In this document: one piece after another, positions 1 through 64,000 of the stretch
Layout: every line of letters begins with the position of its first letter
How positions within the stretch are numbered: the first letter of the stretch is position 1
Assembly: GCF_028368935.1 (NCBI RefSeq)
Contig: NZ_JAQNDK010000006.1
Span: 851,501-915,500, forward strand
DNA from: Sorangium aterium
Lineage (GTDB): Bacteria > Myxococcota_A > Polyangia > Polyangiales > Polyangiaceae
DNA length: 64,000 nt
Direction: 5' to 3'
Notes under the pieces: generated by a model
What the model saw: the letters and a program-made list of their open reading frames with translations, nothing else
Database searches by the model: none
Told to the model about the DNA's origin: nothing
Made by a program: the position numbers and the translations under genes

Positions 1-2
1 CG

Positions 3-1112
3 CGGACCGATCTCGACGCGATCCTCGACCGCTACGAGGACGTGGTCGACCCGGCGACGCGGGCGGCGATGGAGCAGCTCGTCGACGACCTGAAGAAGAG
101 CGTCAGCGACCTGGAGGACGAGCTCGGGCGGCTCATCGACGAGTTCGGTGCGCAGGCCGACGAGGTGGCGGACCTCGCGACGCAGGACGCGCGCGCCGAA
201 GGGTGGAATCCCGATGATCCGCAGGCGTACGCGCTCGGGGAGAGCGAGGTGCCGGGGGTCGAAGTGCCGGACATTTCGGAGGTAGAGGGAGCGTTCGAGG
301 AGGGGAGAGACCCGTACGCTGCGTATGCGGGCGGCGTGATCGCGGCGCTGGAGGCCGACGTGAGCGGCGACGTAGTGGTCGCGCGGGCGGACTTCGTGGC
401 GAACGTGAGGGCGTGGCGAGCGAACAGCGCGGCGCTGGAGATCGCGCTGCGCGACCGGATGGGGGTGTCGCTGGCGGAGACAAACGCGTTCCTGAAGGCG
501 CAGAATCGGATCACGGCGGTCGTGCGGCGGTACATGGATGCGTCGGACTGGTTCATCGACACGCCCATCCCGGCCGACCTGCGGGCGCAGGTGGACACGG
601 TGCTGAAGCCGCGGTTCGATGCGCTCGCCGACCAGATGAAGGACAGCCTCAACCAGTGGACTGGCGACGGGCTCGACCTGGAGCAGACGCAGCTCTACCA
701 GACGATCAGCGCGTTCGCGGGGGCGATGTCGATCGTCGGCGAGGGGTTCGAGGCGTATGCGGAGGTGATGCAGACGCTGGTGCACGCGACGACGCGCATC
801 GGGGTGGGGTTCGTGCCGGTGGTGGGGCCGACGCTCGACCTGTGCGAGGCGGTGACGGGCAAGGCGTGGTGCTTGCCGTCGGGGGAGGAGCTCAGCGACG
901 AGGAGCGGATCTTCTCGGGGCTGGGTTTCGGGCTCGGGGCGGTCGGGCCGATGTGGCGCGCGGTCAAGACCAGCAGCGGGCTGCGGCCGGCCGCGATCCG
1001 GGTGGCCGGGGAGATCGCCGAGATCGAGGAGGTTTTCGCCAAGATCGTGAAAACGAAACGCGTCCGGGGGTACAAGAACCTCCGCGGCGCGATCACCAAG
1101 CAGAAAAAATAG
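3..1112 (+). CDS. Polymorphic toxin, N-terminal/pretoxin part (5' end outside window, ends at a frameshift)
   Basis: The frame is open to the left window edge, so the true start lies upstream; a GTG at 42 is only the first internal candidate. The visible part is a mostly helical, acidic region with coiled-coil-like stretches. Near the C-terminus it has a hydrophobic segment reading FVPVVGPTLDLCEAVTGK, then a GEELSDEERI segment and a second hydrophobic stretch. That pattern matches the pretoxin PT-TG domain of polymorphic toxins, which sits just before the C-terminal toxin tip. The frame stops at TAG right after an A6 run (1104-1109). One more A would continue it as QKKIDIFEKKAAKFLVDDG in the second frame, leading toward the nuclease domain of the next entry. 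I infer this is one gene with the downstream nuclease. The family is known from contact-dependent and secreted toxin systems; the delivery route here is unknown. Confidence 0.75.
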   Translation, partial: RTDLDAILDRYEDVVDPATRAAMEQLVDDLKKSVSDLEDELGRLIDEFGAQADEVADLATQDARAEGWNPDDPQAYALGESEVPGVEVPDISEVEGAFEEGRDPYAAYAGGVIAALEADVSGDVVVARADFVANVRAWRANSAALEIALRDRMGVSLAETNAFLKAQNRITAVVRRYMDASDWFIDTPIPADLRAQVDTVLKPRFDALADQMKDSLNQWTGDGLDLEQTQLYQTISAFAGAMSIVGEGFEAYAEVMQTLVHATTRIGVGFVPVVGPTLDLCEAVTGKAWCLPSGEELSDEERIFSGLGFGLGAVGPMWRAVKTSSGLRPAAIRVAGEIAEIEEVFAKIVKTKRVRGYKNLRGAITKQKK

Positions 1113-1185
1113 ACATTTTCGAGAAGAAAGCGGCCAAGTTCCTGGTGGACGACGGCAGGTCGCTCGTCGGGGTCGGCGACGACGG

Positions 1186-1536
1186 GTGCGCACGGTGCTC
1201 GACATTCCGAGGGAGTCACGGACGGGTACCATCGAGGGGAAGGCGCCCGACTTCCTGTCGGTGTCCAGCGGGCACAAGCTCATCCTGAGCGAGGCGAAAG
1301 GCGGAACGATCAACGCTCGCGAGGTGCGCGCTCAGCTCTCGAACGCGATGGCGGCGCTGAGGGACAAGTGGGGGCTCGCTGGAGACGTACAGCGGGTCGA
1401 GCTCATCATGGAGCAAGGAGCGAAGTTCGACCCGAAGAAATTCACCGTCAAGGACGGCTACCTATTCGATTCGGACGCGCGCAAGAACGTCACGCTGGAG
1501 GGCTTCAACGAATTCATCATGGTGATCCGGCTATGA
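1186..1536 (+). CDS. PD-(D/E)xK nuclease toxin domain (C-terminal tip of the frameshifted toxin)
   Basis: This 116-aa frame begins with an ATG-less stretch (GTG at 1186) and carries KAPDFL, then after about ten residues LILSEAKGG. That is the PD...ExK signature of PD-(D/E)xK nucleases, with Asp, Glu and Lys all present. It is probably not an independent gene. Reading back, the segment IDIFEKKAAKFLVDDGRSL (1112-1190, second frame) joins the pretoxin entry to this frame if one G is added to the GGG run near 1187-1189. The restored protein would be a single toxin ending at the TGA at 1534-1536. The stop overlaps the ATG of the first candidate immunity gene (ATGA), as expected of a toxin-immunity pair. 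DNA or RNA as target cannot be decided from sequence. Confidence 0.72.
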   Translation: MRTVLDIPRESRTGTIEGKAPDFLSVSSGHKLILSEAKGGTINAREVRAQLSNAMAALRDKWGLAGDVQRVELIMEQGAKFDPKKFTVKDGYLFDSDARKNVTLEGFNEFIMVIRL

Positions 1537-2591
1537 GCTATTCAGGACCTCACTTCCTCGCCTGGTGTGATGAGCCAGAACGGGTCGATGCGTTCGCGGC
1601 GGCGCTGTCCGCGCTGATGATTCCGGGGGATCTCATCGACCTGATGATGAGCGCGACTATAACGTGCAGGACACGATCCATTGACGACGTTCTTGCCACG
1701 GTTCGCGCCAACTTCGGAGGACAGAAGAGCGCTCACCTAGGATCCGGCGTGATGCTGCGGGAATCAGAGCGCGTCATGGTGTTCAGCCTCGCTTGCTACC
1801 CCGAAGACAGCGAAGATGACCATCCTTTCGGCCCTCTTGAGGCCAAGGCGGGCGAACGCAAGTGGGATTTCTACCCGTACGAGATCCCCGTGGGCAGGCG
1901 CCCCCGCTCCGTGGAGGCCGAGGCCGCGGCCGCCTACCACATGGTCCAAGGTGACGTTGAGGATCTCCTGCTCCGCCTCTGCGCGCCGGATGCGAGCGGG
2001 CGCGTGCCGACCGGCGCCTGCACGGGCGAGGAGGACTGGATCGCCCCGGTCGAGATGTGCGCGACGTACAACGCGAACGCCGCGGAGCTCGCGCGCGATC
2101 TGGCGCTCTCGTGGGTAAGCCTCCATCACAAGGAGAGCGTCTCGCGCATCGCAGGCACGTCGCTGGAGGCGCTCCGCGCGCGTGTCGACGCCGCGCCGCG
2201 CGGCGCGCGGGTGCCCATGAAAGGCACGAGCGAGCTCACGGACTCGCTCTCGCGCGAGACCGTGCTGAAGGTTCTCGCGACGCCGCCGGCCACGCTGCTC
2301 GAAGCGCTCGAGGCCGCGGCGGTGCCCGACGACGCGTGGCGCGCGGTCGAGCCGAAGGCACGCGAGCTCATGGAGCTACGCCGCCAGCTCGACGACGAAG
2401 CCGCGGGGGAGGTCCCACCCGCCTTCTGGGTAGACATCACGACGCGCGAGCACACCCGCTTCCTCGAAGAGCACGCCCCCTTCCACGTCCGGCGGCTCCC
2501 GAGCGGCGGCGTGCTGCTGGCCACGCACCCGTACCGCACGCTCTGGCCGCTCTGGGCCGATGCGCTCTTCGTGCTCGGCCTGATGTCGTGA
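1533..2591 (+). CDS. Candidate immunity protein, copy 1 of 3
   Basis: A 352-aa soluble protein starting at the ATG that overlaps the toxin stop codon. I do not recognise a named domain. It shares with the next two genes an N-terminal WCDE..RVDAFAAALSAL block, a central LLLRLCAPDASGRVPTG block followed by a Cys-rich ATYNA..ARDLALSW segment, a LEALRARV.AAP block, a TLLEALEAAAVPDDAWRA block, and an invariant C-terminus (HVRRLPSGG, then ATHPYRTLWPLWADAL). No signal peptide or membrane segment is visible, so it is likely cytoplasmic. The position directly behind a nuclease toxin with ATGA coupling is the only reason for the immunity call. The alternative is a lineage-specific family of other function. 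Confidence 0.6.
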   Translation: MSYSGPHFLAWCDEPERVDAFAAALSALMIPGDLIDLMMSATITCRTRSIDDVLATVRANFGGQKSAHLGSGVMLRESERVMVFSLACYPEDSEDDHPFGPLEAKAGERKWDFYPYEIPVGRRPRSVEAEAAAAYHMVQGDVEDLLLRLCAPDASGRVPTGACTGEEDWIAPVEMCATYNANAAELARDLALSWVSLHHKESVSRIAGTSLEALRARVDAAPRGARVPMKGTSELTDSLSRETVLKVLATPPATLLEALEAAAVPDDAWRAVEPKARELMELRRQLDDEAAGEVPPAFWVDITTREHTRFLEEHAPFHVRRLPSGGVLLATHPYRTLWPLWADALFVLGLMS

Positions 2592-2786
2592 CGTCAAGCC
2601 AAGCAACACGCTCGGGAGGCCGTGACGCCATGGACCAGGATCAAGCCCAGCGAATGACGGCTGGGGCCGGCCGGCAAGAGGATCGCGATGGTGGCCGACC
2701 TGCTTCCGTGACGAAGGGAAACCAATGGTCCGTCAGCAATGTGTAAATGATGCAGCCATTCAGCTCAAGTCGGAGGGCACCGCGTC

Positions 2787-4022
2787 GTGAGTCGCGCAAG
2801 CAGCTATCGTACGCCGAGGGAGGAGCCCCTTCGCCTGTATGCGGCGTGCGCCGAGGAACACAGGGTCGACACGTTTGCGGCTGCTCTGTCCGCCCTCGTC
2901 ATGCCGGGGTGGTTCGTCAGGCTCGCGATCCATCCGCTCGCCGGTCCCGATAGGTCTTACGCCGCGCTTTCCGTCGAGAAAGCCGTGGCAGTGGCTCGCT
3001 CGGCCTTCGGCACGGATGTGCGCATCGGAGCGAGCTTCTGGACCATGACGAGCTTCGGCCACGGCATCCCGCTCACCATCGGCTGCGCCGACGAGAAGCA
3101 CGAGCGCCGGTCCCCGGACGGTCCTCTGAGCGCATCCAGCGGCGATTATCACGATCTGCTCCCAAACAGCATCGACGTGGCTGTCGGCGCCCGCTCCGTC
3201 GAGGTCGAAGCCGCGGTGATGTCGGTGCTTGTTCAGCAGGACATCAACGATTTCTTGATCCGTGTCTGCTCGAGCGAACACGTGACGACCGGCGGGTGCT
3301 CAGACCTCAATGCCTGGGGTCCACCGATCGAGCTCGCCGCAACATACCACGCGGACTCCTTCGTCGCGCGCGATCTCGCCCTGTCATGGGTGCACGTCCA
3401 CGAGGGCTACAAGGTGGGGCGCGCCGCAGGCAACTCGCTCGATGCGCTCCGAGCGCGTGTCGAGGCCGCGCCGCGCGGGACGCGGATCGCGGTCGCGGGC
3501 ACCGTCGCGCGCGCGCGCAAGCACGCCGAACTGGAGGATTCCGCAGAGAGGGAGAGGATGGGGCTGCTCGTGCGCGATGAACCCGATCCACGCGCGCGCT
3601 GGAGGAAGTCCATCGAGGTCACAGAGAGGGAGGACGCGCTGCGCGCGCGCGGCGAGGTTCTGCCGCTCGGCACGCGCGTCGCGCTCGCGGGCGACGCCGA
3701 GCTGACGCGCGAGCAAGTCCTTGCAGCGCTCTCCACGCGGCCGGCCACGCTGCTTGAAGCGCTCGAAGCCTCCGCTGTGCCGGACGACGCGTGGCGCGCG
3801 ATCGAGCCGATCGCGCTCGAGACCATTCAGGCAGCGAAGGAGGGGGCGCCCACCGAGAACGTGATCGTGAATACGGGCGCACACACTCGATTCATCGAGC
3901 ATCACGCCCCCTTCCACGTGCGCCGCCTGCCGAGGGGCGGCGTGGTGCTGGCCACGCACCCGTACCGCACGCTCTGGCCGCTCTGGGCCGACGCGCTCTT
4001 CGCGCTCGGCCTCATCTCCTGA
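2787..4022 (+). CDS. Candidate immunity protein, copy 2 of 3 (with internal duplication)
   Basis: A 411-aa paralogue of the preceding and following genes with GTG start; the same N-terminal RVDTFAAALSAL and C-terminal PFHVRRLPRGG...YRTLWPLWADAL blocks are present. It is longer because the LDALRARVEAAPRGTRIAVAG block is followed about 60 residues later by a second similar block, DALRARGEVLPLGTRVALAG. This looks like an internal tandem duplication unique to this copy. The N-terminus lacks the WCDE motif of the other copies (it reads YAACAEEHRVDTF) and the central block is more diverged. The 195-bp gap from copy 1 holds no gene. Function is inferred only from context, as for copy 1. Confidence 0.58.
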   Translation: MSRASSYRTPREEPLRLYAACAEEHRVDTFAAALSALVMPGWFVRLAIHPLAGPDRSYAALSVEKAVAVARSAFGTDVRIGASFWTMTSFGHGIPLTIGCADEKHERRSPDGPLSASSGDYHDLLPNSIDVAVGARSVEVEAAVMSVLVQQDINDFLIRVCSSEHVTTGGCSDLNAWGPPIELAATYHADSFVARDLALSWVHVHEGYKVGRAAGNSLDALRARVEAAPRGTRIAVAGTVARARKHAELEDSAERERMGLLVRDEPDPRARWRKSIEVTEREDALRARGEVLPLGTRVALAGDAELTREQVLAALSTRPATLLEALEASAVPDDAWRAIEPIALETIQAAKEGAPTENVIVNTGAHTRFIEHHAPFHVRRLPRGGVVLATHPYRTLWPLWADALFALGLIS

Positions 4023-4052
4023 CGTAGGCTACACCATGAGGATGATCGAGCG

Positions 4053-5123
4053 ATGAGAGAAGGGCCGTTTTTCTTCGCCTGGTGTGACGAGGCACAGCGG
4101 GTCGACGCGTTCGGCGCGGCGCTGTCGGCCCTCATCAAGGAGCCCCAGTACGGCATCCGCGCGATCATGGACCGCGACACGGAATGCAACACGACCTCCG
4201 TGGACGAGGTGGTCAGCATGCTCCGCGCTCACTTCGGGCGCACCGACGCCGAAGCCTACTTCGTCGCGTCGCTGAGCTACGAACACTTCGTCCATTGCAT
4301 TCTTCGCTGCTTCACCGACAGGAGCGAACGCCTCAAGCCGATGGGCCCCATCCACATGCACGCCCGCGAGATCGAGGACTTTTGCCCCATGCACATGGAC
4401 CTCGCCTTGGGGAGGGGCCCGCGCTCCGTGCAGGCCGAGGCCGTGCTCGCGTGGCACATGGCGCTGGAAGACATCGACGACGTCCTGCTCCGCCTCTGCG
4501 CGCCGGATGCGAGCGGGCGCGTCCCGACCGGCGGCTGCACGACGGCGCGAACCTGGCTCGCCCCGGTCGCCCTGTGCGCGACGTACAACGCAGACGCCCG
4601 CGACATCGCGCGCGATCTCGCCCTGTCGTGGCTGTGCCTCCATGACACGGAGAGGGTGTCGCGCATCGCGGGCCTGCCGTTAGAAGCGCTCCGCGCGCGG
4701 GTGGAAGCCGCGCCGCCTGGAGCGTGCGTCGCGCTGAGACATAGCAGCGGGCACTCGAGCTCGCTCTCCCGTGAAACCGTTCTCAAGGCGCTGGCGACGC
4801 CGCCCTCCGCCCTGCTCGAGGCGCTCGAAGCGGCGGCGGAGGTGCCCGATGGCGCGTGGCGCGCCGCAGAGCCGCGCGCGCGCGAGATCTACGAGCGGAC
4901 GCTCCCGTTCAGAAGGCGCGACGGACAGGGCACGGAGACAGGCAACGGCTCGCCGCTCTCGCAGGTCGAGATCACCCTCGACCACTTCGAGTTCCTGGTC
5001 GATCACGCCCGGTTCCACGTCCGTCGCTTGCCGAGCGGCGGCGTGGTGCTGGCGACCCACCCCTACCGCACGCTCTGGCCGCTCTGGGCCGATGCGCTCC
5101 TCAGGCTCGGCCTGATGTCCTGA
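4053..5123 (+). CDS. Candidate immunity protein, copy 3 of 3
   Basis: A 356-aa paralogue that starts at ATG 4053, 30 bp after copy 2. It restores the FAWCDE..RVDAF N-terminus of copy 1 and shares LLRLCAPDASGRVPTGG with copy 1 almost word for word, including at the DNA level around 4495-4530 versus 1975-2010. The C-terminus HVRRLPSGG...THPYRTLWPLWADAL is invariant. Copies 1 and 3 are thus more alike than either is to copy 2. Residues 60-110 differ most between copies, as expected if the copies neutralise different toxin variants. That interpretation is inference; no experimentally known homologue is recognised. Confidence 0.58.
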   Translation: MREGPFFFAWCDEAQRVDAFGAALSALIKEPQYGIRAIMDRDTECNTTSVDEVVSMLRAHFGRTDAEAYFVASLSYEHFVHCILRCFTDRSERLKPMGPIHMHAREIEDFCPMHMDLALGRGPRSVQAEAVLAWHMALEDIDDVLLRLCAPDASGRVPTGGCTTARTWLAPVALCATYNADARDIARDLALSWLCLHDTERVSRIAGLPLEALRARVEAAPPGACVALRHSSGHSSSLSRETVLKALATPPSALLEALEAAAEVPDGAWRAAEPRAREIYERTLPFRRRDGQGTETGNGSPLSQVEITLDHFEFLVDHARFHVRRLPSGGVVLATHPYRTLWPLWADALLRLGLMS

Positions 5124-5446
5124 CGCAGATCGTGCCCCCTTTCGCTTCTCCGGACTTCACACCCGGGCGAGCGAGCGGTTGGGCAGAGTCTCGGCTCCAT
5201 GTGGGCTATCGCCCTCTGTTCCCTGCTGCCTGTCTGGAGACCTCGTAGGCCTGGTCCCAAGGTGGCACCTTGAACCAGAACAGGCATCAACGACAGACAT
5301 CCGCGCACATCGTGCCGCGAGATTCGTCCAGCCTCGAAGCGTCTTCGTGTTACTATCCAGGACACATTCGTGGCGGGGGCATGCCACGCCGTGGGCTGTT
5401 GACCGGGCCTGACCGCGCCAGAGCACGTCTGACGTCAAGGGGAGTG
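5124..5446. other. Intergenic region before the kinase hybrid
   Basis: 323 bases without a convincing gene. Alternative in-frame TTG/GTG starts for the kinase exist from 5270 on, but that extension is low-complexity and lacks family similarity. An AAGGGGAG stretch lies just before the preferred ATG at 5447. I see no terminator hairpin with a T-tract. Confidence 0.4.
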
Positions 5447-8400
5447 ATGCTGACGATCTCGGGTTATCAAGCGACCGACAAGATCTACGAGAGCGGCAGC
5501 TCGCGCGTCTACCGGGGCCAGCGCGCCGGAGACGGGCGCGCCGTGATCCTCAAGCTGCTGCGCTCGGACTATCCCAGCCAGACGGAGCTCACGCGCTACC
5601 GGCATGAATACGCGGTGCTCCGCGACCTGGATGTGCCGGGCGTCGTCCGGGCGCTCGACCTGTGCAGACACGAGAACGGGCTCCTCCTCGTCCTCGAGGA
5701 TTTCGGCGGCCGCTCGCTGGCGCACCACCTCCACCACCTCCAGCGCCGCCCGTTCGACGCCGCGGACTTCGTCCGGCTTGCGATCCAGATCACGCGCGCC
5801 CTTCACGAAGTGCACAGAAGCGGAATCATACACAAGGATATCAATCCGTCCAATATCGTATTCAACCGCGAGACGGGCGCCGCCAAGATCATCGACTTCG
5901 GCATCTCGACGCGGCTCTCACGGGAAGAGCTCTCGATCAAGAGCCCCGCGGTGCTCGAGGGGACCCTCGCCTACATCTCTCCCGAGCAGACCGGTCGCAT
6001 GAACCGGTCGCTCGACCATCGCACCGATTTCTACTCGCTCGGAGCCACCTTTTACGAGCTGCTCACGGGCGCGCCGCCCTTCAGCGCGACGGACGCCATG
6101 GAGCTCGTCCACTGCCACGTCGCGCGCGAGCCCGCCCCGCCGCGCGCGCGCTGTCCAGGCGTGCCGGAGGTCCTGTCGGACCTCGTGATGAAGCTCATGG
6201 CGAAGGCGGCCGAGGGCCGTTACCAGAGCGCGGCGGGCCTCCTTCACGACCTGGAGGAGTGCGAGCGGCGCCTCGCGGCCACGGGCGAGATCGCCCCGTT
6301 CCCGCTGGGCCGCGCCGACGCCTCCGGCGAGCTTCGCATCCCGCAGCAGCTCTACGGGCGCGAGCGCGAGGTGCAGGCGCTGCTCGAGGCGTTCGATCGC
6401 GCAGCGCGGGGCAGCGCCGAGCTGATGCTCATCGCAGGATACTCGGGGATCGGCAAGTCCGCGCTGGCGCACGAGCTGTACAAGCCCATCACCGAGGCGC
6501 GCGGGTATTTCGTCGCGGGCAAGTACGACCAGCTCCAGCGAAGCACCCCGTACACCGCGATCACCAGCGCGTTCCGCGACCTGGTGCGGCAGATCGTCGC
6601 CGAGCCCGAGGCGCAGTTCGCGCTGTGGCGCTCGAAGATCAAGGCCGCGCTCGGGGTGAACGGGCAGGTCCTCGTCGACGTGATCCCCGAGATCGAGCGC
6701 ATCGTGGGCGACCAGCCGGCCGTCCCGGCGCTGGGGCCCGCCGAGTCCCAGAACCGCTTCGTGCGTGTCCTCCAGAACTTCGTCCGCGTGTTCTGCGACG
6801 CCGAGCGCCCGCTGGCCATCTTCCTCGACGACCTGCAGTGGGCCGACGCGGCGTCCCTCAGGGTCATCGAGCTCCTGATGACGGACGCGAAGCTGCGCGG
6901 CCTGCTCGTGATCGGCGCCTACCGCGACAACGAGGTCGGGGCCGCGCACCCGCTCTCGGCCGCGATCGCCGCGCTTCGACGGGAAGGGGCGGTCGGTCGG
7001 GTGCGCGAGATCTCTCCGGGGCCGCTCGGCACCGAGATGGTCTGCCGGATGCTCGCGGACGCGCTGCGCGCGGACGCCGCGGCGGTCATGCCGCTCGCGG
7101 CGCTGGTCGCGCGGAAGACGGGCGGCAATCCGTTCTTCGTCAACGAGTTCCTCCGCACGCTGCGCCACACCGGGTGCCTGCGGTACGACGCCGGGCTCGC
7201 GGCGTGGACGTGGGACGTCGAGCACATCGAGTCCAGGAACATCACGGACAACGTCGTCGACCTGATGATCGGCAAGCTCCGGGAGCTCCCCGAGGCCACG
7301 CAGCGAGCGCTCATGTCGGCGTCCTGCCTCGGCAACCGCTTCGACCTGGGCAGGCTCGCCGTCATCCGAGAGGAGACGCGCGGCGATGCCTACCGGCACC
7401 TCGTGCCCGCGCTGCAGGAGGGCCTCATCGTCCCGCTCTCCCCGATGGAGTCCGCGGCTCCCGACGATCTCGCCGCGCCGCTCGTCTTCCCGGACTACAG
7501 GTTCCTCCACGATCGCGTCCAGCAGGCCGCGTACGCCATGATCGAGGACCACGAGCGCAGCGGCCTCCACGCCGACATCGGCCGGCTCCTCCTGCGGAGC
7601 CTGGCCGGGCGCGCCCCCGAGGAGAAGGTCTTCGACGTCGTCTACCACCTGAACCGCGGCGCCGACCTGCTGAGCGACGCCGCGGAGCAGCGGCGCCTCG
7701 CGGAGCTGAACCTCCTCGCGGGCCGGCGCGCGCTGCTCTCCGCCGCCTTCGACGCGGCGCGCGGCTACTTCGCCCGAGGCCTCTCGCTCCTGCCCGCGAG
7801 CGCATGGCAGGACGATCCTGTGCTGATGAGCGCGCTCCACGTCGGCGCGGCCGAGGCGGCGTGCATGAACGCCGACTGGGGCGCGATGAAGGAGCTCGTC
7901 GACGCCGCCCTGTGCGAGATCCACGACGTCATCCACAGGAGCAAGCTCTACGAGCTCCTGATCCTCTATCACCACACCCAGGCGGAGTTCCGGAAGGCCG
8001 TGGACATCGCCGTGGAGGCGCTCGCGCAGCTCGGAGAGACGTTCCCGGCGAGCCCCGGCATGCAGGAGTTCCTCGACGCCTACACGAAGACGACGAAGCA
8101 GGTCGCCGAGATCGGCCTCGAGCGCCTCGGCCAGCTCGCCCCGATGACGGAGGCGCCGAAGCAAGCCGCGCTCGTGATCCTCCGGCGCGCGATCCATGCG
8201 TCCTACTTCGCCGCGCCGGAGATGCTCGGGCTCTTCATATGCCGCGCGCTCGACCTGACGATGGATCACGGCGAGTCGCCGCTCTCGTCCTATGCGTTCG
8301 CGGCGTTCAGCGTGCTCGTCAACGCCGGCGTTGGCGACATCGCGACGGGATCCCAGTTCGGTGAGCTGGCCATCGCGGTGCACCGGCGCCGGGACGAGCC

Positions 8401-10870
8401 GTTCTACAAGGCGAGCGTCTACAACTTCTACTACGGGCTCTCGCGGCACTTCTACCGTCCGGCCCGCGAGAGCCAGGCGCCGCTCATCGAAGGATACCTG
8501 AGCTACGCGGAGAACGGCGACGCCGAGAGCGCCGCGTACTGCCTGATCAACGCCTTCGTCTGCGGCGCCGTCTCCGGGCAGAACCTCATGGACCTCGAGT
8601 CGATGTTCGACAGGTACATCGAGGAGGTGTTCAGGTTCAAGCAAGAGCAGGTCATCAACCAGCTCAGCGTGTGGCGGCAGGTCATCCGGAACCTCACCGG
8701 CAGGTCCGAGCGCGCGGCGAAGATCGAGGGAGAGTTCTTCGACGCCGAGCAGGCGCTGCCGGGTCTCTACGCGACAAAGAACTTCAACACCGTCAATTAC
8801 ATTCATACGGCGCAGGCCATGCTCTATTTCGTGTTTGGCGAATACGAGCTCGCCTACAAGCACGCTGCCGAGACGGAGCCGACCCTCGGCGCGAGCACGG
8901 GCAAGGTGTTCACGCCGCTGCACACCTTCTATTACTCGCTTGCCATGACCGCGCTCTACCCGGCGGCCTCGCCGGAGGACAAGGCGCGCTACCGCGCGAA
9001 GCTGTCGGAGAACCAGGCGAAGCTCAAGGCGCTGTCCGCGACGTGCGCCAGCAACTTCCTGCACCGGTACCTGCTCGTGGAGGCCGAGCTCGCGCGGCTC
9101 GACGGCCGCGCGGCCGAGGCCCTCGACCTGTACGACCGCGCGATCGCGTCCGCCTCGGAGCACGACTACGTGAACGAGGCCGCGGTGGCCTGCGAGCTGG
9201 CGGGGCGGTTCTGGCTCGCGCAGGGGAGAGAGAAGCTCGCGCGCGTGTACCTCGCTGACGCGAGTTACCACTACAAACGCTGGGGCGCCGTCCGCAAGGC
9301 GGAGGACCTGGAGGAGCGGTATCCGCAGCTCGTCGCGCGCGAGGCGCACCCTCCGCCATCCTCCGAGATCGCGCCCTCGCGGACGTTCGTCACGACGACC
9401 TCGCTCGGCGCATCGCGCCTCGATCTACGGACGGTCCTGAAGGCGGCGCAGGCGATCTCCGGGGAGATCGTGCTCGACAGGCTCCTCGCCAAGCTCCTGT
9501 CGGTCGCCATGGAGAACGCCGGCGCCCAGCGCGGCTGCCTCGTCCTCCGGGACAGCGACGGCCTGCGGATCGAGGCCGAGGTCGACTGGACGGACGGCCG
9601 CGACGACACACGCTTCCCGGGGTTGCCCCTCGACAAGGCCGCGGCGCACGATCGCCCGCTCGTCTGGGCCGCTGTCGTGCAGTACGTCGCGCGGACGGGC
9701 CAGTGCGTCGTCCTCTCCGACGCCTCGATAGACCGGCAGTTCCAGCGCGACGACTACGTCGCGCAGCGCTGTCCGAGGTCGGTCCTGTGCACGCCCATCG
9801 TCCACCATAACGACCTTTACGGCGCCATCTACCTCGAGAACAACACGGCGACCGGGACGTTCACCCAGGATCGGCTGGAGCTCCTCTCGATGCTGTCCTC
9901 GCAGATGGCGATCTCCATCGAGAACGCGAAGCTCTACACGGGCGTGGAGCAGAAGGTCCGCGAGCGCACGGCGGAGCTCCAGCAGGCCCACGCGACGATC
10001 GTCCGGCTGGAGCGGGAGGCGGTCGAGAACCAGATGGCGGGCGGCTTCGCGCACGAGATGCGCAACGCCCTCTCGGGGGCCGCCATGGTGCTCGAGTCCG
10101 TGACCCAGGGCGGCGAGACGCTGTGCGCGAAGAACGCAGCCCGGCTCGGCGAGCTCTTCGACTTGCTCAAGGGCGACATCCCGGAGGGAAAGATCAAGGC
10201 GGCCATCGCCTATCTGGGCGAGCTCGAGGAGGCCGAGGAGACGCTCGACAGCGTGCTCCGCATGGTGGGCGACTGCACGGAGCGCGCGCTGAGCGTCACG
10301 AACAGGATCCTGGAGTACTCGAAGCTCGGCGTCGCGCTCGCCGGCGACGAGGTCGTGAGCCTCCGCCGCGTCATCGAGTCGGTTGCGGCGCGGCACCGCG
10401 ACGAGTTCGCGCGCCAGGGCGTTTCGGTCGAGCTCGATCTCCGGGGCGGCTCGGTGGTCGTCGGGTACGAGTCCCACTTCGACTCCATCGTGAGCAACAT
10501 CGTCCTGAACGCGCGCGACGCGCTGCTCCTTGTCGGCGACGGCCGCGGCCGGCGGATGCGGGTCGAGACGATTGACGAGGGGGAGCTCCAGGTCATCACC
10601 ATCAGCGATAACGCGGACGGGATCTCGTCCGAGGATCTCTCGAAGATCTTCCAGCCGTTCTTCTCGACGAAGCCGACGACCGGCGTGGGCCTGGGGCTCA
10701 GCTTCGTCTCCCGCCTCGTCGCGATGTACCGCGGGACGATCGACGTCGAGAGCGCCGCCGAGCGCGGGACGACGTTCGTCGTCCGGCTTCCGCGCGCGGC
10801 GCCCCACGAGCGACCGCAGCCGGCCGGCGGGCCCGTCGGCTGGAACGATCTCAACCTCTCCGGGAATTGA
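5447..10870 (+). CDS. Ser/Thr kinase - AAA ATPase - GAF - histidine kinase hybrid
   Basis: A 1807-aa cytoplasmic signalling protein. Start 5447 is chosen because MLTISGYQ.TDKIYES is the usual beginning of this family. The Ser/Thr kinase domain (about 1-270) has the ATP lysine in VILKLL, the catalytic HKD loop (His129, Asp131) and DFG. An AAA_16-type ATPase (about 305-600) has Walker A GYSGIGKS (Lys337) and Walker B LAIFLDDLQWAD. A long helical repeat region (about 700-1290) is followed by a GAF domain (about 1330-1490). A short coiled coil leads to a HisKA H-box FAHEMRNAL (His1536) and a HATPase domain ending in VGLGLSFVSRL. Two phosphotransfer chemistries are therefore in one chain. The stop lies 14 bp before the response-regulator start, so the next gene is the likely partner. 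The ligand sensed by GAF is unknown. Confidence 0.93.
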   Translation: MLTISGYQATDKIYESGSSRVYRGQRAGDGRAVILKLLRSDYPSQTELTRYRHEYAVLRDLDVPGVVRALDLCRHENGLLLVLEDFGGRSLAHHLHHLQRRPFDAADFVRLAIQITRALHEVHRSGIIHKDINPSNIVFNRETGAAKIIDFGISTRLSREELSIKSPAVLEGTLAYISPEQTGRMNRSLDHRTDFYSLGATFYELLTGAPPFSATDAMELVHCHVAREPAPPRARCPGVPEVLSDLVMKLMAKAAEGRYQSAAGLLHDLEECERRLAATGEIAPFPLGRADASGELRIPQQLYGREREVQALLEAFDRAARGSAELMLIAGYSGIGKSALAHELYKPITEARGYFVAGKYDQLQRSTPYTAITSAFRDLVRQIVAEPEAQFALWRSKIKAALGVNGQVLVDVIPEIERIVGDQPAVPALGPAESQNRFVRVLQNFVRVFCDAERPLAIFLDDLQWADAASLRVIELLMTDAKLRGLLVIGAYRDNEVGAAHPLSAAIAALRREGAVGRVREISPGPLGTEMVCRMLADALRADAAAVMPLAALVARKTGGNPFFVNEFLRTLRHTGCLRYDAGLAAWTWDVEHIESRNITDNVVDLMIGKLRELPEATQRALMSASCLGNRFDLGRLAVIREETRGDAYRHLVPALQEGLIVPLSPMESAAPDDLAAPLVFPDYRFLHDRVQQAAYAMIEDHERSGLHADIGRLLLRSLAGRAPEEKVFDVVYHLNRGADLLSDAAEQRRLAELNLLAGRRALLSAAFDAARGYFARGLSLLPASAWQDDPVLMSALHVGAAEAACMNADWGAMKELVDAALCEIHDVIHRSKLYELLILYHHTQAEFRKAVDIAVEALAQLGETFPASPGMQEFLDAYTKTTKQVAEIGLERLGQLAPMTEAPKQAALVILRRAIHASYFAAPEMLGLFICRALDLTMDHGESPLSSYAFAAFSVLVNAGVGDIATGSQFGELAIAVHRRRDEPFYKASVYNFYYGLSRHFYRPARESQAPLIEGYLSYAENGDAESAAYCLINAFVCGAVSGQNLMDLESMFDRYIEEVFRFKQEQVINQLSVWRQVIRNLTGRSERAAKIEGEFFDAEQALPGLYATKNFNTVNYIHTAQAMLYFVFGEYELAYKHAAETEPTLGASTGKVFTPLHTFYYSLAMTALYPAASPEDKARYRAKLSENQAKLKALSATCASNFLHRYLLVEAELARLDGRAAEALDLYDRAIASASEHDYVNEAAVACELAGRFWLAQGREKLARVYLADASYHYKRWGAVRKAEDLEERYPQLVAREAHPPPSSEIAPSRTFVTTTSLGASRLDLRTVLKAAQAISGEIVLDRLLAKLLSVAMENAGAQRGCLVLRDSDGLRIEAEVDWTDGRDDTRFPGLPLDKAAAHDRPLVWAAVVQYVARTGQCVVLSDASIDRQFQRDDYVAQRCPRSVLCTPIVHHNDLYGAIYLENNTATGTFTQDRLELLSMLSSQMAISIENAKLYTGVEQKVRERTAELQQAHATIVRLEREAVENQMAGGFAHEMRNALSGAAMVLESVTQGGETLCAKNAARLGELFDLLKGDIPEGKIKAAIAYLGELEEAEETLDSVLRMVGDCTERALSVTNRILEYSKLGVALAGDEVVSLRRVIESVAARHRDEFARQGVSVELDLRGGSVVVGYESHFDSIVSNIVLNARDALLLVGDGRGRRMRVETIDEGELQVITISDNADGISSEDLSKIFQPFFSTKPTTGVGLGLSFVSRLVAMYRGTIDVESAAERGTTFVVRLPRAAPHERPQPAGGPVGWNDLNLSGN

Positions 10871-10877
10871 AAGGAGG
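10871..10877 (+). promoter_or_regulatory. Strong ribosome binding site (AAGGAGG)
   Basis: A full anti-Shine-Dalgarno match seven bases before ATG 10885. It sets the response-regulator start at 10885 rather than at the in-frame TTG at 10867. Confidence 0.8.
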
Positions 10878-10884
10878 CGCCAAG

Positions 10885-11382
10885 ATGACATCGGCGAAAT
10901 TCACCAGGCGCTTCCGCGAAGCTTCGGACGAGGCGCCGGAGGAGCCTGGCAAGGAGCGGCCGATCGTGGTCGTGATCGACGACGACCCGCGGATGCGGTC
11001 CGCGCTCGCGTTCACGATGCGGCATGACTACGACGTCCGACTGTACGCGAGCGCGCAGGAGGGCATCGCCGCGATGACGGAGATGGTCAGCCTGGTCATC
11101 CTGGATATCCGCATGCCGGGCATCGACGGGCTCACTGCCTACCTGAAGATCAAGGCGCTGTTCCCGAAGGTGCCCATCATCTTCTACACCGCGTTCCAGG
11201 ACATCCTGGAGAAGCAAGACCTGCTCTCGACCCACAAGGCGTTCGGCTATTTCGACAAGAATGGCGACGTGTCAGGGCTCATGGCGGCGGTCGAGAAGGC
11301 CGTCCAGCATCACAGCCTGGTCTCCAGCATGGCGAGCGCGCAGAAGCTCGTGCGCGGGATCATGCCCCCTGACGCGAGCTGA
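10885..11382 (+). CDS. Single-domain response regulator
   Basis: 165 aa: a 25-residue charged N-terminal tail, then one receiver domain. The acidic pocket IDDD, the phospho-acceptor Asp74 in VILDIRMPG and the switch Thr in FYTAF are visible. The usual K-P motif is replaced by FDKNGD, keeping the lysine but losing the proline. There is no DNA-binding or enzymatic output domain, so it probably acts by protein contact or as a phosphorelay intermediate. The position directly behind the kinase hybrid makes that kinase the likely phosphodonor. It forms a two-gene operon. Confidence 0.9.
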   Translation: MTSAKFTRRFREASDEAPEEPGKERPIVVVIDDDPRMRSALAFTMRHDYDVRLYASAQEGIAAMTEMVSLVILDIRMPGIDGLTAYLKIKALFPKVPIIFYTAFQDILEKQDLLSTHKAFGYFDKNGDVSGLMAAVEKAVQHHSLVSSMASAQKLVRGIMPPDAS

Positions 11383-11911
11383 TCAGTTGCCGGCGTGCCG
11401 CCGCGCGCGCGGCAGCTCGACCGTGAACGTCGCGCCCTCGCCCAGGCGGCTCTCCACGCGGACCGCGCCGCCCATCGCCTCCGCCGCCTCGCGCACGATC
11501 CAGAGCCCCAGCCCGAACCCGCTGTCATGGCGCGACGTCGTCGCCCGCTGAAAGCAGCGGAAGATCCGCTCGTGATGCTTCCGTCGCCCTCCGCTCCGTG
11601 ACGTCGGCGCAGATCATGAGCAGGGTGGTGACGCGGCCGCCGCGCAGGATGGGGCTGACCCTCGCCTCATAGCGCGCCGCCTGGCCGTACTCGCTGGGGA
11701 TCGTGCACTCGAAGCTGTCGGGCGCCCCCGACCGCACGACGCGCTCGACGCAGGAGCGGGCCGCCTCGCGCGTCTCCGGCGCGATGTGCTCGTAGATGCT
11801 CGTCCGCAGCAGGGCGTCGTTTCTCGGCGCGAGGAGCGCGCCGGCGGGTGGCGAAACGCCGCGCGCGCCACTACGCAAACCTCCGGGCGAGGACGACGAT
11901 GCGGAGCACAC
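11383..11911 (-). pseudogene. Histidine kinase remnant: PAS joined to HATPase tail, HisKA lost
   Basis: On the minus strand the 5' part encodes a PAS-like segment (about 11840-11600) ending in the typical ICADVTERR. Just downstream, in a different frame, come ERIFRCFQRATTSRHDSG and FGLGLWIVREAAEAMGG, the F- and G2-boxes of a HATPase domain, then ARRHAGN and a stop at 11383. The H-box, N-box and G1-box that should lie between are absent. The junction is near 11585-11600. This is an internally deleted histidine kinase. Its 5' end overlaps the start of the hybrid kinase on the other strand, so a rearrangement probably brought the two head to head. Confidence 0.7.
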
Positions 11912-13995
11912 GGGTGGACGGGGCTAGCCGCCAGCGCGCCGAGGGCGCCGCCGCGGCCGGGGAGGCCGAGGTGGCGTTGCGGGAGAGCGAGGCCCGCGAG
12001 CGCGCGGCCAGCGCAGAAGCCGCCCGGCTGGAGGCCGAGGCGGCCGTCCGGCGGAGCGAGGAGCAGTATCGCCTCCTGAACCGCGCCACGAACGACGTGA
12101 TCTGGGACTGGGATCTGGAGACGAACCGGGTCTACTGGAACGGAGCGGTCGTCCAGCATTTCGGCTGCACGCCGGAGGAGCTCGGCGACGGCCCCGAGGG
12201 CTGGTACGACCGCATCCACCCCAAGGACAGGGCGCGGGTATCCGAGGGGATCCGCGCGGCGATCGAAGGCAACGGGGAGAGCTGGACCGACGAGTACCGC
12301 TTTCGCAAGAGCGACGGCTCGTACGCGCCCTTCCTCGACCGCGGCTACATCGGCCGGAGCGCGAGCGGCGCGCCCACCCGCATGATCGGCTCGATGCTGG
12401 ATCTGACCGAGCGCCACCGGGCCGAGGCCGCCCTGCGCGAGAGCGAGCTCTTTCACCGTCAGACCCTCGAATCGATCCCGGGCATGGTGTGGGCGACCCG
12501 GCCCGACGGCTATTGCGAGTTCTTCAGCGAGCAATGGGTCGAGTTCACCGGCGTGCCCGCCGAGCGGCAGTTCGGCGACCGGTGGCTCGAGGTCCTGCAC
12601 CCGGACGATCGGGAGCGGGTCTTCGCCTCCTGGCGCGCCGCGGTCGGGGGGCTCGCCCCGTATGACCTGGAGTACCGTATCCGGTGGCGCGACGGCGGAT
12701 ACCAGTGGTTCAAGGTGCGCGGGCGGCCCATCCGCGACGCCTCGGGCCGGATCGTCCGCTGGTTCGGGATCGCCATCAACATCCACGATCTCAAGCTGGC
12801 GGAGCAGGCGCTGCGGGACGCGGACCGGCGGAAGGACGAGTTCCTGGCCATGCTCGCCCACGAGCTGCGCAACCCCCTCGCGCCCGTCCGCACGGCCGTC
12901 GCGATGCTCCGGAGGGTCGGAACGGCGGATCCCGTGCAGCGGCGAGCCCGGGACGTGATCGATCGCCAGGTCACGCACATGGTCCGGCTGATCGACGACC
13001 TGCTCGACATCTCTCGCATCGCGCGCGGCCGGATCCAGCTCCGCAAGGCGCGCTGCGATCTCGTCGGCATCGTCCGCCAGACCGCCGAGGATTACCGGGC
13101 GAACCTCGAGGCCGACGGCGTGGAGCTCCGCGTGAGCGCGCCGGACGAGCCGCTCTGGGTGGAGGGTGACGACACCCGGCTGGCGCAGATGCTGGGCAAT
13201 CTGCTGCAGAACGCCGGCAAGTTCACCGACACGGGCGCGAGCGGGCGCGTGCGGGTGCGCGTCGAGGCGGGCCCTCCGGAACCCGGGCGCGACGGGGGCG
13301 TGTTTGGACAGGCCGTCATCACGGTCGAGGACAACGGCGTCGGGATGGATTCGGGGCTGCTATCGCGCATCTTCGATCCGTTCAGCCAGGCGGATCAGGG
13401 GCTGGCCCGGAGCAAGGGGGGGCTCGGGCTCGGCCTTGCGCTGGTGAAGGGGCTCGTCGAGCTCCACGGGGGGACGGTGGCGGCTCACAGCGAGGGGCCC
13501 GGCCGCGGCTCGATGTTCACGCTGCGGCTGCCGCTGGCGGCGCCGGTCGCCCGGGACCTGTCGGCCGCCTCCGACGGGGAGGAGGCCAGCCGCCAGGGGG
13601 TTCGCGTCCTCGTGATCGAGGACAACCACGACGCGGCCGAGAGCCTGGAGATGCTCTTGACCCTGAGCGGCTACGACGTGGAGACGGCGTTCGACGGCCC
13701 GACCGGCCTGACGGCGGCCCGGACGCGCCCTCCGGATGTGGTCCTGTGCGACCTCGGTTTGCCGGGCGGAATGGACGGCTACGACGTGGCCCGCGCCATC
13801 CGCGCCGAGCCGTCCCTCGCCGCGACGCGCCTCGTCGCCCTGAGCGGCTACGGTCAGGACGAGGACCGGCGGAGATCGCGAGAGGCGGGCTTCGACAAGC
13901 ACCTCGTCAAGCCAGCCGAGGACACCGCGCTGATGGAGGCCCTGTCGGCGGGGCGCCGCGAGCTGTGCAGCGCGGCGAGCCCGCTCTCGCGCTGA
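11848..13995 (+). CDS. PAS-PAS hybrid histidine kinase with C-terminal receiver
   Basis: 715 aa from GTG 11848; ATG 11899 (MRSTRVDG) is an equally good start. A helical linker (about 20-70) precedes PAS 1 (about 72-190, ending DLTERHRAE) and PAS 2 (about 200-315). HisKA has MLAHELRNPL with phospho-acceptor His338. HATPase shows MLGNLLQNAGKF, VEDNGVGMD and GLGLGLALVKGL. The receiver (about 585-705) has VIEDNHD and acceptor Asp635 in VVLCDLGLPG, with KP near the end. No membrane segment is visible, so it is a soluble sensor. No partner phosphotransfer protein is adjacent. The first 20 residues are low complexity and may not be translated. Confidence 0.92.
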   Translation: MAKRRARHYANLRARTTMRSTRVDGASRQRAEGAAAAGEAEVALRESEARERAASAEAARLEAEAAVRRSEEQYRLLNRATNDVIWDWDLETNRVYWNGAVVQHFGCTPEELGDGPEGWYDRIHPKDRARVSEGIRAAIEGNGESWTDEYRFRKSDGSYAPFLDRGYIGRSASGAPTRMIGSMLDLTERHRAEAALRESELFHRQTLESIPGMVWATRPDGYCEFFSEQWVEFTGVPAERQFGDRWLEVLHPDDRERVFASWRAAVGGLAPYDLEYRIRWRDGGYQWFKVRGRPIRDASGRIVRWFGIAINIHDLKLAEQALRDADRRKDEFLAMLAHELRNPLAPVRTAVAMLRRVGTADPVQRRARDVIDRQVTHMVRLIDDLLDISRIARGRIQLRKARCDLVGIVRQTAEDYRANLEADGVELRVSAPDEPLWVEGDDTRLAQMLGNLLQNAGKFTDTGASGRVRVRVEAGPPEPGRDGGVFGQAVITVEDNGVGMDSGLLSRIFDPFSQADQGLARSKGGLGLGLALVKGLVELHGGTVAAHSEGPGRGSMFTLRLPLAAPVARDLSAASDGEEASRQGVRVLVIEDNHDAAESLEMLLTLSGYDVETAFDGPTGLTAARTRPPDVVLCDLGLPGGMDGYDVARAIRAEPSLAATRLVALSGYGQDEDRRRSREAGFDKHLVKPAEDTALMEALSAGRRELCSAASPLSR

Positions 13996-14276
13996 CCTGC
14001 GGCCCCGCGCCGCACCCCGAGCACAGCGACATGAGCTGTGTGCGTCATTCCACGCGCGTGTACGCTGTACGCGGGACACAGGGCGCGCGTGGCGCCTGCA
14101 GACGCGTCACCGGCGCCACGATGGCGTGATGGATCCGACGCTGTTGAACTATCCTCCGGTCTGTGGCGCGGAAGAGCCCGAGCTTTGAACACCTGCCCAG
14201 GGACCGCGACGGCTCCATCCTCGATCGGCGCCGGCGCGTAGCGCGCGCCTCGCACGCATTGCGTGTCTCGCGCGCA

Positions 14277-14598
14277 ATGCATGTTGCGACCGACCTGGAT
14301 GAATGGCGCGTCCGGCGCGCCGCTCGCGCGGGGGCGACCTCGACCGTGGCCCTGTGTCTCGCGCTCCTTTCGCCGTCGGGCTGCGCCACGGGGGCAGGCC
14401 GCGCGACGCCGCCCGAGCCGACGCAATCGCAGGCGCAGGCGGCGGCTGTCGCCCCGAGGCGCTTGCCGTACCGGACGGAGCCGGGCTGGCGGTCCGCCGA
14501 CGAGGGCGCGGACTCGATGGGGATGGGGCTGGCCGACATCGACGGCGACGGGTTCAAGGACATCATCATCGCGAACGGCAACGACCTCCAGCCCGGGC
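14277..14598 (+). pseudogene. Truncated FG-GAP repeat lipoprotein (N-terminal fragment)
   Basis: From ATG 14277 the frame encodes a lipoprotein signal (hydrophobic VALCLALLSPSGC), a Pro/Gln/Ala linker, and the start of an FG-GAP/VCBS calcium-binding repeat: MGLADIDGDGFKDIIIAN. Homology stops abruptly near NDLQPGP at about 14598. Beyond this the frame stays open for another 970 bases only because it runs antisense to a different gene. This is therefore the 5' stub of a secreted beta-propeller-like protein. Confidence 0.65.
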
Positions 14599-15281
14599 CT
14601 TTTCAGCTCTCGCGAGGCGGCGATGAGCTCCCGGGTGGCGCCGGCGCCGGTCGGGTAGGGCGGGGGATTCGCGCTGTCGCGCGGGACGAGTTTGAGCGCC
14701 GCATCGGCGACGACGCCGAGCTGCCCCATGGCGCCGAACAGCCATGGGAAGAGCTCGTCGTCCCTGCCGACGCGGCGGAGCCGGCCTGTGCCGTCGACGA
14801 GCGTCACGGCCGCGACGTTCTCCCAGAAGCCCCCGTGCAGGCTGGAGCCCGGCCCGAAGCCGCCCGCGGCGACGAAGCCGGCGACGGAGGGCCCTGCGTG
14901 GCCGTCGTTCACGACGGGCACCGTGAAGCCGTTGCGCTCCACGACGTCGCGCACGTCCCAGAGGACGGCGCCCCCGCCCGCGGTCACGGTGCCTTCCGCC
15001 TCGAAGCGGACGTCGCCGAGCCGCTCCGTGCGGAGGAGGAGCTCGTGCACGCCGGGCAGCGAGGCGCCGTTCAGGCCGTGCCCCTGGCCGCGGATCCGCA
15101 CCGGGACGCCGTGCCGATGGGCCGTCCCGAGGGCGTCGGAGAGCTCGGCAGAGGAGGCGGGGGCGATTTCACAGAAGCTCTCCGCGCTCTGCCGCAGGCC
15201 GCCGTAATGGGATATCGGGCCGGAGATCACGTGTGGGGCGAACGCGGAGAAGATCTCGCGGAGCTGCTGCGGGCGCTGCAC
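14598..15281 (-). pseudogene. Truncated FAD-linked oxidoreductase (FAD_binding_4 type, N-terminal half)
   Basis: Minus-strand GTG start at 15281. The protein has the PCMH-type FAD-binding fold: VPVRIRGQGHGLNGASLPG, a GTVTAGGGAVLWDV segment, and GPSVAGFVAAGGFGPGSS followed by NVAAVTLVDGTG. Members of this family attach FAD covalently through a His in such a motif and continue with a substrate-binding/BBE half. Here the similarity ends near ASRELKR at about 14598, exactly where the oppositely oriented lipoprotein stub ends. The remaining minus-strand frame is antisense to that stub. The gene lacks its catalytic half and is most likely dead. Confidence 0.7.
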
Positions 15282-15440
15282 GGCGCGAGGCTATCACGTC
15301 GATGGAATCCAACGCAAAGACGCGAGAGCGCGTGGAGAGGGATCGCCGCCACGTCGAATGGCGACTGGTTTGCGTCCGCGACACGGCGCGTACCCACCAA
15401 GAGGCGCAATCCACTTCAAGCGACACCCCTCAGCATGTTC

Positions 15441-15560
15441 ATCTTTGCGCGACAAGAGCAAATTCCACCATTACCTGTCGCAGGCGGGCACGACGGGTGT
15501 ATCTTTGCGCGATGGTCCAAGGGGCAACCCCACCATGGCAGGCAAAGCGACGCTGAGGGC
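15441..15560. repeat. 60-bp spaced direct repeat upstream of the LRR protein
   Basis: ATCTTTGCGCGA occurs at 15441 and again at 15501, exactly 60 bases apart. Each copy is followed by CCACCAT (15465 and 15530) and a CAGGC segment. The second copy ends 60 bp before the start of the gene at 15566, so a regulatory role or a decayed tandem duplication are both possible. Confidence 0.5.
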
Positions 15561-15565
15561 GAACG

Positions 15566-16765
15566 ATGAACGACAGGGAGCTCGAGGCCGCGCTGCGGCG
15601 TGATCCGACCGATGCGCAAACCTGGCTCGCGTACGCCGAGACGTTGCGCGCGGCGGGTGATCCGCTGGCTGAGTTGATCGAATGGGAGCGGCGGGTGAGA
15701 GCTGACGAGGCGGGAGCGTGGCAAGCGCGGCGGAGGGCGCGAGAAGAGCTTCGCGGGGAGTGGGAGCTGAGCGACAAGGATGGGGTCGACGGCGAGTTCG
15801 AGTGGGGGCTGTTCAAGGTGCGCCGGGTGAGGAAACATCATGCGGCGTGCTTGTGGCGTCTGACTCGAGTACGGTTGCTGGACGCGAGCTCGCTGGAGCT
15901 CGAGCAAGTGCCGCGCGCTGAGCTGGAGGAGTGCCTGGCTGCGCTGGAGTCGTTGAAGCCGCGACGGCTGCTGTTGTCCGATGCCTTGCTCGACGCAGGG
16001 GATGCGTTGACGCTGGCGCGGGCTCCCGCGGCGACGATGCTGCGGCAGCTGGTACTGGAAGCGAGCGACGCGAGCTTCGAGGGGGACGCCGTGATGGCGG
16101 AGTTTGCTCGCGTGCTGCCGAAGGAGGAGCTCGAGCAGCTGGGGTTGTGGAACCTGCGGATCGGGGACGCCGGGCTGGAGGCGTTGCACGGCGCGGGTGC
16201 CTGGCTGCAATTGCGGCACCTGTCGCTGGGCTTCAACGAGCGGGTGTTGAGCGGGTCGCTGTGCACGCTGTTCGAGGGGGGATGCTGGCCTCGGTTGGAG
16301 CGGTTGGCGCTCGGCTGCAGCGAGGTGGATGCCAGCGTGATGCCGCGTCTGTCGGGACTGCCGCTGACGGCACGGCTGCGCTCGCTGAGCTTGTGGGGAA
16401 CTCCGGCGGGCCCGGCGTTCTGGCGTGAGATGGCGGAGAGCGCGAGCTGGGCCTCGCTGCAGCGGCTGAACGTGGAGGAGAGCGACTTCGACGACGCGGC
16501 CGCATACGCGTTGAGCCACGCTCGAGATCGATCGCTCGAGCTGCTCATGTCATTCTTCACGCCGCTCGGCGCGGACGCGGCGTTGTCGCTTCTGCGCGCC
16601 GAGGGGCTGCCGAGCTTGCGGCTGTTGGCGAACATCACCTCTGCGACACCCGAGCAGATGGCGGAGCTGCGCGGTTTTGGCCAGCGGTTCACGTTGGGCA
16701 GCGTTCACGACTGCGGAACGCCTCAGTGGATCGTGCGCGATCACTTTCAGATGGATCCGTGGTAG
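15566..16765 (+). CDS. TIGR02996-type N-terminal domain / leucine-rich repeat-like protein
   Basis: 399 aa. The N-terminus MNDRELEAALRRDPTDAQTW followed by LAYAETLRAAGDPLAELI matches the short N-terminal domain (TIGR02996) common in Gemmata and myxobacteria, usually placed before leucine-rich or WD-type repeats. The rest has repeated LxxLxL segments such as LRQLVLEASDASFEG and LRHLSLGFNERVLSG with about 40-residue spacing, consistent with an LRR solenoid. No signal peptide or membrane helix is seen. Such proteins are thought to act in protein-protein contacts; the specific function is unknown. The ATG is preceded by GAGGGCGAACG, an acceptable ribosome site. Confidence 0.8.
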   Translation: MNDRELEAALRRDPTDAQTWLAYAETLRAAGDPLAELIEWERRVRADEAGAWQARRRAREELRGEWELSDKDGVDGEFEWGLFKVRRVRKHHAACLWRLTRVRLLDASSLELEQVPRAELEECLAALESLKPRRLLLSDALLDAGDALTLARAPAATMLRQLVLEASDASFEGDAVMAEFARVLPKEELEQLGLWNLRIGDAGLEALHGAGAWLQLRHLSLGFNERVLSGSLCTLFEGGCWPRLERLALGCSEVDASVMPRLSGLPLTARLRSLSLWGTPAGPAFWREMAESASWASLQRLNVEESDFDDAAAYALSHARDRSLELLMSFFTPLGADAALSLLRAEGLPSLRLLANITSATPEQMAELRGFGQRFTLGSVHDCGTPQWIVRDHFQMDPW

Positions 16766-16904
16766 CTCCAGGGCAGCCGCAGCGGCGCTGGCCGGGCCCG
16801 CGGTCCGAGGCCGGCGCGGCGGGCGCGCGCGACGCCGGGATACCTCGATCGGGCGCCCGCGGTGGGGGCTTTACGCGCGCCGCGACGTCGCCGATCCTCG
16901 TGCA

Positions 16905-17290
16905 ATGCACCTTCGTCTCGCTCCTGCTCTGGCCCTCGCTGTTGCGCTCCATGGTTTTGGGTGTTCGGACGCTGGCACCGGCGGCCCCGGCGGCGCCCAG
17001 GCCGGCTCCGGCGGCGGGGGCGCGGGCGCGGGGGGGCGATGGCGGGAACGAGCCCGGCGAGATCGCCGGCGTCGGTGGGGGGAGCGGGCTCTCGACCGAT
17101 GTGAGCGTCATCATCACGGCCGACCCGGGACGGGCGCCACGCTCGAAGCGGTGGGAGAGTCCTCCGTGCGCGGCAAGTACACCCTCACGCGCGCGGACTT
17201 GGCGGCGAGCGTCGAAAGGCAGCCTGAACTCCTGCCAATCGGGTCCCACGGTGAGCGCCCGCGAGGGCAGCGTCGACCTCAGGCAGCTGG
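16905..17290 (+). pseudogene. Frameshifted glycine-rich lipoprotein remnant
   Basis: ATG 16905 opens a lipoprotein signal, MHLRLAPALALAVALHGFGC, then a Gly-rich linker typical of secreted myxobacterial lipoproteins. At the G-run near 17030-17036 the sensible frame shifts to one reading GGNEPGEIAGVGGGSGLSTD and VSVIITADPG. Near 17125 it shifts back to TLEAVGESSVRGKYTLTRAD. The tail runs into the 3' end of the convergent gene at 17279. Two frame changes beside homopolymers could be sequencing errors or decay. I do not recognise the mature domain. Confidence 0.4.
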
Positions 17291-19114
17291 GGTGAAGGCG
17301 ACGGTGAGCGTGTAGGGGCCGCTGTTGATCGACGTGTAGGTGTCGACGATGATGAACAGGGGCTCGCCGCCGGTGACATCGATCACGAGCGTCTCGTCAT
17401 GACCGCGGCCTTCGTCGTCGACGCACGCGAGCTCGGAGCCGACGTCCGCGCAGCTCTCGCGCAGGTAGAGGCCCAGGTCGGTCGCGGCGGACAGCGTCAG
17501 CGTGAGCGTGCCGTCGCTCGGCGGCGTGAACCTGTGGATCGTCTCCGGCGCGTCCCATCCGAGGCAGCTGCCCTCGAACTCCGAGGTGCCGGTCGCCGTG
17601 TTGCCCGTGTTCTCGCCGATCACGAGATCGGCCGCGTTCTCGCACAGCACGTCGCGCTCGTAGGTGCACGTGGCGGAGCAGCCATCGCCGCTCGTGGTGT
17701 TGCCGTCGTCGCACTGCTCGGCCGAGCCGACGGCCCCGTCGCCGCAGACGATCGGCGTGAAGCTGACGTTCAGCGTGTAGGGACCGGCCTCCCCCGGCTC
17801 ATGGGAGTCGACGACGATCGGCACGGTCTGGCCGTCGCTCACGTAGATCTCGATCCGCTCTTCGTCGGGCGAGCCATCGTCGGGGTAGTTCTCGTCGGAG
17901 CAGTCGATCTCGGAGAGCATGTCTGCGCACGAGCTACGGGCGTAGACGCTATGATCGGTCGGCGACTCGAGCTCGACCACGAGCGTGCCCGACTGCCCGG
18001 CGGGCGGCGTGAACAGGTGGATCTCTTCCGGTCCGTGCCCCGCGTTGCCGAGGAAGCAGGTCCCTTCCAGCCCGCTCGTGCCCCCCGACGTGTCGCCGTG
18101 GATCGTCGTCGAGACGATGGGTGTGGCGCTCGCGCAGGCGGCCTCGGCGATCGGGGCGCAGGTCGCGGCGCAGTCGGTGTCCGCGCAGTCGTAGGACCCG
18201 TCCCGGTCGTCGTCCTCGTAGTTCGCGCAGTCCGTCTCGCCTAGCGTGCAGCCGCCGCTCAGGGTGTCGCACACGCCGAGCGAGGGGCACTGCGCGTTCG
18301 AGGTGCACCTCGGGACGCAGGCCCGGATGCCGCCGCCGATGTCCTCGCAGGCATAACCGTCGCGGCACTCCGACGATGCGCTGCAGAGCGCCAGGCACGC
18401 GCCCACGCCATCGAAGAGATCAACACAGACCCCGCCGTCGCACTCTCCGCCCGGCGTTGGCTCGGCCGCGGGCTCACACAGGTTCGAGCAGAGCCCGGAC
18501 GGGTATCCAAGTTCCTCCTCGGAGAGGCAGATGTCCCCGGTGCACTCATCGTCCGTCGCGCAGGCCTCGTACAGCGCGCCCGCCGGCCCGCCGCCGCCGG
18601 TGCCGGTGCCGGTCGGCTCGGCGCCGCCGCCCCCGCCCGTGCCGGTGGGCTCGGCGCCGCCGCTCCCGCCCGTGCCGGTCGGCTCGGCGCCACCGCCGCC
18701 GCCGGTCGGCTCGGCGCCACCGCCTCCGCCGGTGGGCTCGGCGCCGCCGCCGCCGCCGGTGGGCTCGGCGCCGCCGCCGCCGCCGGTGGGCTCGGCGCCG
18801 CCGCCGCCGGTGGGCTCGGCGCCGCCGCCGCCGCCGGTGGGCTCGGCGCCGCCGCCGCCGCCGGTGGGCTCGGCGCCGCCGCCGCCGCCGGTGGGCTCGG
18901 CGCCGCCGCCGCCGCCGGTGCCGGTGGGCTCGGCGCCGCCGCCCCCGCCCCCGCCGGTGCCAGTTCCGGTGCTCGTGGCGTCGACGCCGCCGGCGCCACC
19001 AGCGCCCCCGGAGCCGCCATTGCCGCCGGCGCCGCCCTGGCCGTCATCGTCTCCGCATCCCGCGGCTGCCGACAGCGCCAGCACGAAAAGACCTGCAACG
19101 AGTCGTACGTTCAT
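17279..19114 (-). CDS. Large Cys-rich secreted lipoprotein with AEPTG minisatellite and DUF4215-like repeat
   Basis: 611 aa from ATG 19114: MNVRLVAGLFVLALSAAAGC is a lipoprotein signal with its lipobox Cys at residue 20. Residues about 45-180 are a tandem array of AEPTGGGGG units. A Cys-rich region (about 185-330) contains EGF/disulfide-knot-like segments such as CTSNAQCPSLGVCDTL. Two prepeptidase C-terminal (PPC)-like beta domains follow, each ending with PYTLxVxFTP. Between them lies CGDGAVGSAEQCDDGNTTSGDG, the DUF4215/myxococcus Cys-rich repeat. It is probably anchored in the outer membrane and displayed outside. Ligand unknown; related proteins are often adhesins or protease-associated. 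Single gene, no operon partner. Confidence 0.85.
   Translation of the reverse strand: MNVRLVAGLFVLALSAAAGCGDDDGQGGAGGNGGSGGAGGAGGVDATSTGTGTGGGGGGGAEPTGTGGGGGAEPTGGGGGAEPTGGGGGAEPTGGGGGAEPTGGGGAEPTGGGGGAEPTGGGGGAEPTGGGGGAEPTGGGGGAEPTGTGGSGGAEPTGTGGGGGAEPTGTGTGGGGPAGALYEACATDDECTGDICLSEEELGYPSGLCSNLCEPAAEPTPGGECDGGVCVDLFDGVGACLALCSASSECRDGYACEDIGGGIRACVPRCTSNAQCPSLGVCDTLSGGCTLGETDCANYEDDDRDGSYDCADTDCAATCAPIAEAACASATPIVSTTIHGDTSGGTSGLEGTCFLGNAGHGPEEIHLFTPPAGQSGTLVVELESPTDHSVYARSSCADMLSEIDCSDENYPDDGSPDEERIEIYVSDGQTVPIVVDSHEPGEAGPYTLNVSFTPIVCGDGAVGSAEQCDDGNTTSGDGCSATCTYERDVLCENAADLVIGENTGNTATGTSEFEGSCLGWDAPETIHRFTPPSDGTLTLTLSAATDLGLYLRESCADVGSELACVDDEGRGHDETLVIDVTGGEPLFIIVDTYTSINSGPYTLTVAFTPAA
18600..18960 (-). 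repeat. 27-bp coding minisatellite (AEPTGGGGG)
   Basis: Twelve AEPTG units lie in a row inside the lipoprotein, most separated by four or five glycines; one unit is one residue shorter and the outer units carry TGT insertions. The central units are near identical at DNA level, so slippage could change the linker length without breaking the frame. Confidence 0.85.
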
Positions 19115-19233
19115 CCACCTGCTCCAACGCATGAGAGAGTTGTCGTGACGCGAGGTGTGCCTCACCCCACGGCGCAGCGTGATGCCATCTTCGGCGCCAC
19201 CGCTCCGCCTGCCAACCCCCCTTTCATGGGGGG

Positions 19234-19263
19234 CGCCTGCCCCGGCGCGCGCCGGGGCAGGCG
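19234..19263. repeat. Perfect 30-bp GC palindrome
   Basis: CGCCTGCCCCGGCG is followed directly by CG and its exact reverse complement. This gives an uninterrupted stem with no T-tract. It stands alone 120 bp upstream of the lipoprotein start (minus strand). It could be a cruciform, a bidirectional terminator or a repeat-element stem. The rest of 19115-19591 holds no gene I can support. Confidence 0.7.
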
Positions 19264-19591
19264 GTCGCCGGACCCAGCCGGGGCTGCGCATCGCCGGGAG
19301 AATCCGCGCGCGGAGCACACAATGCGCCCGGATCGTCTGCGGGGAGGGCTGCTTTTCCTTCATCCAACGTCTCGGGCTCGCCCTCCGACAATACACCCAT
19401 GAGGGTCGTTGTCTCAGGCACATTGGCACGGAGGGCTCCACCGCCGGCGGCGGTGACCTCCTGGGATAGCTCGTGTCGATCAGGAAGCTCGTATCCGAAA
19501 AGCCTGCCGCGAATCCCTGGGCGAACGCAGGAGCGGGATCCGAGTCGAGCGGCCAGGCGCGTGGCCCCGTGCGCCGTCGCATGAGGGCCCT

Positions 19592-19853
19592 GATCTTCAT
19601 GGGCGCTGCCTCCAGGTGCGCCTCCTGGCGACGGTCACCCACACTCTTCCAGGTGAACGCGTGACCAGAACTTTATTTGGTTTTACCTATATGTGAGCGC
19701 TCACATTTCATTTAACATGCCGTCGCTCGGAGCGCATCGAGAAGGGAGGCCGATATCCGTTTCTCACCCCGAAGGAAATTTATGATCAAAAGAGTCACGG
19801 GCGCAGCGCTGCTCGCCGTGCTCGCCGCGGGGCCCCTGACGCTGGCCGCGTGC
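19592..19853 (+). repeat. 262-bp duplication, copy A (promoter, operator and signal peptide)
   Basis: This segment matches 21522-21783 without a single insertion or deletion (constant offset 1930 bases), with scattered substitutions. It contains the upstream region, the palindromic operator, the leader and the first 24 codons of a sugar-binding lipoprotein gene. Similarity ends at the lipobox cysteine codon. Confidence 0.85.
19692..19705. promoter_or_regulatory. LacI/GalR-type operator, variant (copy A)
   Basis: TGTGAGCGCTCACA is a perfect 14-bp palindrome, 77 bases before ATG 19782. Compared with the functional-looking copy at 21622 it has two compensating changes (A to G and T to C) that keep the dyad. 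Confidence 0.7.
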
Positions 19854-19904
19854 CGAATCCCGGCGCCAGCTGGTCGTGCCCCCGCGCACGTCACCAGCTC
19901 CTGA
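19782..19904 (+). pseudogene. Decapitated sugar-binding lipoprotein: signal peptide only
   Basis: ATG 19782 with the GAAGGAAATTT leader encodes MIKRVTGAALLAVLAAG, then PLTLAAC, nearly the same signal peptide and lipobox as the binding protein at 21712. After the Cys the sequence is unrelated and stops at 19902-19904 (40 codons in all). It may still be transcribed from its own operator. It is the scar of a partial gene duplication. Confidence 0.75.
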
Positions 19905-20019
19905 TCGAGCTGCCGCCAGAAGAACTTGCCGTCGACGGTCGTGGCGCAGAGCCTCCCGGTGAAGCCGACCACCGTTGGTGCAATGACTATTGCAGCGACA
20001 ATTGCAATGACGCATCAAA

Positions 20020-20802
20020 TCAAAGCAGCGCACGATCGAGGTGCACATATCCTCCATCCACATGAATGAGCTGCCCGGTGATGTGCGAGGACTTTTGTGA
20101 AAGCAAAAAAACTGCCATCGCGGCAATTTCTTCCTTTGTAGTCATCCGTTTTCCTAATGGAATTTTTTCATTTATCAGATTCAATTTTTCCTCCGGGTCA
20201 GGAAAGGTCTTGATCCAGGCGTCATATGCCGGGGTATAACATTCCGCAACAATCACAGCGTTTGCCCGAACCTGGTAGGGCAGAAGCTCCACCGCCCATT
20301 CGCGCGTGAGCGCGTTCCGCCCTCCGTTGGAGGCCGCATATGCGGAGGTGTTGCCTTGACCCGTTTCGGCTGTCTTCGATGAGATGTTGACGATTGAACC
20401 TTTGTTGCGAATCAATTCCGACAATGAATAGTGCGTCATCAGATAATAATGAATCAAATTTCTATGAAGCGAGGCGACGAATTTGTCATAGTTCCCCGAA
20501 GCCAGGCCCACGCCATCATTTACACCTGCATTGTTGACAAGCGCGTCAATTCTCTCGAATTTCGAGATCGTTTCTTCAACGGCCCGCCTGCATGCGTCAT
20601 TTGACGTAAGCTCGGCAGTCACGTGTCCGCATTTAGACCCTTGTGAAACGATCGATTGACATAGCCTCAAATTATCGATTTCATCACGTCCAATGATCAC
20701 CGGGATGGCTTTCTCCTCTGCAAGCGCTCGTACGATACCTTCTCCGATACCTCTAGCGCCCCCGGTGACCATGACGACTTTGTTCTCTAATCCCAGATGC
20801 AT
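20020..20802 (-). CDS. Short-chain dehydrogenase/reductase, AT-richer than its surroundings
   Basis: 260 aa from ATG 20802, with AGGATA just before it. The Rossmann signature TGGARGIG is near the N-terminus; NNAG follows in the middle and the C-terminus has the usual THITGQLIHVDGG-like ending (ITGQLIHVDGGY). The overall layout resembles sugar (for example L-fucose-type) dehydrogenases and FabG-like SDRs. The catalytic Ser is present (IVNISS), as is Tyr, but the YxxxK lysine is replaced: the sequence reads YAASN, codon AAC. Without this Lys normal SDR hydride transfer would be impaired. Codon use is much more A/T-rich than the neighbours, so recent transfer is likely. It lies between the two copies of the 262-bp duplication. 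Confidence 0.85.
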   Translation of the reverse strand: MHLGLENKVVMVTGGARGIGEGIVRALAEEKAIPVIIGRDEIDNLRLCQSIVSQGSKCGHVTAELTSNDACRRAVEETISKFERIDALVNNAGVNDGVGLASGNYDKFVASLHRNLIHYYLMTHYSLSELIRNKGSIVNISSKTAETGQGNTSAYAASNGGRNALTREWAVELLPYQVRANAVIVAECYTPAYDAWIKTFPDPEEKLNLINEKIPLGKRMTTKEEIAAMAVFLLSQKSSHITGQLIHVDGGYVHLDRALL

Positions 20803-20844
20803 ATTATCCTGTCGTGAGGTTATGAGTTTTTTGCTACAGTATCC

Positions 20845-21324
20845 AAGAGATACGTCGAGGAGGTCGCCGCCATCCACGGCGAGGTGATCGTCCACCACCG
20901 CGACGTCCTCGGCTTCCGCCCGCCGAGGAGCGACGAGGCCCTCCCCGACAACGGCGGCGACGGCCGCTTCGACGTCTACCTCGTCGACCTCGCCGGCAAC
21001 ACCCGGACGCCCGCGGGGGCGAGCTCGCCCTCGGCGCCCGGCTCGACCCTCACGATCGCGGTCGCGCCCACGCTCGCCTGGACTGCGCGGCCGCCGGGGT
21101 CGTGGAGCCGCACCGGCGAGAGCGCGCCGCCCGACGCGCCCAGCGCTGTGCCGGCCCGAGCCGCTCGACGGCGCCGCGGCGCCGCGGCGCCCGCCGTCCA
21201 TGAACGATGGCGTCCTCGCCGGTCCGCTCGCGACCGGGCGCGGGCTGGCGAAGGCGCCGCCGGTCCCGGCGGCCGCGAGGAGGAGCGCCGCCGAGGCGAG
21301 CACGATCGATGGCTTGCGTCGCAT
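20845..21324. pseudogene. Scrambled fragments of a secreted (MXAN_6640-like) metalloprotease
   Basis: Three pieces seem to come from one gene family. On the minus strand from 21324, MRRKPSIVLASAALLLAAAG is a signal peptide. Also minus, about 21150-20990, SPVRLHDPGGRAVQASVGAT and a following GELAPAGVRVLPA resemble a C-terminal beta domain. On the plus strand at 20845-20995, VLGFRPPRSDEALPDNGGD followed by RFDVYLVDLAG matches the segment before the active site of such proteases. The zinc-binding HExxH motif is missing. The opposite orientation of the middle piece implies an inversion. The family assignment is from memory of the motif and is tentative. Confidence 0.4.
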
Positions 21325-21521
21325 CGCTCTCCTGGATCTACTGGACCGCGCGGCGTCCTACCAGCGCCGCACCGGTGCGGCGCTCGGACGGGAGAGCTAC
21401 AGGCGGCCAGTCGGCGCTCCGACGAGGACGAGAGATATACAGACCGCCGAGGCGCCGAGGACGCCGCGAGAAGCGAACTCCCTGTGCTATCTCGGTGCCT
21501 CGGCGGCTTCACTCTTCCCAC

Positions 21522-21783
21522 GATCTGCATGGGTGCTGCCTCCCGGTGCGCCTGGCGGCGACGGTCACCCACATTCTTCCAGGTGAACATGCGACGAGCT
21601 TTTTGTCTGGTTTCCTTGTTGTGTGAACGTTCACACGTGGTTTATCATCACCTGCACTCGGGCGCTTCGAAAAGGAGGGCCGATGTCCGTTTCTCACCTC
21701 GGAGGAAATTTATGATCAAGAGAGTCACGGGCGCGGCGCTGCTCGCCGTGCTGGCCGCAGGGTCCCAGACGCTGGTCGCGTGC
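21522..21783 (+). repeat. 262-bp duplication, copy B (intact operon promoter)
   Basis: Ungapped partner of 19592-19853. This copy is continuous with the full ABC transporter operon, so it is probably the parent or the surviving functional copy. Confidence 0.85.
21622..21635. promoter_or_regulatory. LacI/GalR-type operator of the alpha-xyloside operon
   Basis: TGTGAACGTTCACA, a perfect palindrome with the central CG typical of LacI/GalR-family sites, 77 bases upstream of the binding-protein ATG. The identical 14-mer occurs at 49221 before a GH43 gene. Confidence 0.75.
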
Positions 21784-22998
21784 GGTCGCAGCGACAACGG
21801 CGAGCCCGGCGGCAAGGAGCTGCGGGTCTGGCACTACGAGGCTCCCGAGAGCGGCATGGGCGTGGCCTGGAACGAGGCCATCAAGGAGTTCGAGGCCACC
21901 CATCCGGGCGTGAAGGTCAAGCTCGAGTTGAAGGGCTTCGAGCAGATCCAGAAGACCGCGCCCATGATCGTGAACTCCAACAGCGCCCCCGACGTCATGG
22001 AGTACAACAAGGGTAACGCGACCGCCGGGCTGCTGTCCAAGCAGGGCCTGCTCGAGGAGATCACCCCCGAGGTCAAGAAGCGCGGCTGGGACAAGCTGCT
22101 CAGCCCGAGCGTGCAGGTCGTCGCCAAGTACGACGACAAGGGCATCATGGGCGGCGACAAGTGGTACGGGGTGCCCACCTACGCCGAGTACCTGCAGGTC
22201 TACTACAACAAGGACCTGTTCAAGAAGCACGATGTCCAGGTCCCGACCACGTTCGACGAGTTCACCAAGGTGTTGGACGCGTTCGTCGCCAAGGGCATCA
22301 CGCCGCTCGCCAACGGCGGCGCCGAGTACATGGCGCAGCAGTACGTCTACCAGCTCGCGCTGGACAAGGCCGACGAGCCGTGGGTGAACGCGTTCCAGCG
22401 CTACACCGGCAAGACCGACTTCACCGACCCGGCATGGACGTACGCGGCGACCACGTTCGCCGACTGGGTGACGAAGGGTTACATCGCCAAGAGCTCGGTC
22501 AGCACCAAGGGCGAGGACGCCGGCGTGGCGTTCATGAGCGGCAAGTTCCCGATGATGTTCTCCGGGAACTGGTGGTTCGGGCGCGTGGCCAAGGAGGCCA
22601 AATTCGACTGGGATACCTTCGTGTGGCCCGGCGCCAAGATGACCCTCGGATCGGGCGGCAACCTGTGGGTCGTCCCGAAGGGATCGAAGAACAAGCAGCT
22701 CGCCTACGACTTCATCGACATCACGCTGCAGAAGAAGATCCAGAACATCCTCGGCAACGCGGGCGGCGTCCCGGTGGCGGCCGACAGCTCGGCCATCACC
22801 GAGCCCAGGGCCAAGAAGCTCGTCGACGGCTTCAATACCTTCGCCCAGTCGAACGGCCTGGCGTACTACCCGGACTGGCCGGCCCCGGGCTTCTACGATC
22901 AGTGGGTCTCGCAGACCCAGAAGCTCATGAACGGCGATTCGCCGCAGTCGGTGCTCAGCGGCCTCCAGAAGACCTACGACAGCGGCCTGCCCAAGTGA
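21712..22998 (+). CDS. Sugar ABC transporter substrate-binding lipoprotein
   Basis: 428 aa from ATG 21712 behind CGGAGGAAATTT. The signal peptide ends in LVAC (Cys 24). The mature part is a family-1 solute-binding protein (cluster B/D): LRVWHYEAPESG, then FEATHPGVKVKLE, a SAPDVMEYNKGN segment and WYGVPTYAEYLQVYYNKDLF. It binds oligosaccharides outside the membrane and hands them to the permeases encoded next; the GTGA overlap with the permease start at 22995 indicates coupling. The GH31 enzyme at the operon end suggests xyloside or xyloglucan-fragment cargo. No ATP-binding subunit is in the operon, so a shared MsiK/MalK-type ATPase encoded elsewhere is expected, as in actinobacteria. Confidence 0.93.
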   Translation: MIKRVTGAALLAVLAAGSQTLVACGRSDNGEPGGKELRVWHYEAPESGMGVAWNEAIKEFEATHPGVKVKLELKGFEQIQKTAPMIVNSNSAPDVMEYNKGNATAGLLSKQGLLEEITPEVKKRGWDKLLSPSVQVVAKYDDKGIMGGDKWYGVPTYAEYLQVYYNKDLFKKHDVQVPTTFDEFTKVLDAFVAKGITPLANGGAEYMAQQYVYQLALDKADEPWVNAFQRYTGKTDFTDPAWTYAATTFADWVTKGYIAKSSVSTKGEDAGVAFMSGKFPMMFSGNWWFGRVAKEAKFDWDTFVWPGAKMTLGSGGNLWVVPKGSKNKQLAYDFIDITLQKKIQNILGNAGGVPVAADSSAITEPRAKKLVDGFNTFAQSNGLAYYPDWPAPGFYDQWVSQTQKLMNGDSPQSVLSGLQKTYDSGLPK

Positions 22999-23906
22999 CG
23001 ACAGGCAGCTCGACAGGGCGTCACCGGCTCGCCTACCTGCCCTACCTGATCCCCGGGCTGCTGCTGTTCACCGGGGTCATCGGGGTGCCGTTCCTGATGA
23101 ACACCGGGACCAGCTTCACCGAGTGGGCCGGCGTCGGCACCCCGACGTGGGTGGGGCTGGACAACTACCGGGAGCTGGCGACGGACGGCGAGTTCTGGGC
23201 GTCGTTCCGGCACAACGCGCTGGTCATCGTCGGGATGGCGATCCTCCCGACGATGATCGGGCTCGTGCTGGCCTCCGTCCTGACCGACCTGATCGACCGG
23301 CACTTCGGCCCGCGCGCCGCCAGCGCCCTGCGCGCCTGCATCTACCTGCCGCAGGTCCTGCCGATCGTCATCGCGGGCATCGTGTGGAGCTGGCTGCTGG
23401 CCCCCGAGAACGGCGCGGTGAACGTCCTGCTGGGCGCGATCGGGCTCGGCTCGCTCGCGCACGACTGGCTCGGCGATCCCGCCACCGCGCTGTGGAGCGT
23501 CATGGGGGTCATGGTCTGGATCCAGATCGGATTCCCCCTCGTGATCTTCATGTCCGGGCTGCAGCGCGTGGACCCCTCGCTGTACGAGGCGGCCGAGATC
23601 GACGGGGCCTCGTGGGCGCAGCGCTTCTGGTACGTCACGATCCCGCAGATCAGGCCCGAGATCTTCGTGGTGCTGCTGTGGACGACGATCGCGGCGCTCA
23701 AGGCATTCCCGCACATCTTCGTGCTCACCAGGGGCGGCCCGGGAGGCGCGACCAACGTGCCGTCCTACTACTCCTACGTCCATTTCTTCGAGAAGACCGA
23801 CGTCGGCTACGGCTCGGCGATCGCCACCGTGCTGACGCTGACCGTCATCGCGCTCACCATCGTCTTCCTGCGGCTGCAGGGCCGTGAGCTGGGGGAGGAG
23901 CGATGA
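22995..23906 (+). CDS. Sugar ABC transporter permease 1 (MalF/UgpA-like)
   Basis: 303 aa from GTG 22995, which overlaps the binding-protein stop. Six transmembrane helices can be counted, beginning with LAYLPYLIPGLLLFTGVIGV. The cytoplasmic EAA loop, YEAAEIDGASWAQRFWYVTI, contacts the ATPase. GGPGGAT.V and YY..F near the end are typical of MalF-type permeases. It overlaps the next permease by four bases (ATGA), so the two subunits are made together as a heterodimer in the inner membrane. Confidence 0.93.
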   Translation: MTTGSSTGRHRLAYLPYLIPGLLLFTGVIGVPFLMNTGTSFTEWAGVGTPTWVGLDNYRELATDGEFWASFRHNALVIVGMAILPTMIGLVLASVLTDLIDRHFGPRAASALRACIYLPQVLPIVIAGIVWSWLLAPENGAVNVLLGAIGLGSLAHDWLGDPATALWSVMGVMVWIQIGFPLVIFMSGLQRVDPSLYEAAEIDGASWAQRFWYVTIPQIRPEIFVVLLWTTIAALKAFPHIFVLTRGGPGGATNVPSYYSYVHFFEKTDVGYGSAIATVLTLTVIALTIVFLRLQGRELGEER

Positions 23907-24790
23907 CCACGACGCTGGCCCAAAGCCCGGTGAGCGCACCCGCGCGGAGCCGGCCGCGGCGGCGCCGCCGGGGTCCGTCGGCCTACGCGGTGCTGGTGGC
24001 GCTGGCCGCGCTGGCCGGGATCATGCTGATCCCCTTCGCCGTGGTGGTCTTCAACGCGCTGAAGACGCCGGCGGAGTACACCGCCAACGGCCCGCTCGCC
24101 CCGCCGGAGGGCCTTCATCTCGAGGGGATCAGGGATTTCTGGGAGCGCGTCGGCTTCGGCCACGTCCTGCTCAACAGCCTGCTCATCAGCGGCTCGGTGG
24201 CCGTGCTGGCGGTCCTCTTGTCGGTGCTGAACGCCTACGCGCTGGGCATCGGCCGGATCAAGGGCCGGATGTGGGTGCTGGTCCTGCTGCTGATGGCCAA
24301 CACCCTGCCGCAGGAGTCGCTGGTCTACCCGCTGTACTACCTGGCCAACCAGCTCGGGCTCTACGATACCCGGGTCAGCGTCATCATCGTGTTCACCGTC
24401 ATCCAGAGCGCGTTCGGCACCTACCTGCTGTCGTCGGTGATGTCGGCGTTCCCCCGGCCGCTGCTGGATGCGGCGCGGATAGACGGCGCCAATCGGTGGC
24501 AGATCCTGTGGCGGGTGGTCGTGCCGGTCGTGCGGCCCACGCTGGTGGTGATGCTCGTCTTCTTCTTCATCTGGACCTGGAACGAGTTCCTGATCCCCCT
24601 CATCTTCCTCATCTCCAACGACAACCAGACGGTCTCGGTCGCGCTCGGCGTGCTGCAGGGGCAGCGGCTGATGGACGCCACCATGTCCAGCGCCGCCGCG
24701 CTGCTCGGCCTGCTGCCGACCGTCGTCTTCTACCTCATCTTCCAGCGCACGCTATCGCGCGGACTCACGGCAGGAGCGATCAAAGAATGA
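23903..24790 (+). CDS. Sugar ABC transporter permease 2 (MalG/UgpE-like)
   Basis: 295 aa. An arginine-rich cytoplasmic N-terminus (SRPRRRRRG) precedes six transmembrane helices starting at AYAVLVALAALAGIMLIP. The EAA loop reads LLDAARIDGANRWQILWRVV, with the family's usual A/D replacement. The C-terminus FQRTLSRGLTAGAIKE is the conserved MalG-type ending. The stop overlaps the GH31 start (ATGA). Its partner is the permease just upstream. Confidence 0.93.
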   Translation: MTTTLAQSPVSAPARSRPRRRRRGPSAYAVLVALAALAGIMLIPFAVVVFNALKTPAEYTANGPLAPPEGLHLEGIRDFWERVGFGHVLLNSLLISGSVAVLAVLLSVLNAYALGIGRIKGRMWVLVLLLMANTLPQESLVYPLYYLANQLGLYDTRVSVIIVFTVIQSAFGTYLLSSVMSAFPRPLLDAARIDGANRWQILWRVVVPVVRPTLVVMLVFFFIWTWNEFLIPLIFLISNDNQTVSVALGVLQGQRLMDATMSSAAALLGLLPTVVFYLIFQRTLSRGLTAGAIKE

Positions 24791-27141
24791 AGTTCACTGA
24801 CGGTTATTGGGAGATGTGCAAGGGTGTGCACGCGGTCTACCCCATGGAGGTCCTCGACGTCGACGCCGGGCCGGCGTCGTTCGTCGTGCACGCGCCCGTC
24901 CAGCGGATCCGGCACCGCGGCGACCTGCTCAAGGGACCGGTGGTGACCGTCACCTGCGAGTCCCCGATGCCGGACGTCATCGGCGTCACCATCACGCACT
25001 TCGCGGGCGAGCGGCCCCGCGGCCCGGCGTTCGAGCTGGCCACCGACCCGACCGGGGAGGTGACGGTGGACGAGGAAGCGGCCACGCTGACCTCCGGCGC
25101 GCTGTCGGTGCGGGTCGGGCGCCGCGAGGGGTGGAGGCTGGACTTCCTGGCCGGGGGCCGCCGCCTCACCGGCAGCGCGCGGAAGGCGATGGCGATCATC
25201 GACACCGACGACGGCCGCCACTACGTGCGCGAGCAGCTCGACCTCGGCGTGGACCACTTCGTGTACGGCCTCGGCGAGCGGTTCGGGTCGCTGGTCAAGA
25301 ACGGCCAAGTCGTGGAGATCTGGAACAACGACGGCGGCACGTCCAGCGAGCACGCGTACAAGAACTCGCCGTTCTTCCTCACCAACGCGGGCTACGGCGT
25401 GTTCGTCGACCATCCCGGGCGCGTGTCGTTCGAGGTGGCCTCCGAGGCGGTGTCGCGGACGCAGTTCAGCGTCGAGGGCCAGTCGATGCGCTACTTCCTC
25501 ATCTACGGGCCGACGCCGAGGGAGATCCTGCGCAAGTACACCGCGCTCACCGGGCGGCCCGCGCGAGTGCCGGGCTGGTCGTACGGGCTGTGGCTGTCCA
25601 CCTCGTTCATCACCAATTACGACGAGGCGACCGTCACCTCGTTCATCGACGGGATGGCGGAGCGGGGCCTGCCGCTCAGCGTGTTCCACTTCGACTGCTT
25701 CTGGATGCGCGAGTTCCGGTGGTGCGATTTCGAGTGGGACCCGCGCGTGTTCCCCGACCCGCCCGGGATGCTGCGCCGGCTCAAGGAGCGCGGCTTGCGC
25801 ATCTGTGTCTGGATCAACCCCTACATCGGGCAGCGCTCGCCGCTGTTCGAGGAGGGCAGGGCGCGCGGCTACCTGCTGCGGCGCCCGAACGGCGACGTGT
25901 GGCAGTGGGACCTGTGGCAGCCGGGCATGGGCATCGTCGACTTCACCAACCCCGAGGCCCGCGCTTGGTACGCCGCCAAGCTCGACGCGCTGCTCGACAT
26001 GGGCGTGGACTGCTTCAAGACCGACTTCGGCGAGCGCATCCCCACCGACGTCGTCTACCACGACGGGTCCGACCCGGAACGCGGGCACAACTACTATACC
26101 CACCTCTACAACCGGACGGTGTTCGAGCTCTTGCGCAAGCGGCGCGGCGAGGGCGAGGCGGTCTTGTTCGCCCGCTCGGCCACGGCGGGCGGGCAGCAGT
26201 TCCCGGTGCACTGGGGCGGAGACTGCGAGTCGACGTTCGAGGGGATGGGGGAGAGCCTGCGGGGCGGCCTGTCGCTGGGCATGACGGGCTTCGGCTACTG
26301 GAGCCACGACATCGGCGGGTTCGAGGGCACCCCCGACCCGGCGGTGTTCAAACGATGGATCGCGTTCGGGCTGCTATCGTCGCACAGCCGGCTGCACGGA
26401 AGCGGCTCCTACCGGGTGCCATGGCTGTTCGACGAGGAGTGTGTGGAGGTGCTGCGGCGCTTCACCCGGCTGAAGATGCGGCTGATGCCCTACCTGGCCG
26501 GGGCCGCGCGGCAGGCGTACGGCGAGGGCCTGCCGATGGTGCGCGCGATGGTCGTCGAGTTCCCGGACGACCCGGCCTGCACGCATCTGGAGCGGCAGTA
26601 CATGCTGGGCGACGACCTGCTCGTGGCGCCTGTCTTCTCCGCCGACGGGGAGGTCTCGTATTATGTGCCGCGCGGCGTGTGGACGCACTATCTCACCGGG
26701 GAGCGCGTCGAGGGCGGCCGCTGGGTGCGCGAGCGCCACGGGTTCGACAGCGTGCCGCTGCTCGCTCGGCCGGGGGCGGTGATCCCCGAGGGCGCGGTGG
26801 AGGACCGCCCCGACTACGACCACGCGAATGGCGTGACGCTGCGCGTGTACGAGCCGGCGGACGGCGCCCGCGTTACAACCTTGATCCCGGGCGCCGACGG
26901 GGACGCGGGCACGACGTTCACCACGTCCCGGGAGGGCTCGGTGGTGCGGGTGGAGGCCGCGGGCGCCCCGGGTGCCTGGAGCGTTCTCCTCGTCAACCGC
27001 CGCGTCGTGTCCGTCGAAGGCGGGGAGAGCGCGGAGCACCCGCGGGGAGCGCTGGTCAGGGCGGCCGGCGGCAAGCTGGTCATCACGCTGGAGGGGAAGG
27101 GCTCGACCGCGGGATCCGGCGCCAGAGGAGACGACCGATGA
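24787..27141 (+). CDS. GH31 alpha-xylosidase (YicI-like)
   Basis: 784 aa, no signal peptide, so it acts in the cytoplasm on imported sugars. An N-terminal beta domain (about 1-230) precedes the catalytic barrel. The nucleophile Asp413 lies in CFKTDFGERIP and the acid/base Asp479 in HWGGDCES. The KTDFGE form, rather than the alpha-glucosidase WxDMNE form, is the hallmark of alpha-xylosidases (removing alpha-xylosyl units from isoprimeverose or xyloglucan oligosaccharides). HDIGGFEG and SRLHGS complete the active site. The C-terminal beta domains extend to 784. Translational coupling to the permeases supports import followed by hydrolysis. The operon's style, lacking an ATPase gene, resembles actinobacterial operons. 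Confidence 0.92.
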   Translation: MKFTDGYWEMCKGVHAVYPMEVLDVDAGPASFVVHAPVQRIRHRGDLLKGPVVTVTCESPMPDVIGVTITHFAGERPRGPAFELATDPTGEVTVDEEAATLTSGALSVRVGRREGWRLDFLAGGRRLTGSARKAMAIIDTDDGRHYVREQLDLGVDHFVYGLGERFGSLVKNGQVVEIWNNDGGTSSEHAYKNSPFFLTNAGYGVFVDHPGRVSFEVASEAVSRTQFSVEGQSMRYFLIYGPTPREILRKYTALTGRPARVPGWSYGLWLSTSFITNYDEATVTSFIDGMAERGLPLSVFHFDCFWMREFRWCDFEWDPRVFPDPPGMLRRLKERGLRICVWINPYIGQRSPLFEEGRARGYLLRRPNGDVWQWDLWQPGMGIVDFTNPEARAWYAAKLDALLDMGVDCFKTDFGERIPTDVVYHDGSDPERGHNYYTHLYNRTVFELLRKRRGEGEAVLFARSATAGGQQFPVHWGGDCESTFEGMGESLRGGLSLGMTGFGYWSHDIGGFEGTPDPAVFKRWIAFGLLSSHSRLHGSGSYRVPWLFDEECVEVLRRFTRLKMRLMPYLAGAARQAYGEGLPMVRAMVVEFPDDPACTHLERQYMLGDDLLVAPVFSADGEVSYYVPRGVWTHYLTGERVEGGRWVRERHGFDSVPLLARPGAVIPEGAVEDRPDYDHANGVTLRVYEPADGARVTTLIPGADGDAGTTFTTSREGSVVRVEAAGAPGAWSVLLVNRRVVSVEGGESAEHPRGALVRAAGGKLVITLEGKGSTAGSGARGDDR

Positions 27142-27179
27142 AGGACTGATGGACGCGCCGCGGCGCACGGCGCTCTCGC

Positions 27180-27196
27180 TGTAGAGCCGCTCTACA
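27180..27196. terminator. Hairpin after the xyloside operon
   Basis: TGTAGAG-CCG-CTCTACA is a perfect 7-bp stem with a 3-base loop, 39 bases after the GH31 stop. There is no T-tract, so it may be a terminator, an mRNA-end stabiliser or a binding site for the GH3 gene downstream. Confidence 0.45.
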
Positions 27197-27419
27197 CTGC
27201 CCACGAGGATGCGCGGCAGCGCGCCGAGCAGCGCTGTGGCCGCGAGGTCCGGACTCTGCGCGACGGAGCGCCGGCCGCACGGCGCATCCTCGTCGCGAGT
27301 CGGTGATCGGTCGTACCGCAAAATGGTTGTTTGCCTGCCGTGATCGACGAGATAGAATGACGTCACGCGCAGTACGATCCTGCTCGACGGCTGAGCGGAA
27401 CGCGCTTTACCCTGGGCTC

Positions 27420-30404
27420 ATGTCCACTTCGTCTAGGTTTCAACGGATCGCGGCTTCCGCTCCGCTCGTCCTCGCGCTGACGTTCCAACCCTCGGGGTCG
27501 AGCGCGGGTGAGACGCTGCCTTTCCAGGATCCCGGTCTGCCGATCGAGGTCCGCGTCAGCGATCTCCTCGGCCGGCTCACGCTGGACGAGAAGATCTCGC
27601 TCCTGCATCAGTTCCAGCCTGCCATTCCGCGGCTCGGCATTCCGGACTTCAAGGCCGGCACCGAGGCACTGCACGGAGTGGCCTGGTCGACCGATCGCGA
27701 CAACGGCGGCGCCGTCGTGACGGCGACCGGCACGGTGTTCCCGCAGGCGATCGGCCTGGCGACGACCTGGAACCCGGATCTCATCCGGCAGGTCGGCGAG
27801 GCTGTCGGAGACGAAGTCCGCGGCTACCACGCGCTCGCCCCTCGCGTCTGGGGTCTGCAGGTATGGGCGCCCGTGGTCAACCTGCTGCGCGACCCGCGCT
27901 GGGGGCGCAACGAGGAGGGCTACTCCGAGGACCCGCTCCTCTCCGGCGCGATCGCCACCGCCTACGGGCGCGGCCTCGAAGGGGACGACCCGCTCTACCT
28001 GAAGACCGCGCCGGTCATCAAGCACTATCTCGCCAACAACAACGAGATCCGTCGTGACACCACGTCGTCGAATCTGCGCCCCCGCGTGAAGCACGAGTAT
28101 GACGAGCTGGCCTTCAAGCTGCCCATCGCCGCCGACGCCGTGACCGGCGTCATGACATCTTACAACCTGGTCAACGGCAGGCCGGCGACCGTCAACCCGG
28201 ATGTCGGCGAGGTCGTGCGGAGCTGGACGGAGAAGACGCTCTACAACGTGTCCGACGCCTGGGCCCCCAACAACTTGACCGCCTCGCAGAAGTACTTCGC
28301 CACGAGCGAGGAGGCCTTCGCGGCCACGCTCCTGGCCGGAGTGGACAGCTTCACCGTCGACGACGCCAACAGCGCGCGCACCATCGAGATTCTCCACTCG
28401 GCGCTCGCGCAAGGGCTCCTCACCGAGGAGGACATCGACGCCTCCGTCGAGCACGTCCTTTCCGTCCGCCTCCGGCTCGGCGATTTCGACCTGGATGGGG
28501 GCCCCTACGCCGACATCGGGCCCGAGGTCATCGACAGCCCGGAGCACCGCCAGCTGGCCCGCCGGGCCGCCGACGAGGCCATGGTGCTGCTCGAGAACAG
28601 GCGTCGCCTCCTGCCGCTGAACCCGGCGGCCACGCGGCGGATCGCGGTCGTCGGGCCTCTCTCGGACACGCTCTACACGGACTGGTACTCCGGGGCGCTC
28701 CCGTACCGGGTCACGCCCCTGGACGGCATCCGCGAGCGGCTCCCCGACGCCACCGTCCTCTCCAGCGAGGGCGTGGACCGGATCGTGCTGCGGGATGTCG
28801 CGAGCGGCCGCTACGTGACCGCCGGCGCGGACGAGGACGGGGACATCCTGCGCGTCAGCGCGGCCAGCGCGGGTCCCACCGAGGAGTTCGACGTGTTCGA
28901 CTGGGGGCAGGGCATCGTCACGTTGCGCAGCGCGGCCAATGGCAAGGTGGTCGACCGCTTCAACTTCGGCCCCAACTTCGCGAACCAAGCCGCCCAGCCG
29001 TACGGCTGGTTCGTCCAGCAGCAGTTCGCCCTCGAGCCGCAGGGCGACGGCACGCACGTCATCCGCTACGCCGGCTACGAGAAGGCGTTCGACTGGGCCG
29101 GCCCCGAGGTCTACCTGACCATCGCCGAGGACGGCGCGCTCGCCCTGACCGCGACCGACGCGGCCCACGCGGCGCACTTCGCGGTCGACGTGGTCCGGAG
29201 CGGCGTCGACGAGGCGGTGCGCGCGGCGACAGGCGCCGACGCCGCCGTGGTCGTCGTCGGCAGTATGCCGTTCATCAACGGGCGGGAGGACCACGACCGC
29301 ACGTCGATGGCGCTGGCCGAGTGGCAGTCCGCCCTGGTACGGGCGGTGCTCGCCGCCAATCCGCGCACCATCCTCGTGCTCGAGGCCAGCTATCCGCTGA
29401 CCATCCCGTGGGAGAAGCTCCGCGTCCCCGCCATCCTGTGGACCAACCATGCGGGCCAGGAGACCGGCCATGCCATCTCCGACGTCCTTTTCGGCGACCA
29501 CAATCCTGCCGGGCGACTGACCCAGACCTGGTACCGCTCGGCGGGCGACCTGCCGGATGTCCTCGAATACGACATCATCAAGGCCCGGCGGACCTATCTC
29601 TACTTCGACGGTGATCCGCTCTATCCGTTCGGATACGGGCTGTCGTACTCGACCTTTGGGTACGACAACCTCCAGCTGAGCGCCCGGTCGGTCCAGGCCG
29701 GCGACCCGATCTCGGTGCGCGTCGACGTCACGAACACGAGCCTGCGGGCCGGCGACGAGGTCGTTCAGCTCTACAGCCGCCAGCCATCGTCGCGCGATCC
29801 GCAGCCCGTCAAGCAGCTGCGGGCGTTTCGGCGGATCCACCTCGCGCCGGGCGAGAAGCGGACGGTCGAGCTCGCTTTCGCCGCCTCCGACCTGGCCCAC
29901 TGGGACGTGACGCGGGGCCGCTGGGTCCTTGAGGCGGCTGGCGTCGAGCTGATGGTCGGCTCCTCCTCGGCCGACATCCGCCGGAGCGCGGTCGTGCGCG
30001 TGCGCGGCGAGCGCATCCCGGCGCGCGACCTCGCCCGCGAGACGCGAGCGCTCGACTTCGACGACTACGCCGGCATCGAGCTGGTCGACGAGAGCATGGA
30101 GTGGGGCGACGCCGTGGGCGCCACCGCGGGCGGCTGGCTCCGCTTCTCCGATGTGGAGCTGGGCAGCGGTGCCAGCCACTTCAGCGGCGGGTTCGCCCGC
30201 GCCGAGGCCGGCGACGCGCTCGTCGAGATCCGGCTCGACGATCCGGTCCGCGGCAAGGTGGTTGGGACCGCCGTCGTGCCGAGCACGGGCGACGTGTACG
30301 CATACACCACCGCGGCCGCCGAGCTCGACGGCGCTTACGGGCGACACGACGTCTACCTCGTGTTCCGTGGAGCCGCCCGCCTGTCGACCTTCGCGATCGA
30401 CTGA
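27420..30404 (+). CDS. Secreted GH3 beta-glycosidase with C-terminal CBM6-like module
   Basis: 994 aa from ATG 27420, chosen because a signal peptide follows (IAASAPLVLALTFQPSGSSA). The GH3 N-terminal barrel shows LTLDEKISLLHQ, GIPDFKAGTEALHGV and a nucleophile Asp279 in NVSDAWAPNN. The GH3 C-terminal domain is split by a roughly 150-residue insert (about 455-600; VSAASAGPTEEFDVFDWGQG), likely a beta-trefoil or fascin-like module. A fibronectin-III-like domain (VDVTNTSLRAGDEVVQLY) and a final CBM6-like domain ending in VYLVFRGAARLSTFAID follow. Such enzymes remove beta-xylose or beta-glucose units outside the cell or in the periplasm. The gene is monocistronic. An upstream in-frame ATG at 27303 would hide the signal peptide and is less likely. 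Confidence 0.9.
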   Translation: MSTSSRFQRIAASAPLVLALTFQPSGSSAGETLPFQDPGLPIEVRVSDLLGRLTLDEKISLLHQFQPAIPRLGIPDFKAGTEALHGVAWSTDRDNGGAVVTATGTVFPQAIGLATTWNPDLIRQVGEAVGDEVRGYHALAPRVWGLQVWAPVVNLLRDPRWGRNEEGYSEDPLLSGAIATAYGRGLEGDDPLYLKTAPVIKHYLANNNEIRRDTTSSNLRPRVKHEYDELAFKLPIAADAVTGVMTSYNLVNGRPATVNPDVGEVVRSWTEKTLYNVSDAWAPNNLTASQKYFATSEEAFAATLLAGVDSFTVDDANSARTIEILHSALAQGLLTEEDIDASVEHVLSVRLRLGDFDLDGGPYADIGPEVIDSPEHRQLARRAADEAMVLLENRRRLLPLNPAATRRIAVVGPLSDTLYTDWYSGALPYRVTPLDGIRERLPDATVLSSEGVDRIVLRDVASGRYVTAGADEDGDILRVSAASAGPTEEFDVFDWGQGIVTLRSAANGKVVDRFNFGPNFANQAAQPYGWFVQQQFALEPQGDGTHVIRYAGYEKAFDWAGPEVYLTIAEDGALALTATDAAHAAHFAVDVVRSGVDEAVRAATGADAAVVVVGSMPFINGREDHDRTSMALAEWQSALVRAVLAANPRTILVLEASYPLTIPWEKLRVPAILWTNHAGQETGHAISDVLFGDHNPAGRLTQTWYRSAGDLPDVLEYDIIKARRTYLYFDGDPLYPFGYGLSYSTFGYDNLQLSARSVQAGDPISVRVDVTNTSLRAGDEVVQLYSRQPSSRDPQPVKQLRAFRRIHLAPGEKRTVELAFAASDLAHWDVTRGRWVLEAAGVELMVGSSSADIRRSAVVRVRGERIPARDLARETRALDFDDYAGIELVDESMEWGDAVGATAGGWLRFSDVELGSGASHFSGGFARAEAGDALVEIRLDDPVRGKVVGTAVVPSTGDVYAYTTAAAELDGAYGRHDVYLVFRGAARLSTFAID

Positions 30405-30620
30405 GGGGCCTTTCGACGTAGGTCTCTTGCAACCCCGTCTCCGTGCCGGTTGTTCACGGCGCACCCACGTTCCCATGATGCCTTCCCCCTGCGGGGCCTC
30501 ATGCGGCCGGTGAAGCGGATGAACCTATAAAAGTTCACGCGCCGCCCTTCTGGCATGCATGGTGAGTCTTCGCTGAGAGCTTCCATGTCGATGAAGCCGC
30601 CATCCGGCGCGCGTCGCCGG

Positions 30621-30710
30621 GGCGAGCCCCTCGACGGTCGGGCTCTCGAAGAGGGTCGAGACAGGGATCGTCTGGTCAAAGGAGCTCCGGAGCCGGAGCT
30701 CCAGCCGCAC
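30621..30710 (-). pseudogene. C-terminal scrap of an acyl/peptidyl carrier protein domain
   Basis: The minus strand reads VRLELRLRSSFDQTIPVSTL followed by FESPTVEGLA. This is the end of a thiolation domain as found in PKS and NRPS modules (LR..F...LPV..LFE.PTV..LA). The phosphopantetheine DSL motif and the rest are absent, so this is a relic. The rest of 30405-30791 carries no gene. Confidence 0.5.
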
Positions 30711-30791
30711 CACGCATAAACCGCACGGGGACTGAATCTTCGGGGGTCGTCGACCTCGTGGCTCCAGGTCGCGGCGGTCACCTCGAGCGTG

Positions 30792-32157
30792 TCAGCTCGC
30801 GCGCGCGAGGCCGACCGGGGCCGGGGCGCCGCTCTGGGCGAGGCGCTCGGCGAGGGCCTTGTCGTAGAGGGCCTGCTCGCTGGCCTTGTGGGCGGCCGTG
30901 AAGCGCACCAGGATCGCGCACACCGACGAGACGAGCGCGGCGAAGCCCAGCACCGCAAAGCAGTCCTGGGTGTCGCCGACCGCCTTGAGCAGAAAGCCCG
31001 CCGCGACAGCGCCGACATTGCCGCCCGCGCCCACGATGCCCGCGACGCCGCCGAGCGCCTTGCGATCGATGAAGGGCACGAGCGCGTAGGTGGCGCCGCA
31101 CGCCATGTGCGTGAAGAGCCCGAAGCAGATCATCGCGACCACCGCCATCCCCGCCGTCTGCGTCCGGGAGAACCAGAGCAGGCCGAGCCCCTCGCCGACC
31201 ATCAGCGCGAACAGGAGGGTCGTGCGCGCGTCCAGGCCCTTCCGATGGGCCAGCCGATCGGAGAGGATGCCGCCCACGGCGCGCGCGAAGAGCGCCAGGA
31301 GCCCGAAGCTGCCCGCAGCCATGCCCGCGGTCTGGAGATCCAGCTTGAAGCGGTCCACGAAGTAGCTGGCGGCCACGTTGTGCACGAAGAGCTCGATCCC
31401 GAAGCAGGCTCCGTACGTGACGAACAACATCCAGGACCGGTAGTTGCCCATCGCCGCCTTGAAGACCGCCCATCCGCCCTTCTTCCCGCCCTCGATCTCG
31501 ACGCCCGCCGCGCGAAGGTCCTTGTAGTTCCCTTGCGGGCAGTCCTGGGTGAACTTCCAGTAGAGGACCGCCACGACGAGCATGAGCGCGCCCGGCACCA
31601 CCATCGCGAGGCGCCAGCCCATCGAGGAGCTGACACCCGCTCAGCACCGCCGCGAGCACCCAGGGCATGGTCGACTGCGTGACCCCCCCTCCGGCGTTGC
31701 CCCAGCCCGCGCTCGTGGCGTTCGCGGTGCCGACCACGTTGGGAGCGAACATGACGGACGTGTGGTACTGCGTGATGACGAAGCTCGCGCCGATCATGCC
31801 GATCAGCAGCCTGAAGAACAGGAAGACCTCATAGCTCCGCGCCAGCGCGATCCCGAGCACGGGGATGGCGCCGAGCGCCAGCAAGCACGTGTAGGTCGCT
31901 CTCGGACCGTACTTGTCGCAGAGCGGCCCGATCACCAGACGACCCGCGACCGTGATTCCCACGGCGGCGATGTTGATGTTGGCGATCTGCTCCTTGGTCA
32001 GCCCGAATTCCCCCTTGATGACCGGCATCAGCGGCGCAACCGCGAACCACGCAAAGAAGCAGGCGAAGAACGCCAGCCAGGTCAAGTGGAATGCGCGCAT
32101 CGCTGGAGTCGACAGCGAAAATAGCTCGATCTTGGTCGCCTTGGTAGCCTGGGTCAT
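30792..32157 (-). pseudogene. narK: NarK-type nitrate/nitrite (MFS) transporter, +1 frameshift
   Basis: ATG 32157 opens MTQATKATKIELFSLSTPAM and the first five or six membrane helices of a nitrate/nitrite porter (NNP) family protein, with LCDKYGPRATYT as the MFS loop motif and NATSAGWGNAGGGVTQ as the nitrate signature. At about 31630 the frame changes: AAVLSG is followed one base later by VSSSMGWRLAMVVPGAL, which continues to a stop at 30792. Removing one base there gives a 454-aa intact protein, the usual family length. It is either a real pseudogene or one sequencing error. No nitrate reductase gene is nearby. Confidence 0.85.
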
Positions 32158-32239
32158 GGGTCCTCGTAAGGTGCGGTTCTGAAGGACCTCGCGGTGCGCA
32201 GCTCGAGGCCTCAGGACGGATCCATAAAACAAGGACCGT

Positions 32240-32411
32240 AAATGGGTCGTAAATCGTATGTTTCCGATCGGTGTCGGAGCACAAATGGGCTGCAGATGGT
32301 ATGTTTCCGGTCGATGTCGGACCCTGGATGGGCTGTCGAACGTATGTTTCCGGTCGATGTCCGACGGCAAATGGGTTGTCGAGCGTGTGTTTCCGATGGA
32401 TGTCCGCGCCG
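32240..32411. repeat. Four 43-bp tandem repeats upstream of narK
   Basis: The core TATGTTTCCG (TGTGTTTCCG in the fourth copy) begins at 32257, 32300, 32343 and 32386, exactly 43 bases apart each time. Shared flanks are ATGGG before the core and TCGATGTC after it. The copies differ at scattered positions. They begin 83 bp upstream of the narK start. Confidence 0.85.
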
Positions 32412-32667
32412 TGGCCATCACGGCACGCGGTGCGCGGTCAGGGCGCCTGCTGGTCAGCCATCGCGATCGGCGTCGAGGGGCAGTGCACCGGGCAGTGCGG
32501 CCCGCGGAGGGCGGCGCCGAGGCGCCCGTCGCCTCGACGAAGACGTTGTATTCGGCGCGGGTGACCGGGTGCGCGCCGATCCGAGCAGCCCGGATTGGAA
32601 CCACACCACCGACGGAGGCAACACGAGCGCATCCTCCAGACACGGGAGTTGATCTACGGTAACGCAG

Positions 32668-32990
32668 GACACCAAATGGGGCGCACAGGAGGGGCCGGGG
32701 CTGCGCAGGAGCGCGCCGGGGCTGCGCAGGAGCGCGCCGGGGCTGCGTAGGAGCCACGGGGACGTGTGATGCGACACCAAATTGGGTGCGCAGGAGGGGC
32801 GCTGGGACCGCGCAGGAGCCGCTTGGTTGTACGTTAGGACACCAAATTGGGTGCGCAGGAGGGGGCTGAGACCGCGCAGGAAGGGCGCCGAGGCCGCGCA
32901 GGAGCCTGTCGGGGCCGCGCAGCAGGACCGCCAGGGCCACGCAGGAGGGGTGCTGGGATCGCGTAGGAGGCCGCCGCAGCCGCGCAGGAT
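32668..32990. repeat. Compound repeats: GACACCAAATTGGGTGCG and CGCAGGAG units
   Basis: GACACCAAATTGGG-type segments occur at 32668 (with GGGG), 32773 and 32838. Each starts a run of roughly 20-bp units containing GCGCAGGAG and GGGGCTGCG-like sequences, at least a dozen in all, of varied length. No reading frame here has protein character. Confidence 0.7.
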
Positions 32991-33018
32991 GTACGAGCGG
33001 AGCCCTGGTAACACTTCT

Positions 33019-34430
33019 GACCGGGAGCTGCGGTGACACTTCCTTGAGCTACAGGCCCATGCTCCGGGAGGACTGGAAACAGGGACCGGATCCTCGTCGG
33101 CGCGACACGCTCGCCGCGCTTTCTCGGACCGCCTGGATCTATACACGAACCGCTCCCCGTGGTCGCGGTACACACGAGCCTCTTCTCACGATCCGGCGTG
33201 AGTTCGCGCAGGTCACCGCGCCCTGGCCAGCTTCAGCTCCTTGTTCTTCAGGGTGACCTGCGCGAGCAGAACCGGGCCGTAGTACAGCTCCCAGACGTCA
33301 TCGGCGCTCGGAATCAGCCCCACGGGCTCGCCGGCGAGCAGTGAGGAGACGGTGGTCTGCGCGCCCCCGAACAGCATCCGTCCTTGGTCGTCAAGGCGTC
33401 GAATGGCCATCGTGTCCGGGTACTCCGGCGACGAGGGCTTGCTCGGCATCGAGCGGCGCGAGGGCGTGTAGCGCGAAGCCGGCGTCCTCTGGCCGAGCGC
33501 CTCGTGCGGACGCTGATCATTGTACTCGTGCCGAAACCGATCGAAGACGCGCTGCTGCGCTGCCAAGTTGGCTTCTGGCGGCGATGTCGCCTCCGCCTTC
33601 AACGTCTTGTGCATTCGCTCGTGGCGGCCGTTCTGCTGCGGCTTACCGGGCTCGATCCGCTCGGGATGAATGCCGAGCTTGATCCAGCTGACCGAGAGCG
33701 CCGAGAGCCCACCGATGCCAATCGTGGCGAACAGCGGCCCGTTATCGGAGCGGATGCGGTGCGGCAGCCCGAACTCGCGGAACGCGCGCTCGAAGTGCGG
33801 CCGCACCGAGGCCTCGTCCGGCTTCGCCACGCCCTCGCACTTGAACAGGTACCGCGACGCCTGGTCCGTCAACGTCAGCGGGTGGCAGCGCGTCCTGTCG
33901 CCGAGCGCGAAGTGCCCTTTGAAATCGGCGCACCACGTGTCATTCGGCTGCTCGGCTGGAGCCAGCGGCGACGGCATCGCGGTCGTCGGCGTCACTACGC
34001 GGCGCCGACGGGGCCGGATCAGCCCGTGCTTCTTGAGCAACTCGCCGATGGTGCTCGTTGCTGGCAGCCCCTCGGCGCCCAGGCTCTCCAGCCGCGCACG
34101 CAGCTTCTTCGGCCCCCACGTGGGGCGCTCCTTCCGCAGCTCGATCAGCGCGTCGATGAGCGCCGCTGGCGTCGCATGCGGGAACGAGCGCGCCACGGGC
34201 CGCCGCTCCTCCAGCCCGCTCGGTCCGGCCTGCTCGTAGCGCTCCACCCACTTGTACCCCGTCTTCCGGCTGATGCCGAACCGCCGGCACAGCTCCGCGA
34301 ACGTCTCGTCCGACTCGTTGACCTGCGCGATGAATCGAAGCCTCTCGTCCACTGAACATGTCTCTTTCCAGGGCACCGGCGCTCCTCCGTCGCCGGTCCT
34401 CTACGACATGTGTCACCTAAGCTCCCGGTC
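33019..34430. mobile_element. IS481-like insertion sequence
   Basis: The element is bounded by inverted repeats GACCGGGAGCTGCGGTGACA (33019-33038) and the reverse complement of 34411-34430, 18 of 20 bases alike. One transposase gene fills most of it. No target-site duplication is evident at these boundaries. Extra copies of the GCTCCCGGTC motif lie just outside at 34449, and a diverged one (GCCACCGGTC) further on, so the right end may be longer or may abut an older end. Confidence 0.75.
33213..34376 (-). CDS. IS481-family DDE transposase
   Basis: 387 aa from GTG 34376 (MPWKETCSVDERLRFIAQVN). The N-terminus has a helix-turn-helix, LCRRFGISRKTGYKWVERYE. The rve (integrase core) domain has the catalytic triad: Asp in DTWCADFKGHF, Asp in RSDNGPLFA, and Glu in QQNGRHERMHKTLK. 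The C-terminus contains RPHEALGQRTPASRY, usual for IS481 relatives. The extra 70 residues after this are typical of the MPWKE subgroup. The frame looks intact, so the element may be active. Confidence 0.92.
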   Translation of the reverse strand: MPWKETCSVDERLRFIAQVNESDETFAELCRRFGISRKTGYKWVERYEQAGPSGLEERRPVARSFPHATPAALIDALIELRKERPTWGPKKLRARLESLGAEGLPATSTIGELLKKHGLIRPRRRRVVTPTTAMPSPLAPAEQPNDTWCADFKGHFALGDRTRCHPLTLTDQASRYLFKCEGVAKPDEASVRPHFERAFREFGLPHRIRSDNGPLFATIGIGGLSALSVSWIKLGIHPERIEPGKPQQNGRHERMHKTLKAEATSPPEANLAAQQRVFDRFRHEYNDQRPHEALGQRTPASRYTPSRRSMPSKPSSPEYPDTMAIRRLDDQGRMLFGGAQTTVSSLLAGEPVGLIPSADDVWELYYGPVLLAQVTLKNKELKLARAR

Positions 34431-34642
34431 CGTCCGGGTGCTACCCAGGCTCCCGGTCTGAACCGTTACCCAGGCCACCGGTCCGTACCAGGCGCGGCAA
34501 CCGCGGCGCTGGAAGACCCGCTGAACCCTGGCAACCCACAACGTCATTGTAATTTCGCGTGATATTTTTCTCGTGAAGAGGGCAAGGGCGTGAGGATTCC
34601 TGCGGATTGACGCGGCGCGATGAGCGTGAGTACGGTGAGCCC

Positions 34643-35755
34643 ATGCGTTTCGTGGCGCATCTGTGCTCGGTGCTTCTCACGCTCGGGGCAGCGACAGGCT
34701 TCGCGAGCTCGGCCAGCGCAGGCGGTGCTGATCCGAAGGCGGGAGCGGGTGACAGATTGACGGTGAAGGCCCATGTCCACCGTGGTCAGAGAGCGCGCGA
34801 TGCTGGACAGTGGATGGCGGCCTATGCTGCCTACAAGGCGGCCTTCGAGGCGGCGGACCCGACATCCAGCACCGTGTCAGAGCGCGTGCAGATCGCCGGG
34901 GAGCTCGGGTTGTGCGAGCTCGCGCTGAACAGACACCGTGACGCGGCCGAGCACCTGGCCTGGAGCCTCTCGCAGGGCGAGGCGCTCCCTTTGCCGCTGC
35001 AGCGAAGGTTCGAGGTCGGGCTACGGAAGGCAGCGTTCGACGTGGCAGAGCTCCGCCTGGCCGTGGATCCGCCGGACGCGGAGGTGTTCGTCGACGGCAA
35101 GGTCATCGTCCGGCCCGAGGGGGCCTACCAGCTCTTCGTGGAGCCGGGCCGACACACGGTGCGGGCCCGAGCGCCCGGCCACGAAGACGCGGTCCATGTC
35201 GTCGGCGCCGTGACCGGCGCGGAGCATGAGATCGTGATGCATTTGCCGCACACGTCGACGAGCGACGCCGAGGAGGGCGCGCCGGGGCCACCGAACGAAG
35301 CGCCGCGAGCCGTGCGCTCTCCGGCGACTCCGCGCACGGCGCCTCCCAACCCATGGGCTTCCTGGCCGGGGACGGCGCGGATCGGCGGTATCGCGCTGAC
35401 GACGGCGACTGCGGCGGCCGGTGCGGTCTTTCTCCTTCGCGCTCATGTCGTCCATGGCGACCTGCGCGAGGGAGACGTCGTGCGCCGCGCGCAGGGATGG
35501 ACGTCACACACCTGCCGCGAAGCGAGCGCTCCGGCGTCGTGCGCTGAGATTCACGACCAGGTGAACGAGCGGGACCTGTTCGCCACCCTCGGCAAGGTGT
35601 CGCTGGCGACGAGCGCCGTGTTCGGCGTGGTGACGGCGGCCTCTTTTTTCACGGAGATCGCCGTCTTCGGTGCGCGGCCGAAAGCGGCTGGCGTCCGCGT
35701 CGTGCCCATGGCGACGAGCGAACGGGCGGGGGTGCTCCTCGAGGGAGCATGGTGA
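34643..35755 (+). CDS. PEGA-domain exported protein with TPR-like region
   Basis: 370 aa from ATG 34643; MRFVAHLCSVLLTLGAATGF followed by ASSASA is a cleavable signal peptide. Residues about 35-125 look TPR-like (HRGQRARDAGQWMAAYAAYK and a second helical pair). A PEGA domain follows: LRLAVDPPDAEVFVDGK...GRHTVRARAPGHE. After a Pro-rich linker come two hydrophobic stretches (IALTTATAAAGAVFLL; SLATSAVFGVVTAASFF), likely membrane helices near the C-terminus. PEGA proteins in myxobacteria are usually periplasmic and often paired with kinases or surface structures. It is first in an operon with two glycine-rich lipoproteins (gaps of 15 and 31 bp). Confidence 0.82.
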   Translation: MRFVAHLCSVLLTLGAATGFASSASAGGADPKAGAGDRLTVKAHVHRGQRARDAGQWMAAYAAYKAAFEAADPTSSTVSERVQIAGELGLCELALNRHRDAAEHLAWSLSQGEALPLPLQRRFEVGLRKAAFDVAELRLAVDPPDAEVFVDGKVIVRPEGAYQLFVEPGRHTVRARAPGHEDAVHVVGAVTGAEHEIVMHLPHTSTSDAEEGAPGPPNEAPRAVRSPATPRTAPPNPWASWPGTARIGGIALTTATAAAGAVFLLRAHVVHGDLREGDVVRRAQGWTSHTCREASAPASCAEIHDQVNERDLFATLGKVSLATSAVFGVVTAASFFTEIAVFGARPKAAGVRVVPMATSERAGVLLEGAW

Positions 35756-35769
35756 GGCGGGGCGAGGTC

Positions 35770-37413
35770 ATGCATTCCAGATCCGTGGGTCGCGGGCCAG
35801 GCGTCCTGCGTGCGCTGGCGTCCGTCGTGCTCGGTCTGGCCGGAGCGGCCGGCAACACGGGGTGCTACTCGGACAGCTGCGCAGAGTCCTACCTGTGCGA
35901 GCCGGAGCCGTCTCCTTGTGATGGGGATCCGACGACGGCGACGGCGCTCGACATGTGCGGCGTGTTCGTCAGCGAGCAGGGCGACGACAACGGCCCCGGC
36001 ACGAAGGACGCGCCGGTGAGGACGTTGCAACGCGCGATCGGCCTCGCCGCGCACGTTCGACGGAACGGCCAAGCGCCGACCCGGCGCGTCTACGCGTGCG
36101 GCGGGTTGTTCGAGGAGGCCATCTCGCTCCCCCAGGGGGTCGACCTCTGGGGTGGCCGTCTGTGTGTCGGCGGCGACTGGTCCTACGGAGGGCCGCTCGA
36201 CGGGCCGAACCCGTTGACCGTCATCGCGCCGCCCGTGGGGATCCCGGTGCGGGTCCTCGGGGGGGACGACGCGGTGGTCGCGGGGGACGACGCGACGTCG
36301 GTGATCTTCGGCGTGCGCGCCGTGGCGGCCGACGCCTCCGCGAACGATGGCAAGTCGTCGATCGCGATGATCCTGGAGCATGGGGCCCGGGCGATCGTGC
36401 GGGGGAGTGAGATCCTCGCAGGCGACGGCAAGGATGGAGAGCCGGGCGAGGACGCGCCGCGCTTCCGCGCGAGCGCCGGCGAGGTGGGGAACGACGGCGT
36501 GGACGCCTGCACGGCGAACGTGACGCCGGGCGCCCTTCCGGTCGTGACCGTGTGCGACGATGGGATCGAGTCGACGGGGGGCCAGGGGGGCGATGGAGGT
36601 CTCGGGACGGGTAGCGACGGGACGTCAGGACTTCCGCAACCGATCGGCACTCCGAACGACCGCGGCTCGGCTGGCACCAGCGCGTCCAGCATGCCGTGCA
36701 CGGATGGAGGCCGCGGAGCAGCGGGCACCTCTGCTGAGCGCGCTGCCGGAGCGGCTGGCGCTGGCCTCTTGGACATGGACGGATGGATCGGCGTTCGCGG
36801 CGAGGACGGGAAGCCGGGTGGCGTCGGCCAGGGCGGCGGCGGGGGTGGCGGCGGCAAAGGGCACGACCCTATGCGCGACCCCATGAACGCGTGTGCGGCA
36901 GGTCGGCCCCAGGGCGGTGCGTCCGGCGGGAGCGGCGGCAGCGGTGGGTGCGGGGGCAAGGGGGGCAAGGGCGGCGACTACGGCGGCGCGAGCATCGCCG
37001 TCGTGGCGTTGAAGGGGAGCGACCTCACGGTCGATGCCAGCACGGTGCTCGGGGCCAAGGGCGGCAATGGCGGGGTCGGCGGAACGGGCCAGTGGGGAGG
37101 CCTTGGCGCCGACGGCGGCCGACGTGGACGCGGTGCAGCGACCGAAACGTCGCGAGGGTGCGACGGAGGCTTTGGCGGCGACGGCGGTCGCGGGGGCGAC
37201 GCCGGCGGCGGTCTCGGTGGCCACTCGCTCGGCATCGGCTCCGTGGGCGCCTCCGTGGCCATCTTGGAGCGAGCGACGGTCTCGCCCGGACAAGCCGGTA
37301 AGGGGGGGCCCGGCGGCAATGCATCCGCGGAAAGCACGTACGGCACGGGGGGAAATGGGATTCAGCAGTTCTGGTACAGGTTCGATGAGCAGGATCCGGA
37401 GCCACCTCGATGA
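35770..37413 (+). CDS. Glycine-rich (PGRS-like) lipoprotein 1
   Basis: 547 aa from ATG 35770 preceded by GGGGCGAGG; ATG 35749, overlapping the upstream stop, is an alternative. The signal ends in AGNTGC (lipobox). An ordered domain of about 130 residues contains GTKDAPVRTLQRAI and GVDLWGGRLCVGGDW, which is the start of a DUF1565-type right-handed beta-helix domain. The rest is a Gly-rich region of GG-x-GG repeats interspersed with Cys and short beta-helix rungs such as VVALKGSDLTVDASTV. It resembles mycobacterial PE_PGRS only in composition. Probably a cell-surface protein. It is a tandem paralogue of the next gene. Confidence 0.8.
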   Translation: MHSRSVGRGPGVLRALASVVLGLAGAAGNTGCYSDSCAESYLCEPEPSPCDGDPTTATALDMCGVFVSEQGDDNGPGTKDAPVRTLQRAIGLAAHVRRNGQAPTRRVYACGGLFEEAISLPQGVDLWGGRLCVGGDWSYGGPLDGPNPLTVIAPPVGIPVRVLGGDDAVVAGDDATSVIFGVRAVAADASANDGKSSIAMILEHGARAIVRGSEILAGDGKDGEPGEDAPRFRASAGEVGNDGVDACTANVTPGALPVVTVCDDGIESTGGQGGDGGLGTGSDGTSGLPQPIGTPNDRGSAGTSASSMPCTDGGRGAAGTSAERAAGAAGAGLLDMDGWIGVRGEDGKPGGVGQGGGGGGGGKGHDPMRDPMNACAAGRPQGGASGGSGGSGGCGGKGGKGGDYGGASIAVVALKGSDLTVDASTVLGAKGGNGGVGGTGQWGGLGADGGRRGRGAATETSRGCDGGFGGDGGRGGDAGGGLGGHSLGIGSVGASVAILERATVSPGQAGKGGPGGNASAESTYGTGGNGIQQFWYRFDEQDPEPPR

Positions 37414-37444
37414 ACCGTTGTGGGGCGCACGGCAGGACACGCGC

Positions 37445-38986
37445 ATGAGAAAGACCACCGCTGCTACCTTCGTCCTTCTGCTGTCGCCGTGGGCCACCGG
37501 CTGCGGAGCTGCTCCCGGCGTGAACGACCCTGGCGTGACGCCTTGTGAAGGCACCTCATGCGAGAACGAACCGCCCCCGGAGTCGGTCTGCGTGGAGCAC
37601 GTTGCCGCCGGTATCCTCGACGACGGCTGCGGCGTGTTCCTCGCGGGAAACTACGGTTTTGGCGACGACAGGAACCCCGGCACGAAGGCGAAGCCGGTGT
37701 TCACCGTCGAGCGCGCCATCGAGCTCGCGCGCGCCGGACGAGGGCGCGTGTTCCTCTGCAATGATGGATTCATCGTGGGTCAGTTCAGGGTGCCCTCCGG
37801 CGTGGATCTTCTCGGGGGGTTCCACTGCCGGAAATGGGCGCGCGACCCCCTGCTCCCGTGGACCCTGTTCAATCGACTGCCGGTCGACGGCCCCATGGTG
37901 ATCGTCGAGCCCGCGGGCCCAGAGGACAGCGGCGCCGTGGACGGGGTGTCGACGCTCGCCGACCTCCACTTCATGGCGCAGGGTCCGATCGGCGTGCTCG
38001 CTCAGTCCAACACGGCAGTGGAGATCCTGCGGAGCGAGATCGGCGCGGACGGCGGAGTGGCAGGCATCGACGGCGAGGAGTGGCCTCGTTACAGCCCACC
38101 GGACGGACCGGATGGCATGTTCGCTGCAAAGGCATGTTCGGCGGCCGTCGTCGCCGGCGGGCCTGCGGCCGTGAACCGGTGCGAGAGCGGCCACACGAGC
38201 ATCGGCGGCAAGGGAGGGGATGGGTTGCCCGACAGCGCCGAGGATGGAGGTGACGGTGAGCCCGCTTCAGGGCGGGACTCTTCGCCCTCCGGGGTCGGTG
38301 GCGCCGCGGAGCAGGACAACGCCCTATGCCATGCCGGATCCGACGGGGCCGCTGGGGTTCCGGGGACGCGGGGGGCGCCCGGCACGGGCGTCGGGCGCCT
38401 CACCGAGAGCGGGTGGGAGGGCGACACGGGGGGCGAGGGGACGTGGGGCACGCCGGGCCAGGGTGGCGGCGGCGGCGGCGGTCGCCGGGGCGGGCTCGCC
38501 GTGTGCGGCGCGGCTTCCAAGGGAGGCGGAGGAGGAGGCTCGGGCGGGGCCGGAGGTTGCGGAGGTCGAGGGGGTCGCGGCGGAGCGAACGGACATCCGG
38601 CCATCGGCGTCCTCGCGCTTCACGCCCGGGTGACCGTGCGCGATAGCGTGATCACGACGGTCTCCGGCGGCAAGGGCGGCGACGGCGGGCCACCCCAGGA
38701 AGGCGCCCGAGGCGGTCGAGGCGCACCGGGCGCTGCCCAGGAGGACATCATTTATGGCTGCAGGGGCGGCGGCGGCGGCCAGGGAGGGCCCGGCGGCTAC
38801 GGCGGTCCAGGGCGCGGCGGCGACTCGATCGGCGTCGCCTACCTCGACGAGGACCGGCTCACGCTCGAGGGCGTCACCTTCGAGATCGGACCAGCGGGCC
38901 ATGGCGGCATCAGCTGGAACCTCGATGGCAGCACGACGATGGCGGAGGGCGGCAACTCCGCCGAAACGCTGCGGTTTCCCGAATAG
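37445..38986 (+). CDS. Glycine-rich (PGRS-like) lipoprotein 2
   Basis: 513 aa from ATG 37445. MRKTTAATFVLLLSPWATGC is a lipoprotein signal with lipobox Cys 20. It parallels lipoprotein 1 block by block: DDGCGVFLAGN, GTKAKPVFTVERAIELA, GVDLLGGFHCRKW, then a Gly-rich, Cys-containing second half ending in beta-helix-like rungs (VLALHARVTVRDSVITTVSG). Sequence identity outside the motifs is modest, so the duplication is old. No function is known for either. Being translated from one message with the PEGA protein suggests a shared surface role. Confidence 0.8.
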   Translation: MRKTTAATFVLLLSPWATGCGAAPGVNDPGVTPCEGTSCENEPPPESVCVEHVAAGILDDGCGVFLAGNYGFGDDRNPGTKAKPVFTVERAIELARAGRGRVFLCNDGFIVGQFRVPSGVDLLGGFHCRKWARDPLLPWTLFNRLPVDGPMVIVEPAGPEDSGAVDGVSTLADLHFMAQGPIGVLAQSNTAVEILRSEIGADGGVAGIDGEEWPRYSPPDGPDGMFAAKACSAAVVAGGPAAVNRCESGHTSIGGKGGDGLPDSAEDGGDGEPASGRDSSPSGVGGAAEQDNALCHAGSDGAAGVPGTRGAPGTGVGRLTESGWEGDTGGEGTWGTPGQGGGGGGGRRGGLAVCGAASKGGGGGGSGGAGGCGGRGGRGGANGHPAIGVLALHARVTVRDSVITTVSGGKGGDGGPPQEGARGGRGAPGAAQEDIIYGCRGGGGGQGGPGGYGGPGRGGDSIGVAYLDEDRLTLEGVTFEIGPAGHGGISWNLDGSTTMAEGGNSAETLRFPE

Positions 38987-39079
38987 CCGGAGTGAAGCTT
39001 GCAGCGGCGAGCTCGCCGGCTCGGCCGAGGCAGCGCCACCACGGATCAGGACAGCCAGACGCCCGGAGGAACGTCCAAG

Positions 39080-39400
39080 TCACAACGCCGCGGCGCTGCC
39101 TTTGCGCGCACCCACCCGGAATATCACGCGGATGCATACAACGAAGGGAAACGCCTCTGGCTGAGCGCGGTATTCAACAGCCCCAACGACCTCGCTATCA
39201 TTAGGAACGCCGGCAGCTTCCTTGCGCCCGGAGATCCAGACATGGCTGAAGAGCTGTACAAGCGAGGAGCCGCAATCGACCCGGGCACGTCGGACTGGCG
39301 ACAGCTCCTAGATGCGGCAGTCACATCTGAGAACTATGAGCGAGCGATCGAAGCCGCAGATCGACTGCTTGTCGATGCCACGGAACACGAGCTGCACGAC
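39080..39400 (+). pseudogene. TPR-protein fragment
   Basis: In the frame opening near 38999, residues such as HPEYHADAYNEGKRLWLSAV, LAIIRNAGSFLAPGDPDMAE, LYKRGAAIDPG and NYERAIEAADRLL resemble three consecutive TPR-like helical pairs. There is no convincing start and the similarity fades at about 39400 before the convergent gene's end. Base composition is slightly less GC-rich. I treat it as the internal remnant of a larger protein. Confidence 0.4.
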
Positions 39401-39509
39401 AGCAACCCGCGTGTACGTCGACCCCTCCGCCGCCTTCTGCACTCGCTCGCTCCCCGCTGCCCGGCGCGTCCGCTTTTACCATTGCTCCGGCGCCGACGGA
39501 GCCATCCCG

Positions 39510-41837
39510 TCACCGGCGCTCGGTGACTGGGAGCCGGCCACGGCGAAAGATCGGCCGCCGGAGCCACGGCGCCCCCAGCGCGATCGCAGCCCCACACGCG
39601 AGCGCGAGCCCCTGCAGGTAAAACCGCGGCAGTGCCACCACCGCCTCCAGGTGGTGCTGGCCAGGGCCGATCCGCACCGCGAAGAAGCCCGGGGCGACGC
39701 GCCTCGATGCCAGCTCGACGCCGCCGTCGCGCACGCGCCAGCCGCTGTACGCCGTTGCGCGGAAGACCACGTCGACAGGCGCCTCCGCGTCGACGGTCGC
39801 CTCGTACGCGCCCGGCTCGCGCGGCACCTCGCGCACGCTGGCGCGGGCCGCGTCGCAGCCATCGTCGGCCACGGCCACGCGCTCGAGCGGGCCGCGGGTG
39901 GCCTCCAGCGCCACGAGCTCGCCGGGCGTGTCGAGCACGGTGCGCGGCTGCTCCAGGTGCTCGAAGAGCGCCGCGAGCAGATCCGCCTCCCGCCCGCGCC
40001 ATACCTCGCGCACGCACCCGAGCCCCACGTAGTCCGTGCCGCCCACGCGCCGCGACAGCTCGACCTCGCCGCGCCTGTCCACGAGCGCCCACGCCTCGGG
40101 TGGCCCCGGCCGCTGCGCGGTCAGGTGGATGAGCGTGCGAATGCCGAGCGCCTCCGCGCGCGCGGCGCTCCCGGGGCGCTCGGGCGCCACCTTGAGGAAA
40201 GCCGCGGCGTGAACGCCCACATGCGCGCCCGCGCCGGTCGAGGCGGCCATCGGGACCGCGCGGCGGAGATCGGCGGCGTGCATCATGGAGCAGGTCGCGA
40301 ACTCGTCCTCGACGGCGTAGCTCGCGCGGCCGGGCGGCGCCTCGGCGAGCCAGCGGGCGATGAGATCGGGGTCGAAGCCCTCGGCGGGCGGCGGGCAGCC
40401 GCGCGACGCGACGAGCGCGGCCTGCTTCTCTGCCATGACGTGGAGATCGGCCGCGCGGGCGGGGATCTCGACGGCCGCGACGAGCGCGAGCGCGGCTGGC
40501 AGGAGCCCGGCGAGCGCGGCTGGCAGGAGCCCGGCGACCGCGGGGCGCGAGCGGCGCGCGCCCCGCGCCGCCAGCGCGGCGCCGATGTGCGCGAGCGCCG
40601 CGGCCGCGAGGTCGAGCGCGCTGAGGATGGCCGCGGCCGCGACGAGCGGCAGGAGGGCGAGGGCGCGCATCGGCTGGAACAGCGAGAGCAGCGCGCGGCC
40701 GAGCGGGCCTGCGCCGACGATCCAGCCGCCGCTCATCGACAGGAGCAGCGCGACCGCCGACGCCGCGAGGACGGCCCGCGACGCCGGGGCGCGGAGGCGC
40801 GTCGCGTGCAGGAAGCAGGAGGCGATCCATGCGGAGCCGATCACCGGGGCGTGCTCGTAGTCCAGCAGGTCGCCATCCAGCATCCACGGCAGCACGCGCT
40901 CGGGCCCGAAGCCGATGTGCCGCCAGCCGAGGCCGGCAGGCCAGCCGAAGGGCGCGGCCATCGACGCGATGCCGGGGCCGTAGAGCGCGACCGCGACCAG
41001 GCCGCCGCCGGCGAGCGAGCGGAGCACGCGCGCGCACAGCCGCCGATCCCACGCGGCGATCGCGGCCGCGCCCAGGACGGCGGCGCTCACCGTGAAGACC
41101 TGCGGGTGCGTCGCCGCGCAGGCGGCGGCGAGCGCCGGCCCGAGCTCGAAGCGGGCGGGGCGGATCACCGCGGCGGCCCAGGCGATGACGAGGGGAATGA
41201 CCAGGATCTGCGAGAGCAGCCCGAGGAGGAAGAACGACGGCCACCCGCCCGCGAACTGCACATACGGCGCGACCCACGCGAGCGCCACCGCGCCGGCGGC
41301 GGCCGACGCGGGCCGCGCGCCGACCGCGCGGGCCGCGGCGAGGACGACCAGCGGGGCCCCGACGAAGGCCGCGAAGCCGAGCCCCTTCACCGCGACCACC
41401 GGCGCGACGCCGAGGCGGATCAGCGCCGCGACGAGCAGCCAGCCGACCGGCGGGTAGTGCAGCGCGATCGGGAAGCCGCCGTTGTTCGTGGCGATCCACC
41501 CGTGCGGCAGGCCGCTCGTCGCGATGTCGTAGGCGATGGCGAGGTGCGAGATCGTGTCCTTCGACAGCGCGGCGCCGGGCCCGGCGAGCGCGGGCGCGTC
41601 GCGCAGCGCGGGCAGGAGCGCGACCGCCACCGCCGCGGCGGCGGCGAGCCAGGCGAAGCACGGCGCGGGCCCGTGCGCGACGGAGGCGGCCGGCGCGGGC
41701 CCGACGGGGGCTGTCGGCCCGTGCGCGACGGGTACGGCCGGTGCGGGCGCGGGCGCGGCAGGGCCGGTGGCCGCGCCGGCGCGGAGCTCGGCCAGCCGGA
41801 GGACGAGGACGCCGAGCGCGAGCAGGAGGTAGAGCAT
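39510..41837 (-). CDS. Large polytopic membrane protein (glycosyltransferase/YfhO-like)
   Basis: 775 aa from ATG 41837. About twelve hydrophobic helices occupy residues 1-440 (MLYLLLALGVLVLRLAELRA onward). A first extracytoplasmic loop includes LSKDTISHLAIAYDIATSGL and PIALHYPPVGW, as in GT-C-type glycosyltransferases and the YfhO family. A soluble domain of about 300 residues follows, with Cys pairs and a final helix (FYLQGLALACGAAIALGAPW). It probably transfers or exports a sugar or lipid-linked group; the substrate is unknown. Two SAM methyltransferase genes lie directly upstream on the same strand (gap 24 bp), suggesting one glycan-modification operon. Confidence 0.78.
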   Translation of the reverse strand: MLYLLLALGVLVLRLAELRAGAATGPAAPAPAPAVPVAHGPTAPVGPAPAASVAHGPAPCFAWLAAAAAVAVALLPALRDAPALAGPGAALSKDTISHLAIAYDIATSGLPHGWIATNNGGFPIALHYPPVGWLLVAALIRLGVAPVVAVKGLGFAAFVGAPLVVLAAARAVGARPASAAAGAVALAWVAPYVQFAGGWPSFFLLGLLSQILVIPLVIAWAAAVIRPARFELGPALAAACAATHPQVFTVSAAVLGAAAIAAWDRRLCARVLRSLAGGGLVAVALYGPGIASMAAPFGWPAGLGWRHIGFGPERVLPWMLDGDLLDYEHAPVIGSAWIASCFLHATRLRAPASRAVLAASAVALLLSMSGGWIVGAGPLGRALLSLFQPMRALALLPLVAAAAILSALDLAAAALAHIGAALAARGARRSRPAVAGLLPAALAGLLPAALALVAAVEIPARAADLHVMAEKQAALVASRGCPPPAEGFDPDLIARWLAEAPPGRASYAVEDEFATCSMMHAADLRRAVPMAASTGAGAHVGVHAAAFLKVAPERPGSAARAEALGIRTLIHLTAQRPGPPEAWALVDRRGEVELSRRVGGTDYVGLGCVREVWRGREADLLAALFEHLEQPRTVLDTPGELVALEATRGPLERVAVADDGCDAARASVREVPREPGAYEATVDAEAPVDVVFRATAYSGWRVRDGGVELASRRVAPGFFAVRIGPGQHHLEAVVALPRFYLQGLALACGAAIALGAPWLRRPIFRRGRLPVTERR

Positions 41838-41861
41838 CAACAGAGCTCGCCGGCGCCCGGG

Positions 41862-42521
41862 TCAGCCCGGGGCGCGCTGCCAGGTGCCGAGGAGCGACCA
41901 GCCGGTGAGCGTCCGCCGCACCGACACGAGCCGCATCCGCTCCCCGACGTCGAGCGCCGCGAGGCTGCGCTCGTCGAACTTGCTCGGGTGGATGTGCTTG
42001 CGCGAGAAGCCGTCGCGGCGCGCGATCCACTCGAGCACCGTGGCCTCGAGGAGCGGCAGCGTGGACAGCCGGCCGTAGTTCGGGGTCGTGAGCAGCAGCG
42101 CGCCGCCCGGCGCGAGGCGCGCCGAGAGCCCGCGCGCCCAGCGCGACGGATCGAGGGTGTGCTCGACGACCTCCTTCGCGAGCACGACGTCGAACGGGCC
42201 CTCGAACCCGCCGCCCGTCGGGAGCTCGTACGGCCCCGGACAGACGGCGAAGCGCTCCGCGCGCGCCGGGTAGAGGCGCCGGCACGCCTCGATGGCGCGC
42301 GCGTCGAGATCACAGCCGTACAGCTCGGTCGCGGGCGGGGCGCCGGGGATCTCCCCTTCGAGGCCGCAGCCGACGACGAGCACGCGCGGGCGCGGGCCGC
42401 GGGCGGCGATGGCGCGCGCGAGGGGGCGGGTGAGCGCGCCGTGGTAGAGCGACCACGGGAACCGCTCGCGGCGGCGGTGGTTCGAGAAGTAGTCGCCGGG
42501 CGGCGCCGCCGGGTCAGCCAT
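41862..42521 (-). CDS. SAM-dependent methyltransferase (class I) A
   Basis: 219 aa. The SAM-binding motif I is slightly unusual, VLVVGCGLEGEIPG, followed by LYGCDLDARAIEACRRLYP (motif II acidic residue) and FDVVLAKEVVEHTLDP (motif IV, ubiE/ubiG-like). The C-terminal part has a LTTPNYGRLSTL segment common in methyltransferases of surface-glycan clusters. It overlaps the upstream methyltransferase by 8 bp. Substrate unknown; the neighbouring membrane protein suggests a saccharide or lipid-linked intermediate. Confidence 0.82.
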   Translation of the reverse strand: MADPAAPPGDYFSNHRRRERFPWSLYHGALTRPLARAIAARGPRPRVLVVGCGLEGEIPGAPPATELYGCDLDARAIEACRRLYPARAERFAVCPGPYELPTGGGFEGPFDVVLAKEVVEHTLDPSRWARGLSARLAPGGALLLTTPNYGRLSTLPLLEATVLEWIARRDGFSRKHIHPSKFDERSLAALDVGERMRLVSVRRTLTGWSLLGTWQRAPG

Positions 42522-43347
42522 CGGGCCCTGCCTGCGCCACGAGCAGGTACTCGGCGGCCGCGTCGCCGCCCGGGGCGAGGCGCCCGAGCGCGTTGACCAC
42601 GGCGCGCGCCACGTCGACGGTGAGCGGGCGGAGCGCTGGCATCGCGATCCAGCGGCCGGTGAGCTTGCGCATCACGTAGCCGAGCAGGCTCGGGTACAGC
42701 ATGAAGTCGAACGCCCACGAGGTCGGCCGGCCCGCGATGGGCCGCGTCTCCACGAGGTCGAAGCCCGCGCGCGCGAGGTGATCGCGCCAGCCCGCCTCGT
42801 CGTAGAGGTGGACGTGCGAGAAGACGCGATCGAGCGCGTCGCCGTACGCCCGCGAGAGGCCGACAAGGCCCACGGAGCGGAGCGCCTCGGGCAGGGCGAG
42901 CTGGTACGTCCAGTCGGGCGTGGGCACGATGAGCACGAACCGCGCCCCGGGCCTGAGCGCGCGCCGGATGTTCACGAGGGCGCCGTGGAGATCGGGCACG
43001 TGCTCGAGGCTGCAGTTGGCGATGGCGCTGCCGAAGAACCCCTCGGGCAGGTGGACGTTGACGATGTTGCCGCAGATGAGCGTGCGGTACGACGCGGTCC
43101 GCTGCGCGCGCTGCACCTCGGTCGGGTTGATGTCGATGCCCCACGCCTGCTTGTCCGGGTAGGCGAGGCGCGCGAACAGGCCGTCGCCGCAGCCGACGTC
43201 GAGCAGCGGCTCCGGCAGATCGAGCTCGCGCACGGCGCGCAGCCGCACGCACTCGCGGATGGCGAGCGCCGCGGGCGCGAAGGCGTAGTAGGCGGAGAAG
43301 TCGTCCGCGTCGAGCGGCCACTCTCGGTCCATGGGAGCGCTCATCAC
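42514..43347 (-). CDS. SAM-dependent methyltransferase (class I) B
   Basis: 277 aa from GTG 43347, whose start overlaps the stop of a 41-codon frame; ATG 43344 is the alternative. Motif I LLDVGCGDGLFAR, acidic WGIDINPTEV and post-motif SAIANCSLEHVPDL (motif IV) are clear. The C-terminal 100 residues contain a hydrophobic SWAFDFMLYPSLLGYVM segment that may touch the membrane. It forms an operon with methyltransferase A and the polytopic membrane protein. Confidence 0.85.
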   Translation of the reverse strand: MMSAPMDREWPLDADDFSAYYAFAPAALAIRECVRLRAVRELDLPEPLLDVGCGDGLFARLAYPDKQAWGIDINPTEVQRAQRTASYRTLICGNIVNVHLPEGFFGSAIANCSLEHVPDLHGALVNIRRALRPGARFVLIVPTPDWTYQLALPEALRSVGLVGLSRAYGDALDRVFSHVHLYDEAGWRDHLARAGFDLVETRPIAGRPTSWAFDFMLYPSLLGYVMRKLTGRWIAMPALRPLTVDVARAVVNALGRLAPGGDAAAEYLLVAQAGPDG

Positions 43348-43469
43348 CCGTGGAGGCGCAAGGAGCGCCGGTGCGCGCGGACCGCTTCGATCGGGTGCGG
43401 CCCGCCGGTCGATTCGACGATGGCCTCGAGGGCTCCGGGATCGAGGTGCGGCAGGGACATGCGCCGCAT
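43344..43469 (-). CDS. Small 41-aa protein coupled to methyltransferase B
   Basis: ATG 43469 (or 43460) begins MRRMSLPHLDPGALEAIVES, followed by TGGPHPIEAVRAHRRSLRLHG. Its TGA at 43346-43344 overlaps the GTG of methyltransferase B, the same arrangement as real gene junctions in this window. The sequence is amphipathic and not low complexity. It could be a genuine small protein, the N-terminal piece of a decayed gene, or a leader for coupling. Not recognised. Confidence 0.4.
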   Translation of the reverse strand: MRRMSLPHLDPGALEAIVESTGGPHPIEAVRAHRRSLRLHG

Positions 43470-43732
43470 CCTAACATCGGCGCGGCGCTCCTCGGGTGCG
43501 GCCGAGTTTCTCGGACACGGGGATCGGCCCCTCACGACCGCGTCCGGGCACACCTCCACGGCGCCGGCGCGCTTTCGGTCGAGCCCCCACCTGCGCCGCC
43601 AAGCTCGACACCGCCTCCGCGGTCACCGCCGGCACCGGCACGCCGGTCGCGATCAAGGAGCCGACGGGCTGCCATGTTGGGTGGCGTACGGCCGCCTTGC
43701 AGCGAAGATCGCGCGTCGATAGGCTGGCACGC

Positions 43733-44308
43733 ATGTGGATGCGTGTCGTGGCGGCGATGTCGATGGCCGGCTGTGCGTCGAGCGGGCAGACATACGCGTA
43801 CGTCATCGAGTCGACCGACGCCGGCCTCGTCGTGGAGGCCAAAGGGATCTTCTTCGCCACGGAGAAGGACACGATCGCCAAGGCGCACGAGAGAGCCCGC
43901 GAGGCCTGTCCGGAGGGCTACACCGTGCTGTCCTCGAACGAGGGAATGGGCATGAGGACGGAGCGCGGCATCGTATTCCGGCTCCGCTTCCGGTGCGGTC
44001 GGGAGCCGGTCGCGCGACCCGTTGACCCTCCCTGGTTCTGCGGCCGGCAGTCTCAGGAGTGCTTCTCTTCGAGCGACGGGTGCCAGCTGCGCCTCCGCGA
44101 GCGGTGCGAATCCCTGCCACTCGACTGCCACGACTCGTGCGCATCGCAGGACGTCGCGGCGTGCTACGACGTGAGCGACCTCAGTAGCGGCGTTCGGGTG
44201 GCCACGCGATGCAGCAGCGACCTGGGCGTCTGCCAGAGCCGAAAGTTCGACGAGCTCAATCACGGAACAACACTTGCCCGGGTGAGCGAGTGCACGGAGC
44301 GCCGCTGA
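43733..44308 (+). CDS. Small Cys-rich lipoprotein
   Basis: 191 aa from ATG 43733: MWMRVVAAMSMAGC, a very short lipoprotein signal. The mature part has a conserved-looking beta domain (YAYVIESTDAGLVVEAKGIF, then A.ERAREACPEGYTVL) and about ten cysteines in the C-terminal half (CGRQSQECFSSSDGCQLRL and so on), suggesting disulfides. Likely outer-membrane lipoprotein; function unknown. Single gene, divergent from the methyltransferase operon. Confidence 0.7.
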   Translation: MWMRVVAAMSMAGCASSGQTYAYVIESTDAGLVVEAKGIFFATEKDTIAKAHERAREACPEGYTVLSSNEGMGMRTERGIVFRLRFRCGREPVARPVDPPWFCGRQSQECFSSSDGCQLRLRERCESLPLDCHDSCASQDVAACYDVSDLSSGVRVATRCSSDLGVCQSRKFDELNHGTTLARVSECTERR

Positions 44309-44597
44309 CCCGTCGACCCAGCCGGCGCGAATACCGACCATCCGTGTTCTTCATCCAGAAGAAGGCGGAGCGAACGATCCTGTTTGCGGGCCGCGTGGCC
44401 GATCCGTCGAGGTAAGGCCTCCAAGCCCGCCGCGGCGCTGCGATCGCACCGTGTGATCAGGCCGTTGATGTCCGTTCGTGTGTCGAAAGGAAAATGCGTC
44501 GGGCCGATCGCGCGTAAGCGGTTTGCGATGCCCGCTGCTCGGGCGGACCAGCATTTTTCTTCATCTCGTCAACACGGCGTGCCAGCCTGCGCCCGCC

Positions 44598-45494
44598 ATG
44601 CGGAACCGATTCGATCGGCTGGCGAAGGACATCGCTCAAGAGGGGATGACACCGATCGGCAAGGTCGTGACCGACGCCGAGGTCCCCGGAGAGGCGCAGC
44701 ATGCGGACCTATGGTACGAACCCGACCCGGCGCGCGCGTCGGGGCGAGAGCGGCTCGGGCTCCTCGGGCGCCTCGCGGCGACGGCGTGCACCATCGAGGC
44801 CTACAGCGACACGCCGAGCGCGGACGAGGTGCGTGCATGCGTGCACAAGCACCTCGCCGTGTGGCGAAGCTATGTGGTCCGCAACCGCGCGTCCGAACCC
44901 CCGTTTCTGTGGATGTCGTCGACCGGCCGCCCAACGGCCGTGATCGCCGGCCTGCGAATGGATCCGATGGCCGGGTGGCCCGCGGGGGTGTACGAAGGCC
45001 CTGGACTGCTACGAACCGCGCTGATCGTCCTCGGCGAGCTGCCACGCGTGCGCTCGACCCTCCTGATGCGGCTGATGGGCGGAGGGCGCGTGCTGCGCGA
45101 GGCGATCGAAGATTTCCGGCGGCTGCCGGAGGACGCGCCCGAGCGCGACATCGCGCTCGGTCCTCTGCTACGCTTCCGAGCGGAGGTCGCCCAGCGCGGG
45201 CCAGCGACACCGGAAGAAGAGGAGTTCGTGATGACCACGCAGGAACTCGTCGAGCAATTCATCGAGCAGGGACGCACGCAGGGGGTCGCGCAGGGGATGG
45301 CGCAGGGGATGGCGCAGGCGACGATCGAGCTCTACGAAGCTCGGTTCGGCCCCATGCCGCCGCCTCTCCGGTTGGTCGTGGAGGCCATGCGCGACCTGCC
45401 GACGCTCCGAGCGTGGCACCTCCTCGCCGGCACCGGGACGCGCGAGGACGTGCACGAGGCCCTCGCCGCCGGTCCCTCCGAGCGCTCGTCCTGA
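44598..45494 (+). CDS. Rpn/DUF4351-like protein (putative nuclease-related family)
   Basis: 298 aa from ATG 44598 (MRNRFDRLAKDIAQEGMTPI). The motif EAQHADLWYEPDPA near residue 35 and FLWMSSTGRPTAVI are typical of a large myxobacterial family related to Rpn (PD-(D/E)xK-type, YhgA-like) putative transposase/recombination proteins. The C-terminal helix has the family's GVAQGMAQGMAQ repeats followed by TIELYEARFG. The usual PD...ExK residues are not clearly intact, so nuclease activity is uncertain. Family members are numerous and mobile. Single gene. Confidence 0.65.
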   Translation: MRNRFDRLAKDIAQEGMTPIGKVVTDAEVPGEAQHADLWYEPDPARASGRERLGLLGRLAATACTIEAYSDTPSADEVRACVHKHLAVWRSYVVRNRASEPPFLWMSSTGRPTAVIAGLRMDPMAGWPAGVYEGPGLLRTALIVLGELPRVRSTLLMRLMGGGRVLREAIEDFRRLPEDAPERDIALGPLLRFRAEVAQRGPATPEEEEFVMTTQELVEQFIEQGRTQGVAQGMAQGMAQATIELYEARFGPMPPPLRLVVEAMRDLPTLRAWHLLAGTGTREDVHEALAAGPSERSS

Positions 45495-45538
45495 CCCCCA
45501 CCGCCAGGTCATTCCTCGATCCGACCGGCGCGCCGCCA

Positions 45539-45589
45539 GCGCCGGGCTGGCCGGAGCGCCGCCGGCGCCTGGCTGGCCGGAGCGCCGCC
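45539..45589. repeat. 26-bp tandem repeat, two copies
   Basis: GCGCC(G/T)GGCTGGCC-GGAGCGCCGCC occurs at 45539 and 45565 with one difference. It lies just after the Rpn-like gene in the 557-bp gap 45495-46051, which has no other gene. Confidence 0.75.
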
Positions 45590-45652
45590 CGCGCGACCCA
45601 CGGCGGCCTCGGGCCATGGGCCGAAGCGCCTAGACGACGCGTCGTGCCGGGT

Positions 45653-45698
45653 GTTACCAAACGTAACGCGCGCCCATCGAAGCGTTACCGAACGTAAC
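45653..45698. promoter_or_regulatory. Paired GTTAC-N5-GTAAC palindromes
   Basis: GTTACCAAACGTAAC at 45653-45667 and GTTACCGAACGTAAC at 45684-45698; the two dyads start 31 bases apart (about three helical turns). They lie 350 bp before the GDSL esterase gene and 160 bp after the Rpn-like gene. This is a likely protein-binding site pair of unknown regulator. Confidence 0.5.
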
Positions 45699-46051
45699 GT
45701 CGCGTGTCCGGACGACGCCACCCGGGCGTTCTCCCGGCGATGAACCGAGTAGTAGTTCGAGTCCTCATGTGACACAGTCGACGCGCGTGTGAGGGGCATG
45801 GCATCGGCCCGCGCTCTCCCGCGCGCCTCCGGACATCGACGGTGGACAGCGCAGCCATCCAGACGAGCTCTTCGATGGATCCGAGCTCGATCCAGGCGAC
45901 GCTGCGCGCACGAGCGAACCGGCGCGCTCTCGGCTGAAATCAAGGAAATTCGAAAGTTCGAATGCGCTGAAGGAGCTGCTGATCGGGGGCGGTGCGCCGA
46001 GGGGCAATTCGAACGATCGCGAACACGGCAATCTTTCGAGCGTCGAGGACC

Positions 46052-47456
<1,405 letters not shown>

Positions 47457-47458
<2 letters not shown>

Positions 47459-47529
47459 AGCGGAGGCCGCTCTGGGGGGCGTGGGGGGCGCCCGATCGGG
47501 CGCGCGGAGCTCCGAGCTCCCGCGCGCCC
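47457..47529 (+). terminator. Two GC hairpins after the GDSL gene
   Basis: AGAGCGG-AGG-CCGCTCT (47457-47473) starts inside the stop codon. A second long stem, GGGCGCGCGGAGCTC paired with GAGCTCCCGCGCGCCC (one bulge), spans 47498-47529. Neither has a T-tract. A factor-assisted terminator is likely. The remaining stretch to 47783 has only a 34-codon frame (47683-47787) that I do not support as a gene. Confidence 0.55.
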
Positions 47530-47783
47530 GGCGAAGGCCACCCGCTCCCCCGGTGGAGAAAGCGCCTCGGTCCTCGTAGGGCGCCATGACCGGTAACCTG
47601 GACAACTGAGCCGATAACGTTGACGCGTTGCGCTATGCGTCCTCGCGTATTCAGCCGCAACGGTCCTGAGTAGCCTTGTCCCATGCGCGGAGGAGACGAC
47701 ACGGAGGCCAGCGCGACGGATGGCGCGCCCGTGCTCGTGGCGGCGGCCGCGATCGGGGCGAGGCGCTGGATCGAGGTGGCGCC

Positions 47784-49172
<1,389 letters not shown>

Positions 49173-49207
49173 GCCGCCATCGACGGCGACGCGCGTGTCA
49201 ATTTGGG

Positions 49208-49236
49208 TTGACTGGCTCGATGTGAACGTTCACAAT
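49208..49236 (+). promoter_or_regulatory. Candidate sigma-70 promoter of the GH43 gene
   Basis: TTGACT (49208-49213) and CACAAT (49231-49236) are 17 bases apart. The -10 is a four-of-six match. The palindromic operator fills the spacer and most of the -10, the classic place for a repressor. Confidence 0.5.
49221..49234. promoter_or_regulatory. LacI/GalR-type operator before the GH43 gene
   Basis: TGTGAACGTTCACA, identical to the site at 21622-21635 of the alpha-xyloside operon. It lies 301 bp before ATG 49535. The leader between has no gene. Confidence 0.75.
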
Positions 49237-49534
49237 TGACTCAGGTGCGCTCGGGCAGGGCGGTTACCTGACCAGGCCCCTCCTGGGGTCGGCATTCTTG
49301 GCGGAAAATTGAACAGGGAGCCGGGGAGCCGGGGAGATTGGTGGGAGTTGATTCCCCGTCTTCTCACCTCCCTGTGAGTTCCCCCGAAAAACTTGTGGCG
49401 ATGCTTCAGGGCGGCCGTCGCGCGACCACGGCGGGTCGTCCCGGCCAAGGAGCGGCGTCGCCTGGACGCGTCCATTTTTCATTTTTCTGAAAGCCGCGCG
49501 CCGCGCGCTCACGCTGACACCTCTTAATCGGGCC

Positions 49535-51388
49535 ATGACCATGCACTTCTCTTCCCAACCTCCCAGCACCCGCTCTCTCAACCGACGCGCAGGCGGTACG
49601 GCGTCTGCTGTCTGTCTTCTCGCTCTCCTTGCAGGGTGTAGCGGGGAGTCGCAGGTGGGCGACGGCGATGGCGGCAGCGGCGGCGGCGGCACCACGGGCG
49701 CGACGACCGGCCCCGGGATGGGCGTTTCGAGCAGCAGCGGCTCGGGCGGGAGCAATGGCCAGACGACGAGCGTCGGTTCGACGAGCGCCAGCGGAGGCTC
49801 GGACGCGACCGGAGGCGGTGACCCCGGTACCGGCGGCGGCGGTGACGGCGGCGACGGCGGCGGCGCCCCGGCTGTCTGCCCCGAGACCTACTCCAATCCT
49901 CTCCTCTGGCAGGACCTCCCCGACCTCGAGGTCATTCGCGTCGACGACACCTACTACTACACGGCGTCCACGTTCCACCATGCGCCGGGAGCGCCCCTGC
50001 TCCGCTCCTACGATCTGGTCCACTGGGAGTACGTTTCACACTCCGTTCCCCTGCTGGACGTCGACCCGTCGTACGACCTGAGCGGGGGCCGATCCTATGT
50101 CAACGGCATCTGGGCGTCGACGCTCCAGTACCGGGAGAGCAACAAGACCTTCTACTGGATGGGCTGCATGCACAACAAGGGCGGCGGCTGGGTCTTCACA
50201 TCCAAGTCCCCGGAAGGTCCGTGGGAAAAGCACAAGGGTGGCTGTTACTACGACATGGGGTTGTTGATCGACGACGACGACACCATGTACGTGGCCTCCG
50301 GAAACAACACGATCAGCGTGGCGCAGCTGAGCGCGGACGGCTTCAGCCAGGTCAAGAGTCAGACGGTGTTCCAGACGCCGGGCGACCTCTCCGGACCGCT
50401 GGAGGGCTCTCGCTTCATCAAGAAGGACGGAGTCTACTACATCTTCACCACGCAATACGCGAACGGTGAGTATGTGCTGCGCTCGACGAAGGGGCCCTTT
50501 GGTCCCTACGAAATGCGGCCCTTCGCGGTGAGGGTGCCCTACGCCGGCGCTCCGGGCTCCGGCGGCTCCCCGCACCAGGGCGGCATCGTCCAGACGCAGA
50601 ACGGCGACTGGTACTACCTCGGGTTCAACGACTCGTACCCGGCCGGCCGCATCCCGGTGATGGCCCCGATGACCTGGAACGACGGCTGGCCCTCGCTCAC
50701 GCTGGTGGACGGCAAGTGGGGAGGTACGTATCCCTTCCCGGACCTGCCTTGCGGATCGAATCGAGTGAAGCCGCCTGTGACCAAGGACACCTTCGCGGAG
50801 GCGACCCTGCGTCCAGAGTGGGAGTGGAACCACAACCCCGACAGCACCAAGTGGTCCTCAGGGGCTGGGCTGACGCTGCAGACGGCGACGGTGACCGACG
50901 ATCTGTACGCCGCTCGAAACACGCTGACGCGCCGTATCGAAGGACCCGTCTCGATCGGGACGATCGAGCTCGACTACAGCAAGATGCAGAACGGCGACGT
51001 CGCCGGCCTGGCCGCCCTGCGCGACGTATCGGCGTGGATCGGGGTCAAGAAGGCCAGCGGGGGAGCGCGCGTCGTGATGACCAACGGCGTCAACATGAAC
51101 ACCTCCTGGGCCACGACGGGCAAGGGCACCGAGGCGGCTGGCGCGGACGTGTCCGGCGGCAAGATCTGGCTGCGCGTGGAGGCCAACGTCCGCTCGGATG
51201 GCGGCGGCGCGCAGGCGCGCTTCTCCTACAGCACGGACGGCACCCGATTCACCAACCTGGGCAACACGCTCAGCATGAACAAGAACTGGCAGTACTTCCT
51301 CGGCTACCGGTTCGGCATCTTCAACTACGCCACGCAGTCGCTGGGCGGCTCGGTGAAGGTCGCTTCCTTCGAGGTAACCAAGCCGTAA
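49535..51388 (+). CDS. Secreted GH43 beta-xylosidase/arabinofuranosidase lipoprotein
   Basis: 617 aa from ATG 49535. Signal with lipobox LLALLAGC; Gly/Ser/Thr linker to about residue 110. The five-bladed propeller begins YSNPLLWQDLPDLEVIRVDD, in which Asp of LPDLE is the general base. The transition-state Asp is in CYYDMGLLIDDDDTMYV and the general-acid Glu in GPLEGSRFIKKDGVYY. HQGGIVQTQNGDWYYLGF closes the propeller. A C-terminal concanavalin-like (GH43_C2/DUF1349-type) domain starts near FAEATLRPEWEW. Such enzymes release xylose or arabinose from arabinoxylan. The palindromic operator shared with the xyloside uptake operon links it to the same regulon. Confidence 0.92.
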   Translation: MTMHFSSQPPSTRSLNRRAGGTASAVCLLALLAGCSGESQVGDGDGGSGGGGTTGATTGPGMGVSSSSGSGGSNGQTTSVGSTSASGGSDATGGGDPGTGGGGDGGDGGGAPAVCPETYSNPLLWQDLPDLEVIRVDDTYYYTASTFHHAPGAPLLRSYDLVHWEYVSHSVPLLDVDPSYDLSGGRSYVNGIWASTLQYRESNKTFYWMGCMHNKGGGWVFTSKSPEGPWEKHKGGCYYDMGLLIDDDDTMYVASGNNTISVAQLSADGFSQVKSQTVFQTPGDLSGPLEGSRFIKKDGVYYIFTTQYANGEYVLRSTKGPFGPYEMRPFAVRVPYAGAPGSGGSPHQGGIVQTQNGDWYYLGFNDSYPAGRIPVMAPMTWNDGWPSLTLVDGKWGGTYPFPDLPCGSNRVKPPVTKDTFAEATLRPEWEWNHNPDSTKWSSGAGLTLQTATVTDDLYAARNTLTRRIEGPVSIGTIELDYSKMQNGDVAGLAALRDVSAWIGVKKASGGARVVMTNGVNMNTSWATTGKGTEAAGADVSGGKIWLRVEANVRSDGGGAQARFSYSTDGTRFTNLGNTLSMNKNWQYFLGYRFGIFNYATQSLGGSVKVASFEVTKP

Positions 51389-51611
51389 GATGCGAGCCGA
51401 CCGCCCGCATGGTCATCGGCGTGACCGAGAGCGAGAGCCCCACGGGCGCGCTCGAGGGCGCGTTGGGGCGCTCGCCGGGTCGTGCGCCGTGTGGGGCGGC
51501 GTCGACCCGGCGGCGTTCATCGATGGCGATGGAGAGGCGCGTGTTGGCGGGGGATTGCCCCCCAGGAGCCGCTCATGCAGCGGGCCGCGGGGAGGGCGGA
51601 GCGGGGCGAGC

Positions 51612-53198
51612 CTACTTCTTCGTCGGCGCGGGCGCGCCGCTCTGGATCCAGCTGCGGAGGGCCGAAAGCTCGGCGCTCGTCAGGCTCGGCTTGCCGTCCG
51701 CGGCCTGCGGCATGACGCCCGTCTGGCAGGTGCCGCCTGCGGAAGGCCTGCATCCGGCGTTCCCGGCCGTCCCTGCGACCTTGAGGTAGAGCCAGCTCTG
51801 GTCCGGGTTCCCCGGGACCACGAGCTTGAACTGCCCACCGCCCCTGGCCGTCTTGTTGACGAGGCCCGCGACGATGTCCGCCGAGCTGATGTCGCCGCCG
51901 AGCGACAGACCGGCTTGGGGACCGGTCGACGGCGCAGCGTGGCAGCCGCTGCACTTGTGGATCGCGCTCTCGAAGATCGGACGGATGGTCTCGTGGAAGA
52001 CGCCGGACTCCTCGGGCAGGGGATTTCCGGGATCCGGATCCGGCGTCAGGTCGGGATTGATGACCTGAGCGATCGCGTCCATCTCGTAACACTGGGCAGC
52101 GACCGCGTCCTTCAGCTTCTGATCGGTGGGCGACATGCCCTTGGCGACACGGTACTTCTCCCAGACATTGTCGATCCAGCCGTGCAGCTTCCAGAACATG
52201 TAGTTGTCGATGTTCGTGAACTGGTTGCCGAGGCCGTGGTCGGTGTTCTGGGAGCGCACCCACTTGAAGTGGAGATCGCCGTGCAGGCCGCTGGCCTGCT
52301 GGTTGGTGCCCGGGATGGCCTGGCCGGCGAAGCACTGGAGCCACATGCCGAGCGCGCCCTCGTCCGGGAAGCGGCTCAGGTTCTCCGGCTTGTCGATCTC
52401 GTCGCCGATCTTCGCGTTGGCGAGCGTCGTGGCGCTCCAGGGCCTGAAGTCCGATCTCCACTGCTGAGGCACCTCCTCCGCCGTCGTGGGGAACTTCTTG
52501 AAGCCCTCGAACTGCTCCGAGTGCTTCGGCCAGAGCTGCTTCAGCGACTGGATCATGTGCCGGTGCATGGCGAGGAACTGGAAGCCGTCGCCCGTGCTCT
52601 TGCACTCCTGGTCCGACGGGACTGGGACCGCCGATTTGCAGATATTGACCCTGCTCATGCCCATGCCGCCGGTGCAGCGCCGGATGCTATGCCACTCGAA
52701 GTGGGCGGCTTGCCATTCGTTCTCCTCCATCCAGGAGATGACCTCCGGCTGAACCGTGAGATCGATCTGACCGTTCTTCGTGAACTCCGCCGAACCGTCC
52801 TTCATCGTCGCGTCGGTGGGATGGGGATCGTAACCGTCCACGCAATGATCCTTCGGGTGCGTGTCGCCCGTTCCGCTCGATCCGCCGGTGCCGCCGGCGG
52901 GATCTCCGGTGGACGAGGAGGAGCCCGTCGTCGCGGTGGAGGTCGAGGGGACGCCGGCGCCGGCGCCGCTGGTGCTTGCGCCGGGACCGGTGCTGGTGCC
53001 GGTGCCGGTCAACGAGGAAGTCGAGGTGGAGGTGGGCACGTCGCCGCCGCCTGCTCCACCGGTGCCCCCGGCGTCGGGATCGTCGCCGCTACAGGCTCCC
53101 AGCACCAAGGCGGTAATGCACGAGAGTAATCCGAATGTGCGTTGCGAGATCTTGCCCAATGACACGGTGGACGGACCTGCCTGATCGTTGATTCGCAT
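51612..53198 (-). CDS. Tyrosinase-like copper lipoprotein with CxxCH motif
   Basis: 528 aa from ATG 53198. Lipoprotein signal with LVLGAC; Gly, Ser and Thr linker to about residue 125. The middle part has a type-3 copper-like pattern: FEWHSIRRC, then FLAMHRHMIQSLKQLWPKH, and later HGDLHFKW and FWKLHGWIDNVWEKY, corresponding to CuA (F..xHR) and CuB (FW..H...D..W) signatures of tyrosinases and hemocyanins. The C-terminal part contains KCSGCHAAP, a c-type heme-binding CxxCH within a PF07635-like planctomycete cytochrome segment (FETIRPIFES-type context: TIRPIFESAIHKCSGC). It could oxidise phenolic compounds at the cell surface; activity is inferred. Confidence 0.75.
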   Translation of the reverse strand: MRINDQAGPSTVSLGKISQRTFGLLSCITALVLGACSGDDPDAGGTGGAGGGDVPTSTSTSSLTGTGTSTGPGASTSGAGAGVPSTSTATTGSSSSTGDPAGGTGGSSGTGDTHPKDHCVDGYDPHPTDATMKDGSAEFTKNGQIDLTVQPEVISWMEENEWQAAHFEWHSIRRCTGGMGMSRVNICKSAVPVPSDQECKSTGDGFQFLAMHRHMIQSLKQLWPKHSEQFEGFKKFPTTAEEVPQQWRSDFRPWSATTLANAKIGDEIDKPENLSRFPDEGALGMWLQCFAGQAIPGTNQQASGLHGDLHFKWVRSQNTDHGLGNQFTNIDNYMFWKLHGWIDNVWEKYRVAKGMSPTDQKLKDAVAAQCYEMDAIAQVINPDLTPDPDPGNPLPEESGVFHETIRPIFESAIHKCSGCHAAPSTGPQAGLSLGGDISSADIVAGLVNKTARGGGQFKLVVPGNPDQSWLYLKVAGTAGNAGCRPSAGGTCQTGVMPQAADGKPSLTSAELSALRSWIQSGAPAPTKK

Positions 53199-53871
53199 GG
53201 TGCTCCTCGTTACCGCTGGATGCCGGACCGCTGGGTGCCGGGCGCATGCTTCCGCGCGGCCGCTGAGCCAGACGCCAGATGGAGCATCGGCCAACCGCCG
53301 GTAGCATTTGCGTAGCACGAGGTTTTCGAGCGGAGAAGCGGGTGTAAATTTGCTGCGAAACGATCGTCGCCGTCTTTGGATGAGGCGTGGGGGAAGGGAA
53401 AGTAAAGAGTTTTTAATAAGTCAAGGGTGATTCGCCGCTCACCCCAGGTGATGAAAGGCGCGTTGCGCCATCCGGCTTCCGCCTGGAAAAGTGAAGCTGT
53501 ACCGATGGCTGATCGTCGTCATGAGCTATCGACCCGCTCAGGCCGGTGACGGACCAGGTCATCGCGATGCCGCTGGTCGGCTCCCTGGACGCGCCTCGGC
53601 GACCTCGTGACGCCTCGAACCCTGAAGGAGGGTATCGCGTTCACCCTGCGGCGCGAGCGCCGCGGCTCTCGGGCGCCGGCGCGCGAGTGGGCTGCTCGAT
53701 GAGCTCTCGGCGATCGTCACGGAGCATGTCGGGCGGCCCGCGGGCGCATCTTCTCGCTCGTTGACCCTCTCGCGCGACGCGATCTACCGTGCGACCGCCC
53801 CCCATGAACCTCCACGTCGTCCGCCAAGGCGAGCACCCGGCTGCCATGGCGCGTCGCTGCTGAGCGAGGCG
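53199..53871. other. 673-bp intergenic region with AT-rich core
   Basis: No gene is supported. The stretch 53330-53440 is clearly less GC-rich (contains AAAGTAAAGAGTTTTTAAT) and may hold the promoter of the minus-strand copper lipoprotein. The remainder up to 53871 is GC-rich with no coding signature. Confidence 0.45.
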
Positions 53872-54129
53872 ATGCTTCCGGCGGACGAGGTCATCAAGAA
53901 GCTCGTGCACGTGCTCGCGCCGTACCTCGGCGAGAACATGGCGCGCGCGGCCGTGCGCAGCCAGGCGGACAAGCTGGCGTTCAAGCACGGGCGCCTGTCC
54001 CCGGCCGACGTGGAGCGCCTGCTCGCCGCGGTCGCGCCGGGGCTCGGCGTGTTCGTCGGGCGGGACAAGGCGCAGCGGATCCTCGACGATGCGCGCGCCG
54101 CCATCGGCGCGCCGGGAGGAGATCCATGA
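53872..54129 (+). CDS. Small helical protein upstream of a membrane protein
   Basis: 85 aa from ATG 53872 (MLPADEVIKKLVHVLAPYLG). The protein is helical, with ENMARAAVRSQADKLAF and LSPADVERLLAAVAPGLGVF blocks that look like a conserved small domain, two helix-hairpins with a conserved KAQRILDD. An earlier in-frame start (53761) adds a low-complexity Pro/Arg stretch and is less likely. It overlaps the next gene by ATGA. Function unknown. Confidence 0.65.
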   Translation: MLPADEVIKKLVHVLAPYLGENMARAAVRSQADKLAFKHGRLSPADVERLLAAVAPGLGVFVGRDKAQRILDDARAAIGAPGGDP

Positions 54130-54941
54130 CGCGAGTCCCCGTTCGCCGCGTGGCGCCGGTGGTGGTGACGATCGTGTGCGCGGTGTACGTCCCGCGCCTC
54201 CTGCCGCAGGCCGCGGCGCTCTCGGAGCGGCTCCTCCCCACGCCGGTCGTCGATACCGTGGGTCCGCTCGTGCGGCTCGCGTGCCTCGCGGTCGCCGCCG
54301 TGTTCGGCCTGCGCAGCGCCGCGCGCCTCGAGCGCGACAACCCGGCGCGCGGCCCGTGGTTCCTCCTCGGCGCCTGGCTCGCGCTCTTCACCCTGGGCCA
54401 GGTCGGGCTCGTGTACTACCCGCTCGTCGCGCGCGCGCCCACGCCGCTGCCGTCGATCGCGGACGCCGCGTTCCTCCTCGGATATGCGCTGTTGATCGCC
54501 GCGTCGGTGCGCTTCGTCTTCGTGTACCGCGCCGCCGGCTTCCCCGTCGGCAGCGCGCGCGAGCACCTCGGCATCGCCGCGGGCGCGGCGGCGGCGATGG
54601 CGATCGTCGGTTATCCCGTGCTCGCCCCGATCGCGCGCGCGCCGGTGCCGCTCGGCGAGCGGCTCATCAACATCGCCTATCCCATCCTCGATCTGATCGC
54701 GCTCGTCCCCGCGCTGGTGATGCTGCGGATCACCCGGGCCTTCCGCGGCGGCAAGGTGTGGGCCATCTGGGGATCGCTGCTCGCGGGCTGCGCGCTCATG
54801 GCCGCGGGAGACATCCTGTTCGCGTTCTTCTCCTCGGCGAATATGACGGCGTTCGGGCCGGGCGTGGACATGATGTTGCTCCTCGGGTATTTCGCCGCGG
54901 CGTGCGGGACGATGCTGCAATACGAGACGATCACCGACTGA
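54126..54941 (+). CDS. Eight-helix membrane protein resembling sensor module of GGDEF proteins, no output domain
   Basis: 271 aa. Eight hydrophobic helices: VAPVVVTIVCAVYVPRLL through MMLLLGYFAAACGTML. The segment PTPLPSIADAAFLLGYALLI is the typical loop-helix of the 7TM-type N-terminal sensor found before GGDEF/EAL or kinase domains. Here the protein ends right after the last helix (QYETITD), so there is no catalytic domain. It may be a stand-alone sensor working with the coupled small protein, or a truncated gene. Located in the inner membrane. Confidence 0.72.
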   Translation: MTRVPVRRVAPVVVTIVCAVYVPRLLPQAAALSERLLPTPVVDTVGPLVRLACLAVAAVFGLRSAARLERDNPARGPWFLLGAWLALFTLGQVGLVYYPLVARAPTPLPSIADAAFLLGYALLIAASVRFVFVYRAAGFPVGSAREHLGIAAGAAAAMAIVGYPVLAPIARAPVPLGERLINIAYPILDLIALVPALVMLRITRAFRGGKVWAIWGSLLAGCALMAAGDILFAFFSSANMTAFGPGVDMMLLLGYFAAACGTMLQYETITD

Positions 54942-55005
54942 CGACGGGGGGGGCGGTACACGCCGCAGGGGAGCCGTCGCCGAGGCGCAGACCGTTCCAG
55001 GCAGC

Positions 55006-55105
55006 GCGCGATGTCACGGTGAGAGCGTGACGTCGGGTGTGACATGTCACGCCCCCGGCCGTGACATGTCACGCCGCTGTCGCGGTCGGGGGTGTGACAT
55101 GTCAC
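55006..55105. promoter_or_regulatory. Helically phased array of GTGACATGTCAC operators
   Basis: Three perfect 12-bp palindromes GTGACATGTCAC lie at 55039-55050, 55061-55072 and 55094-55105. Starts differ by 22 and 33 bases, multiples of 11. A degenerate fourth site with an intact right half, GCGCGATGTCAC, is at 55006-55017, again 33 bases away. The array is 250-350 bp upstream of the cupin-methyltransferase pair. Binding of a dimeric regulator on one face of the helix is likely. Confidence 0.7.
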
Positions 55106-55259
55106 GGCGGCTCGCCGGGCGGAGACGTCGACCCGCTGGCCTGGCGCGCGCCGCGGCTCGCCCAGTTCGGCCGGATTTGCCGCATCGGTACGCTTTCGCT
55201 GCCCCGATCAACGTCACGCTGGCGAGGGCGCGCCTGGCGGCATGCGCGTTGCAAAGTCA

Positions 55260-55295
55260 CTCGATGACTCGATGGCTCGATGACTCGATGGCTCG
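55260..55295. repeat. 8-bp tandem repeat (CTCGATGA/CTCGATGG)
   Basis: CTCGATGA and CTCGATGG alternate four times from 55260 and end in CTCG. The array lies 57 bp before the cupin gene. Copy number could vary by slippage and change the spacing of the leader. Confidence 0.75.
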
Positions 55296-55351
55296 CAACA
55301 CCCGTCCAGGGGCGCGCGGCACCGCCGCGCCATCACACGGAGCGGAGCGTC

Positions 55352-55792
55352 ATGATGTCTGCGCCGATACCGATGACGACAATGAATCTCCTCACGAGGT
55401 ACCTCTCTGTCGAAGAGCCGATCGACGGGGCGCTCCTCCGCGCCAACGTGCCGAGCCCGCTGTCCTCTGTCGCGTTTCATGAGGACGTCGAGTGCATCCG
55501 CAGGTCGTTCGCCGCGGGGTTCCCGGTTCACCTGGCGATCCACCGGGTGGACAGCGCCGAGGCGGCGCGCCGGGACTACACGGCGCTGCACACCCACGAC
55601 GGCCCGGAGATCAACGTGATCCTCCCTGATCCCACGGGCCTCGAGTACCGCATCGAGCTCGGTTCCCGCGTCCACCACGTCACCGAGAGCACGAGCATCT
55701 GGATCCCGCCGGGCGTCCCGCACTCCGCGAACGTGGTCCGGGGCTCTGGCTACCTCATCGCCGTGCGCTTCGATGACGGGGGTGCGAGATGA
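55352..55792 (+). CDS. Cupin-domain protein
   Basis: 146 aa from ATG 55352 with GGAGCGGAGCG before it. A single cupin barrel: motif 1 TALHTHDGPEINVIL (two His and Glu, metal ligands), and motif 2 WIPPGVPHSANVV with the third His. All usual metal ligands are present. Small single-domain cupins act as isomerases, dioxygenases or effector-binding proteins; this one is not identifiable further. It is translationally coupled (ATGA) to a methyltransferase, so the two may modify one metabolite. Probably regulated through the palindrome array upstream. Confidence 0.82.
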   Translation: MMSAPIPMTTMNLLTRYLSVEEPIDGALLRANVPSPLSSVAFHEDVECIRRSFAAGFPVHLAIHRVDSAEAARRDYTALHTHDGPEINVILPDPTGLEYRIELGSRVHHVTESTSIWIPPGVPHSANVVRGSGYLIAVRFDDGGAR

Positions 55793-56622
55793 GACGTGAC
55801 CTTCCTCGGAACCTCGACAGGGACGCCGGCGTGAGGGGGCCCGCCGTGGCCGCGTCGAGCCCCGCGCAGGCCTACCGGAATGCGAGCCTCTGGCAGAGGG
55901 GGCGCGGCCAGCGCCTCATCGCGTTCGCCGGCGTGAGGCCGGGCGAGCTCGTGCTCGACCTCGGCTGCGGCACCGGCGGCCTCACGCGGCAGCTCGCCGA
56001 GCTCGTGGGCCCCGACGGGCGCGTCCTGGGGATCGATCCGGACGAGGCGCGGATCGAGCTCGCCCGGCGCACCGCAGGGGCGCCCAACCTGGAGTTCCAG
56101 GTGGCGGCGGCCGAGACCCTCGGCGAGGTCGCCCGGAACCGCCCCTTCGATCTCGTCTTCTCGAACTTCGTGTTCCACTGGATCCGCGACAAGCGAGCGG
56201 TCCTCCGCCTCATGCGCGACCTGCTCCGCCCCGCGGGGCGCATCCTCGTCCAGTGCGTCTCGTCGCTCCCTGCGCTCGTCGGGGAGCTCTCGCGGCTCGC
56301 CGACCCTTCGGGGGAGCGGATCCTGCGGGACTTCGCCTTCGAGGAGGCCGCGGCGCTCGCGCACCACGTCGAGGGCGCCGGGCTGCAGCTGCTCCGCCTG
56401 GAGGAGCAGCATGGAACTCACGTGTATCCGACGCTCGACGCGCTGCTGAGGTGGTGGCAGGCGACGACCCACGACCGGTTCGACCCGCGGACCGTCGAGC
56501 CCGCGGCGCTCTCGCGGTTCGCCGAGCAGCACGGCGACGGCGGCGCGTTCCGGGTGCGCGAGACGTTCTGCTGGTTCGAGGCGCGGCTCGCCCCGGCGCA
56601 CTCGTGGGGACGCGGCGGCTGA
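55789..56622 (+). CDS. SAM-dependent methyltransferase (trans-aconitate/UbiE-like)
   Basis: 277 aa. Motif I LVLDLGCGTGGLTRQLAELV, acidic VLGIDPDEARIELA, then PFDLVFSNFVFHWIRD (motif IV) and LLRPAGRILVQCVS. The FHW element after motif IV is common in trans-aconitate methyltransferase-like and small-molecule O-methyltransferases. The C-terminal cap (residues 165-260) is rich in helices and would select the substrate. It is soluble, with start overlapping the cupin stop. Substrate unknown. Confidence 0.85.
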   Translation: MRRDLPRNLDRDAGVRGPAVAASSPAQAYRNASLWQRGRGQRLIAFAGVRPGELVLDLGCGTGGLTRQLAELVGPDGRVLGIDPDEARIELARRTAGAPNLEFQVAAAETLGEVARNRPFDLVFSNFVFHWIRDKRAVLRLMRDLLRPAGRILVQCVSSLPALVGELSRLADPSGERILRDFAFEEAAALAHHVEGAGLQLLRLEEQHGTHVYPTLDALLRWWQATTHDRFDPRTVEPAALSRFAEQHGDGGAFRVRETFCWFEARLAPAHSWGRGG

Positions 56623-56768
56623 CCGGGCCCCGTGTTCGACGAGCGCGGCGCTCCGGTGCGGCCCGATTCGCTTGACCCCGTTGCCACGTCCCCGTTCTTT
56701 CCTGAGGTGGGCTACCATCCGCTCCCCGCAGCCTCCCGCGGCGGCGCTCGCAGCCAGGACCGATCCGA

Positions 56769-58775
56769 ATGTCGATCTTCGAGCTCTCGTTTCAGTCCGG
56801 GGAGGCCTCGCTCTCCGTGCGCCGTGTCGTGATCCAGGAGGCCGTCTCCGAGCTCTTCACCGTCTCGGTGTGGGCCCGGTCCAGGCTCTCGGATCTCGAG
56901 CTGGAGCCGCTCGTCGGCCAGAGCGCGTCGCTCCAGATCCAGCCCGACCCCGAGCACCTCCACTGGCTGAGCAGCAGGCTCTGGCAGGGCGTGTGCAGCC
57001 ACGTGGAGCAGGTGCAGGCCGAGCCGACGGGGCTCTCGACATACTACCTCCGCATCGTGCCGCGCCTCTGGCTGCTCACCCAGCGCCGCGGACACCGCAT
57101 CTACCAGCACCTCTCCATCCCCGACATCGTCGACGCGCTCCTCGGCGAGTGGGCGATCGAGCCGGCGTGGAAGATCGATCGCGGCGCGTATCCAAGGCTC
57201 GAGTACAAGGTCCAGCACGGCGAGAGCGACCACGCCTTTCTATGCCGCCTCCTCGAAGAGGCAGGCATCGCCTACACCTTCCCGGACAGCGGGAAGGACG
57301 CCAAGCTCACCCTGAGCGACAAGCTCGAGTCGGAGCCGCTGCGGCCGGGGCCGCCGCTGCCTTACATCGACAACCCCCTCGAGACCTCGGAGCGCGAGTT
57401 CGTCACCAGGGTGCGGTTCAGCCACGAGGTCCGGCCCGGCGCGAGCACGATCCGCGGCCACGACTTCCGCAAACCCTCGTTCGCGCTCACCGGCGAGGCG
57501 CCCCCGGCGCCCGCGCCCGAGGCGAAGTACGAGCAGTACAGCTACGAGCCCGGCGCGTTCCTCGCCGCGAGCGCCGGGGGCGGCGCGCCCGTCGGCGACG
57601 CCAAGGGCGTTTACCGCCACGACCCGAAGCACGGAGCCGATCTGTCGACACGGGTCCTCGCGGCGATGCGCGCCGACAAGCGCGGCGTGCTCTTCGAAGC
57701 CAACGTGATCGACCTCTACCCGGGCCGGGTCTTCTCCGTCGATCAGCACCCGCACCCGGAGGTGGGAAAAGGGCCGCTGATGGTGGCCGAGCTCGAGATC
57801 GCGGCCTCGCTCGACGAGCCGTGGAGCGTGCACGGGCGCGCGCTCTTCGCCGATTCCAAGGTCCCGTACCGGCCGGCGCGCAAGACGCCCAGGCCGGTCG
57901 CGCCCGGGCTGCAGAGCGCGACCGTGGTGGGGCCGCCGGGCGCCGAGATCCACACCGACGAGCTCGGGCGGGTGCGCGTGCAGTTTCCGTGGGATCGCGA
58001 GGGCAAGCTCGACGACAACAGCTCGTGCTGGATGCGCGTGAGCCAGGGCTGGGCGGGCGCCGGCTTCGGGATGTTCATGCTCCCCCGCGTCGGCCAGGAG
58101 GTGCTCGTGGCCTTCCTCGACGGCGATCCCGATCTCCCCATCGTGGCCGGGCGCGCCTTCAACGGCCGTGAGCTCGTGCCGTACAAGCTGCCTGATCACA
58201 AGACGGTGAGCACCTGGAAGAGCAGCTCGTCGCCCGGCGGCGCGGGCTACAACGAGATCAAGTTCGAGGACCAGGCGGGCCAGGAGCTCGTCTACATGCA
58301 GGCGCAGCGCGACAGGAACCAGCTCGTCAAGCGCGATGAGGTCGAGCGCACCGGGCGCCACAAGCGGAGCACCGTGGGAGGCGACGAGCACGTGGTCGTG
58401 AAGGGCACACGGAAACAGCTCGTCCACGGGGGCGACCACGTGCACGTGAAGCTGGATCAGCGACAGGCCGTCGACGGCTCCGTGTCGCTCACGGTCGCCG
58501 TGAACCGGGACGAGCACGTGGGCGCGAACCACGCGCTCGAGGCCGGCGGGCAGCTCCACATCAAGGCGGGCGCGACCCTGGTGCTCGAGGCGGGCCAGCG
58601 GCTCACCATCAAGGGGCCTGGAGGCTTCATCGACATCCACCCGGGGGGCGTCGACATCGTGGGAACTGTCGTCAACATCAACAGCGGCGGCGCGCCGGGC
58701 GCCGGCCAGGGCGCGAACCCGGCGGCGCCGCTCCAGGCCGAAGAGGCGCACCCCAAGGACACGCCGTCTCCCTGA
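56769..58775 (+). CDS. vgrG: Type VI secretion spike protein VgrG
   Basis: 668 aa. The N-terminal gp27-like region (about 1-330) opens FELSFQSGEASLSVRRVVIQ and includes HGESDHAFLCRLLEEAGIAY, a hallmark of VgrG. The gp5-like OB-fold (about 385-470) has DELGRVRVQFPWDREGK, SCWMRVSQGWAGAGFGMFML and PRVGQEVLVAFLDGDPD. The C-terminal beta-helix needle follows, with GGYNEI-type (GGAGYNEIKFEDQAG) and short repeats. No extra effector domain is attached to the C-terminus, which ends in low-complexity PLQAEEAHPKDTPSP. It trimerises at the tip of the Hcp tube and carries PAAR and cargo. The other T6SS structural genes are not in this window. Confidence 0.95.
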   Translation: MSIFELSFQSGEASLSVRRVVIQEAVSELFTVSVWARSRLSDLELEPLVGQSASLQIQPDPEHLHWLSSRLWQGVCSHVEQVQAEPTGLSTYYLRIVPRLWLLTQRRGHRIYQHLSIPDIVDALLGEWAIEPAWKIDRGAYPRLEYKVQHGESDHAFLCRLLEEAGIAYTFPDSGKDAKLTLSDKLESEPLRPGPPLPYIDNPLETSEREFVTRVRFSHEVRPGASTIRGHDFRKPSFALTGEAPPAPAPEAKYEQYSYEPGAFLAASAGGGAPVGDAKGVYRHDPKHGADLSTRVLAAMRADKRGVLFEANVIDLYPGRVFSVDQHPHPEVGKGPLMVAELEIAASLDEPWSVHGRALFADSKVPYRPARKTPRPVAPGLQSATVVGPPGAEIHTDELGRVRVQFPWDREGKLDDNSSCWMRVSQGWAGAGFGMFMLPRVGQEVLVAFLDGDPDLPIVAGRAFNGRELVPYKLPDHKTVSTWKSSSSPGGAGYNEIKFEDQAGQELVYMQAQRDRNQLVKRDEVERTGRHKRSTVGGDEHVVVKGTRKQLVHGGDHVHVKLDQRQAVDGSVSLTVAVNRDEHVGANHALEAGGQLHIKAGATLVLEAGQRLTIKGPGGFIDIHPGGVDIVGTVVNINSGGAPGAGQGANPAAPLQAEEAHPKDTPSP

Positions 58776-58794
58776 GACGAGGAGGAGCGAGATC

Positions 58795-59151
58795 ATGCCC
58801 GCCGCCGCGCGCCTCACCGATCTGCACACCTGCCAGACGCACCCTGGGCCCACGCCGATCGTCACGTCGGCCAGGACGGTGAACATCGGCTTCCAGCCCG
58901 CGGCGCGGGTCGGCGATCGCGCCGCGTGCCCGGCCAGCGCCGCGATCGTCGAGGGCTCGGCGACCGTGTTCATCGAGGGCGCCATGGCCGCGCGGCTCGG
59001 CGACGAGACGGCGCCGAAGGGCGCGATCGTGACCGGGTGTCCGACGGTGAACATCGGCTCGACCCCCGAGATCGACGCATTGCTCGCCGCGTCCGCGTCG
59101 GGGACTCCATTCCTCGATTGCGAGAGCTGCCGGATGGGCGGCGCCGGGTGA
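58795..59151 (+). CDS. PAAR-like T6SS tip protein
   Basis: 118 aa from ATG 58795, with a strong GAGGAGGAGCGAG site. Repeated short beta strands with Pro and Gly (AARLTDLHTCQTHPGPTPIV, ARVGDRAACPASAAIVEGSA, AARLGDETAPKGAIVTGCPT) give the cone-shaped PAAR fold that sharpens VgrG. Cys and His residues (HTCQTH, RAAC, VTGC) can form the tip metal site. The C-terminus adds FLDCESCRMGG with no toxin domain. It is coupled to the next gene by GTGA. Confidence 0.88.
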   Translation: MPAAARLTDLHTCQTHPGPTPIVTSARTVNIGFQPAARVGDRAACPASAAIVEGSATVFIEGAMAARLGDETAPKGAIVTGCPTVNIGSTPEIDALLAASASGTPFLDCESCRMGGAG

Positions 59152-59990
59152 AGGCGCTGCTCCACGTGACATCAGGGCTGCTCGCCGGGCGGCGCGTGCG
59201 CCTCCAGGCCGGCGAGGCGCTGCGCGTGGGGCGCCTCGGGCGGGCCGAGCTCGTGATCTCGCAGGACGAGCAGATGGCGCCTGTGCACTTCGAGGCGGCG
59301 TGGGACGGCGCCGTCTGTCGGCTCCTCGATCGGAGCCGCCGGGGGACGCTGGTCGACGGCAAGGCGGTCGCCGAGGCCGCGATCGGCGACGGCGCCCTCG
59401 TCGTCGCGGGGCAAACCCACTTCCTGCTGCGGCTCGTGCCCGACGATCAGGGCGCCGATCTCCCGCCCGCGCCGCCGCGCCCGCCGCCGTCACGTGAGCT
59501 GCTCGCCGCGCGGGCCGCCGCGCTCGCGGCGCTGCAGAGCGAGCCGGAGCCGCTCTTCGCCCTCCTCGACGCCGCCCGCGACCGGCGCATCCTCACGCTG
59601 CTGCGCGCCTGCGAGGAGGAGAATCGCTCGCTCTTCGATGGGGTCGCGGGCGAGGCGATGGCCCGGGCGGCGCCGCACCTCGTGCGGATCGAGAAGGGGT
59701 CGGCGCTCTTGCCGGTGCTGGTGAACGAGGGGTGGGGCGAGAGCTGGGGAGTCTACCTGACCGGGCGGAGGCCGCTCCGAGAAGTGCGGCAGAGATTGCG
59801 GCGGTCGCTGATCGTGAGGGATGAAGAGACGGGGAAGAGGCTCTATTTCCGCTTCTACGATCCGCGGGTGCTGCGGTCGTTCCTGCCGTCGTGCTCTGTG
59901 AGGCAGCGGAGCGAGATCGTGGGGACGGAGATCGGCGGATTCCTCGTCGAGGGCGAGGCGGGCGAGGTGCTGCGGCTCGGGTGCGGCTGA
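59148..59990 (+). CDS. FHA - DUF4123 adaptor protein of T6SS
   Basis: 280 aa from GTG 59148. Residues 1-95 look like a forkhead-associated domain (GRRVRLQAGEALRVGRLGRA..., a VGR turn), although the S-x-x-H loop is PVHFEA, so phosphopeptide binding is uncertain. Residues about 120-270 are DUF4123: LFALLDAARDRRILTLLRAC, GWGESWGVYLTGRRPLREV, YFRFYDPRVLRSFLPSCS. DUF4123 proteins are chaperones that load effectors on VgrG. Usually an effector gene follows; here the gene ends the module with a hairpin (59991) and a convergent gene. Confidence 0.88.
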   Translation: MKALLHVTSGLLAGRRVRLQAGEALRVGRLGRAELVISQDEQMAPVHFEAAWDGAVCRLLDRSRRGTLVDGKAVAEAAIGDGALVVAGQTHFLLRLVPDDQGADLPPAPPRPPPSRELLAARAAALAALQSEPEPLFALLDAARDRRILTLLRACEEENRSLFDGVAGEAMARAAPHLVRIEKGSALLPVLVNEGWGESWGVYLTGRRPLREVRQRLRRSLIVRDEETGKRLYFRFYDPRVLRSFLPSCSVRQRSEIVGTEIGGFLVEGEAGEVLRLGCG

Positions 59991-60012
59991 CGGCGCTGGG
60001 CGCCGAGCGCCG
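59991..60012 (+). terminator. Hairpin between convergent T6SS genes
   Basis: CGGCGCT-GGGCGCCG-AGCGCCG begins right after the DUF4123 stop codon: 7-bp stem, 8-base loop, no T-tract. It may serve both this operon and, on the other strand, the DUF2169 gene ending at 60079. Confidence 0.45.
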
Positions 60013-60078
60013 AGGACCTCCGCCATCGCGGGCCGCGAACGGGCAGGGGGCGTGAGCGCCTCTCCCGCTGTCGTACCC

Positions 60079-62436
60079 TCATGATGCGCGGCCCTGCCGG
60101 ACCTGCACCACCCGCCCGAGCGCGACCGCCTGGAGCGCCACCGGCTCCGCCTCCCGCTCGTCCATCGCCGGGTGCACCGCCGCGATCGCCCGCGCCCGGA
60201 AGCGCGCCGAGAGCGGCAGCGCCTCGGCGATCGAGGCCGGCAGGTAGATCACGAGCGGCTGCGTCTCTCCCGCCACGCGCAAGAGGGCGCGCAGGTGCGG
60301 CCCGCCCAGCACCTTGCGCTTCTGGTAGTGCCGCTGCTCCAGCAGCGCGCGCTCCACCTGCTCGCTCGCGAGCTCCACCCGGCCTCTCTTTCCGTGGGCG
60401 AGCGCCTCGCGGATCCTCCCGCACAGCGCTGCGGCCACGGCGGGCGCGGTCGAGACGCCCGGCGTGGCGAGGAATCTCTCGGCGGTCTCGAGCGCCGCCG
60501 CGAGCGCGTCGTCGCCGGTCGCGAGCGGCGTCGCGGTGGAGACCAGGGCCTTCAGCGTCTCGACCTCGTCGAAGGACAGCGAGAGCTCGCCCTCGACCAG
60601 CTCGAGCGGCGGCATCGGCATGCCGCGCTTGCCGGCGGCGCGCGCGAGCGCCCCGTGCACGCCCGCGACGTCGGTGGCCGCGCCGCGATCGAGGATCTCG
60701 AAGACCTGCGCCCGATCCTCGATCTCGGCGGGCTCGTCGGAGAGGGCCGGATCGTCGGCCTCCGGATCGAGGGGCTCGTCCTCCATCGCGTCGAGCAGGC
60801 GCTGCCAGGCCGGCTTGCGGACGATGCGCGGCACGCTCTTCCGATCGAACCAGACGAGCGTCAGCGCGTCCCGCTGCGCCGCCGCCGGCGCGAACGCGGC
60901 GCTCGAGTCCGCCGCCGCGCCCGCACCCGCGAACATCGCGCCGATGGTCTGCGGCGCCGCCGGCGCGTGCGGGATCATGCCTGCGGCGCCCGACCCGGGC
61001 TGCGGAGCGCCGGCCGCCCAGGGGCTCACCGGCTCGCCGGGCGAGGCCTTGGCGATCGGCGGGGCAGGGATCGGAGAGGGGGTGTTCGGAGGAGGGTTGT
61101 TCGAAGGAGGGGTGTTGGATGCGGCGGCGGGGGGCGGCGCCGAGGACGGGGCGACGAAGGGGAGAGGCACCTTCGTCGCCTCCTCGGTGATGTCGCCGGT
61201 CTCGCCCTCGATCGAGCTCCGCTTCGACCGGAAACGGGGCGGCTCGGCCGGCCGCGGAGCGGGCGCCTCGGGGGGAGGCGGCGCAGGCGGTCCCGCGCGA
61301 AAGGGCATGATCGTCGCCTGCGGCGCGTCGGGCGACTTCGCGTGGATGTCGAGGGTCAACGTCGACGGGCCGAGGGAGGGAGGCTTCACCGTGGGCCCGG
61401 CCGGGCCCACGCGCGGCGGCGGCTGGGGCCCCGGCGCCGAGGGGGTGGCTGCCTCGGCGGGCGCCTGCCTCGCGGGCCGCTCCAGCGAGACGCGGATCTG
61501 CCCTGACTCCTTGGGGCTCGCGAGCGGGAGCTGGCCTCGCCAGGTCAGCGTGCAGAGGAGGCGATCGGCGTCGATCACGAGCGTGTCGCAGCGCATGGAG
61601 AGATCGCGCGGCCCGCCGGCGCGGCCGGTGACGGTCGCCCGCGGGCGGACGCCAGGAAGGCTGGTGACGAGGCGCGGGTGGCGGGGATGGAGGTTCTCGA
61701 GCACGATCTGCTCGTCCTCGCGGAGCTGCAGCAGGCGCTGATCGAGCGGAGCGACGTTGAAGAAGGTGCGGTCGAAATCCTCCGGCAGCGGGCTCGAGAG
61801 GAGCGCTCCCGACGACCAGGCCGCCGCGTGTTTGCCGAGCCTGCGGTGCCGCAAAGGCCACGTGGGGCCGATGGGCCCGAAGCCCACCGCCGCGATGGGG
61901 TCGTCCAGGCTGGTCACGACCCGATCCACGGGGAGGAGGTTCGGGACGGCGGCCCTGCCGCGGGCGTCGCGCGCCGCGCGATGGATGCCCGCAGGGTTGT
62001 CCGTGTCCGGCCCGCCCGCGGCGCGCTCGTAGGCGAGCGGCATCGTCGTGAAGTGCGCTCCTTCCAGGAGCTCGCCCTCCTGGGTGAACAGGCGATCGCA
62101 GAACACCTGAATGGGTTTATCGATCTCGCCCACCGCCATCCGCGCGATCAGCGACCGCGCGGGGCTGCCGCCGGGCGCGTGGGCGTGGCCGACGAGGACG
62201 ACATCGGCGCCCTGCTTGAGCGGCGCGAGATCGCTCGCCTCGATCAGGCTGCGCGCGGGGTCGTCGTCCAGGTGCGCGTCGCGCTCGCGGATCGGCTCCT
62301 GCGCGGGCGCGAGCGGCGACTCGCCCGGCGCGAGCGTGAAGGTCGCCTTGCAGACGACGGTGAGCACCCAGGTCAAGGAGCGCACCTGCCAGAGGAGCGA
62401 GGCGACGGGGAGCGGCCCCTCGGAGACGACATCCAT
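60079..62436 (-). CDS. DUF2169-family T6SS-associated protein
   Basis: 785 aa from ATG 62436. The N-terminal 300 residues are DUF2169: WVLTVVCKATFTLAPGESPL, DVVLVGHAHAPGG, FGPIGPTWPLRHRRLGKHA, DFDRTFFNVAPLDQRLLQL. A Pro/Ala-rich disordered linker (about 310-520) follows, then a helical domain of about 250 residues (LTLVWFDRKSVPRIVRKPAW) found in long myxobacterial members. DUF2169 proteins work with VgrG and PAAR genes as effector adaptors or carriers. It is convergent with the VgrG operon, so separately controlled. Predicted cytoplasmic. Confidence 0.88.
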   Translation of the reverse strand: MDVVSEGPLPVASLLWQVRSLTWVLTVVCKATFTLAPGESPLAPAQEPIRERDAHLDDDPARSLIEASDLAPLKQGADVVLVGHAHAPGGSPARSLIARMAVGEIDKPIQVFCDRLFTQEGELLEGAHFTTMPLAYERAAGGPDTDNPAGIHRAARDARGRAAVPNLLPVDRVVTSLDDPIAAVGFGPIGPTWPLRHRRLGKHAAAWSSGALLSSPLPEDFDRTFFNVAPLDQRLLQLREDEQIVLENLHPRHPRLVTSLPGVRPRATVTGRAGGPRDLSMRCDTLVIDADRLLCTLTWRGQLPLASPKESGQIRVSLERPARQAPAEAATPSAPGPQPPPRVGPAGPTVKPPSLGPSTLTLDIHAKSPDAPQATIMPFRAGPPAPPPPEAPAPRPAEPPRFRSKRSSIEGETGDITEEATKVPLPFVAPSSAPPPAAASNTPPSNNPPPNTPSPIPAPPIAKASPGEPVSPWAAGAPQPGSGAAGMIPHAPAAPQTIGAMFAGAGAAADSSAAFAPAAAQRDALTLVWFDRKSVPRIVRKPAWQRLLDAMEDEPLDPEADDPALSDEPAEIEDRAQVFEILDRGAATDVAGVHGALARAAGKRGMPMPPLELVEGELSLSFDEVETLKALVSTATPLATGDDALAAALETAERFLATPGVSTAPAVAAALCGRIREALAHGKRGRVELASEQVERALLEQRHYQKRKVLGGPHLRALLRVAGETQPLVIYLPASIAEALPLSARFRARAIAAVHPAMDEREAEPVALQAVALGRVVQVRQGRAS

Positions 62437-62684
62437 AGGTGGGCCGACGGTACCACCACTCCGGCGGCTCGACTACGAGGCGACCGCCGACATCGCCGCT
62501 CGCCATGGCGGGGACACGCTCCTTCGGTGGACATAGAGCAAGATAGGTAAGAGGCGCGCACGACATGGGGTGATGAGGTCGTGACCAGCTCGACGGACAA
62601 CGATCTCGACGCCCACGGTGCCGTGTCGCTCAGCCCTGCACGGCTCGCCCGACACGAATGCTTCGCGCGCTCCGATCCGCGGCC
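62437..62684. other. Gap between hypE end and DUF2169 start
   Basis: 248 bases with no supported gene. It must contain the promoter of the minus-strand DUF2169 gene. No operator or hairpin stands out. Confidence 0.4.
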
Positions 62685-63713
62685 TCAGCAGATCCGCGGG
62701 AGCTGCTCGCCGGAGAGCAGGTCGAGTGTGCGCCGGGTCCCGAGCCGGGTCCTCAGGACAACGCTCCCTTTCCCGTCCCCGACGATCCGGCCGATGCGCG
62801 CGGCCCCCCGGCCGAGCGGGTGGTCGCGCAGGCTCGCCAGGGCGCGCTCCGTCTGGGCTTCCGGCAGGAACGCGACGAGCCGGCCCTCGCACGCCACGTA
62901 AAGCGGGTCGAGCCCGAGGAGCTCGCACGCACCGAGTACCGCAGGTTCCACGGGGATCTGCGCTTCCTCCACCTCGACGTGGACGCCCGCGTCGAGCGCG
63001 ATCTCGTTCAATACGGCTGCGAGCCCGCCGCGGGTCGGATCCCGCAGGCAGTGGACGTCGAACCCCGCGTCGATGAGCGCCGCGGCGAGGCCTTGGACCG
63101 GCGCGCAGTCGCTCTCCACGGGCTCCTCGAACGCCAGCGCCTCACGCACGGACAGCACCGCGATCCCGTGCCGCCCCACATCGCCGGACACGAGCACGGC
63201 ATCGCCCGGTCGGACCCGGCGCGGCGCGATGACCACGCCCTCGGGCACCACGCCGATGCCGGCGGTGTTGATGAACAGCCCATCTCCCTTGCCCCGGTCG
63301 ACCACCTTGGTGTCGCCCGTCACGAGCTCGACCCCGCACGCGTCCGCAGCAGCGCGCATCGACAGCGCGATCTGCTGGAGCTCGCCGATGGGCAGCCCCT
63401 CCTCCACGATGAAGCCGGCGCTCAGGTAAGCGGGCCGGGCGCCCGTCATGGCGAGATCGTTCACCGTGCCGTAGACGGACAGCTTGCCGATGTCGCCGCC
63501 GGGGAAGAAGCGCGGATGCACGACGTAGGTGTCCGTGGTGAACGCCAGGGACGCGCCGCCGAGCCGCACCACGGCGCCGTCATGGCGTGTCGAGAGAGGA
63601 GCGCTGTCGAACGCGGGCAGGAAGACATGCTCGATGAGCTCACGCATGAGCCGCCCGCCGCCGCCGTGAGCGAGCTGGATCGTCCTTTCGCGCAGCGGCG
63701 CGGGGCAGGTCAT
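62685..63713 (-). CDS. hypE: Hydrogenase maturation factor HypE (carbamoyl dehydratase)
   Basis: 342 aa from ATG 63713. The protein is of the PurM/AIR synthetase fold: [73 protein letters not shown]. The C-terminus PRIC ends in the Cys that accepts the carbamoyl group from HypF and is dehydrated to thiocyanate, giving the cyanide ligand of the [NiFe] centre. All motifs are intact. Its start overlaps the hypD stop (ATGA), so the two are made together. The hydrogenase itself is outside the window. Confidence 0.95.
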
Positions 63714-64000
63714 CTCGAACCGCACGGCGGGTCCGCCCTCCGGTAACGGTAGTAGGCCGCGCACGCGCCTTCCGAGGAGACCATCGTGGCGCCCAGCGGG
63801 GTCTCCGGCGTGCAGCGTGCGCCGAACGCGGGGCAGTCCGGCGGCTTGATCACCCCCTGGAGCACGAGGCCGCTCTTGCAGTCGGTCTTCGATCGGGGCT
63901 CCGGTTCGCCTGCCGGTGCCCACCGCCGCTCTGCATCGTGGTCCGCGTACGGCGCCCGGAGGCCGAGCCCGCTCCCGGCGATGGGACCGATGCCTCGCCA
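63710..64000 (-). CDS. hypD: Hydrogenase maturation factor HypD, C-terminal 96 residues (partial)
   Basis: Partial gene running off the right edge. The frame reads [15 protein letters not shown] at the edge, then [20 protein letters not shown] and [19 protein letters not shown], ending [10 protein letters not shown]..., an unmistakable HypD C-terminus. The four Cys of the [4Fe-4S] cluster and the following [15 protein letters not shown] are present. HypD is the scaffold where Fe(CN)2CO is assembled with HypC. The upstream part, and probably hypC and hypF, should lie to the right of this window. Confidence 0.95.

Follow-up and report, generated by a model that had tools for sequence, protein, structure and literature searches.

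In the present study, one gene of Sorangium aterium was found to encode a lipoprotein of 528 residues that joins a PvdP/hemocyanin-like copper domain to a putative c-type heme domain, and our confidence in this anatomy is strong. The gene lies in the window, by which we mean the whole stretch of 64,000 nucleotides that was analysed, and belongs to a genome of 13.5 Mb; among named organisms, strains of Sorangium cellulosum are its closest relatives. The architecture, the two ligand sets, the fold class, the distribution of the family and its neighbourhood of wall enzymes were established by computation. We propose that the protein is a surface phenol oxidase or hydroxylase of plant-wall phenols, in which the c-heme would exchange electrons with the PvdP-like copper pair, likely feeding them in; in our judgement this reading stands about an even chance of being right. 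Within it, we are moderately confident of the plant-wall context but place little confidence in either the direction of the electrons or the substrate.

Protein architecture and conserved ligands

The preliminary description of this DNA had placed type-3 copper and CSGCH heme motifs in a single linker-bearing lipoprotein. This was borne out by the frame at 51612-53198, which carries both motifs, the copper ligands being invariant in all aligned homologues and the heme-motif Cys, Cys and His in all aligned fusions (Table 1). A second, short linker separates the copper-type domain, ending near residue 382, from the CSGCH domain. When the translations were compared, the similarity of the homologues to the 528-residue frame began at MRIND, and an alternative GTG start is possible 120 bases upstream. 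Between the window and four orthologues, differences were most numerous at third codon positions, with 59-69 of them as compared with 25-45 at first and second positions, over 413-415 codons. This pattern, together with the homologues in seven of 98 genomes, indicates that the frame is a real coding sequence.

Table 1. Features of the fusion gene and its neighbours in the window
Feature	Position	Strand	Basis
Whole gene, 528-residue lipoprotein with copper-type and c-heme domains	51612..53198	-	ORF, translation, homologues
Signal sequence, residues 1-35, ahead of lipidated C36 (lipobox LGAC)	53094..53198	-	Translation; lipobox by eye
Ser/Thr/Gly low-complexity linker, residues 37-113	52860..53090	-	Translation
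PvdP/hemocyanin-like copper domain, about residues 114-382	52053..52859	-	Sequence and structure matches
CuA pair H166-x3-H170	52689..52703	-	Invariant 18/18
CuA third ligand H212 (AMHRHM)	52563..52565	-	Invariant 18/18; pairs with PvdP MHRHM
CuB pair H306-x3-H310	52269..52283	-	Invariant 18/18
CuB third ligand H339 (KLHGWID)	52182..52184	-	Invariant 18/18; pairs with PvdP SFHGWID
Putative c-heme-type domain, about residues 398-528	51615..52007	-	Family-model and structure matches
Heme attachment motif CSGCH, residues 416-420	51939..51953	-	C416, C419, H420 invariant in 15/15 fusions
M496, likely distal heme ligand (role inferred)	51711..51713	-	Invariant in 15/15 fusions
Neighbour: GH43 beta-xylosidase-type lipoprotein, convergent	49535..51388	+	PF04616 E 3e-36, PF17851 E 1e-25
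Neighbour further out: GDSL/SGNH esterase-type lipoprotein	45992..47458	+	PF13472 E 2e-25

The alignment of the homologues held 18 sequences, of which 15 were fusions and three were copper-domain proteins lacking the heme part; the fusion place G009:C424 was left out. The only invariant histidines were H166, H170, H212, H306, H310 and H339, while C416, C419, H420 and M496, as well as the lipidated C36, did not vary in any of the 15 fusions. Exactly the same six histidines were left in a second alignment, made up of four heme-less proteins and 11 fusions (15 rows), and all six are kept in a heme-less relative of only 308 residues (L050). Since the six histidines hold in 18 of 18 sequences and the four heme residues in every fusion, the copper and heme motifs are beyond chance; this invariance and the predicted fold led us to reject a chance motif match. 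The residue following H306 divides the family, being Gly in the group of the window protein and Phe in the group of its paralogue.

Family and fold of the two domains

No credible Pfam match was obtained for the window protein. The tyrosinase model PF00264 did not match it at E values up to 10, nor any of the 15 family members at E values up to 1, and its identity as an ordinary PF00264 tyrosinase was rejected for want of a model match. In NCBIfam, the PvdP tyrosinase model NF051454 matched with an E value of 2e-6 and 26.5 bits, against a curated cut-off of 625, and PvdP was also the best solved relative by sequence (E 7e-4). In the CuA region the alignment paired FHQLWHASRD ... MHRHM with AHFEWHSIRR ... 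MHRHM, and at the last CuB histidine FHGWIDD with LHGWIDN. The middle CuB pair was matched by eye to MHDWLH of PvdP, as the HMMER alignment does not cover it.

An AlphaFold2 model of residues 114-528 was built from an input of 13 sequences (mean pLDDT 80, pTM 0.68). Foldseek alone gave nothing significant for the whole model against the PDB, and the structural ranking comes from VIA-align run on Foldseek's own list. In this ranking, the copper domain was matched best by five PvdP entries (Z 12.2-12.6 over 204-207 residues, rmsd 3.5-3.7), followed by Limulus and scorpion hemocyanin (Z 10.8), mosquito prophenoloxidase (8.8) and fungal polyphenol oxidase (6.9). Thus, the nine best rows for the predicted structure were all type-3 copper proteins (Z 6.9-12.6), and unrelated rows reached at most 2.8. 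The copper domain is therefore predicted to have the four-helix-bundle fold of the type-3 copper superfamily, and a two-copper site is what the predicted structure points to. The preliminary description had called the CuA and CuB patterns tyrosinase-like. This holds as regards a type-3 copper-like domain with six invariant histidines, but not as regards the common tyrosinase family PF00264, outside which the domain falls; it is PvdP/arthropod-hemocyanin-like instead.

Ordinary tyrosinases occur separately in the window's genome, as two PF00264 genes (L084, G000:C6:342718-343617; and G000:C2:831298-832110), and such genes are present in three of six genomes of the genus. In the same family of bacteria, a frame of 636 residues (L066, G034:C781) scored better than the window protein on the PvdP model (E 1e-16).

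The C-terminal domain appears c-heme-like from its sequence and its predicted structure. A diheme cytochrome family of NCBIfam matched the window protein with an E value of 0.009, below its curated cut-off. TIGR03806 was matched by all 15 members at E values up to 0.1 (best 3e-4), with the window protein far under the curated cut-off. Pfam gave no heme-family match for the window protein, and Cytochrome_CBB3 was matched by seven of the 15 members at E values up to 1. With VIA-align, the C-terminal part matched hydrazine synthase (5c2v, Z 6.8 over 107 residues) and FoxE (5mab, Z 6.5 over 100 residues), and the heme domain folded alone (pLDDT 78.5) matched the same two proteins again, the Z scores for FoxE spanning 6.2-6.5. 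The CxxCH motif lies, then, in a domain whose best matches are c-heme proteins, weak as these are (Z at most 6.8). Since such scores fall in the range of chance arrangements, heme binding is predicted chiefly from the conserved motif.

The heme module or its relatives were also found on many other myxobacterial proteins, often with CX4CH replacing CxxCH. A related module with C-x4-CH occurs in lipoprotein-type frames of myxobacteria (L030-L032, L052, L054, L056-L058, L061 and others), and in L052 and L057 the partner domains, which bear HHS and H-x-H motifs, resemble nothing known. Against the PDB, L052 gave no match and L057 unrelated weak matches only. A copper-monooxygenase identity for L052, L056, L057 and L058 was considered and is unconfirmed: Pfam placed none of them in a family of that kind, and in G118, G127, G138, G156, G174 and G179 the places matching the copper monooxygenase family PF03712 are on different contigs from those of the heme module.

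Distribution and plant-wall neighbourhood

Relatives with both domains were found at 14 places in seven of the 98 sampled genomes of the family, two in each. Besides the window's own genome, these comprise four genomes of the same genus and two that belong to other genera. In G019, also of the genus and 89% complete, the linker alone was matched; elsewhere among the 98, copper-domain-only matches occurred in G034, G091 and G029, and the remaining matches were to the heme domain only. The paralogue in the window's own genome (L002) is 56% identical to the window protein. A scan of genome contigs gave 12 homologue loci (L009-L020), eight of them in four named Sorangium strains, each with two copies, and the other four in three MAGs. 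When a profile of the copper domain was run over 140 genomes of the phylum, it matched in the window's own genome only, in a first pass that can miss distant relatives. The plasmid search with the copper domain gave one weak match only, a Tat-pathway signal protein of Paenibacillus amylolyticus (NZ_CP145893.1, 205273-205947; 25% identity, E 7e-4).

Proximity to hemicellulose enzymes had also been remarked in the preliminary description, and it extends beyond this locus: a GH43 gene converges on the fusion in the window, and wall-enzyme flanks recur elsewhere with different enzyme families. The gene order around the fusion differs among relatives. In strain So0008-312 a GH11 gene stands on both flanks and in So ce26 upstream, a polysaccharide deacetylase adjoins the fusion in So0157-2, a rhamnogalacturonan lyase adjoins the paralogue L002, and GH88, GH3 and GH12 genes adjoin other copies. 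Further out are a glucuronyl esterase-type protein (L009), GH8 (L012) and pectic acid lyase (L014). No wall enzyme was found at the judgeable immediate flanks of L010, L013, L014, L015, L018 and L020.

The flanks were tallied by hand over 14 loci (the window, L002 and L009-L020; L026 was omitted for its short flanks). Plant-wall enzymes accounted for 9 of the 26 flanking genes but for 1 of the 29 genes taken at random (Fisher p 0.0033); counted by locus, they occurred at 8 of 14 loci, compared with 1 of the 15 random stretches (p 0.0047). Two flanks were set aside to reach the 26, the upstream one of L018 and the downstream one of L014, whose next gene is cut off by the end of the contig. The upstream flank of L016 and the downstream flank of L017 were called ABC-type by eye alone; doubtful gene predictions next to L012 and L013 were counted as non-wall, and a dubious small frame beside L017 was skipped, reaching GH3. 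The tally of wall-enzyme flanks includes the deacetylase of L011, which may not act on plant walls, and a GH11 gene common to L009 and L012, probably by descent. The random control is small (15 stretches of three Sorangium genomes, with 29 genes in all) and its single match is GH18. In the available text of a survey of 61 myxobacterial genomes, CAZymes account for 2.01-5.14% of genes (PMC12093494). Overall, the frequency of plant-cell-wall enzymes among the neighbours suggests an attack on plant phenolics outside the cell. Elsewhere in the window, a VgrG-like spike protein is encoded at 56769-58772 (+); it has phage GPD, gp5 and base V domains and may belong to a type VI secretion system.

A second kind of neighbour was found at two MAG loci. 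At L018, an intradiol dioxygenase Tat-type lipoprotein (1822-2949, E 1.3e-7) is encoded on the same strand as the fusion and starts about 50 bases beyond it. At L014 the N-terminus of a very similar Tat-type lipoprotein stands directly downstream (8288-8623) before the contig ends. The adjacency was seen at these two loci only, and they may be close relatives. Sorangium dioxygenases, 60-63% identical, are encoded elsewhere on the chromosome in five of six genomes, and the fusion is present in precisely these five.

Proposed function, alternatives and related systems

Sorangium, a soil bacterium, breaks down plant material, cellulose included. As reported in the available text of the 61-genome survey, myxobacteria have no AA1 laccases and AA2 peroxidases are infrequent (PMC12093494), and a phenol-oxidising enzyme beside the wall enzymes of Sorangium would be a candidate for the missing step. 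In the proposed mechanism, the lipoprotein would probably sit on the outer surface and be loaded with copper and heme. Its PvdP-like coupled two-copper site would bind and activate O2, so that plant cell-wall phenols, released or attached, could be hydroxylated or oxidised to catechols or quinones. The covalent c-type heme would pass single electrons to or from the copper site. Most likely it would feed them in, reducing the resting copper pair and making the hydroxylation of monophenols to catechols independent of a diphenol starter, although the electrons may equally run from heme to copper or from copper outward. If the heme does drive the copper pair, this would be a natural design of a tyrosinase that needs no diphenol starter.

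The direction of the electrons was considered beside other copper proteins of the host. The family PF03712 (copper type II monooxygenase, C-terminal domain) matched at ten places in the window's genome. Eight of the ten frames (L102, L103, L105-L108, L110 and L111, outside the window) are of lipoprotein type, and in each a CxxCH motif precedes copper-type motifs of the form HHx or HMHxxG; L104 and L109 lack this arrangement. Hence, the joining of heme to copper oxygenases appears to be a habit of this organism. The heme profile of the window protein did not match the heme domains of these frames, so they represent a similar design and not a shared module. Copper monooxygenases of the PHM/DBH type need two external electrons, which suggests that the attached hemes feed the copper. 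Among the literature matches listed, nothing on point was found for fusions of heme with copper monooxygenases, nor was a tyrosinase-cytochrome c fusion described in the open-licence literature searched. A review of wetland tyrosinases names Sorangium as a host, and the word cytochrome is absent from its main text as available (PMC9454253).

Several points weigh against heme-driven oxidation of wall phenols: the heme-domain Z scores within the chance range and the lack of a Pfam heme match, the unmatched heme domains of the PF03712 frames, and the fact that tyrosinases need no attached heme and that heme-less relatives exist. The dioxygenase, moreover, adjoins the fusion only at two MAG loci, which may be closely related, and in Sorangium it is encoded at other places. 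The Gly after H306 (Phe in the paralogue), which we take to favour diphenol oxidation over monophenol hydroxylation, also counts against this reading and would suit a catechol oxidase. It was taken in favour of a rival in which the heme is an electron sink, the copper or quinone chemistry oxidising catechols and the heme passing the electrons to other surface cytochromes or the respiratory chain. This outward direction is the one suggested in the preliminary description, with lignin-linked phenolics as candidate substrates. Such a sink fits the same anatomy, and a frame near the paralogue (L002:3616-4545) resembles an SO2930-type cytochrome by eye, with no Pfam match. Yet in the tyrosinase cycle O2 already takes up the electrons, which makes an acceptor unnecessary, and the eight heme-bearing monooxygenase frames of the host belong to an electron-consuming class; we consider the sink fairly improbable. 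A wider form of the heme-driven reading is somewhat doubtful and is offered tentatively: myxobacteria may possess a surface set of self-sufficient copper oxygenases in which c-heme is combined with unrelated copper folds, the fusion being the tyrosinase-type case, with heme-driven hydroxylation of wall phenols and, in some species, ring cleavage by a surface dioxygenase.

The protein might instead be no phenol enzyme, its copper site only binding O2 or serving as a sensor or structural element and its heme being structural. There is a myxobacterial precedent in TfcP, a noncanonical cytochrome c of Myxococcus xanthus that, in the available text, is unlikely to act in electron transport and has an unusual His/Cys ligation (PMC8833165), and the O2-carrying hemocyanins are the second-best fold matches. 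We think this unlikely, as M496 and the six histidines are all invariant where the ligation of TfcP is unusual, an enzyme (PvdP) outranks the hemocyanins, and the wall-enzyme and dioxygenase neighbourhood points to metabolism. Since PvdP is the closest solved relative, maturation of a secreted natural product, as PvdP performs for pyoverdine, was also weighed; it is very unlikely, for no biosynthetic neighbours were seen among ten window proteins or the flanks scanned elsewhere, and the N-terminal region of PvdP has no counterpart (only 192-506 aligned). Least credible, and indeed barely so, is a role in providing lytic polysaccharide monooxygenases with diphenols or electrons, for which there are a fungal precedent (PMC5424327, as far as its available text goes) and the wall-enzyme neighbourhood. 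The family LPMO_10 (PF03067) had no match in any of the six Sorangium genomes searched for it, and LPMO priming was rejected as the main reading.

Compared with known systems, the heme-driven phenol oxidase proposed here is nearest to PvdP of Pseudomonas aeruginosa (6eys, 6eyv, 6rrp, 6rrq, 6rrr; NF051454) in the fold of its copper domain, the CuA region and the last CuB histidine. PvdP is the tyrosinase of pyoverdine maturation. The copper domains are only 18-19% identical and the model score is far under the NF051454 cut-off; residues of PvdP before 192 or after 506 find no counterpart, and where PvdP has its N-terminal domain, the window protein has its low-complexity linker. Unlike PvdP, the window protein has a lipoprotein anchor and a putative c-heme domain, and pyoverdine genes are absent among the neighbours scanned. 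Hemocyanins have H-x3-H in both copper sites, as does the window protein, and the arthropod hemocyanins and prophenoloxidases (1lla, 3ixv, 8ji8) share its predicted copper-domain fold (Z 8.8-10.8), but they are 12-14% identical, much longer and without a heme domain. Hydrazine synthase, FoxE and the SO2930-type cytochromes (TIGR03806) resemble the C-terminal domain in arrangement or model match, all weakly, and the window protein has a single heme motif. In function, MtPPO7 of Myceliophthora thermophila is an analogue, a polyphenol oxidase tied to lignocellulose breakdown that feeds LPMOs in the available text of its report (PMC5424327); compared by description only, it differs in being fungal and LPMO-feeding, whereas Sorangium is without an LPMO_10 match. 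Finally, the PF03712 lipoproteins of the same genome differ in their unrelated copper fold and in their heme domain, which is N-terminal and unmatched by the window profile, but they share with the fusion a lipoprotein-type start, one CxxCH domain and a putatively O2-activating copper domain.

Follow-up and report, generated by a model that had tools for sequence, protein, structure and literature searches.

Palindrome array upstream of a cupin-methyltransferase gene pair in Sorangium aterium: a probable enhancer of a dispersed sigma-54 regulon

The window, by which we mean the whole stretch of 64,000 nucleotides that was analysed, has a base composition of about 70% GC and belongs to the 13.47-Mb genome of Sorangium aterium, which is congeneric with Sorangium cellulosum So0157-2 and with So ceGT47. 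Between a preceding ORF that ends at 54941 and a cupin gene that starts at 55352, it holds an intergenic array of the palindrome GTGACATGTCAC, followed by a predicted promoter and two coupled genes. The features of this region are as follows.

55006 to 55017, no strand: degenerate palindrome GCGCGATGTCAC, three mismatches against GTGACATGTCAC, right half intact
55027 to 55038, no strand: left half-site GTGAC, continued by GTCGGGT (GTGACGTCGGGT), abutting perfect site 1; read from the sequence and the grid across all arrays
55039 to 55050, no strand: perfect palindrome 1, GTGACATGTCAC, from the exact-match search
55061 to 55072, no strand: perfect palindrome 2 (+22), GTGACATGTCAC, from the exact-match search
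55094 to 55105, no strand: perfect palindrome 3 (+55), GTGACATGTCAC, from the exact-match search
55150 to 55183, no strand: conserved block GCCGCGGCTCGCCCAGTTCGGCCGGATTTGCCGC between array and promoter, from the three-species alignment
55238 to 55253, plus strand: predicted sigma-54 promoter CGGCATGCGCGTTGCA, GG at 55239-55240 and GC at 55251-55252, conserved in two congeners
55352 to 55792, plus strand: small cupin protein, first of the pair, with an AraC_binding match below the cut-off; orthologues lie downstream of arrays in two congeners
55789 to 56622, plus strand: class I SAM methyltransferase, overlapping the cupin gene by 4 bp

The exact-match search found GTGACATGTCAC three times in the window (55039, 55061 and 55094) and nowhere else in the 64 kb. 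The steps between the copies, 22 and then 33, reproduce the positions +0, +22 and +55 given in the initial annotation, which had also called the arrangement too regular for chance. That judgement is borne out: 0.01 exact copies are expected in a window of this length, 100 dinucleotide-shuffled versions of the 64 kb never gave three copies, and the array is helically phased. The half-degenerate site that had been placed at -33 is indeed present at 55006. Taken alone it is within chance, with nine matches of at most three mismatches seen against 18.55 expected; the orthologous array of So ceGT47 has a degenerate copy at the equivalent position, GTGAGGTGTCAT, which precedes its first perfect site and aligns with GCGCGATGTCAC. 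When the degenerate copy and the half-site are counted, the grid of the array reads 21+12, 22 and 33.

Perfect copies of GTGACATGTCAC were counted in six genomes of the genus, labelled G000 (the own genome) to G005, G003 being So ceGT47 and G004 being So0157-2. The own genome has 17, So ceGT47 has 19 and So0157-2 has 25, with 0 for the reversed control; G001 has one, G005 none, and G002, the genome of which is incomplete, two. Outside Sorangium the copies were stray ones only, and a scan of 84,980 species returned 31 stretches with two copies within 30 bp, 13 of them in two Sorangium genomes. The perfect copies of the own genome are mostly clustered and make up about eight arrays; the array of the window is one of these, which mark a dispersed regulon. 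Spacings inside clusters are 21, 22, 23, 33 or 34 bp, with direct abutment at 12 bp in some places, and the 33-bp step can often be resolved into 21+12, the middle site being half decayed. The flanks extend the palindrome to the 14-bp consensus CGTGACATGTCACG, having G at +12 in 61 of 64 sites and C at -1 in 52 of 64. Spacers resemble each other inside one array and differ from array to array, as is expected from local tandem duplication. Judged against the genes placed by our own simple codon-based gene caller, which is not a published tool, almost every cluster is intergenic, and the majority have a gene start 100-600 bp downstream. Literature searches for the palindrome returned chance matches in unrelated papers only.

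The -24/-12 element downstream of the window array is conserved in the aligned upstream regions of the two congener orthologues, CGGCATGCGCGTTGCA in the window corresponding to CGGCATGTGCCTTGCT and CGGCATGTGCCTTGCC. The same holds for a trypsin-like operon, the aligned upstream regions of which carry the GG-N10-GC elements GGCACGGTCATTGCG, GGTACGGCTTTTGCT and GGTACGGCGCTTGCT in three species. For a general survey, promoters were scanned up to 300 bp from each cluster with a hand-made matrix built from the standard consensus (score of at least 10; a score of 11 is attained by 2% of random 300-bp stretches). An outward-facing sigma-54 promoter was found at 24 of 38 clusters and an inward-facing one at 1 of 38 (Fisher p ~1e-8), against 7-8 of 103 ordinary upstream regions. 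The distance from array edge to -24 box is 65-195 bp in 23 of the 24 promoters, with one outlier at 273. The remaining 14 of the 38 clusters, some of them single sites, have no convincing sigma-54 promoter within 300 bp.

The sigma-54 consensus is TGGCACG-N4-TTGC[T/A], with the pattern GG-N10-GC (PMC9765219). A sigma-54 enhancer has at least two dyad sites, and its usual distance upstream of the promoter is 80-150 bp (PMC7910581). Both traits are seen here: a gene-facing -24/-12 promoter lies downstream of the window array, and at least two dyad sites stand at an enhancer-like distance, the last perfect site ending 132 bp before the -24 element. Since the promoter is of the sigma-54 type, the array is most likely the enhancer of an activator, and we consider it very probable that it serves as upstream activating sequence for a sigma-54 enhancer-binding protein. 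Dimers of such a protein would occupy the palindromes of the array, which have the core GTGACATGTCAC and the consensus CGTGACATGTCACG and share one helical face, and would assemble into an AAA+ ring, which would loop to the RNA polymerase-sigma-54 complex waiting at 55238-55253; ATP use would then open the promoter and allow transcription of the cupin and methyltransferase genes from a start that we infer at about 55263. The initial annotation had proposed cooperative expression, possibly under quorum or metabolite control; the idea of cooperative control is supported, with multi-site and presumably cooperative binding, and no evidence of quorum or metabolite control was found.

The conserved block at 55150-55183 is possibly a bending site or the site of a second factor; in the trypsin operon set the corresponding interval also holds a block, TCGGCCG/TTGGCCG. 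Where transcription is predicted to start, the window carries a tandem repeat of ACTCGATG (4.6 copies, 55259-55295), which is absent from the two orthologous promoters. No Rfam match was found near the array.

Pairs of GTGACATGTCAC with a sigma-54-like promoter also occur in Geomesophilobacter, a Desulfuromonadales MAG and a Ca. Brocadia contig; the promoter matches are weaker in a second Brocadia contig and in Desulfatitalea. The Geomesophilobacter pair adjoins an enhancer-binding protein gene and a chemotaxis operon. Related tandem palindromes near sigma-54-like promoters were seen at L182 (2501-2556, GTGACAAGTCAC three times at 22 bp) and L217 (5120-5192, GTGCCATGGCAC twice at 21 bp), and these are possibly the operators of sister activators. 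In Providencia (L099, L100, L108, L119 and L120) and Streptomyces (L117), GTGACATGTCAC sites stand in pairs or larger groups, 28-33 bp apart. The double sites of Providencia, Streptomyces and a Ruminococcaceae MAG mostly have no good sigma-54 promoter nearby; they probably belong to other regulators and were set aside.

That the array belongs to the cupin-methyltransferase pair, as first proposed, is supported by its retention beside the pair in each of the three array-rich species, where the proteins are about 80% identical and the left neighbour is not the same. The trypsin-like operon has likewise kept its array in three species, with a changed repeat number, and among the six genus genomes this operon is present solely in the three array-rich ones. 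Other array-adjacent products include lipoprotein-like small proteins, trypsin-like proteases, RCC1-repeat proteins, a neprosin-family protein, a pectate-lyase-like protein, PhyH and SnoaL-like proteins. Judged by eye for export signals, most members look exported, and the predicted targets appear to be mainly lipoproteins and secreted hydrolases; the same type of array would thus drive a dispersed Sorangium regulon rich in such products. The cupin-methyltransferase pair is among the few cytoplasmic-looking members. Control of one biosynthetic pathway, in the sense of the unknown pathway suggested at the outset, is not supported by a regulon of this apparent composition. After the pair, the window codes for a type VI secretion spike (VgrG), a PAAR protein, a possible FHA protein and DUF2169 (56769-62436). 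The So0157-2 array L047 is also near a VgrG gene, and in the other two species the 9 kb examined around the pair showed no VgrG homologue.

Which protein would bind the arrays was approached through the 76 proteins of the own genome that have a full sigma-54 interaction domain. The HTH segments of 71 enhancer-binding proteins were used in an orthologue search of G003, which has arrays, and G005, which has none, and the resulting candidates were compared across all six genus genomes. Only one of the 71, an FHA-AAA+-Fis protein, matched the distribution of the arrays.

G000:C1:1574516-1576048, minus strand: FHA-AAA+(GAFSGA)-Fis candidate activator, domains FHA, Sigma54_activat and HTH_8

Orthologues with 68-70% identity are present in G002, G003 and G004 (two copies in G004), and in G001 and G005 only background FHA matches were found, a species profile that rests on six genomes. 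The recognition helix GRDR(V/A)QVHRW is common to the genus. Of 183 Polyangiales genomes, 88 have more distant relatives of the FHA part of the protein; six that were examined have the helix GKERMQVHRW or KTNRVQVHRW in place of GRDRVQVHRW, and 17 such genomes that were searched have at most one stray copy of GTGACATGTCAC each. Because these Polyangiales have FHA orthologues but lack this palindrome apart from stray copies, assigning the arrays to the FHA protein requires a change of specificity. One of the two So0157-2 paralogues of the FHA protein is preceded, at about 1-2 kb, by a related tandem array that has two copies of GTGCCATGGCAC at 21 bp followed by GTGACACGTCAC and is accompanied by a strong sigma-54 promoter; in the own genome there is no array within about 7 kb of the FHA gene. 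On this correlation over few genomes, we regard the FHA protein as the likelier activator of the arrays, with moderate confidence. Its FHA domain suggests control by Ser/Thr phosphorylation.

A further question is whether the arrays, if they are sigma-54 enhancers, could serve another of the approximately 76 enhancer-binding proteins. This appears possible, if rather doubtful. About 70% of these proteins have HTH matches in the array-less G005, and a universal one could have switched specificity; moreover, the activator beside the Geomesophilobacter palindromes has an HTH closest to receiver-type proteins such as L078 and L079. L078, however, occurs throughout the genus, with 98-100% identity between genomes that have arrays and genomes that do not, and was rejected for this reason. 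Where the FHA protein is missing, on the other hand, the arrays and the trypsin-like operon are missing too, and the association of the So0157-2 paralogue with a GTGCCATGGCAC/GTGACACGTCAC array also speaks for the FHA protein. Several further candidates were set aside. L079 has no clear orthologue in the array-bearing G003, and C3:711988 is present in G001, a genome without arrays. The response-regulator type enhancer-binding protein encoded in the window itself (47672-49169) has HTH matches in array-bearing and array-less genomes alike; with GAVPGA in place of GAFTGA, it is perhaps not a sigma-54 activator. Esi of So0157-2 binds inverted GGGA and not GTGACATGTCAC.

Readings that dispense with sigma-54 were also weighed. 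Short perfect palindromes at helical spacing would suit many regulators, and the neighbouring cupin is weakly similar to AraC ligand-binding domains, so that one might consider an ordinary one-component repressor or activator, of the TetR, LuxR or a similar type, that works on sigma-70 promoters and may respond to quorum or metabolite signals. We think this improbable, because the arrays lie at an enhancer-like distance of 65-195 bp upstream of conserved -24/-12 elements with a strong directional preference, and the cupin has no match to a DNA-binding domain. It is more improbable still that the palindromes are a matS-like or REP-like element of chromosome organisation or repetition with no role at promoters. 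The half-sites do resemble the MatP site matS, a 13-bp sequence of the form GTGAC-N3-GTCAC that occurs only in the terminus region; the dispersal of the copies and the duplication of spacers inside arrays also favour this reading. However, GTGACATGTCAC is a 12-bp palindrome that is spread chromosome-wide in both complete genomes (for example, from 0.34 to 13.76 Mb of a 14.78-Mb chromosome), and its spacing grid, its retention upstream of orthologous genes and its association with promoters all point away from such an element.

An enhancer for a sigma-54 activator, as preferred here, has parallels in described systems. At the NorR enhancers of norVW in E. coli several sites in one upstream region load a hexameric sigma-54 activator, and the Sorangium arrays resemble them in having multiple sites within one upstream region. 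NorR differs in its operator and in its GAF domain, in place of which the Sorangium candidate has FHA; the candidate scores 273.9 against the NorR equivalog, below the cut-off of 476, and is not classed as NorR. The PEP-CTERM box is a dispersed, sometimes repeated motif with a -24/-12 promoter about 60 bp later, found at many single genes for exported proteins, and its activator PrsR was identified by phylogenetic profile (Haft 2006, PMC1569441). The likeness to the present case extends to the dispersed upstream motif, the -24/-12 promoter, the exported targets and the profile-derived activator. Unlike the GTGACATGTCAC sites and FHA-domain candidate of Sorangium, that system uses a TTTACA motif and a receiver-domain response regulator with the kinase PrsK, and the candidate falls outside the PrsR model TIGR02915 with 241.5 bits against a cut-off of 502.6. 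Nla28 of Myxococcus xanthus is an enhancer-binding protein with tandem sites upstream of sigma-54 promoters, made of half-sites CT(C/G)CG(C/G)AG at variable spacing (PMC9765219), and some sites of this type drive natural-product genes (PMC7910581). It shares with the system proposed here its myxobacterial origin and the use of several tandem sites ahead of sigma-54 promoters, and differs in that the Sorangium sites are perfect palindromes at 21, 22 or 33 bp; Nla28 half-sites are lacking in the sequence of the window array. To our knowledge, none of these systems (PrsR, Nla28 and NorR) shares the GTGACATGTCAC operator, and literature searches found no operator assigned to any of the approximately 76 enhancer-binding proteins of this genome. 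The system is thus of a known kind, with an operator and a regulon that apparently have not been described.

In summary, the outcome is an operator with about 38 array loci across five genomes, together with a single named candidate for the activator. With their helical grid and duplicated spacers, the arrays form a natural series of site numbers and spacings in which multi-site loading of an AAA+ activator can be related to promoter output. Tentatively, and going beyond the single locus, one may picture a secretome regulon that is specific to Sorangium and governed by a sigma-54 activator of the FHA type. Arrays would lengthen and shorten through local tandem duplication of site-plus-spacer units, and the palindrome and the recognition helix would have changed together between genera. 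If so, each genus of the Polyangiales would use its own palindrome.
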